The position numbers were made by a program, and so were the translations under genes. Below, one piece after another: positions 1 to 64,000 of a stretch of DNA of 64,000 nucleotides. The stretch comes from Lysobacter alkalisoli (lineage in GTDB: Bacteria; Pseudomonadota; Gammaproteobacteria; Xanthomonadales; Xanthomonadaceae): assembly GCF_006547045.1 (NCBI RefSeq), contig NZ_CP041242.1, positions 2,986,001-3,050,000 on the forward strand. Reading direction: 5' to 3'. The stretch's first letter is position 1; each line of letters begins with the position of its first letter. Under the pieces are notes generated by a model that saw only the letters and a list, made by a program, of their open reading frames with translations, was not told where the DNA came from and made no database searches.

Positions 1-261
1 CGCGGCGGCCTCGAGGATCGCGTCGGCCGCGAACGGCGGCGGCACGTAGATGACCGAGGCGTCGGCGCCGGTCGTCTTGACGGCATCGGAAACGGTGTTG
101 AAGACCGGCAGGCCGAGATGCTCACTGCCGCCCTTGCCCGGGGTGACGCCGCCGACGACCTTGGTGCCGTAGTCGAGCATCTGCTGGGCGTGGAAGGTGC
201 CTTGCGAGCCGGTGAAGCCCTGCACGATGACCTTGGTGTTGCTATTGATGAGAACGGACAT
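1..261 (-). CDS. sucD: Succinyl-CoA synthetase alpha subunit, N-terminal part (cut by window edge)
   Basis: Only the first 87 residues lie in the window; the gene continues past base 1. The protein begins [18 protein letters not shown] and carries the CoA-binding Rossmann segment typical of the alpha subunit ([24 protein letters not shown] is visible in two parts, then VTPGKGG and VYVPPPFAA-like sequence). With SucC it forms the TCA-cycle enzyme that converts succinyl-CoA to succinate with formation of a nucleoside triphosphate; the catalytic histidine would lie in the missing part. It follows sucC on the same strand after a 168-base spacer that holds three hairpins. A weak AGGGA ribosome site precedes the ATG. 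Identification is secure because of the sequence and the sucC neighbour. Confidence 0.95.
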
Positions 262-309
262 TCTGATAGTCCCTGAATTCTTGTAGTTGACTGGCTTCGG
301 ATGCTTCGG

Positions 310-398
310 ACATCGGCTTGCCGATGTCCGCCGGGACATGCTTCCAGATCCCCCACCCTGCGCTTCGCGCAGGGCAGCCCCCTTGACTCAAGGGGGCT
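310..398. repeat. Three small hairpins in the sucC-sucD spacer
   Basis: Within the 168-base spacer there are three perfect palindromes: ACATCGGC/GCCGATGT (310-327), CCCTGCGC-TTC-GCGCAGGG (356-374) and an 11-bp stem around base 387 (376-398, arms beginning AGCCCCCTTGA). None is followed by a T-run on the minus strand, so they do not look like an intrinsic terminator. They may instead affect mRNA stability between sucC and sucD. The last one shares its AGCCCCCTT core with repeats near rnpB at 37.1 kb. Confidence 0.7.
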
Positions 399-429
399 GT
401 GAAGGGCCGGACAGACGCCCCGTGCGACC

Positions 430-1593
<1,164 letters not shown>

Positions 1594-1712
1594 GCGTCAC
1601 CGAGGGGAGTTGAACAGAAACCCACGCGGCGGCACTCCAGCCGGGCTGGAATGGGCGCGAAAGGGCCCGCCATTGTCGCCGATCGGGCGGCGGCGGGCAA
1701 AGTCGCGGGAGG

Positions 1713-1825
1713 GCGGCCCTCACCCCAACCCCTCTCCCGCAGGCGGGAGAGGGGCTTTGATCGGACGACTCGTGCTACTAGAGCCCCTCTCCCGCCTGCG
1801 GGAGAGGGGTTGGGGTGAGGGCCGC
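1713..1825. repeat. Palindromic repeat, CCCTCACCCCAACCC family, double-hairpin copy
   Basis: A 113-bp element with outer arms GCGGCCCTCACCCCAACCCC and its complement, and an inner hairpin CTCTCCCGC / GCGGGAGAG in each arm. It fills most of the space between the divergent sucC and pilS genes, so their promoters must lie within or very close to it. A related copy occurs at 12564-12658 and a half-hairpin near 46944. This family is common and dispersed in Xanthomonadaceae genomes. Confidence 0.85.
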
Positions 1826-1833
1826 TTTTCCGC

Positions 1834-3543
1834 GTGCCTGACACGGATGCCATACTCGTCACCAGCCACGCCCCGGGGATGCCGCTCTTGCCGCTCAGAA
1901 TCGCCACCCTGCAAGTCGCCGACGCCGACAAGGCCCTCCGCCGCGAGCTGCACTTCTTCACCCTCTACCGCCTGCTCGAGGCGGCGATGCTGCTGCTGGT
2001 GCTGTATGGCCCGTTCTCCGGGTTCCTGCCCGAACCCCGCCACGAGCTGTTCGCACAGGCGCTGGCCATTTCCTATGTGTTCGTCGCGGTGCTGCTGTTC
2101 GCCTTCGGTCGCACGGGCGACCTGCGGCTCAATGCCCTGATCGGCATCGGCGCCGACCTGAGCTTCGGCATCCTCGCCATCCACACCATCCCGGTCGCCG
2201 CCACCGGCATCGCACTGATGCTGATCTTCAACGTCGGTGCCGCCGCCCTGCTGCTGCCGACCCGGCTGGGCATCGGCATGGCGCTGGTGGCCGTGGCCGG
2301 CCTGATCGGCGAATACGTCTGGACATCGGGCGTCGAAGACCCGGACGGGCGTGCACTGGTCGAGCCGCTGATGTTCGCGGTCGGCTACATGGCCATGGCC
2401 ACCCTGACCAGCGTGCTTGGCCGGCAGATGCGGGCCAGCCAGGCATTGGCCGAACGCCGCGGCGCCGAGACCGCCCACCTGGTCGAAGTCAACGAGCTGA
2501 TCATCCGCCGCCTGCGCACCGGCGTGCTGGTGGTCAACGGCGACAACGAAATCGTGCTGGCCAACGAGGCCGCCACCGCCCTGCTGGGCAGCCGCCGCGA
2601 CGACGAGGTCGTCTCGCTCGACATCCTGATGCCGGAACTGGCCCGCCGGCTGACCGTCTGGCGCAACGGCGGCATCGGCGCCAAGGCCGACGAGACCCCG
2701 TTCCAGCCCGGCCCCGACCAGCCCGAAGTGGTGCCCCGCTTCGCCCGCCTGCTGGCCGGCAGCGACCAGACCCTGATCTTCCTCGACGACACCTCGCTGC
2801 TCTCGCAGCGGGCCGAATCGATCACCCTGGCCACCCTCGGGCGCTTTTCGGCCAGCCTCGCCCACGAGATCCGCAACCCGCTGGCGGCGATCAACTACGC
2901 CGTACAGCTGCTGGAGGAATCCGACGACATCCGCCCTGCCGACCGCCGCCTGCTGGAGATCATTCACCAGCAGGGCACGCGCATGAACGGCATCGTCGAC
3001 AACGTGCTCGGCCTGGCCCGGCGCGAACCGGCCAAGCCCGAACACGTCGAACTGGCCGGCCTGACCCGCCAGTTCGTCGACGAATACCTGGCCGGCCACC
3101 CGATCGAGAACGACACCCTGCTCGCCACCTCCAGCCAGGCACGGACGACCGCGATGGCCGACCCGCGCCAGCTGCACCAGGTGCTCACCGTGCTGGTCCA
3201 CAACGCCCTGCTGTACGGCCGCAAGCCCGGCGAACCGGCCCGGGTCACCGTCCACGTCCACAACGACGACAAGGGCGCGCACCGCATCGACGTGATCGAC
3301 CGCGGCCCCGGCGTCCCCGAGCGCGTCGCCCTGCAACTGTTCCGCCCGTTCTTCACCACCTCCGCGCACGGCACCGGGCTGGGCCTGTACATCGCCCGCG
3401 AGCTGTGCCGCGCCAACCAGGCCACGCTCGAATACGTGCCCACGCCGGGCGTCGGCAGCTGCTTCCGCATCCGCTTCACCCCCGGCATGCAGGAACAACC
3501 CGTGCCCGGGCGCCGCACACGCTCCGCCACAGCGGGCGCCTGA
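1834..3543 (+). CDS. pilS: Type IV pilus sensor histidine kinase PilS
   Basis: 569 residues from a GTG at 1834; an in-frame ATG at 1879 (MPLLPLRIATLQ) is an equally plausible start giving 554 residues. The N-terminal third is a membrane domain of about six hydrophobic helices (for example AAMLLLVLYG and IALMLIFNVGAAALLL). A PAS-like segment follows (LRTGVLVVNGDNEIVLANEAA). The HisKA phospho-acceptor sequence is SLAHEIRNPLAAINYAVQLL, with the histidine near residue 344 of the longer form. The HATPase part has DRGPGVP and GTGLGLYIARE. PilS phosphorylates the PilR encoded 126 bases downstream, which activates sigma-54-dependent pilin transcription. Confidence 0.95.
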   Translation: MPDTDAILVTSHAPGMPLLPLRIATLQVADADKALRRELHFFTLYRLLEAAMLLLVLYGPFSGFLPEPRHELFAQALAISYVFVAVLLFAFGRTGDLRLNALIGIGADLSFGILAIHTIPVAATGIALMLIFNVGAAALLLPTRLGIGMALVAVAGLIGEYVWTSGVEDPDGRALVEPLMFAVGYMAMATLTSVLGRQMRASQALAERRGAETAHLVEVNELIIRRLRTGVLVVNGDNEIVLANEAATALLGSRRDDEVVSLDILMPELARRLTVWRNGGIGAKADETPFQPGPDQPEVVPRFARLLAGSDQTLIFLDDTSLLSQRAESITLATLGRFSASLAHEIRNPLAAINYAVQLLEESDDIRPADRRLLEIIHQQGTRMNGIVDNVLGLARREPAKPEHVELAGLTRQFVDEYLAGHPIENDTLLATSSQARTTAMADPRQLHQVLTVLVHNALLYGRKPGEPARVTVHVHNDDKGAHRIDVIDRGPGVPERVALQLFRPFFTTSAHGTGLGLYIARELCRANQATLEYVPTPGVGSCFRIRFTPGMQEQPVPGRRTRSATAGA

Positions 3544-3669
3544 TCGGCGCCAGCCTTCCCCTTTTCCGCATGGCGGACAGGGCAAGGACGAGGTGGTTAC
3601 CGGGACTTCCGGCCTTGGCCGCCCCCCCGCCCATCGGCTATCGTGGTCCGCTGGGGGGAGAGGAAAGTA

Positions 3670-5034
3670 ATGACCGAGACACGCAGCGCACTCATCGTCG
3701 ACGACGAACGCGACATCCGCGAACTCCTGGTGATGACACTGGGCCGGATGGGGCTGCGTTGCGACACCGCGTCCAGCGTCGGCGATGCCCGTGCCCAGTT
3801 GCAGCGCAACCGCTACGACCTGTGCCTGACCGACATGCGCCTGCCGGACGGTTCCGGCATCGAGTTGATCAGCGACATCAGCCAGAAATACCCGGAAACC
3901 CCGGTCGCCATGATCACCGCCTTCGGCAACGTCGAGGCCGCGGTCGAGGCGCTCAAGGCCGGCGCGTTCGACTTCGTCGCCAAGCCCGTCGATCTCAACG
4001 TGCTGCGCGACCTGGTCCGCCACGCGCTCGACCTGCAGGCCGCACGCAAGGCCGATGTCGATGCCGTCGCCTCGCGCCTGTATGGCGATTCCCCGGCCAT
4101 GACCACGCTGCGGCAGACCATCGCCAAGGTCTCGCGCAGCCAGGCCCCGGTCTACATCGCCGGTGAATCCGGCGTCGGCAAGGAACTGGTCGCCCGCACC
4201 ATCCACGCCGAGGGTGCCCGTTCGGCCGGCCCGTTCGTGCCGGTCAACTGCGGCGCGATCCCGTCCGAGCTGATGGAAAGCGAGTTCTTCGGCCACAAGA
4301 AGGGCAGCTTCACCGGTGCCCACGCCGACAAGCCGGGCCTGTTCCAGACCGCCGAGGGCGGCACCCTGTTCCTCGACGAGGTCGCCGAACTGCCGCTGCC
4401 GATGCAGGTCAAGCTGCTGCGCGCGATCCAGGAGAAATCCGTCCGCGCGGTCGGCGCCAACAGCGAGAACCCGGTCGACGTGCGCATCCTCTCGGCCACC
4501 CACAAGGACCTGTCGAAACTGGTCGCCGAAGGCCGGTTCCGCCAGGATCTCTACTACCGCATCAACGTCATCGAACTGCGCGTGCCACCGCTGCGCGAGC
4601 GCCTCGAAGACCTGCCCGGCCTGTCGGCCCGCATCCTCGGCCGCCTCGCCGAAGCCCAGGGCCGCGTGGTGCCGCGGCTCGACGACAGCGCCGTCGACGC
4701 CCTGCGCAAGTACCCGTTCCCCGGCAACGTGCGCGAACTGGAGAACATCCTCGAACGCGCCCTGGCCCTCGCCGACGACGAAATGCTGACCGCCGGCGAC
4801 CTGCACCTGCCCCGCGTCGAGACCGACCCCCACAACAGTCCGCTCGATCCGCGCACCCTCGACCCGCGCGACACCGCCACCAGCGCCCTGCCCTCATACA
4901 TCGAGGAGATCGAGCGTGCCGCCATCCAGCACGCCCTGCAGGAAAACCGCTACAACAAGACCCGCACCGCGCAGGCCCTGGGCATCACCTTCCGGGCGCT
5001 GCGCTACAAGCTCAAGAAACTCGGGATCGACTGA
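3670..5034 (+). CDS. pilR: Sigma-54-dependent response regulator PilR
   Basis: 454 residues. The ATG at 3670 was chosen because a strong GGGGAGAGGAAAG ribosome site precedes it, although the frame is open upstream. The receiver domain has DDERD near residue 11 and the phospho-acceptor Asp55 (LTDMRLPDG). The AAA+ domain has Walker A GESGVGKE near residue 165 and the sigma-54 contact loop as GSFTGA. The C-terminal Fis-type helix-turn-helix is NKTRTAQALGITFRALRYKL. It should act at the two -24/-12 promoters in front of the pilin genes at 6370 and 7076. Confidence 0.97.
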   Translation: MTETRSALIVDDERDIRELLVMTLGRMGLRCDTASSVGDARAQLQRNRYDLCLTDMRLPDGSGIELISDISQKYPETPVAMITAFGNVEAAVEALKAGAFDFVAKPVDLNVLRDLVRHALDLQAARKADVDAVASRLYGDSPAMTTLRQTIAKVSRSQAPVYIAGESGVGKELVARTIHAEGARSAGPFVPVNCGAIPSELMESEFFGHKKGSFTGAHADKPGLFQTAEGGTLFLDEVAELPLPMQVKLLRAIQEKSVRAVGANSENPVDVRILSATHKDLSKLVAEGRFRQDLYYRINVIELRVPPLRERLEDLPGLSARILGRLAEAQGRVVPRLDDSAVDALRKYPFPGNVRELENILERALALADDEMLTAGDLHLPRVETDPHNSPLDPRTLDPRDTATSALPSYIEEIERAAIQHALQENRYNKTRTAQALGITFRALRYKLKKLGID

Positions 5035-5081
5035 ATGCATGGCTGCCCGAAGCGCTCGCCAACTGGACCCGGGTAAATAAA

Positions 5082-5100
5082 AGGTATATACAAAGTACCT
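5082..5100 (+). promoter_or_regulatory. Candidate operator of the ParDE-type module
   Basis: An AGGTA-N9-TACCT inverted repeat lies 23 bases before the antitoxin ATG in a short AT-rich stretch (TAAATAAAAGGTATATAC) that could also carry the promoter -10. Ribbon-helix-helix antitoxins usually bind such repeats and repress their own operon. Assignment rests on position and symmetry only. Confidence 0.4.
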
Positions 5101-5123
5101 ACCCACGAGTCCGCGAGGGCATC

Positions 5124-5402
5124 ATGTCCAAAGAAGCCGTGTTCACGATGAAACTGGAGCCCGAGCTGCGCGACCAGTTCATGGCCGAAGCCGCAGCGGC
5201 ACACCGCCCGGCATCGCAGGTCGTACGGGAGTTGATGCGCGAGTTCGTCCAGCGGCAGCGCGAGGCCCGGGAATACGACGAGTTCCTGCGCCGCAAGGTC
5301 GAGAAAGCCCGGGAGCAGATGCGTGCCGGGCTTGGCCGTGACAACGATGAAGTCGAGGCTGAATTTGCCGCCAGACGCGCCAGGTTGACTGCTCGCTCGT
5401 GA
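5124..5402 (+). CDS. ParD/CopG-like ribbon-helix-helix antitoxin
   Basis: 92 residues, starting MSKEAVFTMKLEPELRDQFM. The first about 45 residues fit a ribbon-helix-helix fold: a short beta strand (VFTMKLE) followed by two helices with the RPASQVVRELMREFV pattern. The charged C-terminal helix (REYDEFLRRKVEKAREQM) would wrap the toxin. A GAGGG ribosome site precedes the ATG. Its TGA overlaps the GTG start of the next gene by four bases, the usual arrangement in type II toxin-antitoxin operons. It lies between pilR and the pilin genes, so the module was probably inserted into the pil locus. Confidence 0.85.
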   Translation: MSKEAVFTMKLEPELRDQFMAEAAAAHRPASQVVRELMREFVQRQREAREYDEFLRRKVEKAREQMRAGLGRDNDEVEAEFAARRARLTARS

Positions 5403-5689
5403 GGGTCCGCTGGACGCCCGACGCAGAACTGGATCGTTCGGATGTGATGGATCACATCGCGACCGACAACCCTCATGCCGCATCGCGGATGGACCAGCTT
5501 TTCGAGGATGCCACTGCCAGGCTCGCCGACTTCCCCCTGCTCGGACACCCCGGCATGGTTCCGGGCACCCGAGAACTGGTCCCGCACGAGCACTATCGCC
5601 TCGTGTACGAGGTCGACCCGGGTGAAGCCACCGTCTGGATCCTTGCCCTGACCCACACAGCCCGCCAGTGGCCCCCGGTGGATCGATAG
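5399..5689 (+). CDS. ParE/RelE-superfamily toxin
   Basis: 96 residues from a GTG start that overlaps the antitoxin stop. The sequence shows the family pattern WTPDAELDRSDVMDHIA, FPLLGHPGMVPGTREL and a C-terminal YRLVYEVDPGEATVWILALTHTARQWP. These segments correspond to the helical hairpin and beta-sheet of ParE/RelE toxins. ParE-like members poison DNA gyrase and RelE-like members cut ribosome-bound mRNA; the sequence alone does not decide between them. Length is normal and the frame is intact, so the module is probably functional. Confidence 0.85.
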   Translation: MRVRWTPDAELDRSDVMDHIATDNPHAASRMDQLFEDATARLADFPLLGHPGMVPGTRELVPHEHYRLVYEVDPGEATVWILALTHTARQWPPVDR

Positions 5690-5745
5690 CAGGCTGCCCC
5701 CAGGCCAAGATCACCCATGGCGGCCGGCAGTATCTCCAGTCTCAT
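5690..5745 (-). pseudogene. Remnant of a second RelE/ParE-type toxin (N-terminus only)
   Basis: On the minus strand an ATG at 5745 overlaps the stop of the antitoxin gene at 5742 in the ATGA configuration. The first codons read MRLEILPAAMGDLGLGAAC, which resembles the start of RelE/ParE toxins normally paired with this antitoxin family. After about 20 codons the reading frame runs into the 3' end of the ParE gene in antisense and then stops at 5593. No toxin core remains, so the toxin appears to have been cut off when the ParDE-type module arrived or by a later deletion. Confidence 0.5.
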
Positions 5746-5936
5746 CGGCGCGGCTTGCGCAACTCCCGCTTTGCAGCAACCCAATCCAACGGATGCTCCC
5801 CACCCGCCGCATGTCGCGCTTCCGTTTCACGCAGCGCGTCCTCGTGCCATTCAGGCGACGCCAAAGCGCCTCCCTCCTCGCTACTCAACGACTCCCACAA
5901 CTCTTCCATGGCCCGCAGTTTCTCGGCCGTGGACAT
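5742..5936 (-). CDS. Addiction-module antitoxin, orphaned
   Basis: 64 residues from the ATG at 5936 (the open frame extends upstream, but similarity begins at MSTAEKLRAMEELWESLSSE). The sequence has the pattern of small addiction-module components of the Unstab_antitox type: MSTAEKLRAMEELWESL, SPEWHEDALRETEARHAAGG and a C-terminal DWVAAKRELRK. Its partner toxin should start at 5745 by the ATGA overlap but is reduced to a short remnant. The gene faces the ParDE-type module tail to tail. It may be a relic or a free antitoxin. Confidence 0.7.
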   Translation of the reverse strand: MSTAEKLRAMEELWESLSSEEGGALASPEWHEDALRETEARHAAGGEHPLDWVAAKRELRKPRR

Positions 5937-6256
5937 GCGTTGGATGGCAGCCGCCCGCGCCACCGGACAAGCGGCCCGGCCGAGAGGGCACCTCCGGCAT
6001 CCCCGCGCCAAGCCGCGCGTGAGCATTGCGCCCTGTCCATGACCTGTGGGTCGCCCGCAAGCAAGTTGACCTGCAGCGTGTCGGCAAGCTGGAACTGACG
6101 GCGGCCTGAGACCCTTACCCTACGCCCCGAAACTGACGTTGCGCGTCACTTTCATCCGACGGACTGCCCATTCAGGTCACTGCAAGCTTGACTTTTATCA
6201 CAAAAAATGGGTGATGGTGACGGGATTTAGCCCCCGTCCAGCCATCTGAATGCCGT

Positions 6257-6271
6257 TGGCACGGGTTGTGC
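6257..6271 (+). promoter_or_regulatory. Sigma-54 (-24/-12) promoter of the first pilin gene
   Basis: TGGCACGGGTTGTGC keeps the GG and GC dinucleotides at exact -24/-12 spacing (consensus TGGCAC-N5-TTGC, one mismatch in the -12 box). It lies about 100 bases before the pilin ATG at 6370, which leaves a leader of about 85 bases. PilR, encoded 1.2 kb upstream, is the expected activator. The rest of the 433-base gap from 5937 to 6369 holds no recognisable gene; the stretch before the promoter (GACTTTTATCACAAAAAATG, near 6190) is AT-rich and could hold PilR sites. Confidence 0.85.
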
Positions 6272-6369
6272 GTGTATTCCCCTGCACGTGCAGCACGCAC
6301 GGCAAGCCGATGGACCGGGGATCCGGGCCGGCAGGCACGTGAAGTTCAACAACCCTAGGGGAAACACAA

Positions 6370-6726
6370 ATGAAGAAGCAGCAAGGCTTTACCCTCATCG
6401 AACTGATGATCGTCGTCGCGATCATCGCAATCCTGGCCGCCATCGCGCTGCCGGCGTATAACGATTACCGCATCCGCTCGGCTGAAGGCGCCTGCCAGTC
6501 CGAGGCCAAGGCCTACATGAACTCGGCGGTAGCCGCTGCCCAGTCGTCAATGAACCAACCGACAGCTCCTGACGGCACTGGCGCCTGTCAGGCATTTACC
6601 GACGTCATTGATGAGGCGGCGGTTCAGGCGGGCGGCACGGTGAGTTTCACCCCGAACTCCCCGGGCGTGTCGACTACCGATTGTGACCTTCAAACAGCTA
6701 CCTGCACGATGGTCCCCTCAGTCTGA
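6370..6726 (+). CDS. pilA: Type IV major pilin, first copy
   Basis: 118 residues with a class III signal: leader MKKQQG, then [20 protein letters not shown]. PilD should cleave after Gly6 and methylate Phe1, and Glu5 of the mature protein is present. The mature pilin (112 residues) is short. Cysteines are at 42, 73, 105 and 112; the C-terminal pair (CDLQTATC) probably closes the D-region disulphide. It is followed by a strong intrinsic terminator, so it is a single-gene transcript from its own sigma-54 promoter. It shares the leader helix, the AYN[DE]YR[IV]RSAEGAC segment and the four-cysteine pattern with the pilin at 7076, but the remaining surface differs. Confidence 0.97.
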
Positions 6727-6749
6727 TCGCGTATTCGCAAGCACCCTGG

Positions 6750-6778
6750 AAGGCCCCTCAGCGAGGGGCCTTCTTTTT
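6750..6778 (+). terminator. Rho-independent terminator after the first pilin gene
   Basis: AAGGCCCCTC-AGC-GAGGGGCCTT stem followed by TTCTTTTT, 24 bases after the pilin stop codon. The remaining gap to 7075 holds no gene other than the next sigma-54 promoter. Confidence 0.92.
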
Positions 6779-7026
6779 GGGTTCTTCACCAAAGTCCGAG
6801 ATATGAATTCCGCAAGAACAGCCGCCAGCCGGAGTCAGGGGTGTTCCGCCCCGCCGGCCACCGTTTTCGCGAACACGGCGATGTACCGTCCGGATGGGTT
6901 TGCCTGCAAGCACCGGCCCATAATGCAGAAGCCGGTCACCCAGCCGTCGAGTTCTCCAGCACGCCGCGGACACTAATGCGACATACGTCACGGAACCCGC
7001 ATGCAGCGCTGAACTAGGGGACTCGC

Positions 7027-7042
7027 TGGCACGGCTCTTGCT
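7027..7042 (+). promoter_or_regulatory. Sigma-54 (-24/-12) promoter of the second pilin gene
   Basis: TGGCACGGCTCTTGCT is a perfect match to the sigma-54 consensus TGGCAC-N5-TTGCW. It lies 34 bases before the pilin ATG at 7076. It is closer to consensus than the promoter of the first pilin and gives a shorter leader. Confidence 0.93.
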
Positions 7043-7075
7043 GCCACTAGAAGGCACACACAGGGGACTGCTGCC

Positions 7076-7405
7076 ATGATCCGCATCGCGCGCGGCTTCA
7101 CACTAATCGAACTGATGATCGTGGTCGCGATCATCGCCATTCTAGCCGCTATCGCGCTACCGGCCTACAACGAATATCGTGTTCGCTCGGCAGAGGGCGC
7201 CTGTCAGGCCGAGATGAAGAGCTACGCCAACTTCTCCCTTGCCACCCTGCACAATGGCAGCACCCCCGACCCAGCCCCGCTCCAGGCCTGCAGCGCCGCC
7301 GACGATGCCAGCGCCATCGGCACCGACATCACCGGCACCCCGCAGCTACCGGGCTCACGGCAAACCTTGTGCGATATGGACACCGGCAACTGTACGCTGC
7401 AGTGA
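7076..7405 (+). CDS. pilA: Type IV pilin, second copy
   Basis: 109 residues. The leader MIRIARG is cleaved before [20 protein letters not shown]; mature length is 102 residues. Cysteines at 43, 72, 99 and 106 match the spacing in the first pilin. Similarity to the first pilin is near-complete up to residue 43 and weak after that, so this is an old or diversified duplication. No clear terminator follows; a short hairpin (7407-7422) without a T-run is the only structure before pilB. Which pilin is the major subunit cannot be told from sequence. Confidence 0.95.
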
Positions 7406-7750
7406 CGCCCGGCACGGCGGGCAACCGCGGTGCCAGTGCGGCCAGGCCAACGCATGGTAACCGCGGCATCGGAAGCATCCTTCCCGCGACCAACGCGACC
7501 TGAAAGTGCACACTGCCTACACCCACTTCAACCCAGCCAAACGCGGCCACCTCACTTGCCGCAGTGACAGGCCGTTCTCCGCCTTCCCAGCACAGGTGCG
7601 CCCGCGACCTGCTCCCATCCGACTGGCAGAGACAATCGCCATAGCCCGACGGCTTGATGACGCGGGCCGGCCGGGGATTTCGTGTACCACGTCCGTTCGG
7701 CGCGGGTATGCTTTGCGGTAGAGTCGGCTCGGGAAATATCAGGGGACAGG
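7406..7750 (+). other. Gap between second pilin and pilB
   Basis: 345 bases without a supported gene. It holds the small hairpin GCCCG-N6-CGGGC at 7407-7422 and an AGGGGACAGG ribosome site directly before the pilB ATG. No sigma-54 box with correct spacing was found in front of pilB. A TATGCT near 7707 could be a sigma-70 -10 element, but no matching -35 is evident. Confidence 0.5.
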
Positions 7751-9472
7751 ATGAACACCGTCGCGACCACCAACCTGGTCGGCATCACCGGCATTGCCCG
7801 GCGCCTGGTCATGGACGGCGCGCTCGACGAGCATGCCGCCCGCGAGGCGATGGAAGCGGCCACCACGGAAAAGAAACCGCTGGCGCTGTACCTGGCCGAG
7901 AAGCGGCTGGTGTCGCAACCGGCGCTGGCGGCGGCCAACTCGGTCGAGTTCGGCATGCCGTTGTTCGACCCTGGCGCGCTCGACCCGACGCAGTCGGCGA
8001 TCCGGCTGATCAGCGAAGAGCTGGCTCGCAAGCACAACGTGCTGCCGCTGTACAAGCGCGGCAACCGCCTGTTCATCGGCATCGCCGACCCGACCAACAT
8101 CCATGCGCTGGACGAGATCAAGTTCCAGACCAACCTGGTGGTGGACGCTGTGCTGGTCGACGACGAGTCGATCCGGCGCAACCTGGACCGCTGGCTGGAC
8201 AGCGCCGACGTGCTCGAAAGCGCCGCCGGCGATGAAGGGCTGGAGAACCTGGAGGTCGGCAATGTCGACGCCGAGGCCGGCGGCGACTCCGGCGTCGACG
8301 CCAAGGGTGACGACACTCCGGTGGTCAAGTTCGTCAACAAGGTGCTGGTGGACGCGATCCGCCGCGGTGCCTCGGACATCCACTTCGAACCCTACGAGAC
8401 CGAATACCGGGTGCGCCTGCGCATCGACGGCCTGCTCAAGCAGATCGCCAAGGTCCCGGTCAAGCTGCAGGCCCGCATCGGCGCGCGCCTGAAGGTAATG
8501 GCGCAGCTCGACATCGCCGAGAAGCGGGTGCCGCAGGACGGGCGAATCAAGCTCAACCTGAGCAAGACCAAGCAGATCGACTTCCGAGTCAGCACCCTGC
8601 CCACCCTTTTTGGCGAGAAGATCGTGCTGCGTATCCTCGATGGCGGCGCGGCCAAGCTCGGCATCGACATGCTCGGTTACGAGAGCGACCAGAAGCAGCT
8701 GTACCTGGGCGCCATCGCCAAGCCCTACGGCATGGTGCTGGTGACCGGCCCGACCGGCTCAGGCAAGACGGTGTCGCTGTACACCGCGCTGAACATCCTC
8801 AACGACGACACCCGCAACATATCCACCGTCGAAGACCCGGTCGAGATCCGCGTGCCGGGCATCAACCAGGTGCAGATGAACACCAAGCGCGGGATGACCT
8901 TCGCCGCCGCGCTGCGCAGTTTCCTGCGCCAGGACCCGGACGTGATCATGGTCGGCGAAATCCGCGACCTGGAGACGGCCGAGATCGGCATCAAGGCCGC
9001 GCAGACCGGCCACATGGTGCTGTCGACCCTGCACACCAACGACGCGCCGCAGACCATCGCCCGGCTGATGAACATGGGCGTGGCGCCGTTCAACATCACC
9101 AGTTCGGTGACCCTGGTCATCGCCCAGCGCCTGGCCCGGCGCCTGCACAGCTGCAAGCGCAAGGTGGAGCTGCCCGCGCATGCACTGCTGGCCGAGGGCT
9201 TCACCCAGGAAGAGATCGACGCCGGCCTGACCCTGTACGAGGCGGTTGGCTGCCCGGACTGCACCGAGGGCTACAAGGGCCGCACCGGCATCTACCAGGT
9301 CATGCCGATGAGCGACGAGATCCAGGCCATCGTGCTGGCCGGCGGCAACGCGATGCAGATCGCCGAGGCGGCGCAGAAGGCCGGTGTCCGCGACCTGCGC
9401 CAGTCGGCACTGCTGAAGGTCAAGAACGGGGTGACCAGTCTGGCCGAGATCAATCGGGTGACGAAGGATTAG
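7751..9472 (+). CDS. pilB: Type IV pilus assembly ATPase PilB
   Basis: 573 residues. The ATG at 7751 is chosen for its AGGGGACAGG ribosome site; the open frame begins further upstream. The N-terminal GspE/PilB domain is followed by the hexameric ATPase core, with Walker A GPTGSGKT near residue 332, an Asp box, Walker B RQDPDVIMVGEIRD near residue 400 and the His box TLHTNDAP. A C-terminal CPDC remains near residue 500. The usual partner CxxC appears here as LHSCK (near 467), so the zinc site may use His in place of one Cys. PilB powers pilus extension at the inner membrane together with PilC. Confidence 0.96.
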   Translation: MNTVATTNLVGITGIARRLVMDGALDEHAAREAMEAATTEKKPLALYLAEKRLVSQPALAAANSVEFGMPLFDPGALDPTQSAIRLISEELARKHNVLPLYKRGNRLFIGIADPTNIHALDEIKFQTNLVVDAVLVDDESIRRNLDRWLDSADVLESAAGDEGLENLEVGNVDAEAGGDSGVDAKGDDTPVVKFVNKVLVDAIRRGASDIHFEPYETEYRVRLRIDGLLKQIAKVPVKLQARIGARLKVMAQLDIAEKRVPQDGRIKLNLSKTKQIDFRVSTLPTLFGEKIVLRILDGGAAKLGIDMLGYESDQKQLYLGAIAKPYGMVLVTGPTGSGKTVSLYTALNILNDDTRNISTVEDPVEIRVPGINQVQMNTKRGMTFAAALRSFLRQDPDVIMVGEIRDLETAEIGIKAAQTGHMVLSTLHTNDAPQTIARLMNMGVAPFNITSSVTLVIAQRLARRLHSCKRKVELPAHALLAEGFTQEEIDAGLTLYEAVGCPDCTEGYKGRTGIYQVMPMSDEIQAIVLAGGNAMQIAEAAQKAGVRDLRQSALLKVKNGVTSLAEINRVTKD

Positions 9473-9500
9473 CGGCCACCACGTCTCTCCTGCGCAGCAT

Positions 9501-9591
9501 GTAGCCCGGGTAAGGCCGCAGGCCGCACCCGGGGAGGGTGCCGGCAAGTCTTCCCGGGTGCGCTGCGCTTACCCGGGCTACGGGTACTGCG
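9501..9591. repeat. GTAGCCCGGGTAA-family palindromic repeat, copy 1
   Basis: GTAGCCCGGGTAA at one end and its complement TTACCCGGGCTAC at the other, with internal CACCCGGG/CCCGGGTG arms. Two further copies lie at 13629 and 16671. It occupies much of the 323-base pilB-pilC gap (9473-9795). The rest of that gap has a direct repeat GTTTTACATTT twice (9759-9781, 12-base step) in an AT-rich stretch just before pilC, which could be part of a promoter or operator. Confidence 0.85.
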
Positions 9592-9795
9592 CGCCTGCAC
9601 TGAGGGTGTGACCGCCGTGGCTGTCCTGACGCACAGGGGCAGGATATGCTTGGCCGTGGCATGCTGGGCCTTGACCCGGCTGCCGGCAATCGCGGGCGGG
9701 GAGCACGCCGCGGTCGCATCTGGGGATGACGCGTCCTGACCGGCGCGTCGATTCGACTGTTTTACATTTGGTTTTACATTTACTGGGGGCCACTC

Positions 9796-11058
9796 ATGTC
9801 CGTCACCCGATCCGCCGCGAAGCCCGCGACCACTACCGTGCGCCGGGCCGAGCCCATGGCCATGTTCGTCTGGGAGGGCACCGACAAGCGCGGCGTCGTG
9901 ATGAAGGGCGAGCAGCCCGCCAAGAACGCGAACATGATCCGCGCCGAGCTGCGCCGCCAGGGCATCACCCCCAAGGTGGTCAAGCCCAAGCCCAAGCCGT
10001 TGTTCGGTGCCGCCGGCAGACGCGTCAGCCCGCTCGACATCGCCATTTTCAGCCGCCAGATCGCGACCATGATGAAGGCCGGCGTGCCGATCGTCGGCGC
10101 GCTGGAAATCATCGGCAACGGCAACAAGAATCCGCGCATGCAGAAGATGGTCAACACCATCCGCTCCGACGTGGAAAGCGGCTCCTCGCTCAGCGAGGCG
10201 ATCAGCAAGCACCCGGTGCAGTTCGACGAACTGTACCGGAACCTGGTCCGAGCCGGCGAGTCGGCCGGCGTGCTGGAGACCGTGCTCGATACGGTCGCCA
10301 CCTACAAGGAGAACCTGGAAGCGCTCAAGGGCAAGATCAAGAAGGCCATGTTCTACCCGGCCGCGGTGCTTGCGGTGGCCCTATTGGTCAGCGCGATCCT
10401 GCTGGTCTTCGTCATCCCTACCTTCGAGGAAGTATTCCAGGGCTTCGGCGCCGACCTGCCCGCCTTCACCCAACTGGTCATCGGCCTCAGCAACTTCATG
10501 GTGGCCTGGTGGTGGCTGATCCTGCTGATCGGAACGGGCGCGGCGGTCGCGCTCATCATGGTGTTCAAGCGATCGCCGGTCTTCCAGCACTTTGTCGATC
10601 GCATGCTGCTGAAGATTCCGGTGCTCGGCGAGATTCTGCATAACTCGGCGATCGCGCGCTTTGCGCGTACGCTGGGCGTGACCTTCAAGGCCGGCGTACC
10701 GCTGGTGGAGGCGCTGGACAGCGTGGCCGGCGCCACCGGCAATACGGTCTACGAAAAGGCCGTGTACCGCATCCGCGACGACGTGGCGGTCGGCTTTTCG
10801 GTCAACATGGCCATGAAGCAGGTCAACCTGTTCCCGCACATGGTGGTGCAGATGACCGCCATCGGCGAGGAGGCCGGCGCGCTCGACACCATGCTGTTCA
10901 AGGTCGCCGAGTTCTACGAGCAGGAAGTCAACAACGCGGTCGATGCGCTGTCGAGCCTGCTGGAACCGCTGATCATCGTGATCCTCGGCGTGCTCGTCGG
11001 CGGCATGGTGGTGGCGATGTACCTGCCGATCTTCAAACTCGCCGCCACGATCGTCTAA
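9796..11058 (+). CDS. pilC: Type IV pilus inner-membrane platform protein PilC
   Basis: 420 residues from the ATG at 9796 after a TGGGGGCC stretch. The protein has the two GspF repeats: SRQIATMMKAGVPIVGALEI in the first and ARTLGVTFKAGVPLVEALDS in the second. Hydrophobic segments are FYPAAVLAVALLVSAILLVF, WWWLILLIGTGAAVALIM and a C-terminal PLIIVILGVLVGGMVVAMYL. It anchors PilB and the retraction ATPase at the inner membrane. It is followed after 9 bases by pilD. Confidence 0.96.
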   Translation: MSVTRSAAKPATTTVRRAEPMAMFVWEGTDKRGVVMKGEQPAKNANMIRAELRRQGITPKVVKPKPKPLFGAAGRRVSPLDIAIFSRQIATMMKAGVPIVGALEIIGNGNKNPRMQKMVNTIRSDVESGSSLSEAISKHPVQFDELYRNLVRAGESAGVLETVLDTVATYKENLEALKGKIKKAMFYPAAVLAVALLVSAILLVFVIPTFEEVFQGFGADLPAFTQLVIGLSNFMVAWWWLILLIGTGAAVALIMVFKRSPVFQHFVDRMLLKIPVLGEILHNSAIARFARTLGVTFKAGVPLVEALDSVAGATGNTVYEKAVYRIRDDVAVGFSVNMAMKQVNLFPHMVVQMTAIGEEAGALDTMLFKVAEFYEQEVNNAVDALSSLLEPLIIVILGVLVGGMVVAMYLPIFKLAATIV

Positions 11059-11067
11059 GCTTCCGCA

Positions 11068-11931
11068 ATGGCATTCCTAGACCAGAACCCCGCCATCGGC
11101 TATCCGCTGGTGGCGGGCCTCGGGCTGCTGGTGGGCAGCTTCCTCAACGTGGTGATCCTGCGCCTGCCCAAGCGGCTGGAGTGGGAGTGGCAGCGCGACG
11201 CGCGCGAGATGCTGGACGAGCCCGACGGCTACGACCCGCCACCGCCCGGCATCGTGGTGGAGCGCTCGCACTGTCCGCACTGCAAGCACCAACTGAGCTG
11301 GTACGAGAACATCCCGGTGTTCAGTTGGCTGGCCCTGCGCGGCAAATGCCGGAACTGCAAGGCACCGATCTCGCCGCAGTATCCGCTGGTGGAGATGCTG
11401 ACCATGTTGCTGGCGCTGGTCAGCGTGTGGCAGTTCGGTTTCGGCTGGCAGGGCTTCGGCGCGGCGTTGTTCTCGTGCTTCCTGATCGCATCGTCGGGCA
11501 TCGACTTCCGCACCCAGTTGCTGCCCGACCAGCTCACCCTGCCGCTGATGTGGCTGGGGTTGATCGCCGCAGCCGACAACCTCTACATGCCGGCCAAGCC
11601 GGCCCTACTCGGCGCGATCGCCGGCTACCTTAGCCTGTGGTCGGTGTGGTGGGTGTTCAAGCAACTCACCGGCAAGGAAGGCATGGGCCATGGCGATTTC
11701 AAGCTGCTGGCCGCGATCGGCGCCTGGGTGGGCCTGAGCGGCGTGCTGCCGACGATCATGCTGTCGTCGCTGATCGGCGCCATCGTCGGCTCGATCTGGC
11801 TGTTCGCCAAAGGCCGCGACCGCGCCACCCCGATCCCGTTTGGCCCTTATCTGGCGATCGCCGGCTGGATCGTGTTCTTCTGGGGCGAGGGGATGATCGA
11901 CTGGTATCTGCGGATTTCGGGCCTGGCATGA
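11068..11931 (+). CDS. pilD: Prepilin peptidase / N-methyltransferase PilD
   Basis: 287 residues with eight or so hydrophobic helices. The cytoplasmic loop carries two CxxC pairs (HCPHCKHQ and GKCRNCKAP), which bind zinc in the full-length bifunctional form. The two catalytic aspartates lie in SSGIDFRTQLLPD and in GMGHGDFKLLAAIGAW, the GxGD signature of type IV prepilin peptidases. It cleaves and N-methylates the pilins encoded upstream, and also the pseudopilins of the type II secretion system whose operon ends at the far side of this window. The DEPDGYDPPPPGIV loop insertion is common in Xanthomonadaceae. Confidence 0.97.
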   Translation: MAFLDQNPAIGYPLVAGLGLLVGSFLNVVILRLPKRLEWEWQRDAREMLDEPDGYDPPPPGIVVERSHCPHCKHQLSWYENIPVFSWLALRGKCRNCKAPISPQYPLVEMLTMLLALVSVWQFGFGWQGFGAALFSCFLIASSGIDFRTQLLPDQLTLPLMWLGLIAAADNLYMPAKPALLGAIAGYLSLWSVWWVFKQLTGKEGMGHGDFKLLAAIGAWVGLSGVLPTIMLSSLIGAIVGSIWLFAKGRDRATPIPFGPYLAIAGWIVFFWGEGMIDWYLRISGLA

Positions 11932-11952
11932 GGCTTGAGTCATAATCCAGCC

Positions 11953-12603
11953 ATGAGCAGCTTCATCATCGCCATCACCGGCGGCGTGGCTTCTGGCAAG
12001 AGCGCGGTGAGCGCGCGTTTCGAGACGCTGGGCGTGGTGGTGGTCGATGCCGATGTCGCCGCGCGCGCGGCGGTGGCGGCGGGGTCGGAGGGTCTTGCCG
12101 AAGTCACGGCGGCGTTCGGCCCGGATGTGCTGGCAGCGGATGGCAGCCTGGACCGGGCGGTGATGCGCAAGCGGGTGTTCGCCGATGCCGACGCCCGGCG
12201 TCGGCTGGAGGCGATCATCCACCCCCGCGTACGCCGACAGCTGATGGACGAGTGCCGGGCCGCCACCGGGCCCTATGCGATCGCCGCGATTCCCCTGCTG
12301 GCCGAAGGCGGCGGCCGCGAGGCGTATCCGTGGCTGGACCGGATCCTGGTGGTCGACGTGCCGGTCGAGGTGCAGCGCGAACGGCTGATGGCCCGCGACG
12401 GCGCCGACGCTGCCCTCGCCGACCGCATGATCGCGGCCCAGGCCGACCGCCGCGAACGGCTGGCGATGGCCGACGATGTGATCGTCAACGACGGCCCGAT
12501 CGAAGCATTGGAAGCGCATGTCGCGGCGCTGGATCGGCGCTACCGGACATTGGCCGGCTCTGGCCCTCACCCCAACCCCTCTCGTAATCGGATGAGGGCT
12601 TAA
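11953..12603 (+). CDS. coaE: Dephospho-CoA kinase
   Basis: 216 residues from the ATG at 11953; a TTG at 11935 is in frame but less likely. P-loop GGVASGKS is near residue 10, with DADVAAR and HPRVRRQLM further on. It adds the 3' phosphate to dephospho-CoA, the last step of CoA synthesis. It sits after pilD, as in Pseudomonas and Xanthomonas. The last about 13 residues (GPHPNPSRNRMRA) are encoded by the palindromic repeat that starts at 12564, so the natural C-terminus has been replaced or extended by the repeat. Confidence 0.95.
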   Translation: MSSFIIAITGGVASGKSAVSARFETLGVVVVDADVAARAAVAAGSEGLAEVTAAFGPDVLAADGSLDRAVMRKRVFADADARRRLEAIIHPRVRRQLMDECRAATGPYAIAAIPLLAEGGGREAYPWLDRILVVDVPVEVQRERLMARDGADAALADRMIAAQADRRERLAMADDVIVNDGPIEALEAHVAALDRRYRTLAGSGPHPNPSRNRMRA

Positions 12604-12658
12604 CGCAGCGGCGTCAAATAGCCCTCTCCCGTTTACGGGAGAGGGGTTGGGGTGAGGG
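12564..12658. repeat. Palindromic repeat at the coaE / Nudix-ThiE junction
   Basis: Outer arms CCCTCACCCCAACCCCTCTC and complement; the 3' arm has an extra CTCCCGTTTACGGGAG hairpin. It belongs to the same family as 1713-1825. It lies between two convergent genes and supplies the final codons and stop codon of both: about 13 codons of coaE on the plus strand and about 8 codons (ending LTPTPLP) of the Nudix-ThiE gene on the minus strand. As a hairpin it may also serve as a bidirectional transcript end. Confidence 0.88.
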
Positions 12659-13619
12659 CAGGCCACAAGGCCGTGATCGCAGCGATCCCCTGTGCACCGT
12701 GGCGACGGGCTTCGGCAAGGTCGTCGGGGCCGAGGCCGCCGATGGCGTAGAGCGGCAGTGAGACGTGCTTCCGCAGGCTGGCGAAGCGGTCCCAGCCGAT
12801 GCCGTCGACGCCCGGATGGCTGGCCGTGGGTTTGACCGGGCCGAGGACGGCAAAGTCGCAGCCGATCGCCTGGGCATGGCGCAGTTCTTCGAGGGTATGG
12901 CAGGACGCGCCGACCCGTTGCCCCGCCGGCAATGGTCGGCGCTTGTTGGCCAGCAGCTGCGCCGCAGTTAGATGGATGCCGCTTGCCAGCGTCCTGGCCA
13001 GCTCCACGCCGCCATTGACCAGCACTTCGGCCCCGGCCTTGCGACACCGTTTCGCTGCGGCCGTGGCCAATCGCTGCCAGCGCGCCGGGTCGAGACCGGG
13101 CGCGCGCAGTTGTACCCGCTGGACGCCACCGGCCAGCGCCGCATCGAGGGCCTCCAGCCACGACGCGTCGTCCTCGCCAGGAGTCGGGGTCACCAGGTAG
13201 TGGGCAGGCTGTTGCAGCGCCGCCACCACCGGCAGGTCCGCCGGCGGCATCGTGTAGCGGGCGAGCTTTTCCATCGTCACCCAGGCCATGGCCTGCTGCT
13301 CGCGGCCGCGCGGGCTGCCGTGCCAGTCGACGACCGCGCGCACGTCCAGGTACAGATGCTTGTCCGGGTACAGCTGGGGGACGGTGATCAGGTGCGGGCC
13401 GGGCTCGGCCTCGATGCCGAGTTCCTCGCGCAGTTCACGGACCAGGGCGTCCTCGGGCGACTCGCCGCGCTTGCGCTTGCCACCGGGAAATTCCCAGCGG
13501 CCGGCGAAGTCCTTGCCCTCGGTGCGCCGGGTCAGCAGGACCCGGCCACGAGCGTCGCGGATGACGGCTGCGACTACATCGACGGTTCGCATGCGGGACT
13601 CGGAGTCCGCCATCAGCAC
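12633..13619 (-). CDS. Nudix hydrolase fused to a thiamine-phosphate-synthase-like domain (MutT-ThiE)
   Basis: 328 residues from ATG 13619; ATGs at 13613 and 13592 (MRTVDVVAAVI) are also possible. The N-terminal half is a MutT-type Nudix domain with a complete box, GGKRKRGESPEDALVREL then REELGIE, and an 8-oxo-dGTPase-like layout. The C-terminal half resembles ThiE (TIM barrel): VQLRAPGLDP, VLVNGGVELA, GIHLTAAQL, GASCHTLEEL, FAVLGPVKPTASHPG and PLYAIGGLGPDDL. The fused form is known in gammaproteobacteria as a Nudix family protein. It may clean oxidised nucleotides, or damaged thiamine-like compounds, and the ThiE half may not be a true synthase. The last residues come from a palindromic repeat. 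Confidence 0.88.
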   Translation of the reverse strand: MLMADSESRMRTVDVVAAVIRDARGRVLLTRRTEGKDFAGRWEFPGGKRKRGESPEDALVRELREELGIEAEPGPHLITVPQLYPDKHLYLDVRAVVDWHGSPRGREQQAMAWVTMEKLARYTMPPADLPVVAALQQPAHYLVTPTPGEDDASWLEALDAALAGGVQRVQLRAPGLDPARWQRLATAAAKRCRKAGAEVLVNGGVELARTLASGIHLTAAQLLANKRRPLPAGQRVGASCHTLEELRHAQAIGCDFAVLGPVKPTASHPGVDGIGWDRFASLRKHVSLPLYAIGGLGPDDLAEARRHGAQGIAAITALWPALTPTPLP

Positions 13620-13628
13620 GACTCACCC

Positions 13629-13731
13629 GTAGCCCGGGTAAAGCCCGTGCCTTCAGAGGCGTGGGCCGCACCCGGGAAACGTGCGTCGACCGTTCGTAAC
13701 CCCGGGTGCGACTTCGCCTCGCCCGGGCTAC
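13629..13731. repeat. GTAGCCCGGGTAA-family palindromic repeat, copy 2
   Basis: Starts GTAGCCCGGGTAA, ends CGCCCGGGCTAC, with inner CGCACCCGGG and CCCGGGTGCG arms. It fills the gap between secA (3' end at 13749) and the start of the Nudix-ThiE gene, so the promoter of the latter must overlap it or lie in secA. Confidence 0.85.
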
Positions 13732-13748
13732 GGATGGTTAACGCCGGC

Positions 13749-16478
<2,730 letters not shown>

Positions 16479-16527
16479 GGATGGGACCGGTTGGGTTCAT
16501 GAACGGGCCGGCGCAAGCGCCAGGCCC

Positions 16528-16575
16528 CCAAAAATAAAAGGGGCGCCGCGCGCCCCTTCTGGCACTGCGATTGTA
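16528..16575 (-). promoter_or_regulatory. Putative secA promoter -10 and leader hairpin
   Basis: On the minus strand a TACAAT (16570-16575) is followed about 12 bases later by a GC-rich stem AAGGGGCG-N5-CGCCCCTT (16538-16558) and a TTTTATTTTT tract (16528-16537). That is the form of an intrinsic terminator, but it stands 50 bases before the secA ATG and after the terminator of the M23 gene. It may therefore attenuate secA, or end a short transcript starting further up. The -35 region is weak. A near-perfect palindrome ACAAGGCA-T-TGCCTTGT (16600-16616) lies upstream of the -10. Confidence 0.5.
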
Positions 16576-16670
16576 GCTGGGGGCGAGATCGGCTGCTTAC
16601 AAGGCATTGCCTTGTAGCTGATCGAGCGCCCGAAGCCTATGGCGGAGGGCCGGAACGAGCCGCGTACTCC

Positions 16671-16752
16671 GTAGCCCGGGTAAGCGAAGCGCACCCTGGA
16701 TGATCTGCGGCGACGGGCGGCCTGTGCTCCCCGGGTGCGCTTCGCTTACCCG
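16671..16752. repeat. GTAGCCCGGGTAA-family palindromic repeat, copy 3
   Basis: GTAGCCCGGGTAAGCGAAGC with the facing arm GGGTGCGCTTCGCTTACCC. Arms are well preserved, but the far end lacks the GGGCTAC of the other copies. It lies in the 336-base gap between the M23 peptidase gene and secA. Confidence 0.82.
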
Positions 16753-16769
16753 CCACAAGCAGCTCAAAC

Positions 16770-16795
16770 AAAAAAACGGAGCGTTTCCGCCCCGT
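16770..16795 (-). terminator. Rho-independent terminator of the M23 peptidase gene
   Basis: Minus-strand stem ACGGGGCG-GAAA-CGCTCCGT with one G-U pair and a GNRA loop, followed by TTTTTTT. It begins 20 bases after the peptidase stop codon. Confidence 0.93.
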
Positions 16796-16814
16796 TTCCA
16801 TGCAACCTGATGCG

Positions 16815-17729
16815 TCAGCCCTTCAGCGGCGACTGCTGGCTCAGGAAGTTGCGCGGGTTGACGACCTTGCCGTTCTCCCAGACCTCGAAATGCACGTGCG
16901 CGCCGGTCGAACGCCCGGTCGAGCCGGCCTTGGCGACTTCCTGCCCGGCGCGGACCAGCTCGCCGGCCTTGCGGGTCAGCTTCGAATTGTGCGCATAGCG
17001 GGTCACGTAGCCATTGCCGTGGTCGACCTCGACCACCTTGCCATAGCCCGAGCGCGCACCGGAAAAGCTGATCACGCCATCGGCGACGGCGTATACCGGG
17101 TCACCGGTCCTGGCCGAGAAGTCGACCCCCTTGTGCAAGGCCCGGCCGCCGCTGAACGGGTCGGCCCGGTAACCGAAATGGGAGGTGATGTAGCTGCTGC
17201 GCCCCACCGGCGTACGCGAAGGCACCGCGTTGAGGTCCAACTGGCGGTTGAACAGCAGCGACTCGAGCACCGACAGCTGCTCGCCGGCCACGCTGAACTG
17301 CTGGCCGAGCTGCTCCAGGCCTTCGTCCAGCTCGGGCCGGGCAATGTCCTCGACCGGGCCGACACCGCCGATACCCACCGGCTTGTCGAAGTCGAATTCG
17401 CCGTCTTCGAGCTGGCCGATGCGGGTCAGGCGCTCGCCGAGGGCGTTGAGGCGGTTGGCCTCGGCCTGCAGTTCGCCGAGGCGGGCGGCAAGCGCATTCA
17501 CCTCGCGCTGGGCCTCGCGTCGATTAAGCTCGATCATGGCCTGCTGTTCGGTGACTTGCGCTCGCAGCGAGGCGTTCATCACGATCCCGGCCCCGAGGCC
17601 GCCGGCCAGGCCGGTCGCCAATACCACCGAACCCAGCAGGAGTGGTCGTCGGGTACCAAAGTACACCCCATGCTGGAGCAGGTGCGCGGCAACCCGTCGC
17701 GATGCTTGAATGATGTTTTCGAAGGTCAT
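16815..17729 (-). CDS. M23-family cell-wall peptidase with membrane anchor
   Basis: 304 residues from ATG 17729 (MTFENIIQASRRVAAHLLQH). The frame is open further upstream, but that part is antisense to dciA. A membrane segment RPLLLGSVVLATGLAGGLGA is followed by a coiled-coil region (QQAMIELNRREAQREVNALA and on to about residue 110). The C-terminal LytM/M23 domain has GYRADPFSGGRALHKGVDF and TGAHVHFEVWENGKVVNPR, which hold the zinc and catalytic histidines. It probably cuts peptidoglycan cross-links or regulates amidases like EnvC/MepM; catalytic residues are present. The start overlaps that of the divergent dciA gene. Confidence 0.93.
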   Translation of the reverse strand: MTFENIIQASRRVAAHLLQHGVYFGTRRPLLLGSVVLATGLAGGLGAGIVMNASLRAQVTEQQAMIELNRREAQREVNALAARLGELQAEANRLNALGERLTRIGQLEDGEFDFDKPVGIGGVGPVEDIARPELDEGLEQLGQQFSVAGEQLSVLESLLFNRQLDLNAVPSRTPVGRSSYITSHFGYRADPFSGGRALHKGVDFSARTGDPVYAVADGVISFSGARSGYGKVVEVDHGNGYVTRYAHNSKLTRKAGELVRAGQEVAKAGSTGRSTGAHVHFEVWENGKVVNPRNFLSQQSPLKG

Positions 17730-17736
17730 GTTTCCG

Positions 17737-18204
17737 ATGTCTGAGTCCAAAGCCAGGTCACCCCAACGCCCGTCGAAACCGCTCGAAGCGCTCGATGCGC
17801 TGCTCGCGGAACCGGCTGGCAACCCTGTTCGCCGCGCCATGTGGCTCGACGAGGTCGACCGTCGCCTACGTCCCCATCTGCCGGAAGAGCTCGCCCCGCA
17901 TGTGCGGCTGGCGAACATCAACAACGGCAAACTGGTTTTTGTCGTCGACGCACCGGTTTGGCAATCCAGGCTACGGATGTCCGCGCCGGAACTGATCGAC
18001 GTGGCCCGCTCCATCGGGCTTGCTGCGACCGAAGTGGTGGCCAGGGCGTCGAAAACTCCCCTTGCGCCACCCGAACCGGCGCCACTTCGGCCTGTCCCGC
18101 TGTCCGCACACGCCCGCAAGGCGCTGCAGTCGGCCCTGGCATCGCTGGAAGCTGCCGATCCGGACAGGAAGACAGACGAACCAGACGATTCCGGGACCGG
18201 TTGA
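17737..18204 (+). CDS. dciA: DciA-like DUF721 protein (replicative helicase loader ancestor)
   Basis: 155 residues if started at ATG 17737 (MSESKARSPQRPSK); in-frame ATGs at 17728, 17713 and 17710 also exist, all overlapping the start of the divergent peptidase gene. The conserved DUF721 part is WLDEVDRRLRPHLPEELAPHVRLANINNGKLVFVVDAPVWQSRLR (about residues 40-85), the KH-like fold of DciA. The C-terminal part is proline-rich and variable. DciA replaces DnaC/DnaI in loading DnaB in most bacteria. The locus next to secA and lpxC is the usual one in gammaproteobacteria with DciA. Confidence 0.88.
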   Translation: MSESKARSPQRPSKPLEALDALLAEPAGNPVRRAMWLDEVDRRLRPHLPEELAPHVRLANINNGKLVFVVDAPVWQSRLRMSAPELIDVARSIGLAATEVVARASKTPLAPPEPAPLRPVPLSAHARKALQSALASLEAADPDRKTDEPDDSGTG

Positions 18205-18269
18205 CTGGGGAAAACACCCACAGAAAACCGGAGGACGGGGCATCCTACTGGCGTGGAGAGCGGCGTTTG

Positions 18270-18317
18270 TTAACTAAAAAGAAACAAATAAGAAAATAAT
18301 TGTTAATTTTTAGTTAA
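18270..18317. repeat. AT-rich inverted repeat between dciA and lpxC
   Basis: TTAACTAAAAA (18270-18280) and its perfect complement TTTTTAGTTAA (18307-18317) around a 26-base AT-rich loop. The genes on either side are convergent, so this may end transcription from both sides. It is strikingly AT-rich for this genome. Confidence 0.75.
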
Positions 18318-18368
18318 GTCGTGACCCAGCGTTCACGTCTGTGACGAGAGCACGGTCGAGGGGTGCTG

Positions 18369-19280
18369 TCAGGCGCTCGCCGGGGTGCCGTAGATCACCG
18401 GCACCGGCTGCTGCTCATCGGTGTAGCTGATCTCTTCCCAGGCTTCGCGGTCGGCCAGCAGGGCGCGGATCAGCTTGTTGTTGAGTGCGTGGCCGGACTT
18501 GAAGCCCTCGTAGGCGCCGATGATCGGGTGGCCGGCCAGGTACAGGTCGCCGACCGCGTCGAGGATCTTGTGGCGGACGAACTCGTCGGCGTAGCGCAGG
18601 CCGTCCTCGTTCAGCACCCGGAATTCGTCGAGCACGATGGCGTTGTCCATCGAGCCGCCGAGGCCGAGGTTGCGTTCGCGCATGAATTCCAGGTCGCGCA
18701 TGAAGCCGAAGGTGCGGGCACGGCTGACCTCCTTGACGTAGGAGGCGGTGGAGAATTCGACCTCGGCCCGCGACTGCGAGGTCGGGATGGCCGGGTGGTC
18801 GAATTCGACCGTGAAGCCGATGCGGAAGCCGTCGTGCGGGGTGAAGCGGGCGATCTTGTCGCCATCGCGGACTTCGACCGGGCGCTTGATGCGGATGAAA
18901 CGCTTGGGCGCTTCCTGTTCGGCGATGCCCGCCGACTGCAGCAGGAAAACGAATGGGCCGGCCGAGCCGTCCATGATCGGCACTTCCGGTGCCGACAGGT
19001 CGATGATGACGTTGTCCACGCCCAGGCCCGCCAGTGCGGACATCAGGTGCTCGACGGTCATGACCTTGGCGTCGCCGCAGCTCAGGCCGGTACAGAGCAT
19101 GGTTTCGGTGACGAGCTCGCCGTTGGCCGGGATCTCGACCACCGGGTCGAGGTCGACGCGGCGGAAAACGATGCCCGCATCGACCACCGCCGGGCGCAGG
19201 GTGAGGAAGACTTTTTCACCGCTGTGGAGGCCCACGCCGGTGGCGCGGATCACGTTCTTGAGAGTGCGCTGGCGCAGCAT
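18369..19280 (-). CDS. lpxC: UDP-3-O-acyl-N-acetylglucosamine deacetylase
   Basis: 303 residues, normal length (E. coli 305). Starts [20 protein letters not shown]. Zinc ligands and catalytic residues are visible: [15 protein letters not shown] (first His near residue 78), [15 protein letters not shown] (His and Asp near 237-241) and the general acid in [11 protein letters not shown]. It commits UDP-acyl-GlcNAc to lipid A synthesis at the cytoplasmic face. It follows ftsZ as the last gene of the dcw region, as in E. coli, but 367 bases separate them. Confidence 0.98.
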
Positions 19281-19647
19281 GTTCGGGGGGCCTCTGCCTT
19301 GTCATGTTGCCGGATCGAGGGGTGCCGGCTGTCGCGCGGCGCATGCGACCTGCATGGCTTGCGCGGACCGGAGCCGGGCCTTTCCTCGACCGGGCCGGTA
19401 CAGCCGCCCCGCCCTGTACGGGATCGGGACGCTTCAAAACGGATGGAGAATACCATGCAGGTGGCTGAACCTGAACGAAAAGGCAGTCACATTCGTTGCG
19501 CGTGCCATGTTCTGTCATTCAGGGGAATGAAACTGGCCGGTCCGCAATCGCAGACCGGCCCAAAGATCCCGGGCAGGTGTCCGGGACGAATATCCCGCCC
19601 GGCCGGGGACGAGTCCGGCCGGGGAGGTAGGCGGCAGTACCGCCTTG
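19281..19647 (-). terminator. ftsZ-lpxC gap with GC-rich hairpins
   Basis: 367 bases without a gene. Just after ftsZ on the minus strand are three hairpins: a CCGGCCGG pair near 19599-19624, a GTCCCGG/CCGGGAT pair near 19567-19587 and GGCCGGTC-N10-GACCGGCC (19535-19560) followed by AGTTT. The last could be a weak terminator for ftsZ. The lpxC promoter should lie in the remaining part, where no clear -35/-10 pair was found. Confidence 0.45.
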
Positions 19648-20871
19648 TCAGTCAGCCTGGCGGCGCAGGAACGCCGGAATATCCAGGTAGCTGCTGTCGT
19701 TGCCGAAATCGGCCACGTCCGGTGCCGACGATGCGGCCGGGGCCGGGGCGGCCGGTTCGGCCATTCCGCCACCGCGGCGCAGGCTGCCACCGAAGCTCGG
19801 CACAACCGGGGCATCGTCCATCGCGCTGAACTCGGGCTGGCCGGTGGTGCCGTTGCGGACCAGTTGGATCGGCGCGCGCTGCTCGCCCGGACGGGTCTGC
19901 TTGGCCGAGGCTCGGTTGAGGCCGGTGGCAACCACGGTGACCTTGACCTCGTCCTGCATGTCCGGGTCGAGCACGGTGCCGATGACCACGGTCGCATCCT
20001 CGGAGGCGAACTGCTCGACCGTGCGGCCGACCTCGTCGAACTCGGCCATGGTGAAGTCCGGACCGGCGGTGATGTTGACCAGGATGCCGTTGGCACCCGA
20101 CAGGTTGACGTCGTCCAGCAGCGGGTTCTGGATCGCCGACTCGGCCGCGGCCTGGGCGCGGTCGTCGCCGCGGGCGGAACCGGTACCCATCATCGCCAGG
20201 CCCATCTCGGACATGACGGTGCGCACGTCGGCGAAGTCGACGTTGATCAGGCCCGGGCGCACGATCAGGTCGGCGATGCCCTGCACCGCGCCGAGCAGGA
20301 CGTCGTTGGCGGCCCGGAAGGCCTGGATCATGGTCGCGTTGCGGCCGAGCACCGTGATCAGCTTCTCGTTGGGAATGGTGATCAGCGAGTCGCAGTGGTG
20401 GCTGAGCTCCTCGATGCCCTTGAGTGCGACCTGCATGCGGCGACGGCCCTCGAACGGGAACGGCTTGGTGACCACGGCGACGGTCAGGATGCCCATCTCC
20501 TTGGCCAGTTGCGCGACGACCGGGGCTGCGCCGGTGCCGGTGCCGCCGCCCATGCCGGCGGTGATGAACACCATGTCGGCGCCTTCCATCGCGTCCATCA
20601 GTCGCTCGCGGTCCTCGAGCGCGGCCTGACGGCCGACCTCGGGGTTGGCGCCGGCGCCCAGGCCCTTGGTGACGTTGCTGCCGAGCTGCAGCTGCAGCTT
20701 GGCCCCGCAGTTCTTGATCGCCTGCGAATCGGTGTTGGCGGTGATGAATTCCACGCCATCGACGTTGCTGCTGACCATGTGGGCGACCGCGTTGCCGCCG
20801 CCGCCGCCGACGCCGATGACCTTGATGATGGCGTTGGGCGCCATGCTCTCGACCAGTTCGAAGTGTGCCAT
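19648..20871 (-). CDS. ftsZ: Cell division protein FtsZ
   Basis: 407 residues. The GTPase domain has IGVGGGGGNAVAHMV, the tubulin signature GGGTGTGAAPVVA and the T7-loop region INVDFADVRTVM. The variable linker (about residues 320-390) is rich in Ala and Pro. The extreme C-terminus SSYLDIPAFLRRQAD is the conserved peptide that binds FtsA and ZipA. It polymerises into the division ring. It is preceded by ftsA with a 146-base spacer, which may hold its own promoter. Confidence 0.99.
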   Translation of the reverse strand: MAHFELVESMAPNAIIKVIGVGGGGGNAVAHMVSSNVDGVEFITANTDSQAIKNCGAKLQLQLGSNVTKGLGAGANPEVGRQAALEDRERLMDAMEGADMVFITAGMGGGTGTGAAPVVAQLAKEMGILTVAVVTKPFPFEGRRRMQVALKGIEELSHHCDSLITIPNEKLITVLGRNATMIQAFRAANDVLLGAVQGIADLIVRPGLINVDFADVRTVMSEMGLAMMGTGSARGDDRAQAAAESAIQNPLLDDVNLSGANGILVNITAGPDFTMAEFDEVGRTVEQFASEDATVVIGTVLDPDMQDEVKVTVVATGLNRASAKQTRPGEQRAPIQLVRNGTTGQPEFSAMDDAPVVPSFGGSLRRGGGMAEPAAPAPAASSAPDVADFGNDSSYLDIPAFLRRQAD

Positions 20872-21017
20872 TGTCCTCGTCCTCTGTTGATGCAGTGCTA
20901 GTTGTTGTTGTGCTTGCGGTGGGGAGTGCTTGTTGTGGTTGGAGAATGAAACGGTGTTGCCAACTGCCTTCTGCCTTCCTGCCGGGCCCGGCGCCCTCGC
21001 CGTGACCGCCCCTGAAA

Positions 21018-22268
21018 CTAGAATTCGCCGCGATACCAGTTCTTCAACTTGTTGAAGAAGCTGCCGGCGCGACCGGTGGAGATGACCGGCCGGCGCGGGT
21101 GCTCGATCTGGCTGCCCATCAGCAGCAGGCCGACGCCGGTCGCATGGACCGGATTGCCGACCACTTCGCCGAGACCGGTGACGTGCTGCGGGATGCCGAC
21201 GCGGACCGGCATCTGCAGCATTTCCTCGGCCAGTTCGACCACGCCTTCCATCTTCGAGGCGCCACCGGTCAGGACCATGCCGGCACGCACGTGCTGCTCG
21301 AAGCCGCTGCGGCGCAGCTCGGCCTGGACCATCTCGAACAGCTCTTCGTAGCGGGCCTGCACCGCTTGCGCCAGCGAGTGGCGCGGCATGCGCCGCGGCG
21401 GACGGTCGCCGACGCTGGGCACCTGGATGCTTTCTTCCGCGGTCGCCATCTGCGCCAGCGCGCAGGCGTAGCGGACCTTGATCTGCTCCGCCTCGGGGGT
21501 CGGCGTGCGCAGCATGTGGGCGATGTCCTCGGTGACCTTGTCGCCGGCGATCGGCAGACTCGCGCTATGCGCGATCGCGCCTTGCACGAACACCGCGATA
21601 TCGGTGGTGCCGGCGCCGATGTCGACCAGCACCACGCCCAGCTCGCGTTCGTCGCTGGTCAGCACCGCCTGGCTGGAAGCGAGCACGCCCAGGATCAGGT
21701 CGTCGACCTGCAGCCCGCAGCGCTGCACGCACTTGCTGACGTTGGCCGCCGCCGACTGGGCACAGACCACCAGGTGGGCGTGCACCTCCAGCCTCACGCC
21801 GGTCATGCCGACCGGATTGCGGATGCCTTCCTGCGAATCGTCGAGCACGTAGTCGCGCGGGATCGCGTGCAGGATCTTCTGGTCGGCCGGGATCGCGACC
21901 GCCTTGGCCGCCTCCAGCACGCGGTCGAGATCGCCGTGGCTGACCTCGCCGTCGCGGATCGGGGCGATGCCTTGCGAGTTGCGGCATTGCACGTGGCTGC
22001 CGGAGATGGAGGCGTAGACAGAGCGGATCTCGCAACCGGCCATCAGCTCGGCCTCCTCGATCGCGCGCTGGATCGACTGCACGGTGGATTCGATGTCGAC
22101 CACCACGCCCTTGCGCAGGCCGCGCGATTCATGCGAGCCGATGCCGATCACCTCGATCGGATGTCCGGCCGTGCCGTTGTCGGGACTGTACTCGCCCACC
22201 AGCGCCACCACCTTGGAGGTGCCGATGTCGAGACCGACGATGAGCGACTTGTCGCCTTTGCGGTTCAT
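21018..22268 (-). CDS. ftsA: Cell division protein FtsA
   Basis: 416 residues. Actin-like ATPase with LIVGLDIGTSKVVALVGEYS at the start, VVLVDIGAGTTDIAVF in the middle and VLTGGASKMEGVVELAEEML near the end. The C-terminal amphipathic helix SFFNKLKNWYRGEF tethers FtsA to the inner membrane. It links FtsZ to the membrane and to late division proteins. Its ATG overlaps the stop codon of ftsQ by four bases. Confidence 0.98.
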   Translation of the reverse strand: MNRKGDKSLIVGLDIGTSKVVALVGEYSPDNGTAGHPIEVIGIGSHESRGLRKGVVVDIESTVQSIQRAIEEAELMAGCEIRSVYASISGSHVQCRNSQGIAPIRDGEVSHGDLDRVLEAAKAVAIPADQKILHAIPRDYVLDDSQEGIRNPVGMTGVRLEVHAHLVVCAQSAAANVSKCVQRCGLQVDDLILGVLASSQAVLTSDERELGVVLVDIGAGTTDIAVFVQGAIAHSASLPIAGDKVTEDIAHMLRTPTPEAEQIKVRYACALAQMATAEESIQVPSVGDRPPRRMPRHSLAQAVQARYEELFEMVQAELRRSGFEQHVRAGMVLTGGASKMEGVVELAEEMLQMPVRVGIPQHVTGLGEVVGNPVHATGVGLLLMGSQIEHPRRPVISTGRAGSFFNKLKNWYRGEF

Positions 22269-23119
22269 ATATTTACCTGCTGCAGAATTTGTTCGGTCCG
22301 CTCATGACGAGTCGATGCCGTCCATCGCGTTGCCGCGTCGGTTCCGGCCAGTCCGGTTCGGTCATTCAGGGCCGGACGCGCGCCGGTCGCAGCGGACGCG
22401 TCGTCGGTGTCCGCCGACTCGTCGCCACTCGCCCAGGTCAGCGAAAAGCCATTGGTGTAGCGGAGGTCGGCGCGCACGGGCAGCTGCCCGTTCTGCGCCA
22501 CCAGTTGCGGGATGACCCGGATGAAGCGCTGCAGCCGCTCGCCGGGCTGGCTGCGGCCGACCATCACTACGGCGCCGTTGCCCAGGCCCAGGCTCCAGCT
22601 GCCGCGCGCATCGAGTTCGACCTGGCGCACGGCGATGCCGAGCGGCGCGAACAGGCTGCGACTCTCGTTGTAGAAGCGGACCACGTCGGACACGCGGGTG
22701 TCCGGCCCGTCCAGCCACGGCAGGGTGTCCGGCACTTCGATGCCTTCGGACGGGAACAGCCGGCCCTGTTCGGACAGCACGCGTTCTTCGCCCCAGCGCG
22801 CGAACGGGCGGTGCTCGACCACGGTCACCTCCAGCACGTCGGGCCAACGCTTGCGCACCTCGGCGTGCTCGACCCACGGCAGCGCCGCGACCGCGGCCCG
22901 TGCGTCGTCCAGCTTCACCGCAAAGAAGCCCTGTTTCGCATATGGCATCAGCGCCCGCTGCAGCGCGGCCGGATCGACGCGCTCGAACTCGCCGGTCGCC
23001 CGCAACCGGGTCAGCGGCCATTGATCCTGGCCGACCCAGCCCTTGAGCACGGCGACCACCGGCAGCACCACCAGTGCCACCGCGAGGGTCCAGCCGATCA
23101 GGCGCAGCAGCGCGCTCAT
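22265..23119 (-). CDS. ftsQ: Cell division protein FtsQ
   Basis: 284 residues from ATG 23119 ([20 protein letters not shown]); the longer open frame upstream is antisense noise over ddlB. One membrane helix at residues about 5-27, then the POTRA domain ([20 protein letters not shown] ... [28 protein letters not shown]) and the beta domain. An unusual low-complexity tail ([20 protein letters not shown]) follows and overlaps ftsA. It scaffolds FtsB and FtsL at the divisome. It overlaps ddlB upstream by the ATGA arrangement. Confidence 0.96.
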
Positions 23120-24095
23120 GCCTGCGCACCTCCCATGCCACCGGCGAGGGTCTGTTCCAGTACCCGCCAGCACAGTGAGGCGTAGTCGACACCGAGCTGC
23201 TCGGCGGCCTTGGGCACCAGCGAATGGCTGGTCATGCCCGGGGCGGTGTTGACCTCCATCAGCATCAAGCCACCGTCGGCATGGCGCATGACGTCCACCC
23301 GGCCCCAACCGGTGCAGCCGGCGGCACGGAATCCGTCCAGCGCCAGCGCGCGGATCTCCGCCTCCTGGTCGCCGTCCAGGCCGGGGCAGAGGTACTGGGT
23401 GTCCTCGGCGATGTACTTGGCGTGGTAGTCGTACCACTCGCCGGCCGGCACGATCCTGATCGACGGCAGGGCCACGTCGCCGAGGATGCCGACGGTGAAC
23501 TCGCCGCCGGTCAGCATCTGCTCGGCCAGCAGTTCGCCCGGGTATGCGCGCGCGAACTCCAGCGCTGGCTCCAGGTCACCTTCTTCCACGATCCGGAACA
23601 CGCCAACGCTGGAGCCCTCGCTGGACGGTTTGACGAACACCGGCAGGCCCAGTTCGCGCACCGCCGCGGACAGGTCGCCTCCGGCGGGCACTCGCGCGAA
23701 ACGCGCGGTCGGCAGACCGGCCGCCTGCCACACCTGTTTGGTGCGGATCTTGTCCAGCGTCAATGCCGAACCGAGCACCCCGGGGCCGGTGTACGGCACG
23801 CCGAGCGCCTCGCACAGGCCCTGCAGCACGCCGTTCTCGCCATCGCCGCCGTGCAGGATGTTGAACACTCTGTCCACACGCCTGGCGCGTTCGACGTGGC
23901 CGTCGCGCACTGCGTCGACCAGGGCCGGGATGCCGTCGACGGCGAACGCGTCGACACCGCGCGAGAGCAGTGCATCGAGCACGTTGCGCCCGGAGTCGAG
24001 CGAGACCTCGCGCTCGGCGCTGGTGCCGCCCATCAGTACGGCGACGCGGCCGAACACGGCCGGGTCGCTGAAGCGTGGCGACGGCAACTGCTGCG

Positions 24096-24099
<4 letters not shown>
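23116..24099 (-). CDS. ddlB: D-alanine-D-alanine ligase
   Basis: 327 residues. ATP-grasp enzyme with [19 protein letters not shown] at the start, [33 protein letters not shown] and the C-terminal [17 protein letters not shown], which carries metal and D-Ala contacts. It makes the D-Ala-D-Ala end of the peptidoglycan stem. Its start overlaps the murC stop by four bases and its stop overlaps the ftsQ start. Confidence 0.98.
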
Positions 24100-25540
<1,441 letters not shown>

Positions 25541-25544
<4 letters not shown>

Positions 25545-26656
25545 GCGGCCTGCTCCTTCTGAGTCGTGAGATCGAGCACTGTGTCGGCGACATCCGCAGC
25601 CGCGGCCGGTCGTGCCAGGTCGCGCGCGCACACGGCCATGCGCAGCAGGTCGGCGCGCTGATCGAGAATTTCGAGGGTGGCGGCGATACGCTGGTGCAAT
25701 GTCTCGCCCTGCGGCAGCACCTGGGCGGCGCCACGCGCTTGCAGGTACTCGGCATTGCGTGTCTGGTGGTCGTCGACCGCCTGCGGGAACGGCACCAGGA
25801 TGCAGGCGACGCCAGCCGCGCACAGCTCGGCCAGGGTCAACGCACCGGCGCGGCAGACCACCACATCGGCCCAGGCGTAGGCTGCGGCCATGTCGGCGAT
25901 GAATGGCTCGACCGAGGCCGGCACCTGCGCATCGGCATAAGCCTGCTCGGCCTCGGTACGCAGCTTCTCGCCGCATTGGTGACGGACCTCGAAGGACACG
26001 TCGTGGCGCAGCATTGCCAGCGCCCTTGGCACCGCCTCGTTGAGCGCGCGCGCACCCTGGCTGCCCCCCAGCACCAGCAGGCGCAGTGGGCCGGTACGGT
26101 CTTCGTAGCGGACCCCGGGTGGCGGCATCGCGGCGATCTCCTCGCGCACGGGATTGCCTACAACCTGCTCGTTGCGTCCGGGGAAGGTATCGGGGAATCC
26201 GGTCATCACGCGGTCGGCCAGCCGTACCAGTACGCGGTTGGTCAGGCCGGGGGCGCGGTTCTGCTCATGCACGATGAGCGGAATGCCAAGCAGGCGCGCG
26301 GCCAGCCCACCCGGGCCTGCGGCGAAACCGCCGAAGCTGATCACCGCACGCGGTCGCGTCCGCAACAGCAGGGCACGCGCCGCACGCACCGTCTTGAGCA
26401 GCCGCCATGGCGCGGCGAACTTGGTGGTCAGTCCCTTGCCGCGGATCGCGCGCACCGGGATGGTGTCGATGGCGATGTCGTGCTGCGGCACCAGCCGGGT
26501 TTCCATCGCCCCTTCGGCGCCCATCCAGCGCACCGGTACGCCGCGCGCACGTAGCGCACGGGCCACGGCCAAGCCCGGGAAGATGTGCCCGCCGGTACCG
26601 CCGGCGAGGATCATCACCGGGGCCGGAGCATTCATGCTGGCGGCCGATGCCGTCAT
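25541..26656 (-). CDS. murG: UDP-GlcNAc:lipid I N-acetylglucosaminyltransferase
   Basis: 371 residues; start ATG 26656, though ATG 26635 ([20 protein letters not shown]) is closer to the conserved part. The signature loops are [46 protein letters not shown] and a donor-binding [16 protein letters not shown]. It converts lipid I to lipid II at the inner membrane. It overlaps ftsW upstream and murC downstream by four bases each. Confidence 0.98.
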
Positions 26657-27999
26657 CCGGCCCTCCCCAATGTGGGTTCGACCCGCTGGCGCAGGCGGTT
26701 GGTGCCGCGCGAGATACCTTCGCCGGCACGCATGGCGGCGACCGGCAATGGCGCCGCGGTCGCTGGCGCAGGGCCACTCGCTGCGACAGCTACCTCATCG
26801 CCCCGCAAACGCGCGACCTGGCGCTGCGCGCGCTCGAGTTCGTACGAGATCCGCAGCAGCAGACCCATGCCCAGACAGGTCATCAGCACACTGGACCCGC
26901 CGGAGGAAACCAGCGGCAGAGTCAGGCCCTTGGTGGGAAGCAGGCCGAGGTTGACGCCGATCGAGACGAAACTCTGCAGCGCGATCCACAGTGCAATGCC
27001 GAAGGCCAGATAGCCGGCGAAATGACGGCGCATCTCGACGCACTTCAGACCGATCCACAACGCGCGTCCGACCAGCAGGGAAAACAGCCCGATCACCATG
27101 CAGACACCGACGAAGCCCAGCTCCTCGGCGATCACCGCGAGAATGAAATCCGTATGCGCCTCGGGCAGGTAGTAGAGCTTCTGGATCGAACCGCCCAGGC
27201 CAACCCCGAACCATTCGCCGCGGCCGGCCGCCATCAACGCATTGGTCAGCTGGTAACCGCTGCCGAACGGATCTGCCCACGGGTCCATGAACGAGGTCAG
27301 GCGGCGCATGCGGTACGGCTCGAGCACGGCGACGAAGGCCAGCAGCGGCAACGCGACCAGCACCGGCCCGAACATGCGCGGCATGTTGACGCCGCCCAGC
27401 ACCAGCATGCCGGCAGTGATCGCCAGCAGCAGCGAGGACGAGCCGAAGTCCGGCTGCAACAGCAGCAGCACGACCAGGGCCGCCGCCACGCCCAGCGGCT
27501 TGAGCATCGCCGGCCAGGTCGCGTTGACCTCGTCGCGGAACCGGACCAGGTAACTGGCCAGCCAGATGATGAAGCAGACCTTGACCGCCTCCACCACCTG
27601 GAAACCGGACACGCCCAGGTTGATCCAGCGGTTCGCGCCCTTGACGCTGACCCCGAGCCCGGGCACGAACACCAGAACCAGCAGCACGAAGCAGCCCAGC
27701 AGCAGCAGGTGGTTGTAGCGCTCCACCGTTTTGAGCTCGGTGCGCATCGCCAGCGCCATCAGCACCGCGCCACCGGCAAGGAACACCAGGTGGCGACCGA
27801 AGTAGTGGTAGGGATTGCTGTCCTGGTAGATCGAGCTGGAAGCGACCATCACCACGCCGAGCGCGGCCAGCGCAAGCACGGTACCGGCGATCCACCGGTC
27901 GAAACGACCGCGGATATCGTCGATGCGTGTGGCCTGGCCGCCGCTTGTGCGGGTGGCCCCAGTGCGGGCGGCAGCGGCGCGGGTGGCGTGGTCGTCCAT
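26653..27999 (-). CDS. ftsW: SEDS peptidoglycan glycosyltransferase FtsW
   Basis: 448 residues from ATG 27999 ([20 protein letters not shown]). About ten hydrophobic helices, with conserved SEDS sequences [51 protein letters not shown] and [17 protein letters not shown]. It polymerises glycan strands at the septum with FtsI. An unusually long, Ala/Pro-rich cytoplasmic C-terminal tail (after [16 protein letters not shown]) adds about 50 residues. Its ATG overlaps the stop of mraY (TGATG), so there is no room for murD, which normally lies here. Confidence 0.97.
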
Positions 28000-29084
28000 C
28001 AGCGCACCTTCAACGTCGCCAGGCCGATCAGGACCAGGATCACCGAGATGATCCAGAAGCGGACGATCACGCGCGGCTCCGGCCACCCCTTCAGCTCGAA
28101 GTGGTGGTGGATCGGCGCCATCCGGAACACGCGTTTGCCGGTCAGCTTGAACGAGGCGACCTGGATCATCACCGACAGCGTCTCGATCACGAAGATGCCG
28201 CCCATCACCACCAGCACCAGTTCCTGGCGCACGATCACCGCGATGGCGCCGAGCACCGCGCCCAGCGCGAGCGCGCCGATATCGCCCATGAACACCATCG
28301 CCGGGTAGGTGTTGAACCACAGGAAGCCGAGCCCGGCGCCTGCGATCGCGGCGCAGATGATCACCAGTTCGCCGGCGCCCGGCACCCGCGGGATCTGCAG
28401 GTACTGCGAGAACTCGGCATGGCCGGAGGCGTAGGCGAACACGCCCAGCGCGCATGCAACCAGCACTGTCGGCATGATCGCCAGGCCGTCGAGGCCGTCG
28501 GTCAGGTTGACCGCGTTGGAGAAGCCGACGATCCAGAAGTAGGCGATCGCGACGAAGCCGATCCCGGCCAGCGGCAGCGCGATCGACTTGAAGAACGGCA
28601 CGTAGAACGTGGTGGCTGCGGGCACGTCCGCGTACAGGAACAGGAACAGGCCGGCGCCGAGCCCGAACAGCGACTGCAGCAGGTACTTCCAGCGCGACTT
28701 CATGCCGTTGGGGTCGCGCTTGACGATCTTGATCCAGTCGTCCCACCAGCCGATCCAGCCGAATGCGACCATCACCGCCAGCACCAGCCACACATATTTG
28801 TTGCGCAGATCGCCCCACAGCAACACCGAGGCGAGCACGGTGATCAGGATCAGCGCACCGCCCATGGTCGGCGTGCCGGCCTTGGAGAAATGCGACTCCG
28901 GGCCGTCCTTGCGGATCGGCTGGCCGCCCTTGAGCTGGGCCAGCCGGCGGATCACTGTCGGCCCCCACCACAGCGACAGCGCAAGCGAGGTCAGCGCGGC
29001 GAGAATGCCGCGGAAGGTCAGGTAGCCGAACAGGCCGAAGAAGTTCTCCAGTCCCTGCAGCCAGCGGGCGAGTTCAAGCAGCAT
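27999..29084 (-). CDS. mraY: Phospho-N-acetylmuramoyl-pentapeptide transferase
   Basis: 361 residues from ATG 29084 ([20 protein letters not shown]); E. coli has 360. Ten membrane helices. Conserved MraY motifs: [36 protein letters not shown] with the catalytic aspartates, [11 protein letters not shown] and [17 protein letters not shown]. It attaches UDP-MurNAc-pentapeptide to undecaprenyl phosphate, making lipid I. It overlaps murF by 11 bases and ftsW by one. Confidence 0.98.
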
Positions 29085-30486
29085 GCGTGCTTTCCTCCAC
29101 AGTGTTTCGCCCCTGCGCAAGCAAGGCATTCACGACTTTGTCCATCGCGCTGCCGCGCGACCCCTTGATCAACACACGCACACCGTCGGCGAGCCCGGCG
29201 CGCAGTGCGGCGGCCATGGCGTCGTGGCTTTCGAATACCTCCGCACCCTCGCCAAAGGCGTTTGCTGCCTCGGCACTGAGCGGCCCGATGGCGAACAGGC
29301 GACGGATGCCGGCAGCGCGGGCACGGCGTCCGACCTCGGCATGCATGGCCTTGGCGTCGGCGCCGATCTCGCGCATGTCGCCGAGCACCAGCCAGCCCTC
29401 GCCCCCCATCGACGCCAGCGTGTCGATCGCGGTTGCGGCGGAGCCCGGGTTGGCGTTGTAACTGTCGTCAACGACCAGCGCGCCGTTCGTCAACCGGTGC
29501 GTGACCAGTCGCCCCGGCACCGGGCGCGCATCGCCCAGCCCGCCGACGATGGCGTCCAAACCGATGCCGGCCCCCAGCGCCAGTGAAGCCGCCGCCAATG
29601 CATTGGCGACGTTGTGGCGGCCGGGCATCGACAACTCGACCTTGGCCTCGCCTTCCGGCGCAACCAGAACGAAACGCGAACCTTCCGCATGCAGGTGGAT
29701 GTCGCGCGCGGTCACGTCGGCGCTGTGTTCCAGGCCAAAGCGGATGATCCGGCTGCCGTGGGCTCGCTCGGCGAAGAACGGGCCGAACGCATCATCGGCA
29801 TTGATCACCGCGACGCCGTCGGCTGGCAACGCATCGTAGATCGCGGCCTTGGTATCGGCGATGGCAAGCAGGCTGCCCATCCGTTCCATGTGCGCGGGAG
29901 CGATGTTGTTGACCACCGACACGTCGGGCGGTGCGATGCGGGTCAGGTAGGCGATGTCACCGGGCTTGCCGGCACCCATCTCGTAGATCGCGAAGACCGC
30001 GTCCTCCGGCGCATCGAGCACGGCCAGCGGCATGCCGATCTCGTTGTTGCGATTGCCGGGCGTGGCCCAGGTGATCGCAACCCGTTGCAGGATCGTGGCC
30101 AGCAGCGCCTTGACGCTGGTCTTGCCGTTGCTGCCGGTGATCGCGATGACCTTGCCGGAGCGCTGCTTCTGCATCGCCGCGGCCAGGTCGGCCAGGGCAC
30201 GCTCGGTATCGGCGACGACAATCTGCGGCAGCGCGCAGTCGAGTTCGCGCGAGACCAGCGCCGCGGCCATGCCCGCTCCACGATCACCGGCCGCAGCCGC
30301 GGTGGCAACGTGATCGTGGCCATCGAAGCGCTCGCCCCTGATCGCGACGAACAGCGCCGCCTTGCCGGCGGGCAACGCGCGGGTGTCGGTGGCGACGGCA
30401 TCGATCGTGCGGTCTTCACCGGCATGCCTGTCGACCAGGCGGCCGCCGGTCATGCGCGCGACTTCGGACAGCTGCAGCGGCCTCAT
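29074..30486 (-). CDS. murF: UDP-MurNAc-tripeptide-D-Ala-D-Ala ligase
   Basis: 470 residues. ATP loop [48 protein letters not shown], and the central [19 protein letters not shown] that is typical for MurF. The C-terminal domain has [20 protein letters not shown]. It finishes the UDP-MurNAc-pentapeptide. Start ATG 30486 overlaps the murE stop (30483) by four bases. Confidence 0.97.
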
Positions 30487-31982
30487 TCGCCCACCTCCAG
30501 CACCGCGCGCGCGGCCGCTGTGTCGTCGAACGGGTGGCGGATGCCGTCGATCTCCTGATACGGCTCGTGACCCTTGCCGGCGATCAGCACGATGTCGTCG
30601 GGGCCGGCCTCGCCGACCGCACGCACGATCGCGGCACGGCGGTCGCGTGCCACCACAACCCGTTCCGGCGCGTTGAAACCGGCCATGATGTCGGCCACGA
30701 TCGCATCGCCGTCCTCGCCGCGCGGGTTGTCGTCGGTGACGATCACGCTGTCGGCCAGGCGCTCGGCGATCGCCGCCATCTGCGGGCGTTTGCCGCGGTC
30801 GCGCTCACCGCCGCAGCCGAACACGCACACCACTTTCGCCGCCGCATGCGCGCGCACCGACCCCAGCGCCTGCTCCAGCGCGTCGGGCGTGTGCGCGTAG
30901 TCGATGACCACCAGCGGATGCACGCCATCGCCGCCGAGGCGGTTCATGCGGCCATGGATCGGCTGCAACTGCGACAGAATGCGGGCGATCTGCGACGGCG
31001 GCTCGTCCAGCGCATGCAGCGTGCCGGCCACCGCCAGCAGGTTGTCGACGTTGAAACGGCCGATCAGGGGCGACATCACCGGGTGCGATTCACCTTCGAT
31101 GTCCAGTTCGAACAGGATGCCGCGCCCATCCAGGCGCAGCTTGCGAGCCTGCACCGCCGCGCCGCCATCGCCGCGCGAACTGCAGGTGATGCAGCGTGGG
31201 CCGTCGTGCAGCGTGGCGGCCAGTTCACGGCCGAACGCGTCGTCGACATTGACCACCGCCGCCTTCAATCCCGGCCAGGCGAACAGCCGGGCCTTGGCCG
31301 CGCCATAGCTCTGCATGTCACCGTGGTAGTCGAGATGGTCCCGGGTGAGGTTGGTGAACACGCCAACGTCGAAATGGACGCCATCGGCACGGCCCTGGTC
31401 GAGCGCGTGCGAGCTGACCTCCATCGCCAGCGCCTCGGCACCGGCTTCATGCAGTTCGGCAATCAACCGATGCAGGCGCAGCACCAGCGGCGTGGTGAAG
31501 CCGGTCGCGACCGCCTCGCCATACAGACCCGCGCCAAGGGTGCCGATGGTGGCCGCGGTCGTACCGAGCAGCGACCAGGCCTGCGCCAGCAGCTGCACGG
31601 TCGAGGTCTTGCCATTGGTGCCGGTCACGCCGACCACGGTCATGGCCGCGCTGGGGCGATCATGGAACTGGTCGCCCATCGCACCCAATCGCGCACGCAG
31701 GCCTGGGACCGGGATCGCATCGGCGGGCGCCCGGATGTCGTCGGGCACGACGTCGCCAGGCGCTGGCGGTTCGAACAGGATCGCGGCGGCGCCCTTCGCG
31801 CGCACCTCGTCGACGAACTTCAGGCCGTGGGTGCCAAAGCCACCGATGGCGACGAAGGCGTCGCCCGGCTCGAGTTCGCGGCTGTCCATCACCAGTCCGC
31901 TGACGCGCAGACCCAGCGGGATGCCGGCGACATCAGGCAACAGTTCGGCAAGGCGCATTGAACGTTTCGGAGCGGCCGTCAT
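30483..31982 (-). CDS. murE: UDP-MurNAc-dipeptide:meso-diaminopimelate ligase
   Basis: 499 residues from ATG 31982, with [16 protein letters not shown] at residue 9 as alternative start. ATP loop [54 protein letters not shown]. The specificity loop reads [11 protein letters not shown]; the DNPR form indicates meso-diaminopimelate as third amino acid, so the organism has Gram-negative-type peptidoglycan. It sits between ftsI and murF with four-base overlaps. Confidence 0.98.
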
Positions 31983-33841
31983 CGGGCACCTCCCCGTCCG
32001 GCCGCGGCCACCGCACCGCCTTCGGACTTGCGCTGCTTGGACTCCTCGGCCGCCTGCACGGCGAGCCAGGTTTCGATGTCGTCGGGCGGCACATCCATCA
32101 GCCGCAGCGCACCGTCCATCACGGTCTTGAACATCGGCGCCGACACAAAGCCACCGTAATAGCCCTTGCCCGGGTCCGGATCGTCGATCACCACCACCAT
32201 AGAGAAGCGCGGGTTGTCGACCGGCACCACGCCGGCGAAGAACGAGATGTAGCGCCGCGAATAGCCGCCACTGCTGTTGAACTTGCGTGCGGTACCGGTC
32301 TTGCCGGCCACGTGGTAGCCGAGGATCGCGGCCTGGGTGGCGGTGCCGCCGGGCTCGGTCACGGTCTGCATCATCTGCAGCACCTCGCGCGCGATGCGCG
32401 GGTCGAGCACCTGCTCGGGCTTGCCGTGTTGGCCCTTGACGAAGGTCGGTGTGACCCGCTTGCCGCCATTGGCCAGCGTCGCGTAGGCAACCGCGATCTG
32501 CAGCGGCGTCGCCGACAGGGCATAGCCGTAGGACATGGTCTGCTTGTGAGTGCCACTCCAGTGCGCCGGCTCCGGCAGCACGCCCGAGGATTCGCCGGGG
32601 AAGCCGCTCCTGGTGCTGCGGCCGTAGCCCATGCGACTCAGGAAGTCGTAGAACGGCCGGTCGCCCATTCGATGGACGATCTTGGACACGCCGACGTTCG
32701 AGCTCTTGGTGATCACCCCGGTGGTGTCGAGTACGCCGTAGTTACGAAAATCGCTGGTGCGGAAACGGCCGTTCGGCATCCAGCCCGGGCTGGTGTCGAT
32801 CACGGTCTTCGGCGTGATCACGCCGGCCTCCAGCGCCGCGGCCACGGTCAGCGGTTTCATCGTCGAACCAGGCTCGATCACGTCGGTGACCGCACGGTTG
32901 CGACGCGCATCGGTCGGCTGGTTGCCGAGCGCGTTGGGGTTGTAGGTGGGCAGGTTGGCCATCGCCAGGATCTCGCCGGTGGCCACGTCCAGCACCACCG
33001 CCGAGCCGCTGCTGGCGCCGGTGCGCTGCAGGGTCGCGCGCAGCTCGCGGAAGGTCAGGTACTGGATCCGGCGGTCGAGGGTCAGCACCAGCTCGTGGCC
33101 CGGCTGCGCGGCCTCGATCAGCTCGACGTTCTCGACGATACGGCCGCGGCTGTCGCGGATCACCCGCTTGCTGCCCGGCTGGCCGCTGAGCCATTCGTCG
33201 AAGGCCAGTTCCAACCCTTCCTGGCCGCGATCGTCGACATTGGTGAAGCCGAGCACATGTGCCAGCGCCTCGCCCTGCGGGTAGAAGCGGCGGAACTCGC
33301 GCTGCGAGTACACCCCCGGGATGTTGTGCGACAGGATCTCGCGCGCCTGGTCGGGATTGATCCGGCGGCGCAGGTACATGAATTCGCGCGTGGCGCGCTG
33401 GCTGAGCTTGCGGGTCAGCTCGTCGGCCGGCACGTCGAGCAGCGCGGCCAACTCTGGGACGCGGTCGGGCACTTCGAGCAATTCCTTCGGATTGCCCCAG
33501 ATCGACTCGACCGGAGTCGACACCGCCAGCGGCTCGCCGTTGCGATCGGTGATCATGCCGCGCGAGGTCGGGATCGCGATCTCACGCAGGATCCGCTCAT
33601 CGCCCTGGCGGATGTAGAAGTCGCTGTTGACCACCTGCAGGGTGAACGCGCGCGCGACCAGGGCGATCGAGCACAGCCCGAGCACCCCACCGACCAGCAG
33701 CAACCGGTTGCGCGGGTTGTAGCGGGCGCGGCTGCGCGGCTTGCCCGGCCCCTGCCGACCGCGCAACAGGTCGCCTGCACGCTCGACCAGAGAGTCGCGC
33801 ATGTCGCGAAGGTTCGAACCGGGGCGGCGGCGCGGGCTCAC
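31979..33841 (-). CDS. ftsI: Septal peptidoglycan transpeptidase FtsI (PBP3)
   Basis: 620 residues. Arg-rich cytoplasmic N-terminus, one membrane helix ([20 protein letters not shown]), the PBP dimerisation domain ([20 protein letters not shown]) and the transpeptidase domain. Its active-site motifs are [11 protein letters not shown] (nucleophile Ser), [10 protein letters not shown] and [12 protein letters not shown]. It cross-links septal peptidoglycan together with FtsW. The lysine/alanine-rich C-terminus ([21 protein letters not shown]) overlaps murE. Confidence 0.98.
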
Positions 33842-34104
33842 GGACGCACCACCACGATTTCGCTTCCTTCCGGAAACTTCATGCCGAGCCGGTCACGGGC
33901 AACCTGGTCGATGCGGTTGCTCTCGGCCCAGGTCGCCTGCTCCAGCTGCAGGCGGCCGAATTCGATATCGAGCTCGTCGCGCGCCTTTTCCAGCCGGGTC
34001 AGCTGCACGAACAGCTGGCGGTGCTGGTGGCGTGCGTAGATCACCGCCAGCGCGGTCGCCAGGTTCGCCACGATCAGCACCGCGAGGACCAGACGCGCGG
34101 TCAT
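33838..34104 (-). CDS. ftsL: Cell division protein FtsL
   Basis: 88 residues: a membrane helix at the N-terminus ([20 protein letters not shown]), then a coiled coil ([29 protein letters not shown]) with leucine-zipper spacing and the conserved end [16 protein letters not shown]. It forms the FtsQLB complex that activates FtsWI. It overlaps rsmH and ftsI by four bases on each side. Confidence 0.95.
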
Positions 34105-35138
34105 GCCCGGCCTCCTTTCGAGACCGGGGACGGAGAGCCGGCAACGGGGCCTCGCGACCCGGCGGCCGCCGCGCCCTGCTCTCCATCCCCTGAACCGAGT
34201 TTCTCGGCCACGCGCAGCACGGCGCTGCGGGCACGCGGATTGGACGCGATTTCCTCGTCATCGGCCTTGATCGCCGAACCGATCGCACGCAGCGTCGGCG
34301 TGAACGCGACTTCGACCGGCATCCGCCGGTTGGCCGGCGGCGCCTTGGCGTGACGGGCGATGAAGCGCTTGACGATGCGGTCCTCCAGCGAGTGGAAGCT
34401 GATCACCGCCAGCCGCCCGCCGGGCCTGAGCCGGGCCAGCGCGCCGTCGAGCCCGGCCTCAAGGTCGGCCAGCTCGCGATTGATGTGGATGCGGATCGCC
34501 TGGAAGCTGCGGGTGGCCGGATGAATCTTCGCGTCGCCACGCGGCATCGCCCTGGCGATCAACTCGGCCAGCTGGGCGGTGCGGGTCAGCGGATTCTCCC
34601 CGCGCCCGGCGACGATCGCACGCGCGATCCGGCGGCTCATCCGCTCCTCGCCGTAGGTCCACAGCACATCGGCGATCTCGCGCTCGTCGGCACGGGCCAG
34701 CCATTCGGCCGCGCTCTCGCCGGTATCCGGGTCCATGCGCATGTCGAGTGGGCCGTCCTTGCCGAAACTGAAGCCGCGCTCGGCCACGTCGAGCTGTGGC
34801 GAGGACACGCCGAGATCGAGCAGCACGCCGTCGAGGCCGGCCGAAGTCGCGTCCCAGCCGCCCAGTGCGGCGAAGCTGCCGCGGAAGATCGACACGCGCG
34901 GGTCCGCCCCGAACTCGCGTTCGGCCACGGCAATCGCTTCGGGATCCTTGTCCATCAGCAGCAACCGGCCTCCGGGGCCGAGTTTCGCCAGCACCCCGCG
35001 CGCATGACCGCCGCGCCCGAACGTGCCGTCCAGGTAGGTTCCATCCCCGATCACGCGCAGGCCCTCCAGCACCTGTGCGTACATCACGGGGAGGTGGCCG
35101 GATGGCGCTACTGCGCGCTCCATGCCACCCCCTGTCAT
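34101..35138 (-). CDS. rsmH: 16S rRNA m4C1402 methyltransferase
   Basis: 345 residues from ATG 35138; ATG 35123 ([20 protein letters not shown]) is an alternative. SAM-binding [20 protein letters not shown] near residue 38, then [32 protein letters not shown] (seen in two parts) and [16 protein letters not shown]. The C-terminal tail ([18 protein letters not shown]) is low complexity and extends past the family end. Known as MraW; it modifies the ribosomal P site. Overlaps mraZ and ftsL by four bases. Confidence 0.97.
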
Positions 35139-35581
35139 AGCTGCAAGTCGAGCAGTTCGTCGCTCAGATCCTCGTCAGACACCGTCTGCTGGATCTGCGC
35201 GTGATGCGCCTGCTCGCTCCACAGTTCGAACTTGTCGCCCATGCCCAGCAGCACTGCCTTGCGCTCGATGCCGACCGCGGCGCGATGACTGGCCGGCACA
35301 GTGATTCGGCCGTTGCCGTCGAGCTCGACGAACGTGGCCGCGCCAACCAGCTTGAGCTGCAGGTTGCGGTTGACCTTCTTGACCTTGGGCAGGGCATTGA
35401 CCTGATCGCGCACGCGTTCCCAGGTCGCATGGGGGTACAGGTACAGGGAGCCGGATTCGAACGGGTTGTAGGTGATCACCAGCCGATTGCCGCACGCGGA
35501 CGCGACCTGGTCGCGGTAGGCGGTGGGCACCGCCAGCCGGCCCTTGTCGTCGATCGTGATGGCGGTCTCGCCCTGGAACAT
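35135..35581 (-). CDS. mraZ: Transcriptional regulator MraZ
   Basis: 148 residues with two SpoVT/AbrB-like halves: [20 protein letters not shown] with YRDQ and, in the second half, [21 protein letters not shown]. It is the first gene of the dcw cluster and in E. coli represses that cluster by binding G-rich repeats near the promoter. Here five such repeats in a 10-bp phase lie 77-121 bases upstream, overlapping the promoter. It is followed by rsmH with a four-base overlap. Confidence 0.97.
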
Positions 35582-35597
35582 GGGTCACCTGCTGGAA

Positions 35598-35728
35598 GCC
35601 CGCCTCTGCGGGCGGGTCTGCCTCTCGTTTGGAAACGCCCAACCCAGGCGAATCCGGCCACGGAAAACCACAAAAAACCCGGTTTTCCCTCAGAAGTCCA
35701 CATTAGGCAGCCCCCACAGGGTTGTCAA
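35598..35728 (-). promoter_or_regulatory. mra promoter with five phased MraZ-type repeats and leader hairpin
   Basis: On the minus strand a -35 TTGACA (35723-35728), a 17-base spacer and a -10 TAATGT (35700-35705) form a near-consensus sigma-70 promoter. Starting in the -10 and running downstream are TGTGG (35698-35702), TGAGG (35688-35692), CCGGG (35678-35682), TGTGG (35668-35672) and CGTGG (35658-35662), one every 10 bases. E. coli MraZ binds TGGGN repeats with a 10-bp step, so this is the likely autorepression site. A GCCCGC-CTCT-GCGGGC hairpin (35598-35613) lies in the leader just before the mraZ start. Confidence 0.8.
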
Positions 35729-35773
35729 CAACTTTCATGGGCAGATTTCACTAAGCGCATCAATGGCTTAAGC

Positions 35774-35837
35774 GAGACTTCAGAGACTTGTTCAAGACTT
35801 ATCCACTAAGTGTTGTTTAGTCTCATTTTTTGAGACT
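35774..35837. promoter_or_regulatory. GAGACTT repeat cluster with a DnaA-box-like site
   Basis: Three direct repeats GAGACTT (35774-35780), GAGACTT (35783-35789) and AAGACTT (35794-35800) are followed by TTATCCACT (35799-35807, one mismatch to the DnaA box TTATCCACA) and by a perfect hairpin AGTCTCATTTTTTGAGACT (35819-35837) built on the same GAGACT core. It lies between the mra promoter and the divergent sigma-factor gene, in AT-richer DNA. It may be an operator for an unknown regulator of either side. Confidence 0.5.
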
Positions 35838-36004
35838 GGGCGCTTTACCGGTCGGCGTGAAGAACCGTTCAGGCTCGTTGATCGGAATAACTGGTGCATC
35901 GCAGCAAACCGCGCCGATTTCCCGCCCTTATCGTTCCGGGCCAGTCGATAGTCGATGCCTGGACAGCACTGCCATCACCCCGCAGCAGCATCTACAGTTG
36001 AGCC

Positions 36005-36652
36005 ATGGACCCCGCCACCTATCGGCAACTGCATACCCGCGCGCGCCGGCTGACCCCAACCGCCGCCGAGGCCGAAGACCTGGTCCAGGACACGCTCGTG
36101 GCCGCACTCGAAGCCGGGCGCTCGGACATGCCCTGGCTGCAAGGGGTACTGCGCAAACTGGCCGCGATGCAGGCCCGCGGCGCCGGCCGACGGCGGCGGC
36201 GCGAACTGCAAGCCGACCCGGGCACCGGCACTGCCACCCAGGACGCCCTCGCCACTGCCGCCACAACAGCCACCCTGCGCTCCACCCTCGCCGGCCTGCC
36301 GCCCGCCGCGCGCCGGGTCGCGGTACTGGCCGTGCACGGCCTGTCCGCCGACGAAATCCGCTGGTTGCTGGGCTTGACAGCGACGGCATTCAGGCAGCGC
36401 CTGAGCTCGATCCGCCGCGGCCTGCGCAGCCTGCCCCCGGCCACCCGCGCCGAACAGGTCGCACTGGCCTACCTGCGCGACCCGGCGCGCAGCGTCGAGC
36501 TCGAATTCGGCCTGCTGCGACGCGCACTCAAGGCGGCGATGCGGGCCGGCGCCGGCCTCGGAACCCACGACCATGACGGCCACCTGCTGGTGGTCCGCGA
36601 TCTCCGCCCCCTCGATGGCGCTCACACTTCCGGCAGTCACGGCAACAAATAG
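36005..36652 (+). CDS. ECF-like RNA polymerase sigma factor
   Basis: 215 residues. Region 2 is visible as TPTAAEAEDLVQDTLVAALE (residues about 17-36) with a shortened WLQGVLRKLAAMQARG. Region 4 is LPPAARRVAVLAVHGLSADE followed by IRWLLGLTATAFRQRLSSIR. A 55-residue C-terminal extension (from about 155, AEQVALAYLRDPARSVELEF ... ) has no match I recognise; it ends in a His-rich DHDGHLLVV segment. No anti-sigma gene is adjacent; the VOC gene at 36679 follows after 26 bases and is probably co-transcribed. Function beyond sigma-70 relationship is inferred. Confidence 0.75.
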   Translation: MDPATYRQLHTRARRLTPTAAEAEDLVQDTLVAALEAGRSDMPWLQGVLRKLAAMQARGAGRRRRRELQADPGTGTATQDALATAATTATLRSTLAGLPPAARRVAVLAVHGLSADEIRWLLGLTATAFRQRLSSIRRGLRSLPPATRAEQVALAYLRDPARSVELEFGLLRRALKAAMRAGAGLGTHDHDGHLLVVRDLRPLDGAHTSGSHGNK

Positions 36653-36678
36653 CCGGGCACACACAAAGGAGACCCGAA

Positions 36679-37071
36679 ATGTCGAACACGGAAATGCTGG
36701 CTCGTTGCCGGATCACCACCATTGTCTTCCTCGTCGCCGACCTCACCCGCACGATCGAGTTCTACGGCCGCACCCTCGGCCTGCCGGTGCAGACCATCGA
36801 CGGCCACGACGGTCCGTTCGCCACCTGCGACACCGCCACCGTGTCACTGGTGTTCATCGTCGCCGAAGCGAAGGCCGGCGACTCGCCGGTGGTGGTATTC
36901 GAACTTGAAGGCGGCATCGACGACTACGCCGACCGCCTGGCCGAGCGCGGCGTGGAGATCGTGGTTCCGGTCAGCGAAGCCCCCGACGGCGGCCTGACCC
37001 TCGACTTCGTCGACCCGGACCGCAACACGCTCAGCCTGTACCAGCCACCGGGCTCGCCGCGACGCAGGTAG
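36679..37071 (+). CDS. VOC-superfamily (glyoxalase/bleomycin-resistance-like) protein
   Basis: 130 residues from ATG 36679 after an AAAGGAGA ribosome site. One VOC domain: RCRITTIVFLVADLTRTIEFYGRTLGLPV at the start, FATCDTATVSLVFIV, and a C-terminal GGLTLDFVDPDRNTLSLYQP in which the usual metal-binding Glu/Asp lies. Such proteins are small dioxygenases, isomerases or drug-binding proteins; the substrate is unknown. It follows the sigma-factor gene closely. Confidence 0.82.
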   Translation: MSNTEMLARCRITTIVFLVADLTRTIEFYGRTLGLPVQTIDGHDGPFATCDTATVSLVFIVAEAKAGDSPVVVFELEGGIDDYADRLAERGVEIVVPVSEAPDGGLTLDFVDPDRNTLSLYQPPGSPRRR

Positions 37072-37116
37072 GTTCCGGCAACCTGACGAAAGTGGCGTGA
37101 CGAAGCAGAAGACAGC

Positions 37117-37291
37117 CCCCTTGGTAAGGGGGCGGCGAACGCCGCAGGCGTGAGCGGGGGATTGGAGGCAAAAGCCCGGGGCCCAAGGTTTGCGTAGCAA
37201 ACTTTGGGAGCTTCATTGGCGCATGCGCCAATGAAGTTGCACCCCTTGGTAAGGGGGCGGCGAACGCCGCAGGCGTGAGCGGGGGATTGGA
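37117..37291. repeat. Two identical 50-bp direct repeats around a 26-bp perfect palindrome
   Basis: The 50-base unit beginning CCCCTTGGTAAGGGGGCGGC and ending GAGCGGGGGATTGGA is present without change at 37117-37166 and 37242-37291. Between them is a perfect 26-base palindrome (37211-37236, half-site CTTCATTGGCGCA). A related palindrome (TTTCATCGGCG ... CGCCGATGAAA) and a CAAAGTTTGC segment appear in inverted orientation beyond rnpB near 37800-37850. The 341-base stretch 37072-37412 contains no gene. Confidence 0.85.
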
Positions 37292-37355
37292 AGCATGGCG
37301 CCGGGCCGGTGGATGCAAAGCATCCGCCGGTTTCGCGCGGAGCGCGAACGGCGTA

Positions 37356-37412
37356 GCCCTTATCCCCCATGCTCCAGCGCACTTTGTGCGCTGGAGCATG
37401 GGGGATAAGGGC
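37356..37412. repeat. Perfect 27-bp inverted repeat abutting the 3' end of rnpB
   Basis: Arms 37356-37382 and 37386-37412 are perfectly complementary with a TTT loop; the left arm begins GCCCTTATCCCCCATGCTCC. It directly adjoins the 3' end of RNase P RNA on the minus strand. Such a strong hairpin could end rnpB transcription (no T-run) or block exonucleases during 3' processing. Confidence 0.85.
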
Positions 37413-37774
37413 GGAGCCGGCCTGTAAGCCGGGTTCTGTCGTGGACAGTCATTCCTCTAGGCGCATCGTCGCCGATACGCTCAAGCAACCTACCCGGAGA
37501 CACCGCGGGCCGCGGCATTGTCTCCCTATTTGGTCTTGCTCCCGGTGGGGTTTGCCGTGCCGGTCTGTTGCCAGACTCGCGGTGCGCTCTTACCGCACCG
37601 TTTCACCCTTGCCACGCACGTCTTGCGACGCCGTTCGGCGGTCTGCTCTCTGTTGCACTTTCCGTCGGCTCGCGCCGCCCAGGCGTTACCTGGCACCGTG
37701 CCCTGTGGAGCCCGGACTTTCCTCGGCACCACCCTGCGAACAAGGGGTGACGCGACTGCCTGGCCGACTCCGCC
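37413..37774 (-). ncRNA. rnpB: RNase P RNA, class A
   Basis: The minus strand reads GGAGTCGGCCAGGCAGTCGC near its start, then the near-universal GAGGAAAGTCCGGGCTCCAC AGGGC segment, and ends with AGAACCCGGCTTACAGGCCG. This is the bacterial class A RNase P RNA, the ribozyme that matures tRNA 5' ends. Length is about 360 bases. A -10 TACAAT (37781-37786) places the start near 37774; the 3' end is set by homology and is accurate to a few bases. Open frames in this segment are not real genes. Confidence 0.93.
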
Positions 37775-37915
37775 GCGAACATTGTACCGGTTCTGCCAGT
37801 TTCATCGGCGCACACGCCGATGAAACTCCCAAAGTTTGCTGCGCAAACCTCAGGCTCGGGCTTTTGCCCCCAATCCCCCGGTCGCGCCCCCACGCATAAC
37901 CGTCAGCAGTCGCGC

Positions 37916-38731
37916 TCACCCGCCGTACAAAGCCTTCCTGGGCGCACCGCTGAGTTCAGCGGCGAGTTTGGCCGCGGTCGAGGGCGGCAGGTGTTCGGCC
38001 AGCTTGGCGTACAGGCGGCGGCCTTCGATGATCTTGGCGTCGGCATCGTCGCCGGCCCCCTCGACGATCAGCACGAACTCGCCCTTGCGCTGGTTGGGAT
38101 CGGCGGCAACGCGCTCGCGCAATTCACCCAGACTGCCGTCGAGCACGGTCTCGAACAGCTTGGTCAGTTCGCGCGCCAGCACCGCCGGGCGATCGGTACC
38201 GAATGCGGTGACCATGTCGGCCAGCGACTCCTCGATCCGGTGCGCGGACTCGTAGAAGATCAGCGTGCGCGGCTCGGAAGCGAGCCGGGCCAGGCGCTCG
38301 CGACGGGCGCCAGCCTTGGCCGGCAGGAAGCCTTCAAAGGCGAACCGGTCCGAGGCCAGCCCGGCCACACTCAAGGCCGCGATGGCCGCGCAGGCGCCCG
38401 GCACCGGCGACACCGGGATGCCGGCCGCGCGCGCGGCGCGGACCAGCCGGAAGCCCGGATCGCTGACCAGCGGGGTGCCGGCATCGGACACCAGTGCCAG
38501 CGACTCGCCCGCCAGCAGACGCTGGACCAACTGCGCGACCTGCGCATCCTCGTTGTGCTGATGCAGCGCCAGCAGCGGGCGCTCGATGCCGAAATGGGCC
38601 AGCAACTGGCGGGTATGCCGGGTGTCCTCGGCGCACACCGCCGCCGCCCCGCGCAGGGTGTCGAGCGCGCGCGGACTCATGTCGCCGAGGTGGCCGATCG
38701 GGGTGGCGACGATGTACAGGGTTGCAGACAT
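37916..38731 (-). CDS. rsmI: 16S rRNA 2'-O-ribose C1402 methyltransferase
   Basis: 271 residues from ATG 38731 (MSATLYIVATPIGHLGDMSP). SAM-dependent tetrapyrrole-methylase fold: CAEDTRHTRQLLAHFGI, LVSDAGTPLVSDPGFRLV, PVPGACAAIAALSVAGL, FYESAHRIEESL. It modifies the same nucleotide as RsmH, whose gene is 3 kb away. It is divergent from lpoA with a 59-base gap, as in E. coli. Confidence 0.97.
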   Translation of the reverse strand: MSATLYIVATPIGHLGDMSPRALDTLRGAAAVCAEDTRHTRQLLAHFGIERPLLALHQHNEDAQVAQLVQRLLAGESLALVSDAGTPLVSDPGFRLVRAARAAGIPVSPVPGACAAIAALSVAGLASDRFAFEGFLPAKAGARRERLARLASEPRTLIFYESAHRIEESLADMVTAFGTDRPAVLARELTKLFETVLDGSLGELRERVAADPNQRKGEFVLIVEGAGDDADAKIIEGRRLYAKLAEHLPPSTAAKLAAELSGAPRKALYGG

Positions 38732-38790
38732 TGAGTATCCGACGCGTGGATTCAGGCAAGGCGTGGTTAGAATCGTACCCGCTTCCCGAA

Positions 38791-40227
38791 ATGACACCGC
38801 GTCGCAATGGATTTCTGCCGATGAGCTCTCGACCCCCGATAAGTGCCCTCCCTTCCCGTACATGGCGCCTGCTGGCGGCCCCGGCCCTGGCCGTGCTGCT
38901 GCTGGGCGGTTGCGCAGGCATCGGCACGCGCACCAGCACCCAGCCGACCGTGGTCGGCAGCCCGCAGATGGTCGAGGCCAGTGAGCTGGCCCGCAGCGGC
39001 ACGGTCCTGACCGGCCAGGCCCGGATCGACAACGAGCGCCGCATCCACCAGCTGCTCGCCCAGCTCGACGACGACAGCCTCGCCCGCGAGGCCGCGTCGC
39101 TGCCGCCGGGCGATCCGCTCTACAACTACATGGGCCAGGCCCTGCTCGAACGCGGGCTGCCGCTGCCGCGTCCGTTCGACCACACTGCCTGGACCTTCGA
39201 CGCCAACAATCGTCCGCCGGCCGAGTCCGACGGCTACCGTCCGCCGGTGAAACTGGCGATCCTGCTGCCGTTGAGCGGCCAGATGGCGGTCGCGGCCTCG
39301 CCGGTTCGCGACGGTTTCATGGCCGGCTACTACGGCGAGCGCCGTCGCCGCCCCGAGGTCAACTTCTACGACACCGCCGGCACCACCGCCGGCACCCTGT
39401 CGGCCTACGACCGCGCGGTGACCGAGGGCAACGACTTCGTGGTCGGCCCGCTCGAACGCAACGCCGTCGATGCGCTGTTCGCGCGCAATTCGATGCCGGT
39501 CTCGCTGCTGGCGCTCAACAGTGGTACCCAGGCGCCGCCGCCCGGGAATGCGAGCTTCGCACTGGCGCCGGAAGACGAAGGCATTGCCGCCGCCGAGTAC
39601 CTGCTGGCCCGCAGCGTCCAGCGCGTGCTGGTAGTGAGCGGCAGCGACGACAGCCAGCGCCGTGCGGTCGACGCGTTCCGCACCCGGCTGACCGAACGCG
39701 GCGCCACCGTCACCGACGTGGTCGGCGAAGGCGTGGCCGACCTCGGTCCGTTCGCCGCCCGCGAGGGCGGTGTGGACGCTGTATTCCTGGCCGTGCGTGG
39801 CAGCAGCGCGCGCGAGCTGACTCCGAAACTGGCCCTGGCCGGGCTGGGCGGCGTGCCGCGGGTGGCGACCTCGCAGATCACCTCCGGCACCGGCGACCCC
39901 GAAAAGGACCGCGCGCTCGACGGCATCGCCTTCCCGACCGAGGCCTGGACCTCAGGCAGCATCACCGGCCTGCCCTCGGCCAGCTACGCGGCCACTCTGC
40001 TGCCCACCGCAAGGGGGGCGGCGGCGCGATTGTTCGCGTTCGGCTATGACGCCTGGCTGCTGTCGGCCTACATGGAGCGGTTGGTGAAGAACGTCGATGG
40101 CTCGATCCAGGGCGCCACCGGCACCTTGCGCGTGGACGGCTTCGGCAACGTGCAGCGCACGCCAGCCTGGGCCAGCTTCATCAGCGGCGTGGTGATGCCG
40201 CTGCCGGGCGGCGGTGACCGCCGCTGA
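38791..40227 (+). CDS. lpoA: Outer-membrane lipoprotein activator of PBP1A (LpoA/LppC family)
   Basis: 478 residues from ATG 38791; ATG 38821 ([20 protein letters not shown]) is also possible. The lipoprotein signal ends in [11 protein letters not shown]. The N-terminal TPR-like part is shorter than in E. coli LpoA. The C-terminal periplasmic-binding-protein fold has [35 protein letters not shown] and [11 protein letters not shown]. It spans the periplasm and stimulates PBP1A. yraN follows with a 14-base overlap, and rsmI lies divergently upstream, the E. coli order. Confidence 0.9.
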
Positions 40228-40603
40228 CACCGACCTGGATCGACGCGCGCGTGGCGCCGCGATCGAAGCGGCGGCGCGCGGCCATCTGCGTGCCGCCGGT
40301 CTGAGCGAAGTCGCGGCCAACGCGAACAGCCGCGTGGGCGAGATCGATCTGGTCATGCGCGATGGCGACACGCTGGTCTTCGTCGAGGTGCGTTACCGCC
40401 GCAGCTCGGCCTTCGGTGGCGGTGCCGCCTCGGTCGACTGGCACAAGCGGCGCAAGCTGGTTCGTGCCGCCCAGGTGTTCCTGATGCGTCATTCACGCTA
40501 TGCGGATCTGCCCTGCCGCTTCGATGTGGTCGAGGCTGACGGTGATCCGGCTTCGCCACGATTGAACTGGTTGAAGGACGCGTTCCGCGCGGATGATTGT
40601 TGA
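40214..40603 (+). CDS. yraN: YraN/UPF0102 endonuclease-like protein
   Basis: 129 residues from GTG 40214, inside the end of lpoA. The conserved restriction-nuclease-like core is [43 protein letters not shown] (E-x-D ... E-V-K-like, with Arg in place of Lys) and [13 protein letters not shown]. The family's role is not settled; links to DNA processing and division are reported. Operon with lpoA is conserved. Confidence 0.92.
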
Positions 40604-40651
40604 AGCCATCCCGGACGACCCTTTACCTGGTTGCCGCGCGATAATGCCGGA

Positions 40652-42034
40652 ATGACCGGTCTGCCCGCCGCGCTGGATCGCGAACTCGCCGCCCTGCTCG
40701 GAGACGGCTGGCTGACCGACCCGGGCGAGCGGTTCACCTACGGCTACGACAACTCGCGCCGCGAGGCGATGCCCGACGCGGTCGCGCTGCCACGGACCAC
40801 CGCACAGGTGCAGGCACTGGTGCGTGCCTGCCGCCGCCATCGCGTACCGATCGTCGCGCGTGGACGCGGCACCAACACCACCGGTGCCGCGGTACCTGTC
40901 GCCGGCGGCGTGGTGGTGTCGTTCGAGCACATGGACCGGATCCTCGACATACGCCCCGGCGACCGCTGCGCGGTGGTCGAGCCGGGCGTGCTCAACGGCG
41001 ACCTGCAGGCTGCGCTCGTGCCGCACGGGCTGTTCTGGCCACCGGACCCGACCAGCGCCGGCTACAGCACGGTCGGCGGCAACTTCGCCTGCAACGCGGG
41101 CGGTCCACGCGCGGTGAAGTACGGCGCCAGCCGGGACAACGTGCTCGCATTGACCGCGGTCACCGGTGCCGGCGAGCTGATCCGCTGTGGCAGCGCGACG
41201 ACCAAGGGCTCGACCGGCTACGACCTGCAACGCCTGCTGGTCGGCAGCGAGGGAACGCTGGCGCTGATCGTGGAGGCAACGCTGCGACTGGTCCCGGCTC
41301 CGGTCGAGCGGCGCGCGATCCGCGCGCTCTACCGCGACGTCGCCGCCGCCGCGCAGGCGGTCGCCCGATTGATGGCACAGCCGATGACGCCGTCGATGCT
41401 GGAGTTCATGGACCACCACGCGGTGCGGCTGGCGCGCGACGTCGGCGGCGCCGACCTGCCGCCCGAGGCCGGCGCGCTGCTGATGATCGAGGCGGACGGC
41501 GACGCACAGACCCTGCCCCATGCCGTCGAAGCGCTGATGCGTGCGGCCGGCGGCGATGGCCTGGTCTCGCTCGACGAAGCCGCCGACGATGCCGCGCGCG
41601 AGCGCCTGTGGGCCGCGCGCAAGGCGCTGTCGCCGGCACTGCGCACGCTGGCACCGGGCAAGATCAACGAAGACGTGGTGGTGCCGGTGTCGCGCATCCC
41701 CGACCTGGTCGATGGTGTGCAGGCACTGTCCGCCGAATCCGGCCTGCCGATCGTCTGCTTCGGCCATGCCGGCAACGGCAACCTGCATGTCAACCTGATG
41801 TTCGACCCGGCCGACACCAGCCAGCTCGAACGTGCGCAGGCGGCAATGGCACAGGTGTTCGAATTGGCGATCCGGCTCGGCGGCACCCTGTCGGGCGAGC
41901 ATGGCATCGGCCTGGCCAAGCGCGACTTCATGCCCCGGGCCATCGACCCGGCGACATTGGCACTGATGCGCGCGATCAAGGCGCAGTTCGATCCCGACGG
42001 CATCCTCAACCCCGGCAAGCTGCTGCCACCATGA
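40652..42034 (+). CDS. FAD-linked 2-hydroxy-acid oxidase (GlcD/D-lactate dehydrogenase type)
   Basis: 460 residues from ATG 40652 (MTGLPAALDRELAALLGDGW); a TTG at 40631 is less likely. PCMH-type FAD domain: VALPRTTAQVQALVRACRRH, RGRGTNTTGAAVPVAGGVVV, PPDPTSAGYSTVGGNFACNA and GYDLQRLLVGSEGTLALIVE. C-terminal domain: HAGNGNLHVNLMFDP and SGEHGIGLAKRDFM with the active-site histidines. It oxidises D-lactate, glycolate or a similar acid and feeds electrons to the respiratory chain; the exact substrate is not determined. Its stop overlaps the next start (ATGA). Confidence 0.93.
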   Translation: MTGLPAALDRELAALLGDGWLTDPGERFTYGYDNSRREAMPDAVALPRTTAQVQALVRACRRHRVPIVARGRGTNTTGAAVPVAGGVVVSFEHMDRILDIRPGDRCAVVEPGVLNGDLQAALVPHGLFWPPDPTSAGYSTVGGNFACNAGGPRAVKYGASRDNVLALTAVTGAGELIRCGSATTKGSTGYDLQRLLVGSEGTLALIVEATLRLVPAPVERRAIRALYRDVAAAAQAVARLMAQPMTPSMLEFMDHHAVRLARDVGGADLPPEAGALLMIEADGDAQTLPHAVEALMRAAGGDGLVSLDEAADDAARERLWAARKALSPALRTLAPGKINEDVVVPVSRIPDLVDGVQALSAESGLPIVCFGHAGNGNLHVNLMFDPADTSQLERAQAAMAQVFELAIRLGGTLSGEHGIGLAKRDFMPRAIDPATLALMRAIKAQFDPDGILNPGKLLPP

Positions 42035-42624
42035 GCCGGAAGCTGGACAGGCTGCTGAAGGATATCCGTGCCTGTACGATCTGCGAGGCACAGCTCCCGC
42101 TCGGTCCGCGCCCGGTACTGCGTGCGAGCTCAAGCGCACGGTTGCTGATCGTCGGCCAGGCCCCCGGCGCCCGCGTGCATGCCAGCGGCATCCCGTGGGA
42201 CGACGCCAGCGGCAGGCGACTGCGCGAGTGGCTGCAGGTCGATGCCGATACCTTCTACGACGAATCGCGCATCGCGATCGTGCCGATGGGATTCTGCTAT
42301 CCGGGAAAGAAGGGCGGCGGCGATGCGCCGCCGCGCCCGGAATGCAGCACGACCTGGCATCCGGAACTGCTGCCGCTGCTGTCCGGCATCGGACTGACCT
42401 TGCTGATCGGCCAGTATGCGCAGGCCTACTTCCTGGGTGATCGTCGCGCGGCGACGCTGACCGGCACGGTGAAGGACTGGCGCAGGCACCTCGGCGACGG
42501 GCTGCTGCCGCTGCCACACCCCAGTCCGCGCAACGTGGCCTGGTTCAAGGCCAACCCATGGTTCGAGGACGATGTCCTGCCGACGCTGCGCGAACGGGTC
42601 CGCGACACGCTCGCCCGTCCCTGA
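42031..42624 (+). CDS. Uracil-DNA glycosylase-superfamily protein with four-cysteine (Fe-S) pattern
   Basis: 197 residues from ATG 42031, four-base overlap with the oxidase gene. The UDG fold shows motif 1 as VGQAPGARVHASGIPWDDAS and motif 2 as LPLPHPSPRN near the C-terminus. Cysteines 15, 18, 89 and 105 (CTIC ... FC-x15-EC) match the Cx2C ... Cx15C arrangement of the 4Fe-4S UDG families. Motif 1 (GQAPG) differs from family 1 (GQDPYH). It may remove uracil or another damaged base; activity is not shown by sequence alone. Confidence 0.85.
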   Translation: MSRKLDRLLKDIRACTICEAQLPLGPRPVLRASSSARLLIVGQAPGARVHASGIPWDDASGRRLREWLQVDADTFYDESRIAIVPMGFCYPGKKGGGDAPPRPECSTTWHPELLPLLSGIGLTLLIGQYAQAYFLGDRRAATLTGTVKDWRRHLGDGLLPLPHPSPRNVAWFKANPWFEDDVLPTLRERVRDTLARP

Positions 42625-43713
42625 CTACATTGTCGCCAACTCGTTGTTGCCCAGGGTCCGGTTGTAGTGATCGCGCAGGCCGACCTTTCGTTCCAGGTCG
42701 GCGATCACGTAGCCGCTGAAGTCGACACCGGTAAGTTCCTCGGCCATGTTGATTCCGCCGGGAGTGTCGACGTTGATCTCCATCATCTTGTCGCCGACGA
42801 TGTCCAGCCCGGCCAGGTACATGCCATCACGGATCAGCTTGGGAGCGACGATACCGGCAAGGCGCAGGGCGTCGGCATCCGGTTCGGCCAGTTCGACCTT
42901 GCCTCCCGCTGTGACATTGCTGCGGGCGTCCCCCGAGTCGTTGTAGCGACGGAAGCACGCGTACTTCCCGTCGACCTGCAGCGGCCGTCCATTGAGCGTG
43001 AGCAGCCTGAGGTCGCCGTTTCGCGCTTCCGGCAGGTACTCCTGGACGATCGCGTAGCCGTCGCGGACGACGGCGTCGATCATCTGGTTGAGGTTCGCAT
43101 CGCTGTCAGGGGTGACGACGAATACGCTCTGGCCACCGGAGCCCTGCAGCGGCTTGATCACGCCATGGCCGTCATGCGCCGCGATGAAGGCCTTGATCTC
43201 CTCGGCATCGAGCGTGATGCAGGTGACTGGCCGGACCACCTCCGGAAAGTGCTGGAAATAGGTCTTGTTGGAGGCATCGGTCAGGTGGGTCGGGTCGTTG
43301 AGCACGATCACGTGCCTGAGCGCCGCCAGTTGCGCGAACAGCAAGCCGCTGTTGGGTGCCCATGGACGCTCGTTGACTTCGTCCGCCGGATCGCTGCGCA
43401 GCATCAGCACGTCGAGTGCCTCGACCGAGATCCGCGCAACCTCCGCGTCGGCCGCCTGCACGTCGGCGAGGAAATCAGCGTCGTCCCGGTAATCGGTGCG
43501 CCTCGGCACGTGCGCATGGGCGTGCACCGTACCGTCGCTGTCATAGATGAAGCCGCCCAGGCCGATGAGGGCAACCGAATGCCCACGCTCGACCGCGCGC
43601 CGGGCCAGCCTGATGGTCGTGTAGTTGTCCTTCTCCGTCGCGATGTCGTTGATGACGAAGCCCAGCTTGATGGCGCGCGCAGCGCGCGGCTCCCGGCGGG
43701 ACGAACCCTTCAT
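42625..43713 (-). CDS. ATP-grasp ligase, glutathione-synthetase-like
   Basis: 362 residues from ATG 43713 (MKGSSRREPRAARAIKLGFV), next to the stop of the DUF1704 gene (four-base overlap); longer upstream frame is antisense noise. GSH-synthetase-type layout: N-terminal Rossmann-like domain (LGFVINDIATEKDNYTTIRL), VLMLRSDPADEVNERPW, the ATP-grasp lid GHGVIKPLQGSGGQSVFVV, VQEYLPEARNGDLRLLTLNG, and metal ligands in MMEINVDTPGGINMAEELTG. No standard gamma-Glu-Cys synthetase is nearby. It belongs to a three-gene operon with a DUF1704 zincin and an N-formylglutamate-amidohydrolase-like protein, a combination predicted to build or process a peptide-like product. Substrate unknown. Confidence 0.88.
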   Translation of the reverse strand: MKGSSRREPRAARAIKLGFVINDIATEKDNYTTIRLARRAVERGHSVALIGLGGFIYDSDGTVHAHAHVPRRTDYRDDADFLADVQAADAEVARISVEALDVLMLRSDPADEVNERPWAPNSGLLFAQLAALRHVIVLNDPTHLTDASNKTYFQHFPEVVRPVTCITLDAEEIKAFIAAHDGHGVIKPLQGSGGQSVFVVTPDSDANLNQMIDAVVRDGYAIVQEYLPEARNGDLRLLTLNGRPLQVDGKYACFRRYNDSGDARSNVTAGGKVELAEPDADALRLAGIVAPKLIRDGMYLAGLDIVGDKMMEINVDTPGGINMAEELTGVDFSGYVIADLERKVGLRDHYNRTLGNNELATM

Positions 43714-44918
43714 GACCGCGGCTCCAGGTGGTAGAAATCGATGATGCCCGTTTCCCGGCAATGCGCCAGCCGCGCCTCGAACTCGGGATGGTCGAAGTAA
43801 CGGGGCAGGAGCGCGGGCGGCACCGCCCATCCGTGTTCGACCAGCTGGTCGAGCACGACCCGATGCGACAGCGCGAACTTGCCCATCAGCAGGGGGACCA
43901 GGGGATTGCCCGCGTGCAGGTGGGCGATGAGGTCGCACAGCCCGCTCAGGTACACCGCATCCTTGGTCAATCCGCCGCCGCGCAGGGCACGCACCGCGAT
44001 GTCGAAAGCGTCGTCGGTGGGCAGGCCATGCGTTTCGTGCAGGCACGCGAAGATCTGCGCGATGCCGTCGCCATGGATCGCCATGTCGACGGCGACCACA
44101 CGCGCGGCCAGCACCCGCAGGCGGTCGCCCGACAGATAGCCGGCCAGGTACTCGGCCAGCACCCCCAGCCCTTCCTGCAGCGCGTCGTAGTGAGCCAACC
44201 CGACTTCCAGCTGGCGCAGCGGCTGCTTCGAGCCGTTGTAGCGCGTCACCACATGGGTGCCGATCTCATGCTGGACCAGCGGCTGGATGCGCGCGTGCGG
44301 CAGGCGTATGTCACCGTCGACGTAGAAGGTCCCGTGCGACACCATCATCATCGAGCCGATGTCGGTGTCGACGACGATGTCGGCATGGAAATCGGGTGCG
44401 CGCTGCCGGTACCAGTCCAGCTCGGCCTCGACCGCCTCAAGGACTTCGTCGATGCCGGCATCCGCTACCAGTGCACGGCCATGCGGCACCTCCCGCAGGA
44501 TGTCGCAGGCTAGTTCCAGCAAGGTGGCATCCACCCCGCCGAACAGGTCCAGGCTGGCGGTCACGAAGCCGTCGGTGCCACGTAATCGCACCAGTTCGAC
44601 CTGGCGCTCGAGCTCGCGCTGCTTCTCCGACAGGAGCCCCTCGAGCAGCGGCGACTCGATGCGGTCGATGGGCAGGTCGAGGAGACGTTGGCGGGCGTCG
44701 TCCAGGTCGATCTCGAGATCGATGTACCGCAGAGGCTCGACGCGGGTGTAGCCGCTGCTCCTGAAGCTTTCCCAGAGTCCGTCGTTATCGACCGGCGAGA
44801 GCGCCAGCAGCCAGTCCAGCTGCCGATCCAGTTCGGCCAGCTCACCATCGATCCCGGCCGCCACGGGCGGCAGCCCGCACACGTCGGATCCGATGTGCCG
44901 GGCGGCGCTCAGCGACAT
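43710..44918 (-). CDS. DUF1704 zincin (MATCAP-like / QEGLA-motif protein)
   Basis: 402 residues from ATG 44918 (MSLSAARHIGSDVCGLPPVA). The HExxxH zinc motif is QHEIGTHVVTRYNG (His217, Glu218, His222) and the family QEGLA motif appears as ALQEGLGVLAEYLAG (residues 246-260), which should carry the third zinc ligand. The family includes the eukaryotic tubulin tyrosine carboxypeptidase MATCAP; bacterial members are annotated as flavohemoglobin-expression-modulating proteins, with little support. An N-terminal helical segment of about 160 residues precedes. It overlaps both neighbours, so it is translated together with them. A peptidase role on the product of the ATP-grasp ligase is inferred. Confidence 0.85.
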   Translation of the reverse strand: MSLSAARHIGSDVCGLPPVAAGIDGELAELDRQLDWLLALSPVDNDGLWESFRSSGYTRVEPLRYIDLEIDLDDARQRLLDLPIDRIESPLLEGLLSEKQRELERQVELVRLRGTDGFVTASLDLFGGVDATLLELACDILREVPHGRALVADAGIDEVLEAVEAELDWYRQRAPDFHADIVVDTDIGSMMMVSHGTFYVDGDIRLPHARIQPLVQHEIGTHVVTRYNGSKQPLRQLEVGLAHYDALQEGLGVLAEYLAGYLSGDRLRVLAARVVAVDMAIHGDGIAQIFACLHETHGLPTDDAFDIAVRALRGGGLTKDAVYLSGLCDLIAHLHAGNPLVPLLMGKFALSHRVVLDQLVEHGWAVPPALLPRYFDHPEFEARLAHCRETGIIDFYHLEPRS

Positions 44919-45760
44919 GCGGTGAACTCCGGACGGACCCCATCCACGGCGGCCTGGAGCCCCTTGCGGAGATCCTCGATGACTTCGATGTCGGCATGTC
45001 CCTCCCACTCGTCCATGTAGATCTTCTTGTACTCCAGGGTGATGGCGCACACGCGATCGCCGTAGGTCGCGTACAGCCATTCCGGGAAATGGCCCCCATC
45101 GGGATAACGCACGTTCTCGCGCACATCCAGGCGGCGCCCGCCCGCGGGGTGCTCGCCGAGCACTTCGATCATGTACTCGACGACAGCGCCCCAGCGGCTG
45201 CGGTCCAGCGTGGTCGCACCCACGTCGATGTCGGGATTTCCGCCGGCCATCGCGGGCTGGGCGTCGGCACCGGCGCGGCGATGGTTGTAACTGTGGATGT
45301 CCAGGACCAGGACACAGCCCCAACGGGCGATCAGGTGCTCGACCAGCTCCGTCACCATGGCGTAGAAACGGTCGTGCAGGGCGAGCGAAAGCGCAAGCTC
45401 CTGCTCCGGCAACGGCCCTTTCCACACCCGTATCCCCCAGGTGTCCTCCGGGTTGGTCGAGAGCGCCCGCTCACGGGGCCGGTTCAGATCAACCTGGAAG
45501 CGCGATGCGCGCACGCACAGCCGCACATCGCCTACAGAGACCAGGACACCGGTCATGGGATCCTCCTCGCGACGGCGCTGGTCCTCGTCGATCGCCAGAT
45601 GCGGGATCAATGACGGACGCATCAGATGGCCGTCATGGATCGCGGTCGCGACCACCGGCCCCTCGTCCAGGACCAGGTCCCAGTCGGCACTGGGCCGCTG
45701 CAGGACCAGCCGCTCGTCCAAGCCGAAGAACGACGATGTCGCGGGCGCTTTATCGTCCAT
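44909..45760 (-). CDS. N-formylglutamate amidohydrolase-like protein
   Basis: 283 residues. The FGase fold shows VVATAIHDGHLMRPSLIPHL, HDRFYAMVTELVEHLIARWG, LVLDIHSYNHRRAGADAQPA (metal-binding Asp-x-His) and HFPEWLYATYGDRVCAITLEYKKIYMDEW. True HutG-type enzymes act in histidine breakdown, but no hut gene is nearby. In this operon it probably cleaves an amide or formamide bond in a different compound. It is the first gene of the cassette; about 140 bases without genes separate it from thiL. Confidence 0.85.
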   Translation of the reverse strand: MDDKAPATSSFFGLDERLVLQRPSADWDLVLDEGPVVATAIHDGHLMRPSLIPHLAIDEDQRRREEDPMTGVLVSVGDVRLCVRASRFQVDLNRPRERALSTNPEDTWGIRVWKGPLPEQELALSLALHDRFYAMVTELVEHLIARWGCVLVLDIHSYNHRRAGADAQPAMAGGNPDIDVGATTLDRSRWGAVVEYMIEVLGEHPAGGRRLDVRENVRYPDGGHFPEWLYATYGDRVCAITLEYKKIYMDEWEGHADIEVIEDLRKGLQAAVDGVRPEFTACR

Positions 45761-45899
45761 GCGCCGATGCTTCCACTGCAGGTATTAGGGCACCGTGATT
45801 GGCTGAACGCCGCGTTCAAACTACGTCCAGCCGGGTACGTCCCATGCCGGTCCCGCCCCCCGAACGCTTCCGCGCGAGGTGCGGAGCAGGGCGGCGGCT

Positions 45900-46877
45900 T
45901 CAGCCGTCGAAATGGATATGGCCGCGGTGCCGCGGCTGCCATTCGCATCCGTCGGCAGCAAATGCGCGGACCCGTTCGCCGACCACAACCTCCCCGACCC
46001 GGGATACCGGAACGCCGGCGTTGGCGGCCGCGGCGAGGATCTCACCGTCTGTGGCCGTCGGAGCGGTAAACGCGAGTTCGTAGTCATCGCCGCCGCTAGC
46101 CTGGAAGCTCGCACGGGCGTCGTCATCGCAGGCAGTGCCGAGCGCATCCGAAGCCGGCAGCCGGTCCAGAGCGATCCGCATGCCGACGCCGCTGGCCTCG
46201 CAGACGTGGTCGAGGTCGGCCAACAGGCCATCGGATACGTCGATGCAGGCGTGGGCAAGACCGGACAACGCTCGACCCAGTGCGATGCGCGGGGTTGGGC
46301 GATCGAGGCGCTGGCGCAGCGTATCGACAGCGGGGATTGCTCCGGATTCAAGCAGCGCCAGCGCAGCGGCAGCATCGCCGAGGGTGCCGCTGACCCAGAC
46401 CGTGTCGCCCACCCGCGCGGCATCGCGCCTCAGCGCACGACCGGGCTCCACGAAGCCATGTACGGTCACGCAGACCGACAATGGGCCGCGGGTGGTGTCA
46501 CCGCCAACCAGGGCGACGCGGTGCTGCGCAGCCAGTTCGAGGAAGCCGTCAAGGAAACCGTCGAGCCAGTCTTCATCGCTTTCGGGCAGAGACAGCGACA
46601 GCGTGCACCAGGCCGGTTCGGCGCCCATCGCGGCAAGGTCGGACAGGTTGACCGCCAGCGCTTTCCAGCCGATGTCGGCCGCGGCGGTAGCACGCGGGAA
46701 GTGGACACCGGCGTTGAGGGTGTCCATTGCGACCACGAGCTGGTGCCCGGTCGGCGGTTGCAGCAGCGCGGCGTCGTCGCCGATGCCGAGGATCACGTCG
46801 TCGCGGGTCGCGGCGCGCTGTCTTATCCGGGTGATGAGTTCGAACTCGGCCAAACGCCTGCCCTCTCTCCGGCCCAC
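45900..46877 (-). CDS. thiL: Thiamine-monophosphate kinase
   Basis: 325 residues from GTG 46877; conserved similarity starts at AEFELITRIRQRAATRDDVI, so a TTG at 46853 is an alternative start (no ATG is available). Conserved parts: GIGDDAALLQPP, AMDTLNAGVHF, KALAVNLSDLAAMGA, VGGDTTRGPLSVCVTVHG, CIDVSDGLLADLDHV and SGGDDYELAFTAP. It makes thiamine diphosphate from the monophosphate. It follows nusB after 94 bases that include a CCCTCTCCCGTAAACGGGAG hairpin (near 46944-46964), a partial copy of the repeat family at 1713. Confidence 0.96.
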   Translation of the reverse strand: MGRREGRRLAEFELITRIRQRAATRDDVILGIGDDAALLQPPTGHQLVVAMDTLNAGVHFPRATAAADIGWKALAVNLSDLAAMGAEPAWCTLSLSLPESDEDWLDGFLDGFLELAAQHRVALVGGDTTRGPLSVCVTVHGFVEPGRALRRDAARVGDTVWVSGTLGDAAAALALLESGAIPAVDTLRQRLDRPTPRIALGRALSGLAHACIDVSDGLLADLDHVCEASGVGMRIALDRLPASDALGTACDDDARASFQASGGDDYELAFTAPTATDGEILAAAANAGVPVSRVGEVVVGERVRAFAADGCEWQPRHRGHIHFDG

Positions 46878-46971
46878 CGGTACAGCCGGCGGACATTCAT
46901 CGACACACGAGCAATGGCCCGCAAACGCGTCTCTTCACCCCTGCCCTCTCCCGTAAACGGGAGGAACAGCA

Positions 46972-47433
46972 TCAATCGCGACGCGCAGCACCGAACTCGG
47001 CGGCACGCCATTCGGCGGCGGCGTGGTCGAGCACACCATTGACGTAGGTGTGGCCGTGCTCGGTGCCAAACTTCTTGACGCTCTCGATGGCCTCGTTGAT
47101 GACCACGCGATACGGCACGTCGAGGCGATGGCGCAGCTCGTAGGCAGCGATGCGCAGGCCGGCGCGCTCGATCGCATCCACCTCCTCGACCGTGCGGTCG
47201 AGGAACGGGGTGAGCGCTTCGTCGAGTTCCTGGCGGTGCTTGTCCACACCGATCACCAGATCCTCGAAATAGGCCAGGTCGGCGTGTTCGCGGGCCTGTT
47301 CATGGGCGAACTGGGCCAGCACCTCGCGCACTGGCGCGCCTGACATCTGCCAGGCATAGACCGCCTGCAGCGCGCGGCGACGGGCACGGGTACGGGCGAT
47401 GGGATCGACCCCGTCCGGGCGGCGGCGGTTCAC
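46972..47433 (-). CDS. nusB: Transcription antitermination factor NusB
   Basis: 153 residues from GTG 47433, which overlaps the ribH stop (GTGA). All-helical protein: [60 protein letters not shown] and VNGVLDHAA. With NusE it binds boxA RNA in rRNA operons. ribH-nusB-thiL is a conserved order in gammaproteobacteria. Confidence 0.97.
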
Positions 47434-47963
47434 GGACGCCCCTCCAGCAGGTCGCCTTCCACGAGTGTATCCATGAACGTGTCGAGGTCGTCGGGTTCCG
47501 GCAGCTGCGACAGCAGGTGCGCCATCTCGATCGCGACCAGCGCGGCCTCCTCGCCCTTGTTGCCGAGGTTGCCACCGGCGCGGGCCTCGGCGTCCTCGAA
47601 GCGGTCGACCGCCAGCACCCCGTTGGCGACCGGCACGCCAAAGTCCAGCGAGACCCGCATCAGCGCGTCGGAAACGCCATCGGCGACCTGTTCGTAATGG
47701 CGGGTGTCGCCACGCACCACGCAACCCAGGGCGACGATCGCGGCATGGTCACCGGCCTCGGCCAGGCGGGCGGCGGTGACCGGGATTTCCCAGGCACCGG
47801 GCACCCGGATCACGTCGATCGCGGTTTCGACAACGCCGTTCCCGGTGAATGTCTTGCGGGCCCCGGCAACCAGGGTATCGGTGATGCGCGGGTTCCAGCG
47901 GCTGGCGATGATCGCGTAGCGCGCGCCCGGGGGGCTGCGCAGATCGCCTTCGATATGGGGCAT
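47430..47963 (-). CDS. ribH: 6,7-dimethyl-8-ribityllumazine synthase
   Basis: 177 residues. Conserved sequences: [55 protein letters not shown] (catalytic His) and [23 protein letters not shown]. Condenses the RibB and RibD products to lumazine. The C-terminal extension ([20 protein letters not shown]) is longer than usual. Between ribBA (upstream) and nusB. Confidence 0.98.
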
Positions 47964-48026
47964 GGGGTGGTGGCTTCGAGTTGTGTTGCGTGAGGGGCAG
48001 TTTAGCGGCTTCGGAGGGGAGCGGGT

Positions 48027-49163
48027 CTAGCAACCATCCCCAGACACGTACTCGACCACCTCCAGCCCGAACCCGGCCAGGCCGATCTGCTTGCGCGGAG
48101 TGCCGAGCACGCGCAGCTTGCCGAGGCCGAGGTCAGCGAGGATCTGGCCGCCTGCGCCGTTGCGTCGCCATTCGCTGAGAGCCTGGCCGCGACCACCGGC
48201 GACCGGCTCTTCGTGGTGCCCGCTTTCGGCAGGCATCCCGACCTGGATCCGTCGCAGCAGGGCATCGGGCGACGGCTGATCGCCTCCGAGCACCACCAGC
48301 GCGCCACGGCCTTCGGCGGATATCCGCGCCAGCACGTCGCTCACCGCGGGGCCAAAGTCCGGACGCCGCCAGTGCAGCGTATCGGCCAACGGGTTGTGCA
48401 CGTGCACGCGGACGAGAGTCGGGGTGACGGCATCGGGTGCGCCGCGCAGCAGGGCGAAATGCAGGACGTGACTGAGCCGGTCACGGTAGGTCACCAGCTG
48501 GAACTCGCCGTGCTCGGTCTCGATCGGGCGTGCGTCGACCCGCTCGACGGTGTGCTCGGTGTCGAGCCGATGGCGGATCAGGTCCTCGATCGAACCGATC
48601 TTCAAGCCATGCTCGGCAGCGAACTGCTCCAGTTGCGGGCGCCGCGCCATGCTGCCGTCGGGGTTGAGGATCTCGACCAGCACCCCGGCCGGCTCCAGCC
48701 CGGCCAGCATCGCCAGGTCGGCCGCGGCCTCGGTATGTCCGGCGCGGTTGAGCACGCCGCCCGGCTGTGCCTGCAACGGGAAGATGTGGCCGGGCTGGTG
48801 CAGGTCGGCCGGCTTCGCATCCGGGCGCACTGCGGTGCGGACGGTGTGGGCGCGGTCGTAGGCGCTGATGCCGGTGGTCACGCCCTCGGCCGCCTCGATG
48901 CTGACGGTGAAGTTGGTGTGGTGCTGCGAGGTGTTGTCGCGCACCATCGGCGGCAAGCCGAGCTGGGCGCAGCGCTCGCGGGTCAGCGACAGGCAGACCA
49001 GGCCGCGCGCGTGGGTGACCATGAAGTTGATGTCCGACGGCTTGACCAGCTCGGCGGCCATGATCAGGTCGCCTTCGTTCTCGCGGTCCTCGTCGTCGAC
49101 GATCACGACCATGCGGCCGTTGCGGATTTCTTCCAGCAGCTCGGGGATGGGGGCGAAAGGCAT
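48027..49163 (-). CDS. ribB: 3,4-dihydroxy-2-butanone-4-phosphate synthase with a degenerate GTP cyclohydrolase II domain
   Basis: 378 residues from ATG 49163 (MPFAPIPELLEEIRNGRMVV), chosen for its GGAG ribosome site. The DHBP synthase half is complete: VIVDDEDRENEGDLIMAAEL, RGLVCLSLT, DNTSQHHTNFTVSIEAAEGV, HIFPLQAQPGGVLNRAGHTE. The C-terminal half has the GTP cyclohydrolase II fold and its end (GGQILADLGLGKLRVLGTPR), but the zinc loop reads LVRVHVHNPLADTLHWRRPD and has none of the three ligand cysteines. That half should therefore be inactive, and a separate ribA is expected elsewhere. Confidence 0.93.
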   Translation of the reverse strand: MPFAPIPELLEEIRNGRMVVIVDDEDRENEGDLIMAAELVKPSDINFMVTHARGLVCLSLTRERCAQLGLPPMVRDNTSQHHTNFTVSIEAAEGVTTGISAYDRAHTVRTAVRPDAKPADLHQPGHIFPLQAQPGGVLNRAGHTEAAADLAMLAGLEPAGVLVEILNPDGSMARRPQLEQFAAEHGLKIGSIEDLIRHRLDTEHTVERVDARPIETEHGEFQLVTYRDRLSHVLHFALLRGAPDAVTPTLVRVHVHNPLADTLHWRRPDFGPAVSDVLARISAEGRGALVVLGGDQPSPDALLRRIQVGMPAESGHHEEPVAGGRGQALSEWRRNGAGGQILADLGLGKLRVLGTPRKQIGLAGFGLEVVEYVSGDGC

Positions 49164-49184
49164 GTTGGGCTCCGGTGTACTTCT

Positions 49185-49275
49185 CGTCATCCCGGCGAAA
49201 ACCGGGATCCAGCATCTGAAAAACAGTGCTTCTGGAAAAAAGTCGAAATGGATTCCGGCTTTCGCCGGGATGACG
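49185..49275. repeat. CGTCATCCC(C/G)GCGAA-family inverted repeat, copy 1
   Basis: CGTCATCCCGGCGAAAACCGG at one end, and GCTTTCGCCGGGATGACG at the other, around an AAAAACAG/TTCTGG-rich centre. It lies in the ribE-ribB gap (49164-49280). A second copy lies at 57203-57316. As a hairpin it may affect transcript levels of the two genes. Confidence 0.82.
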
Positions 49276-49280
49276 TCGGG

Positions 49281-49895
49281 TTAATTGTCGCGTCCGGGCA
49301 GCAGGCCCGCTCCCAACAAGCGCTCGACGTAACGTGCGACCTGGTCGATCTCGAGGTTCACCGCGCTGCCGACGCGGGTATGGGCGAAGGCGGTGTTGGC
49401 GACGGTGTGCGGTACCAACGCGACCTCGAAGCCATCACCGTCGACTTCGTTGACGGTCAGGCTGACGCCATCCACGCAGATCGAGCCCTTCTTCGCGATG
49501 TAGCGCAGCAGGTCGGGCGGCGCGGCGAAGCGCCAACGCTGGGCGCGTGCATCCGCGTCGATCGACAGCACCTGGCCGAGGCCGTCGACGTGACCGCTGA
49601 CCAGGTGGCCGCCGAGGCGGTCGGTCGGGCGCATCGCGCGCTCCAGATTGACCGGCGTGCCCGGCTCGAGGTTGCCGAGTGTGGTCAGGGCGAGGGTTTC
49701 GTTGGAGGCGTCCGCGGCGAAGCCGTGCGTGTCGAATGCGACCACGGTCAGGCACACGCCGTTGACGGCGATGCTCTCGCCGAGCCGGACCTGCTCGAAA
49801 GGCAGGCTGCCCGCCTCGATGGCCAGGCGCATGTCGCCGCCGATGGGCTCGGCCGACGCCAGCCGGCCGACACCTTCAATGATGCCGGTGAACAT
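49281..49895 (-). CDS. ribE: Riboflavin synthase alpha chain
   Basis: 204 residues, starting MFTGIIEGVGRLASAEPIGG. Two lumazine-binding repeats: IAVNGVCLTVVAFDTHGFAA with NLERAMRPTDRLGGHLVSGHVDG, and ICVDGVSLTVNEVDGDGFEV with NTAFAHTRVGSAVNLEIDQV. It dismutates lumazine to riboflavin. It is the first gene after the FMN riboswitch, with 212 bases of leader between. Confidence 0.97.
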   Translation of the reverse strand: MFTGIIEGVGRLASAEPIGGDMRLAIEAGSLPFEQVRLGESIAVNGVCLTVVAFDTHGFAADASNETLALTTLGNLEPGTPVNLERAMRPTDRLGGHLVSGHVDGLGQVLSIDADARAQRWRFAAPPDLLRYIAKKGSICVDGVSLTVNEVDGDGFEVALVPHTVANTAFAHTRVGSAVNLEIDQVARYVERLLGAGLLPGRDN

Positions 49896-50043
49896 CAGTG
49901 CGCCTCCATCGCTCGGACATGCCGGATACCCGGACGAAAAGAGGCTCCCGCATCAGTCCCCGCACATGGATGCACGGGCATTTGCGGAAGGAACTGCGAA
50001 CAAGAATCACCGATCATGGATACGTTTCCCGCGGAATTGAGCG

Positions 50044-50066
50044 AAAAACGCCCCAAGGCATGAGGC
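50044..50066 (-). terminator. Possible riboswitch expression-platform terminator
   Basis: Minus-strand GCCTC-ATGCCTT-GGGGC with a G-U pair, then GTTTTT, about 40 bases after the aptamer. The stem is short, so this is a tentative attenuator. The 144-base remainder to ribE has no other structure I recognise. Confidence 0.4.
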
Positions 50067-50107
50067 AGGCACGCGCAGGCGGATCACCGCTGCGTCGGGC
50101 GATGCCG

Positions 50108-50313
50108 TCTTCTTTCATCCGGACTGTGGGCCGTTCCGGCGAACCGGAACCGGTTCGTCGAAAACAGGCTGGACCGTCGGCTCCGGCATTCGACCGGATC
50201 TGCTGACCTTCCCGGCTTGCATCGAACATGCCGGGAAGCGCTCGCGGGCTCGCACGGCATCCGAATCGAATGCCGCGCCTACCGCCGGTGGGGAATTCCA
50301 CCCCGCCCTGAAG
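50108..50313 (-). promoter_or_regulatory. FMN riboswitch (RFN element)
   Basis: The minus strand has all conserved pieces in order: TTCAGGGCGGGGTGGAATTC with CCCCACCGGCGGTA, AGCCCGCGAGCG, GGTCAGCAGATCCGGT, CCGGAGCCGACGGT, and CAGTCCGGATGAAAGAAG. Between the last two lies a variable extra stem (AACCGGTTCCGGTT-rich). On binding FMN it should shut off ribE-ribB-ribH(-nusB-thiL). ribD is not under this element; it is transcribed separately with nrdR. Confidence 0.96.
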
Positions 50314-50528
50314 ACGTCGTTGGTATTACCAGCCAAGCCCAGCGGACCTGCCGGCGCGGGGATTCTAGCACCCGGGCCATGGCCGCGCCGGGGATGCAGC
50401 GTTCCACCGGCCGAAGCGGCGTAAGGCGCGATGAGGCCTTCTCATAAAGGTGGTTCTTCTCCCGATCAGGGGGAGAGAGCGCCGGGTCCACTGGATGACC
50501 GGGGCGCCGGGGGCGAAGGCCCTTGGAT

Positions 50529-50754
50529 GCGAATGTCCCCCGGCACCGGCCAGGGCCGGCGCCTCCTCCTTGATTTCGCACCCAAGGGCCTTCACCCCCG
50601 GCGTTCGGACATGACCGGTGGCTCCAGATGCGGAATGCCGGGGAGGACTACTTCGCGTTCCAGCGTGACCGCGCGATCCGACGTGGCCTGCCGGCCTTGA
50701 TGGCGAAATCAAGGAGGAGGCCGCCGCCACGGGCGGCGGCCGGGGGACATTCGC
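50529..50754. repeat. Inverted pair of about 51-bp elements in a 613-base gene-free gap
   Basis: Arm 1 (50529-50579) begins GCGAATGTCCCCCGG and ends CTCCTCCTTGATTTCGC; arm 2 (50703-50754) is its inverted copy, differing mainly in the GC-rich middle. Each arm has its own inner hairpin. CCTGCCGGCCTTGATGGCGA (50687-50706) is in turn mirrored at 50751-50770 (TCGCCGTCAAGGCCGGCAGG). The gap from 50314 to 50926 shows no coding pattern; AAGGCCCTTGG-type and AAGGGCCTTCACCCCCG segments give further short inverted repeats. Confidence 0.8.
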
Positions 50755-50926
50755 CGTCAAGGCCGGCAGGTCGCGTCGGGACAGCCAAGTAGCGGCGAGA
50801 ACCGGCAATCGAACACAAGCGGCAGCGCCCACGCCTTCGCTGAAGGCGAACTCTTCCCCTCGCTTAGGAGAAGGCTTACGCAGCTCCTGCAGAGTATTTT
50901 CCGCGAGGCATGGCGGAAAGCCGAAG

Positions 50927-51709
50927 CTACGGCTTGCGTCGCAGATGCAGGAACAGCGGCCACTGGATCGGGCGGACCTCGTCGGGATCGCCCCAGGCGG
51001 CCGCCAGCGCCGGGGCGTGACGGGCAACCGGATCGTCGCCGGTTTCCGCCAGGCAGCGGGCGCTGGCGGACTGGCTGGCGAGATAGCGCAGGAAACGGGC
51101 CAGCGACCATTCGACTTCCAGCCACGACTCCGATGCCGGCAGCGGCGAAGCGACCATGGGAAAGGGCCAGTCGAAACCGGCGTAGCGGGCATCGATATCG
51201 GCGCGCTCGGGCGGCCAGTGAGGTTCGATCTGGCGGCGGAACGCGGCAACCGCGTCGATCATGCCCTCCGGCGGCAGAAAGTCGGCATAACCCCATGCCG
51301 CGAGCATCCCGCCCGCCGCTAGCACCCGCTCGCATTCGGCGAAGAAACGCGGCCGGTCGAACCAATGCAGCGCCTGCGCGACGGCGACCATCTGCACGCT
51401 GGCATCGGGCAGTGCGGTGCGCTCACCCGGCTCGACCGCGAGACTGACCGATCCCCCGCCCGGCCAGGCCCAATGCCGCGCCAGCTGCTCGGCGCTGGGT
51501 TCGGTGGCGTGGACGTGGGCGAAGCGGGCGGCGAGTCCACGGGTGGCCTGGCCGCTGCCGCACCCAGGCTCCCACACCCGGGCATCGGCCGGGATGAGCC
51601 CGGCCAGGGCATCGAACAGCGCGTCGGGGTATTCGGGCCGGGCTGCAGCGTAGCTGTCGGCGACACCGGAGAAGTGGTCCTTGAACCGTTCCGATGCCAT
51701 GCCGGTCAA
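50927..51709 (-). CDS. Class I SAM-dependent methyltransferase
   Basis: 260 residues from ATG 51709, overlapping the ribD stop (ATGA); ATG 51700 (MASERFKDHFSGVADSYAAA) is also possible. SAM site: VWEPGCGSGQATRGLAARFA (motif I), VHATEPSAEQL, ALPDASVQMVAVAQALHWFD (motif II/III). It resembles the DUF4942/trans-aconitate-type small-molecule methyltransferases common in proteobacteria. The substrate is unknown; the coupling to ribD is translational and need not mean a role in riboflavin synthesis. Confidence 0.85.
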   Translation of the reverse strand: MTGMASERFKDHFSGVADSYAAARPEYPDALFDALAGLIPADARVWEPGCGSGQATRGLAARFAHVHATEPSAEQLARHWAWPGGGSVSLAVEPGERTALPDASVQMVAVAQALHWFDRPRFFAECERVLAAGGMLAAWGYADFLPPEGMIDAVAAFRRQIEPHWPPERADIDARYAGFDWPFPMVASPLPASESWLEVEWSLARFLRYLASQSASARCLAETGDDPVARHAPALAAAWGDPDEVRPIQWPLFLHLRRKP

Positions 51710-52815
51710 CCTGCTGAAGGCCTCAGCAGCAGCCTCGTGTCGGCGCCGAGCTGTCGGGATTCGACCAGCGACAGGTCCAGGCGTTCGGCCATGCTGTTGA
51801 TCTCAAGACCGTCGAACAGAGGCCGCGCCCGGGCGCCGAGCACGATCGGGGCGACGTACAGCAGCAGCTCGTCCACCAGGCCGGCTTGCAGAAAGGCGCC
51901 GGCGAGGGTCGCGCCAGCCTCGAGCTGGACTTCGTTGACCTGGTGGCGCTCGGCCAGCAGGCGCAGCACCGCGTTCAGGTCGAAACGGCCGCCCGGCGCC
52001 GGCACTGAAGCCACCTGTGCGCTCAGCCCCCGCGGGGGCTTCGCGTCCGGGGCATGGATATAAAGGGTCGGCGCATCGCCCTCGCGCACACGGCCACGAC
52101 CGACCGTGGCCAGGCCCGGATCAAGGACGACCCGCAGCGGCGGCACGAACGGCGTGTCGTCGCCCAGGCGTACGGTCAACTGCGGGTCGTCGGCCAGCAC
52201 GGTGCCGGCACCGGTCAGGATCGCGCCACTGCATGCGCGCCAGTGCTGCACGTCCAGCCGCGAGGCCTCGCCACTGATCCACTTCGACTCGCCATTGGCC
52301 AGCGCGGTGCGGCCGTCGAGGCTGGTGGCGAGCTTGACCCTCACCCACGGCCGGCCGCGCTCGATCCGTGACAGGTAACCGCGGTTGAGCTGGCGTGCCT
52401 GCGTTTCCACCAGCCCGCATTCGACCGCGATGCCGGCTGCGCGCAGGCGCTCGAAGCCCTGCCCGGCCACCTGCGGGAACGGGTCGCGCATCGCCGCCAC
52501 CACCCGCGACACACCGGCTGCGACCAGCGCGTCCGCACACGGGCCGGTGCGGCCTGTATGCGCGCACGGCTCCAGAGTCACGTAGGCGGTGGCGCCGCGC
52601 GCGCGCTCACCGGCCGCCTGCAGGGCGTGGATCTCGGCGTGCGGCTCGCCGGCGCGTTGATGCCAACCCTCGCCGACGACCTCCTCGCCGTGTGCGATCA
52701 CACAGCCGACCATCGGATTCGGCTTGGTGGTGTATGCGGCGCGCCCGGCCAGGCGCAGGGCATGCGCCATGAACAGGTGATCGAGCGAGGAGAAGGAAAA
52801 TGGGGTCAGAGTCAT
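51706..52815 (-). CDS. ribD: Bifunctional riboflavin deaminase / reductase RibD
   Basis: 369 residues from ATG 52815, but the natural start may be ATG 52770 ([20 protein letters not shown]). Deaminase domain: [52 protein letters not shown] (zinc ligands). Reductase domain: [35 protein letters not shown] and [20 protein letters not shown]. The first seven codons of the longer form (MTLTPFS) come from the palindromic repeat at 52795-52881, which also provides the ATGA overlap with nrdR. Confidence 0.96.
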
Positions 52816-52881
52816 TTTTTCCTGCTGCCGCCGGTGCGCTGTGTCCGCGGGGGAAAAAATGACTCTGACCCCACTTTTTCC
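52795..52881. repeat. GGGGTCAGAGTCATTTTTT palindromic repeat at the nrdR-ribD junction
   Basis: Left arm 52795-52822 and right arm 52852-52881 are inverted copies (TGGGGTCAGAGTCATTTTTT and complement) around a CTGCTGCCGCCGGTGCGC centre. It codes the last 23 residues of NrdR (from [10 protein letters not shown]) and the first seven of RibD. This type of element occurs in many gammaproteobacteria and resembles REP elements moved by REP-associated tyrosine transposases; no transposase is in the window. Confidence 0.88.
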
Positions 52882-53363
52882 CCCAGTAGCGGCAATTGAC
52901 CTTCCGCAGCATGGTCGCTTTCGAGCCGGTCGAGCTCCTCACGGAAGTCGGCCACATCCTCGAACGCGCGGTACACCGAGGCGAAGCGCACGTAGGCGAC
53001 ATGATCGAGCTTGCGCAGCTCGGCCATCACGAACTCGCCCACGCGCAGCGACGCCAACTCGCGCTCGGTGGTCATCCGCAACTGGTGCACGACCGCGCGC
53101 ACCGCCGCTTCGATCTGTTCCTCCGATACCGGCCGCTTCTGCAGCGCGCGGTCGAAGCCGGCACGCAGCTTGCGGGCATCGAAGGCTTCGCGGCGGCCGT
53201 CGCTCTTGATGATCGCCGGCAGCTTGAGCTCGACGGTCTCGAGCGTCGAGAAACGCTCCCCGCAAGCCTCACAGACGCGGCGACGGCGGATCGTCGCACC
53301 GTCGTCGGACACGCGCGAGTCGATCACGCGGGTGTCGGTGTGCTGACAGAAGGGACAATGCAT
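52812..53363 (-). CDS. nrdR: Ribonucleotide reductase transcriptional repressor NrdR
   Basis: 183 residues; E. coli NrdR has 149. Zinc ribbon [17 protein letters not shown] with [10 protein letters not shown], then the ATP-cone: [40 protein letters not shown] and [17 protein letters not shown]. It represses nrd operons in response to ATP/dATP. The natural part ends near [10 protein letters not shown] (residue 160); the remaining 23 residues are encoded by the palindromic repeat. The end overlaps the annotated ribD start. Confidence 0.95.
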
Positions 53364-53445
53364 GGAGTGCCTGGCTGGGGGAGAACGTCATGCCGTAGTC
53401 ACGGCCGCGTCGCAACGGTACCCGAGAAGGGGCAGGCCGGCAAAA

Positions 53446-53870
53446 TCAGGCGCGACGCCAGTGCCACAGCAGCGCGGTCGGCAGCAGCAGTGGCGGCCCC
53501 AGCAGCAGCAGCGACAGCGCCTCACCGTCCTGGGTCAGAGCCAACCACGAGGCCAACGCAACCACCGGCAACGTGGTCAGCACCCCGGCCAGCAGGAGCC
53601 ACCACCAGACCGATGCCGTACCGCGCAGGCCGCTTTTGCCCTGCATCAGGAAAGCGGCACTGAGCCAGAGCCAGGCCAGCGCACCGGCCAACCCGGCCAG
53701 ACCCCAGCCCGACAGCACGATTCGCACCGGCAAGGTGCCGCGGCCCGGTTCAACCAACCCCGCGTACACCCCAAGCAGGGCCACTGCGCCACCGAACAGC
53801 AACCCGGGCAAACCAGCCAGCAGCGCCAGCGCGGCATACAGCAGGCGCTGGCGCGTGTCTTCGTCTTCCA

Positions 53871-53871
<1 letters not shown>
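53446..53871 (-). CDS. Small integral membrane protein of unknown function
   Basis: 141 residues from ATG 53871 (MEDEDTRQRLLYAALALLAG), which overlaps the glyA stop (TGATG), so it is translated with glyA. Four hydrophobic segments: LLYAALALLAGLPGLLFGGA, RIVLSGWGLAGLAGALAWLW, VWWWLLLAGVLTTLPVVALA and LSLLLLGPPLLLPTALLW. No known domain recognised. nrdR follows after 82 bases. Confidence 0.75.
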
Positions 53872-55139
<1,268 letters not shown>

Positions 55140-55200
55140 CGGCTCTCCGGGTGTCTGGATGGCGGGGGCGGAAGCCCCGGAGTTTACGCGAACATCCATG

Positions 55201-55260
55201 CTCCTTGAGAACCTGCTCCTTGAGAACATGCTCCTCGAGAACACGTTCCTTGAGAAGCGG
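55201..55260. repeat. Tandem repeat, four copies of a 15-bp unit, glyA leader
   Basis: CTCCTTGAGAACCTG, CTCCTTGAGAACATG, CTCCTCGAGAACACG and TTCCTTGAGAAGCGG follow each other without gaps, 61 bases before glyA. The gap between glyA and ettA (55140-55490, 351 bases) holds this repeat and presumably both divergent promoters; no other gene is evident. Confidence 0.9.
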
Positions 55261-55490
55261 CCGGGCCGGCCTTTCCGGGCCAGGCGCCTGTGCTCGGCCG
55301 AAGGCAAGCCGTCCACGGCTTGCGGAAACCCCCGGGAAGGATCGGTATCTCCCTGAATCCCGGCGCTGTTCCGGGTGGCGTCGGCCTGTTCCATACGGGA
55401 TAATTCGCGGTCAACCATCCATACCCCAGCGGCCCTGCCCTCGCAGACGGCCGCCGTCCGCCTGCGGTGCGCAGGAGTCCAGGAGCCGCA

Positions 55491-57158
<1,668 letters not shown>

Positions 57159-57159
57159 C

Positions 57160-57316
57160 GATCTGGCCCGTGGCCGCGCCGTGGCCACGGCCTTGCCAGA
57201 TCGTCATCCCCGCGAAGGCGGGGATCCATGGACGTTGGTTTCTCTCCGCAAGCCAATGTCAAAGTAAAAAAACCAAATCCTGAAGTCCATGGGTCCCCGC
57301 CTTCGCGGGGATGACG
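57160..57316. repeat. ettA-pyrF gap: GC hairpin plus CGTCATCCC-family inverted repeat, copy 2
   Basis: GATCTGGC (57160-57167) pairs with GCCAGATC (57195-57202) around a GTGGCC-rich inner stem, just after ettA; it may end the ettA transcript. It runs directly into the inverted repeat with arms CGTCATCCCCGCGAAGGCGG (57203 on) and CCGCCTTCGCGGGGATGACG (ending 57316), with an AT-rich centre. pyrF starts 22 bases later. Confidence 0.8.
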
Positions 57317-57338
57317 CGTCAGGGGTCGAGGTATCCGC

Positions 57339-58166
57339 ATGAATTTCGTCACCGCCCTGAAAACCCGCTGGCAACAGGCCAACACCCTGGTCTGCGTCGG
57401 CCTCGATCCGGAACCGGCGAGGTTCCCGGCGAAGTTCGCCGACGATCCGGACGCGGCATTCAACTTCTGCCGCGACATCGTCGATGCCACCGCGGAGTAT
57501 GTCTGCGCGTTCAAGCCGCAGATCGCCCACTTCGCCGCGCTTGGCGCCGAGGACGCGCTGACACGCCTGGTCGCGCACATCCATGCCGCCCACCCCGGCA
57601 TCCCGGTGATTCTCGATTCCAAGCGTGGCGACATCGGCAGCACCGCGAAGCACTACGCCAGCGAGGCATTCGACCGCTACGCCGCCGACGCGGTGACGGT
57701 GAACCCCTACCTCGGCCGCGACTCGGTGCAGCCCTTCCTCGACCACGCCGACAAGGGCGTGGTGATCCTTTGCCGCACCTCGAACCCGGGTGCCAGCGAC
57801 CTCCAGGACCTGGTCGTGTCCGATAACGGCCGCGATGCCCGCCCGCTGTATCAACACGTCGCCGAAAAGATCGCCCGCGACTGGAACGCGAACGGCAACT
57901 GCGCGCTGGTGGTCGGCGCGACCTGGCCGGAGCAGTTGAAGCAAGTACGCGCGATCGTCGGCGACCTGCCGTTCCTGGTGCCGGGCGTCGGCGCACAGGG
58001 CGGCGATGTCGAGGCCGTGGTGAGGAACGCGAAGACCGCCGATGGCACCGGTCTGGTCGTCAGCAGTTCGCGCGCGGTGCTGCATGCCTCGGATGGCGAC
58101 GACTACGCCGAAGCGGCCGCGACCGCGGCGCGTACCTTGCGCGACGAGATCAACCGCTACCGGTAA
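57339..58166 (+). CDS. pyrF: Orotidine 5'-phosphate decarboxylase, type 2
   Basis: 275 residues. Belongs to the longer type 2 family: LVCVGLDPEPARFPAKFADD at the start, FKPQIAHFAALG, VILDSKRGDIGSTAKHYASE (catalytic Lys and Asp) and PFLVPGVGAQGGDVEAVVRN at the phosphate site. Last step of UMP synthesis. Confidence 0.96.
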   Translation: MNFVTALKTRWQQANTLVCVGLDPEPARFPAKFADDPDAAFNFCRDIVDATAEYVCAFKPQIAHFAALGAEDALTRLVAHIHAAHPGIPVILDSKRGDIGSTAKHYASEAFDRYAADAVTVNPYLGRDSVQPFLDHADKGVVILCRTSNPGASDLQDLVVSDNGRDARPLYQHVAEKIARDWNANGNCALVVGATWPEQLKQVRAIVGDLPFLVPGVGAQGGDVEAVVRNAKTADGTGLVVSSSRAVLHASDGDDYAEAAATAARTLRDEINRYR

Positions 58167-58196
58167 TCGGGAGCAGCGCGCCGGCAACCGGGCGGA

Positions 58197-59069
58197 TCAG
58201 AGCGAACGGATGCACGCCCGAGCTGCCGCCAGCGGGAAACGGGCCCATATCGCCGCGAACACGAACCCGCGCATCAAGACCCCGCGCCGCCCGGCCTCGA
58301 ATTTGCGGAAGTAGCGCCACAAGCCACGATGCTTGTGCCATTCGACGAACAGCGGGCGCCGGCGGCTGGATACCCCGCGAACGTGCAACACCCGCACACG
58401 GTTGGCGACCGCCACCCGTGCCCCGGCCTCGCGCGCGCGCCGGCACAGGTCGAGGTCTTCGGCATGCAGGCGGTAGCCTTCGTCGAAGCCGCCAATCCGC
58501 TCGAACAGCGCGCGCGGCATCAGCATCAGCGCGCCCGACACTGCGTTGACCGGCTGCAGTTCCTGCGCATCGTCCGGCGGCACCGCCATGGCCGACGCCC
58601 GACCGGGACGCAACATGCCGGACAGCATCGCGCCGAAATCGGGATCGCGCCGTCGCGCAGCGGCATCACGATGGCCGTCCTCGCCGACCAGGTCGGCCCC
58701 CAGCAGGCAATCGCCACCACCGGCCAGCGCATGCAGCCGCGACAGCGCCTCCGGCTCGAGCAGGCAATCGGGATTGACGAAGGCCAGCCACGGCGCCGCG
58801 CTGTCGGCCGCCCCCTGGTTGCAAGCCACCGCGAAGCCGGGATTGTCCGGATTGGCGATGAAGCGCACCCGCAGGTCGCTGGCAGCATGGCGCTGGACGA
58901 TCTCGACGGTGTCGTCGCCGGAAGCGTTGTCGACCACCCGGATCTCGGCCACGCCGGTACTGGCGCGCAGGCGCTGCAGGCAGTTGTCGATGGTTTCGGC
59001 GCTGCAGTGGCTGACCACGATTGCGGTGATGCCTGCGGCGATGCCGTCCACCCCGTGTCCGCGATTCAT
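58197..59069 (-). CDS. Family 2 glycosyltransferase (rhamnosyltransferase-like)
   Basis: 290 residues. GT-A fold: ITAIVVSHCSAETIDNCLQR, IRVVDNASGDDTVEIVQRHA, NPGFAVACNQGAADSAAPWL, AFVNPDCLLEPEALSRLHAL (the NPD metal motif) and GFDEGYRLHAEDLDLCRRAR (acceptor ED motif). The basic C-terminus (WHKHRGLWRYFRKFEAGRRG) may touch the membrane. Its ATG overlaps the stop of the preceding glycosyltransferase. It is the last gene of the run xpsL-M-N-D-GT-GT. Probable role in cell-surface polysaccharide; acceptor unknown. Confidence 0.88.
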   Translation of the reverse strand: MNRGHGVDGIAAGITAIVVSHCSAETIDNCLQRLRASTGVAEIRVVDNASGDDTVEIVQRHAASDLRVRFIANPDNPGFAVACNQGAADSAAPWLAFVNPDCLLEPEALSRLHALAGGGDCLLGADLVGEDGHRDAAARRRDPDFGAMLSGMLRPGRASAMAVPPDDAQELQPVNAVSGALMLMPRALFERIGGFDEGYRLHAEDLDLCRRAREAGARVAVANRVRVLHVRGVSSRRRPLFVEWHKHRGLWRYFRKFEAGRRGVLMRGFVFAAIWARFPLAAARACIRSL

Positions 59070-60028
59070 CGCCGGTCCTCTTCGTCAGCGGCGGCGTCCG
59101 CTGTGCTCGATGCAGCTGTGCTCGATGCAGCTGTGCTCGATGCAGCTGTACCCGGCGCCCCGGAGCCGGTTTCGTCGCGATCCCGGAACAGGTCGCGTTG
59201 CGGATCGGGCCGACCGATCCCGGCCAGCAGCGCACCCAGGCGGGCGCGCGGTTCGCGCAGCGGGTCGTGCATCAGGAAATTCGCCAGCCGCGGGTGCCAG
59301 TCCGGCCAGCGTACCGCCAACCGTTCCATGTCGCCCTCGAACGGCACTCCTTCGACCGTACGGGCGACGTAGGCGGTGTCGCAGAGCACGTTGCGCCAGC
59401 CCAGGCCGGCCAGTCGCAGCGACAGGTCGATCAGGGCGGCATACCAGGAGCCGTAACTGGTGGCATCCAGCCCTCCGGCCCTGAGCCGCGCACTGCCGCG
59501 GATCAGCACCGCATGCGAAACGCCGGCCGGCAATTCCGGACACAACCCCGGCATCGCCGCGGTGGCACGTGCGAGGGGCTGGAGGTCATCGGGCAGCGGC
59601 GCGATCTCGCCGATCCGCGGCCATGCCGCGGCCTCGCCGGCATTGCACCAGGGTGTGGCAGTGGCGATGGCGCCATCGGCGCCCAGACAGGCGGCAAGGC
59701 GGTCCAGCCAGCCATGCGCCGGCACCGCGTCCGGCGCCAGCACGACGACATCGGCGTCCCCGCAGGCGGCCAACGCCTGGTCGAGATGGGCGACTTCGCC
59801 GATGCCGCGCTCGCGCCGGCTGTAGTCGGCCTGCAGCGAGGTTGCCGCGATCCAGCGTTCGATGATCGCGTAGCCGCGCGGTCCTACCCGCGCATCGTCG
59901 GCCAACCAGACCCGGGTCCCGGGCGGCGTGGACGCCTCCAATGCGCCGAGGCAGGCGTCGAGCGCGGCATCGTCAGTGCCGACCGGGATTACGACGATCG
60001 GCAGTTCAGCCGGCGGCCGGGCCATCAC
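59066..60028 (-). CDS. Family 2 glycosyltransferase-like protein with repeat-expanded C-terminus
   Basis: 320 residues starting MMARPPAELPIVVIPVGTDD. The N-terminal half follows the GT-A pattern (ALDACLGALEASTPPGTRVW, LADDARVGPRGYAIIERWI, DADVVVLAPDAVPAHGWLDR). The nucleotide-sugar DxD motif is replaced by LAPDA. The C-terminal part has KYF-less SYGSWYAALIDLSLRLAGLG-type sequence. The tail has three copies of an AASST pentapeptide from a 15-bp tandem repeat, then DAAADEEDRR. It starts 3 bases after the xpsD stop. Confidence 0.75.
   Translation of the reverse strand: MMARPPAELPIVVIPVGTDDAALDACLGALEASTPPGTRVWLADDARVGPRGYAIIERWIAATSLQADYSRRERGIGEVAHLDQALAACGDADVVVLAPDAVPAHGWLDRLAACLGADGAIATATPWCNAGEAAAWPRIGEIAPLPDDLQPLARATAAMPGLCPELPAGVSHAVLIRGSARLRAGGLDATSYGSWYAALIDLSLRLAGLGWRNVLCDTAYVARTVEGVPFEGDMERLAVRWPDWHPRLANFLMHDPLREPRARLGALLAGIGRPDPQRDLFRDRDETGSGAPGTAASSTAASSTAASSTADAAADEEDRR
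59101..59145. repeat. Tandem repeat, three identical copies of a 15-bp unit, in a glycosyltransferase gene
   Basis: CTGTGCTCGATGCAG occurs three times without change. In the minus-strand gene it codes repeated Ala-Ala-Ser-Ser-Thr. The unit is a multiple of three, so copy-number change keeps the frame. Confidence 0.95.
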
Positions 60029-60031
60029 GCC

Positions 60032-62245
60032 TCAGTTTTTCGGAGCCCGGTGGAGTGGCTCCATCGCGCGGAAGCGGCGGCCGTACTCATCGGTCAGGTT
60101 CCGCGCTTCCTGCGGATTGCGCACGATCTTCGGGGTCAGCAGGATGATGGTTTCCTCGCGGCCGGTGCTGGTGTTCTGGCGCCCGAACAGGCCGCCGATC
60201 ACCGGGATCCGGCTCAACCCCGGGAACCCCGACGAACCGCGGCGGGTGGTGTCGGTGATCAGGCCGGCCAGCATCACCGTCTCGCCGCTGCGCACCGCCG
60301 CTTCGGTCTTGAGCTTGCGGGTATCGACGCGGACGTTGCCGAACTCGTCCGGCTCATCGCCCGGCGCGCTGACCTCCTGGACGATGTCGAGGAAGACCAT
60401 GTCGTCCGCGGTGACCCGCGGGCGCACCGTGAGGATGGTGCCGGTGTCGAGATACTGCACCTGGCCGATGGTCCCGTCGGTGCCGGTGCCCGGATTGAAC
60501 GTCACCGACCGCACCGGGATTCGCGCACCGACGTTGAAGGTGGCCTCGGTGTTGTTGCGCACGAACAGCGACGGCGACTGCAGCATCTGCACGTCGGTCA
60601 CCTGGTCGAGCGCGTTGATCACCGCCGCGGCGTTGCGGCCGAGGAAGGTCCAGGCCAGGCCGCCGCTGCCGTCGCTGGCGCGCCCGGTGACGCTGCCGGA
60701 GATCGTGCTCCAGGTATCGCGCCCCACCGCGCTCGGCAGGCCGGCATCGGTCACCGCGGTCTCGAAGAACCAGTTGACGCCGTAGCTCAGGTCGCCGGTC
60801 AGGGTGACCAGGGCAATCTGTGCCTCGATATGGACCTGGGTCGGCATCACGTCAAGGCGCTCGATCACGTCGCGGATCGATTTCCAGGCCGCCGGCGAAC
60901 CGCGCACGAGCAGCGAGTTGGTTTCGGCCACCGCCGACACCCCGACCTTCGCGCCTTCGACCTCCAGCATCACGCTGCCGTCGCCGCCGCTGCGCTGGTT
61001 CAGCGACATGCTGCCGAGCTCGCCGCCGCTCGCGCCACCGCGACCGCCGGTATTGCCCGCATCACCGCCCCCGCCCTTCAGGTCCATCTGCTCCAATCCC
61101 GGCATCAGGCTCGCGTTGCCGCCGCGCGCGCCGGCCGAGGAACTGCCGCCGAACACCTCGGCCAGCCGCTGGGCAAGGTCGCCGGCATCGATGTACTTGA
61201 GGTCGTAACTGAACAGCTGCATGTCGCCGCCAGCGCTGTCGATGCGTTCCAGCCACTGCTGGATGTCGTCCAGGTAGCGGGCCTGGGGGGTGATCACCAG
61301 CACCGCGTTGGCACCATCCAGCGGCATGAACCGGAACATGCCGGCGACCGGCGATTTACTCTCCTCGCCGAACACCTTCTCCAGGTCGGAGACCACGTCG
61401 CTGGCCTTGCCGGACTGGATCGGATAGACACCCACCGACATCCCCGACAGCCAGTCGACGTCGAAGATCTCGATGGTGCGCAGGTAGTTCTCCAGCTCGG
61501 CGCGGGTGCCGCCGATGCTGATCACGTTGCGTGCCGGGTCGGTGGAGACGATGGCATTGGGCCGTGCGTAAGGTTCGAGCAGCTTCTTCATCTCCTCGGC
61601 GGAGATGTAGTTCAGTGGCACCGCGCGGACCTCGAAGCCGCGCGCGGATGCCGGGCTGCCGGTGCGCGGAGCGATGTTGCCGGGCAGCGCCTGGTCGGCC
61701 GGGACGATGTTGTAACGACCGTCGGCATAGACCATGCGGGCATTGTTCCAGCCCAGCACCATTTCCAGCAGGCCCAGCGCGCTGGCAGGACTGACCGGCT
61801 TGGGCGTGGCCAGGGTCACGGTGCCCTGCACGCCCGGCGCGATCACGTAGTTCTGCCCGAGCATGTCGCCGAGAATGGCCTTGACCACCGCCTGCAGCGA
61901 TTCGCCCTCGAAGTTGAAGGTGGCCTCGCCGGTAGTGGCGCCCAGGCCGGGCGGCGGTGCGGCGGCGGCACTCTGGTTGATGACCTGGCCGGTACCTCGA
62001 CGGATCTGGGGTCGCGGGCCGGCATCGTCCGGCAACGCCTCGACGCTGTCGGCAGGAGGCAACGTGGTCTGCACCCGCGGACTGAGGTCGGCCTCGCGGC
62101 TGACCCGCGGGGTTGGCGCACTGGCGCAGGCATTGAGCAACATCGCGATGGAGGCGGCCAACAGCCAGGGCCGGGCGCCGGCCAGGGACGGTGCGGTTGA
62201 TTCGTCGCGTCGATTCATTGCATGCACTTTACTGGCTCTCGTCAC
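60032..62245 (-). CDS. xpsD: Type II secretion system secretin GspD/XpsD
   Basis: 737 residues from ATG 62245, which overlaps the xpsN stop (ATGA); ATG 62218 (MNRRDESTAPSLAGARPWLL) is the alternative. Lipoprotein signal WLLAASIAMLLNACAS. N0 domain (FNFEGESLQAVVKAILGDML), N1 (RAVPLNYISAEEMKKLLEPY), N2 and N3, with a Gly/Ser-rich insertion (SSSAGARGGN ... GGRGGASGGE), then the secretin core ending VIGGLFGRQNTSTGREETII LLTPKIVR. Forms the outer-membrane pore. In Xanthomonas xpsD is the last xps gene; here two glycosyltransferase genes follow directly. Confidence 0.95.
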   Translation of the reverse strand: MTRASKVHAMNRRDESTAPSLAGARPWLLAASIAMLLNACASAPTPRVSREADLSPRVQTTLPPADSVEALPDDAGPRPQIRRGTGQVINQSAAAAPPPGLGATTGEATFNFEGESLQAVVKAILGDMLGQNYVIAPGVQGTVTLATPKPVSPASALGLLEMVLGWNNARMVYADGRYNIVPADQALPGNIAPRTGSPASARGFEVRAVPLNYISAEEMKKLLEPYARPNAIVSTDPARNVISIGGTRAELENYLRTIEIFDVDWLSGMSVGVYPIQSGKASDVVSDLEKVFGEESKSPVAGMFRFMPLDGANAVLVITPQARYLDDIQQWLERIDSAGGDMQLFSYDLKYIDAGDLAQRLAEVFGGSSSAGARGGNASLMPGLEQMDLKGGGGDAGNTGGRGGASGGELGSMSLNQRSGGDGSVMLEVEGAKVGVSAVAETNSLLVRGSPAAWKSIRDVIERLDVMPTQVHIEAQIALVTLTGDLSYGVNWFFETAVTDAGLPSAVGRDTWSTISGSVTGRASDGSGGLAWTFLGRNAAAVINALDQVTDVQMLQSPSLFVRNNTEATFNVGARIPVRSVTFNPGTGTDGTIGQVQYLDTGTILTVRPRVTADDMVFLDIVQEVSAPGDEPDEFGNVRVDTRKLKTEAAVRSGETVMLAGLITDTTRRGSSGFPGLSRIPVIGGLFGRQNTSTGREETIILLTPKIVRNPQEARNLTDEYGRRFRAMEPLHRAPKN

Positions 62246-63075
62246 TGGCTCTCTGCCGGCGGATTGGGCGAAGGTGGCGTGTCTGATGGAGGTGCAGGGG
62301 GTTGCGGCGGGGGTTGCGGACTCTGGCGATTCTGTGCCTGCTCGCGCAGGGCCGCACGACGGGCCTGGATGCGCTGGCGGATCGCTTCCATCTGCGATTC
62401 CGGTGTGGTCGCCGGAGTCGCCTGATCGGGCTGCGATTCGGCCTGTTTGCCATTGGCGTCAGCCACGGCCGATGGCGCGGGTCCGGCCGGCTCGCCCTCG
62501 GCCATCGCCGGAGCCGTGCGGGTACCGGCAGCATCGGGGCGACGCACGGCCACCTCCGTCGGGGGCCGTCCGCCATGTCCGTCGAACACGCGCAAGGCCA
62601 TGGTCCGACGCCCTTCGGGCCCCTCGAACACCGCCGCGCGCACATCCAGCTCGACCAGCCGCCAGGCCGGGTGCGATTTCGGCGCCTCATCGAGCTTGAC
62701 CCGGACAGACTCGCTGCCGTCGGCCGGCTGCAGGATCGCCATCCGCAGGCCCGGCGTGATCAGCACGCTGGTCAGCACGTAGTCGAAGGCCGAATCGGTG
62801 GCTTCGCTCTCTTCTCCCTGCAACGAGAACGGCTTGGGCTTGCGGTCATCGCTGAACAGGGGTCGTCGGGAGATTTCACCGTAGCTGGCCAGCGGTTCGA
62901 CCATGCCCTCGGTGGCCGGTGGCAGCGACGGCAACGGTTCGAGCGTCTCCTCGTCCGATGCCAGGGGTTCGATCCGGCCACCCATGCCGGCCACGGCCAG
63001 GATCAGGGCCAGCAAGGCCCAGCCGGCGACGGTGGCCAGCAACCAGGTGCGCGGGCCGGCGCTCTCAAGTCGCAT
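62242..63075 (-). CDS. xpsN: Type II secretion protein XpsN (GspC/GspN-like)
   Basis: 277 residues. N-terminal membrane helix TWLLATVAGWALLALILAVA, then a periplasmic domain with LASYGEISRRPLFSDDRKPK and SVLITPGLRMAILQPADGSE, the pattern of the GspC homology region. The C-terminal 80 residues are rich in Pro, Ala and Gln. In Xanthomonas XpsN links the inner-membrane complex (XpsL/M) to XpsD. Start overlaps the xpsM end by 11 bases, stop overlaps xpsD. Confidence 0.85.
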   Translation of the reverse strand: MRLESAGPRTWLLATVAGWALLALILAVAGMGGRIEPLASDEETLEPLPSLPPATEGMVEPLASYGEISRRPLFSDDRKPKPFSLQGEESEATDSAFDYVLTSVLITPGLRMAILQPADGSESVRVKLDEAPKSHPAWRLVELDVRAAVFEGPEGRRTMALRVFDGHGGRPPTEVAVRRPDAAGTRTAPAMAEGEPAGPAPSAVADANGKQAESQPDQATPATTPESQMEAIRQRIQARRAALREQAQNRQSPQPPPQPPAPPSDTPPSPNPPAESQ

Positions 63076-63679
63076 CGCGAGCCTCCGCTCCGCTGGGGGG
63101 CAGGTAGCCGTAGAGGTCGAAGCTCACGTCGAGGCCGCCGTCGCTGCTGGCACGGCCGGAACCGGGGGCGAAGTACATGCGCTGGACCAGGATGTTGAGA
63201 TTGCCGATGAACAGCCGCGGCGAACCGCTCTCCAGCGCATGCAGCACCGCCGCTGTTTCCGGGGTGCCGCATTTGAGCCGCACCTGCACCGTGACCCGGG
63301 TGTAGGGCTCACGGCTGCTGGGCTCCAGCGGCGAGCGGTTGACGATGCCGCAGCTGCGGTTGCCGGGACTGGCCTCGGACACGACCGCTTCCAGACGCTG
63401 GACCAGGGCGGCAGTCGCCAGTTCTGCGTTGGCCTCGGGCATGAAACCCGGCCGCTCGGCCTGCCGCGCTCCCAGTTCGGCCAGCTGGCGGTTGACCTCG
63501 TCGGCCTGCTCCAGTTGGGCACGCAGGCGCAGCTCACGCTGCTGCAAGGTGTCGATGCGGGCATCGAGATCGCGCATCGGGATCGTCCACCACGGATGCA
63601 CCAGCACCGCGTAGGCCAGGGCCAGTACGCCCAGCAACAGACCCAGCGCCAGCCAGCGATCGCGCTTGCCCGCCGTCAT
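63065..63679 (-). CDS. xpsM: Type II secretion inner-membrane protein XpsM (GspM)
   Basis: 204 residues from ATG 63679 (MTAGKRDRWLALGLLLGVLA). One membrane helix (LALGLLLGVLALAYAVLV), a coiled-coil part (IDTLQQRELRLRAQLEQADE) and a ferredoxin-like C-terminal domain (VTVQVRLKCGTPETAAVLHA, LFIGNLNILVQRM). It partners XpsL. Its start overlaps the xpsL stop by four bases. Confidence 0.88.
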   Translation of the reverse strand: MTAGKRDRWLALGLLLGVLALAYAVLVHPWWTIPMRDLDARIDTLQQRELRLRAQLEQADEVNRQLAELGARQAERPGFMPEANAELATAALVQRLEAVVSEASPGNRSCGIVNRSPLEPSSREPYTRVTVQVRLKCGTPETAAVLHALESGSPRLFIGNLNILVQRMYFAPGSGRASSDGGLDVSFDLYGYLPPSGAEARDAT

Positions 63680-64000
63680 TCGTCGGTCTCCGGTGCCGGG
63701 ACGGTTCCGCTGTCCGCAGGTGCGTCGGCCGGCGCTGCCCCCGGGGGAGGCATTGCAGCCAGTTCGGCGGTCAGGGTGAAACGGTCGCGGCCGCTGGCGG
63801 GGTCGGGCTGCAGTGCGCCGGCCAGTGCCGGCGAGCGCCACGGTCCGGCCCCCTGCAGGCGGCCGACCAGGGCCGGCGCCTCGCGGCTCAAGCCGATCAG
63901 CAGCATGCGGCGCTCCTCCAGCGAAAGCTTTTCGAGATAGGTGTTGTCGGGCAGGCGGCGGGTCAACTCGTCGATGACCACCACTGCCGGTGGCCGGGCG
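63676..64000 (-). CDS. xpsL: Type II secretion protein XpsL (GspL), C-terminal part (cut by window edge)
   Basis: Only the last 107 residues are in the window. The sequence VVVIDELTRRLPDNTYLEKLSL and EERRMLLIGLSREAPALVGRLQGA is the PilN-like periplasmic domain of GspL. It ends in a Pro/Ala-rich tail (MPPPGAAPADAPADSGTVPA). The gene starts beyond base 64000. Confidence 0.88.
   Translation of the reverse strand, partial: ARPPAVVVIDELTRRLPDNTYLEKLSLEERRMLLIGLSREAPALVGRLQGAGPWRSPALAGALQPDPASGRDRFTLTAELAAMPPPGAAPADAPADSGTVPAPETDE

Follow-up and report, generated by a model that had tools for sequence, protein, structure and literature searches.

The C-terminus of tubulin is modified by TTL/TTLL, MATCAP/TMCP, and M14 CCP enzymes, among which TTL and CCP belong to fold classes comparable to those of the ligase and the second hydrolase described below. 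Amide ligation is also carried out by GshB-type ligases, which couple an amino acid to the carboxylate of a peptide, GshB itself using a small peptide as its substrate. RimK, the ribosomal protein S6:glutamate ligase, acts on a protein C-terminus and, to our knowledge, has no linked pair of hydrolases. According to the available part of a report (PMC10499314), human MATCAP-family enzymes have tubulin carboxypeptidase activity. A literature search restricted to papers outside subscription found none that describes a bacterial trio of ligase, MATCAP, and amidohydrolase genes. Combinations of ATP-grasp, DUF1704, and N-formylglutamate amidohydrolase domains have reportedly been noted, probably by Iyer et al. 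in 2009.

Three overlapping genes in Lysobacter alkalisoli

The window is a 64,000-nucleotide stretch of the Lysobacter alkalisoli genome. Its minus strand encodes, in this order, an FGase-superfamily zinc amidohydrolase (P0001, 283 aa, 44909..45760), a short-form zincin of the MATCAP family, formerly DUF1704 (P0002, 43710..44918), and a GshB-like ATP-grasp ligase (P0003, 362 aa, 42625..43713). A preliminary description had named the products amidohydrolase-like, DUF1704 zincin, and ATP-grasp ligase, and Pfam bears this out with matches to PF05013 (72.9 bits, cut-off 28.9), PF08014 (251.8 bits, cut-off 27), and PF02955 and PF02951 (148.6 and 34 bits), respectively. The FGase and MATCAP genes overlap by 10 bp, and the MATCAP and ligase genes by 4 bp (ATGA). 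The surrounding genes are mostly housekeeping, with UPF0102, an FAD-linked oxidase, and a UDG-superfamily gene on one flank and AIRS (ThiL-like), NusB, lumazine synthase, and a RibBA-type gene on the other.

Catalytic motifs are kept in both hydrolases. The FGase contains HDGH, SRFQVDLNR, and DIHSYNHRR, and H42, D154, H156, and E243 are invariant in an alignment of 38 rows. The MATCAP measures 402 aa from its ATG, P0002 holding one extra upstream residue, and carries HEIGTH (HExxxH) and QEGLG. In the trio MATCAP profile, HExxxH and the downstream Glu align with human MATCAP, and the window protein itself matches KIAA0895-like weakly (E 0.0019). It scores 283.1 against TIGR02421 (QEGLA), below the cut-off of 338.65 that a Photobacterium fusion and the second MATCAP of the window genome pass; neither it nor the ligase reaches the cut-off of any NCBIfam family listed.

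The trio is conserved as a unit

A pattern-limited scan of genome contigs with a profile from a MATCAP alignment returned 296 relatives, and we analyzed the best 80 of these, a sample biased toward the window's MATCAP type. The FGase, MATCAP, and ligase genes follow one another in this order on one strand, with gaps below 1500 bp, in 73 of the best 80. Among the remainder, one locus (L094) has all three genes at wider spacing, one (L104) has its MATCAP on the strand opposite to the FGase and ligase, three (L081, L087, and L101) lie where the sequence ends near the FGase side, one (L059) has FGase and MATCAP with no detectable ligase, and one (L112) has a MATCAP with neither FGase nor ligase on its 5.6-kb contig. 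By record title, the trio occurs in Gammaproteobacteria (Lysobacter included), Alphaproteobacteria (Palleronia, Parvularcula), Planctomycetota, Campylobacterales, Bacteroidetes, Balneolaceae, Anaerolineae, Gemmatimonadota, Kiritimatiellae, Verrucomicrobia, and Calditrichaeota, and in Acidimicrobiia in the arrangement of L104. The preliminary description had treated loss of synteny outside close relatives as fatal to its reading; the order is instead kept across many phyla. Within the fetched flanks, a ThiL-like neighbor appears in 4 of the 80 loci and a UDG neighbor in 3; it is therefore the unit that is conserved and not its site, in agreement with the accessory position proposed earlier.

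The pairwise distances of the three proteins co-vary, with r values of 0.81-0.88 across 34 loci and 0.64-0.71 across 20 distant loci, and 0 of 2000 permutations reached such values in either set. Shared species history contributes to this co-variation. Since the same gene order recurs among the relatives and the distances of the encoded proteins co-vary, the trio is genuine and goes beyond chance association.

In a second, less biased sample (160 genomes of Pseudomonadota), 15 genomes contain MATCAP, that of the window among them. Four of these genomes (G045, G075, G131, and G151) have long-frame MATCAPs, each with at least one copy that has PF02955 adjacent and PF05013 within 3 kb, and extra copies in G131 and G151 are without one or both partners. 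Neither FGase nor ligase lies near the MATCAPs of ten other genomes (11 copies) or the second MATCAP of the window genome. MATCAPs thus fall into two types, one within the trio and one solitary. Among rhizobia, trios turned up on large plasmids, the collection searched being made up of plasmids only. In Sinorhizobium meliloti 1021, an FGase-MATCAP match lies on pSymB (1,123,050-1,125,610), where the ligase is expected to follow directly, as it does in strain 2011.

The ligase and FGase differ from their counterparts in canonical metabolism

The window ligase falls below the cut-offs of NF009110 (390 bits, cut-off 408), TIGR01380 (170.4, cut-off 299.05), and the RimK family TIGR00768 (56.2, cut-off 143.4). 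A PDB search with its AlphaFold2 model (pLDDT 89.8) returned GshB (1gsa) as the best match (E 9.9e-25, TMt 0.88), followed by RimK, LysX, and ArgX, with PsnB and PruB as remote matches. Trio ligases and canonical GshB have the ATP-grasp residues K150, K187, R256, E312, and N314 in common. Eight sites, two of them merely I/V swaps, consistently separate the trio ligases from the GshB class, represented here by five canonical sequences (the window genome's own, two from Xanthomonadales relatives, and two from Alphaproteobacteria).

The GshB fold, the top structural match, and annotations that name the ligase glutathione synthetase would all suit a second glutathione synthetase, or a glutathione-analogue route, equipped with two clean-up hydrolases. 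The Photobacterium ligase even passes the PRK05246 glutathione synthase cut-off (291.7 vs 272), yet it fails TIGR01380. Against such a role stand the shortfall of the window ligase at TIGR01380, the class-differing sites, and a canonical GshB elsewhere in the window genome (445.5 bits). TIGR01380 is exceeded in 5 of 17 trio genomes (the window genome, Lysobacter aestuarii, Dokdonella, and two Alphaproteobacteria); the other 12 of 17 have no GshB over the cut-off, their best hits scoring 194.8-204.8 bits. Of the gshA families, PF04262 occurs in none of the 16 trio genomes other than the window genome and PF04107 in 12 of 17, among them the window genome (308 bits). Five genomes (G201, G202, G204, G207, and G210), metagenome drafts that may be incomplete, have neither family, and their best TIGR01380 hit lies at the trio's own coordinates (converted contig ranges). 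We consider a second glutathione synthetase highly improbable.

A similar comparison applies to the amidohydrolase. The window FGase has no NCBIfam match up to E 0.1, HutG (TIGR02017) included, and a HutG paralogue elsewhere in the same genome (L126) scores 360 bits against a cut-off of 278.75. This argues against catabolic peptide salvage, in which MATCAP and FGase would trim N-formyl or N-acyl peptides and the ligase would re-acylate or store the product, as does the finding that uptake and catabolic gene families each occur in at most 3 of 33 distant loci; we rate salvage as improbable. Because separate GshB and HutG genes exist in the window genome and no gshA-family gene was found in the five drafts, plain glutathione or histidine metabolism is probably not the main function of the trio. 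The same conclusion in the preliminary description thus probably holds on whole-genome evidence, while its own argument, that no gsh or hut genes are nearby, is a weak one.

Tandem ligases, long forms, and fusions

Three loci (L092, L094, and L100) encode tandem ligases from two clades. The CTL-ending ligases descend from one node with 9 leaves (support 0.999), and 8 of these leaves end in CTL. In 45 aligned ligases, picked from 86 hits by coverage and locus, the C-termini end at the same column with the pattern [LMIV]-[ACSN]-x-[LMIV]; these tails were compared with the window genome's own GshB only, the four other control GshBs being cut at the profile ends. A role of this C-terminus as a tag was set aside since the end is modeled as a confident helix (block means of pLDDT 88), and on the model a structural role would be as likely as a tag.

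Long MATCAPs carry an N-terminal domain of ~250 residues that resembles FGase and has no catalytic His. In Photobacterium DA100 (L118), a ligase gene (6028-7056) is accompanied by an FGase-MATCAP fusion of 662 aa (7034-9022) that scores 54 bits for FGase and 366 for MATCAP, and Photobacterium GJ3 has a like arrangement. No ligase lies near the fusion of Vibrio HDW18 (44.9 and 341.8 bits), in whose FGase part DMYAYNYQ stands in place of the DIHSYNYQ of DA100; in this one case, the FGase part seems to decay once the ligase is gone. The FGase-like N-domain of long MATCAPs, the FGase-MATCAP fusion in Photobacterium and Vibrio, and the tandem ligases of two clades are new.

A possible module for reversible C-terminal extension

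Together, a ligase, a MATCAP of the carboxypeptidase type, and a second amidohydrolase fit the reversible extension of a C-terminus. Our tentative preference, held with a little less than even confidence, is for an amide writer/eraser module that would lengthen and shorten peptide or protein C-termini, in loose analogy to the tubulin code. The ligase, of the GshB/RimK type, would use ATP to activate a peptide or protein C-terminal carboxylate and attach an amino acid there. The MATCAP-type zincin, as a carboxypeptidase, would trim C-termini of the same kind, and the FGase would take an acyl or amino-acid moiety off the product. In the long forms, the degenerate FGase domain on MATCAP may be a substrate-binding or docking part beside an active FGase.

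A dedicated target is not apparent next to the genes. In 33 distant loci (ORFs of at least 80 aa), no fourth gene family occurs in more than three, bar one 8-locus set on the opposite strand; the ORF clusters that are widespread comprise the trio, on its own strand, plus frames of which nearly all lie on the other strand. Judged by eye, the 3-locus sets include proteins resembling ABC transporters, regulators, and cation transporters. Small ORFs (25-110 aa, no more than 700 bp away) were collected at 74 of the 80 loci, and among the 27 distant loci compared, only the closely related pair L089/L105 shares any. The check for extra partners proposed in the preliminary description therefore came back empty, with no precursor peptide or other partner widespread in distant loci, although a precursor could be encoded elsewhere or be too diverged for this comparison. 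The small peptide or amino-acid tag that the cassette was proposed there to make, attach, and remove is accordingly a candidate role. A defence system was rejected, as PADLOC-DB models gave 0 matches to five proteins and the window MATCAP had no match in a phage collection.

One neighbor in Vibrionaceae was a candidate substrate. The gene immediately upstream of the ligase in Photobacterium DA100 and GJ3 encodes a DUF413 protein with an acidic tail (ending ...DDDIDY in GJ3). As a control, 11 DUF413 loci were compared: the module is absent from the fetched stretch in 8, of which 7 likewise have a LysR neighbor. C-terminal tails were read for 8 of the 11, and the five from loci lacking the module are also acidic; that of V. 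campbellii ends EDY. DUF413 was rejected as a substrate since the acidic tail and LysR neighbor persist where the fetched stretch has no module, and for the same reason the adjacency to the ligase may be incidental. A search across the whole class could not serve as a control, since DUF413 was present in just 1 of 114 genomes.

The lack of a conserved tail protein or precursor peptide beside the trio in distant loci, the behavior of DUF413 as the sole candidate neighbor, and the commonness of solitary MATCAPs (12 copies with neither FGase nor ligase nearby, and the partnerless L112) all count against the writer/eraser reading. Its main rival is a small-molecule pathway, in which the trio makes and recycles a non-ribosomal peptide or a gamma-glutamyl or N-acyl amino-acid metabolite, for example an osmotic or stress metabolite, and the hydrolases prepare the substrate of the ligase or recycle its product. 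We regard this as a serious possibility, albeit a doubtful one. That no protein target recurs beside the trio, and that GshB is the nearest structural relative of the ligase, would both suit such a pathway. Conversely, no transporter or other enzyme family occurs in more than 3 of the 33 distant loci, and encoding two hydrolases alongside a ligase would be futile if they did not act at different times. Activity-tested MATCAP relatives, as far as the available part of PMC10499314 goes, work on protein C-termini, which again speaks against a small molecule.

Hints of regulation bear on both readings. In the accessible part of a P. damselae study, 'GshB' RS17020 and 'QEGLA' RS17025 are up 38.42x and 27.51x, respectively, at 1% vs 3% NaCl, and RS17020 is treated as glutathione synthetase by the authors (PMC10308900). 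Taken by themselves, the consecutive tags and the names suggest that RS17020/RS17025 is the trio module, in which case this strongly salt-regulated 'GshB' may be the trio ligase. The salt response of this probable pair is consistent with a small-molecule pathway; as expression support for the writer/eraser module it amounts to one transcriptome with genes matched by name. In V. vulnificus, VV2_1203 (COG3930) adjoins VV2_1204, a glutathione synthetase, in the part of PMC3091676 available. An EcfG-like motif (GGAAC-N16-CGTT), which would also fit a small-molecule role in stress, lies upstream in 3 of 15 alphaproteobacterial loci, two of them from sister species, where shuffles expect 0.067. At 3 of 15 loci, a stress promoter is therefore not general to the trio, and was rejected as such.

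Comparison with known systems

The trio ligase has the fold of GshB (1gsa) and its common ATP-grasp residues, but it falls below the equivalog cut-offs, carries class-specific sites, and either coexists with a canonical GshB or occurs without a detected gshA-family gene. RimK provides the next structural matches. The trio FGase belongs to the same superfamily as HutG, the N-formylglutamate deformylase (PF05013), but does not match TIGR02017 and has a canonical paralogue elsewhere in the genome. With graspetides and other ATP-grasp peptide systems, the trio shares ATP-grasp amide ligation, PsnB and PruB being remote structural matches, whereas no adjacent precursor peptide is common to distant trio loci.

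That one probable amide-forming and two probable amide-cutting enzymes have stayed neighbors in many phyla points to a reversible modification system, little studied so far and labeled in databases as glutathione and histidine metabolism. If this is right, genes labeled 'glutathione synthetase', 'N-formylglutamate amidohydrolase', and 'flavohemoglobin expression-modulating' would be members of a single undescribed amide-modification pathway found in many phyla, the scale of relabeling being indicated by the 296 MATCAP relatives from one pattern-limited scan, and the MATCAP family would gain a testable bacterial context.

The resemblance to the tubulin C-terminal modification enzymes is anchored in MATCAP, which is homologous by sequence and model. 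Unlike the tubulin enzymes, the trio is bacterial, forms one operon, is not known to act on tubulin, and pairs MATCAP with a ligase that is GshB-like rather than TTL-like and a hydrolase of the FGase rather than the M14 type. A fuller and, in our estimate, unlikely version of this parallel would cast the trio as the bacterial equivalent of the tubulin code, with a widespread operon in which one or more ligases write, MATCAP and FGase erase, and the degenerate FGase reads, tuned by salt or stress and acting reversibly on selected protein C-termini. Were that true, eukaryotic MATCAPs would descend from such a bacterial modification cycle.

Variant arrangements and additional copies of the trio genes

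In Vibrio sp. HDW18, the FGase-superfamily hydrolase and the MATCAP zincin are fused into a single gene (L127, positions 4965-6956) with no ligase nearby. The fusion carries Tyr in place of one His of the FGase motif and retains the MATCAP motif as HEIGVH. The two genes seem to be set apart by something in Sinorhizobium medicae WSM419 (L141), since the start of the FGase gene is placed near position 530 and the MATCAP match begins at 4001.

MATCAP is present twice in each of three fetched loci (L087, L091, and L107), and one pseudomonadotal genome (G151) has four MATCAP matches with three adjoining MATCAP-ligase pairs, a set that represents an expansion. The genome containing the window encodes a second, solitary MATCAP (L115, positions 6207-7469), which scores 351 bits against TIGR02421, above the cut-off of 338.65 bits, and overlaps the end of an RsgA-like GTPase frame identified by eye.

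The ligase likewise varies in copy number and integrity. Tandem ligase genes, two or three in number and from two clades, occur at L094 (6361-10442), L100 (3118-5269), and L092 (4946-7164). The trio ligase of Planctomycetes bacterium Pan216 (L099, positions 7819-9186) seems to be broken into two ORFs by an in-frame stop, one TAA, and would be a decayed or interrupted copy. A solitary paralogue of the trio ligase on Ensifer adhaerens pCTYH.Ch1_2 (L121) resides amid the stress-type genes CsbD, DUF2934, and PRC-barrel, and this locus contains five GGAAC-N15-18-CGTT motifs within 13 kb.
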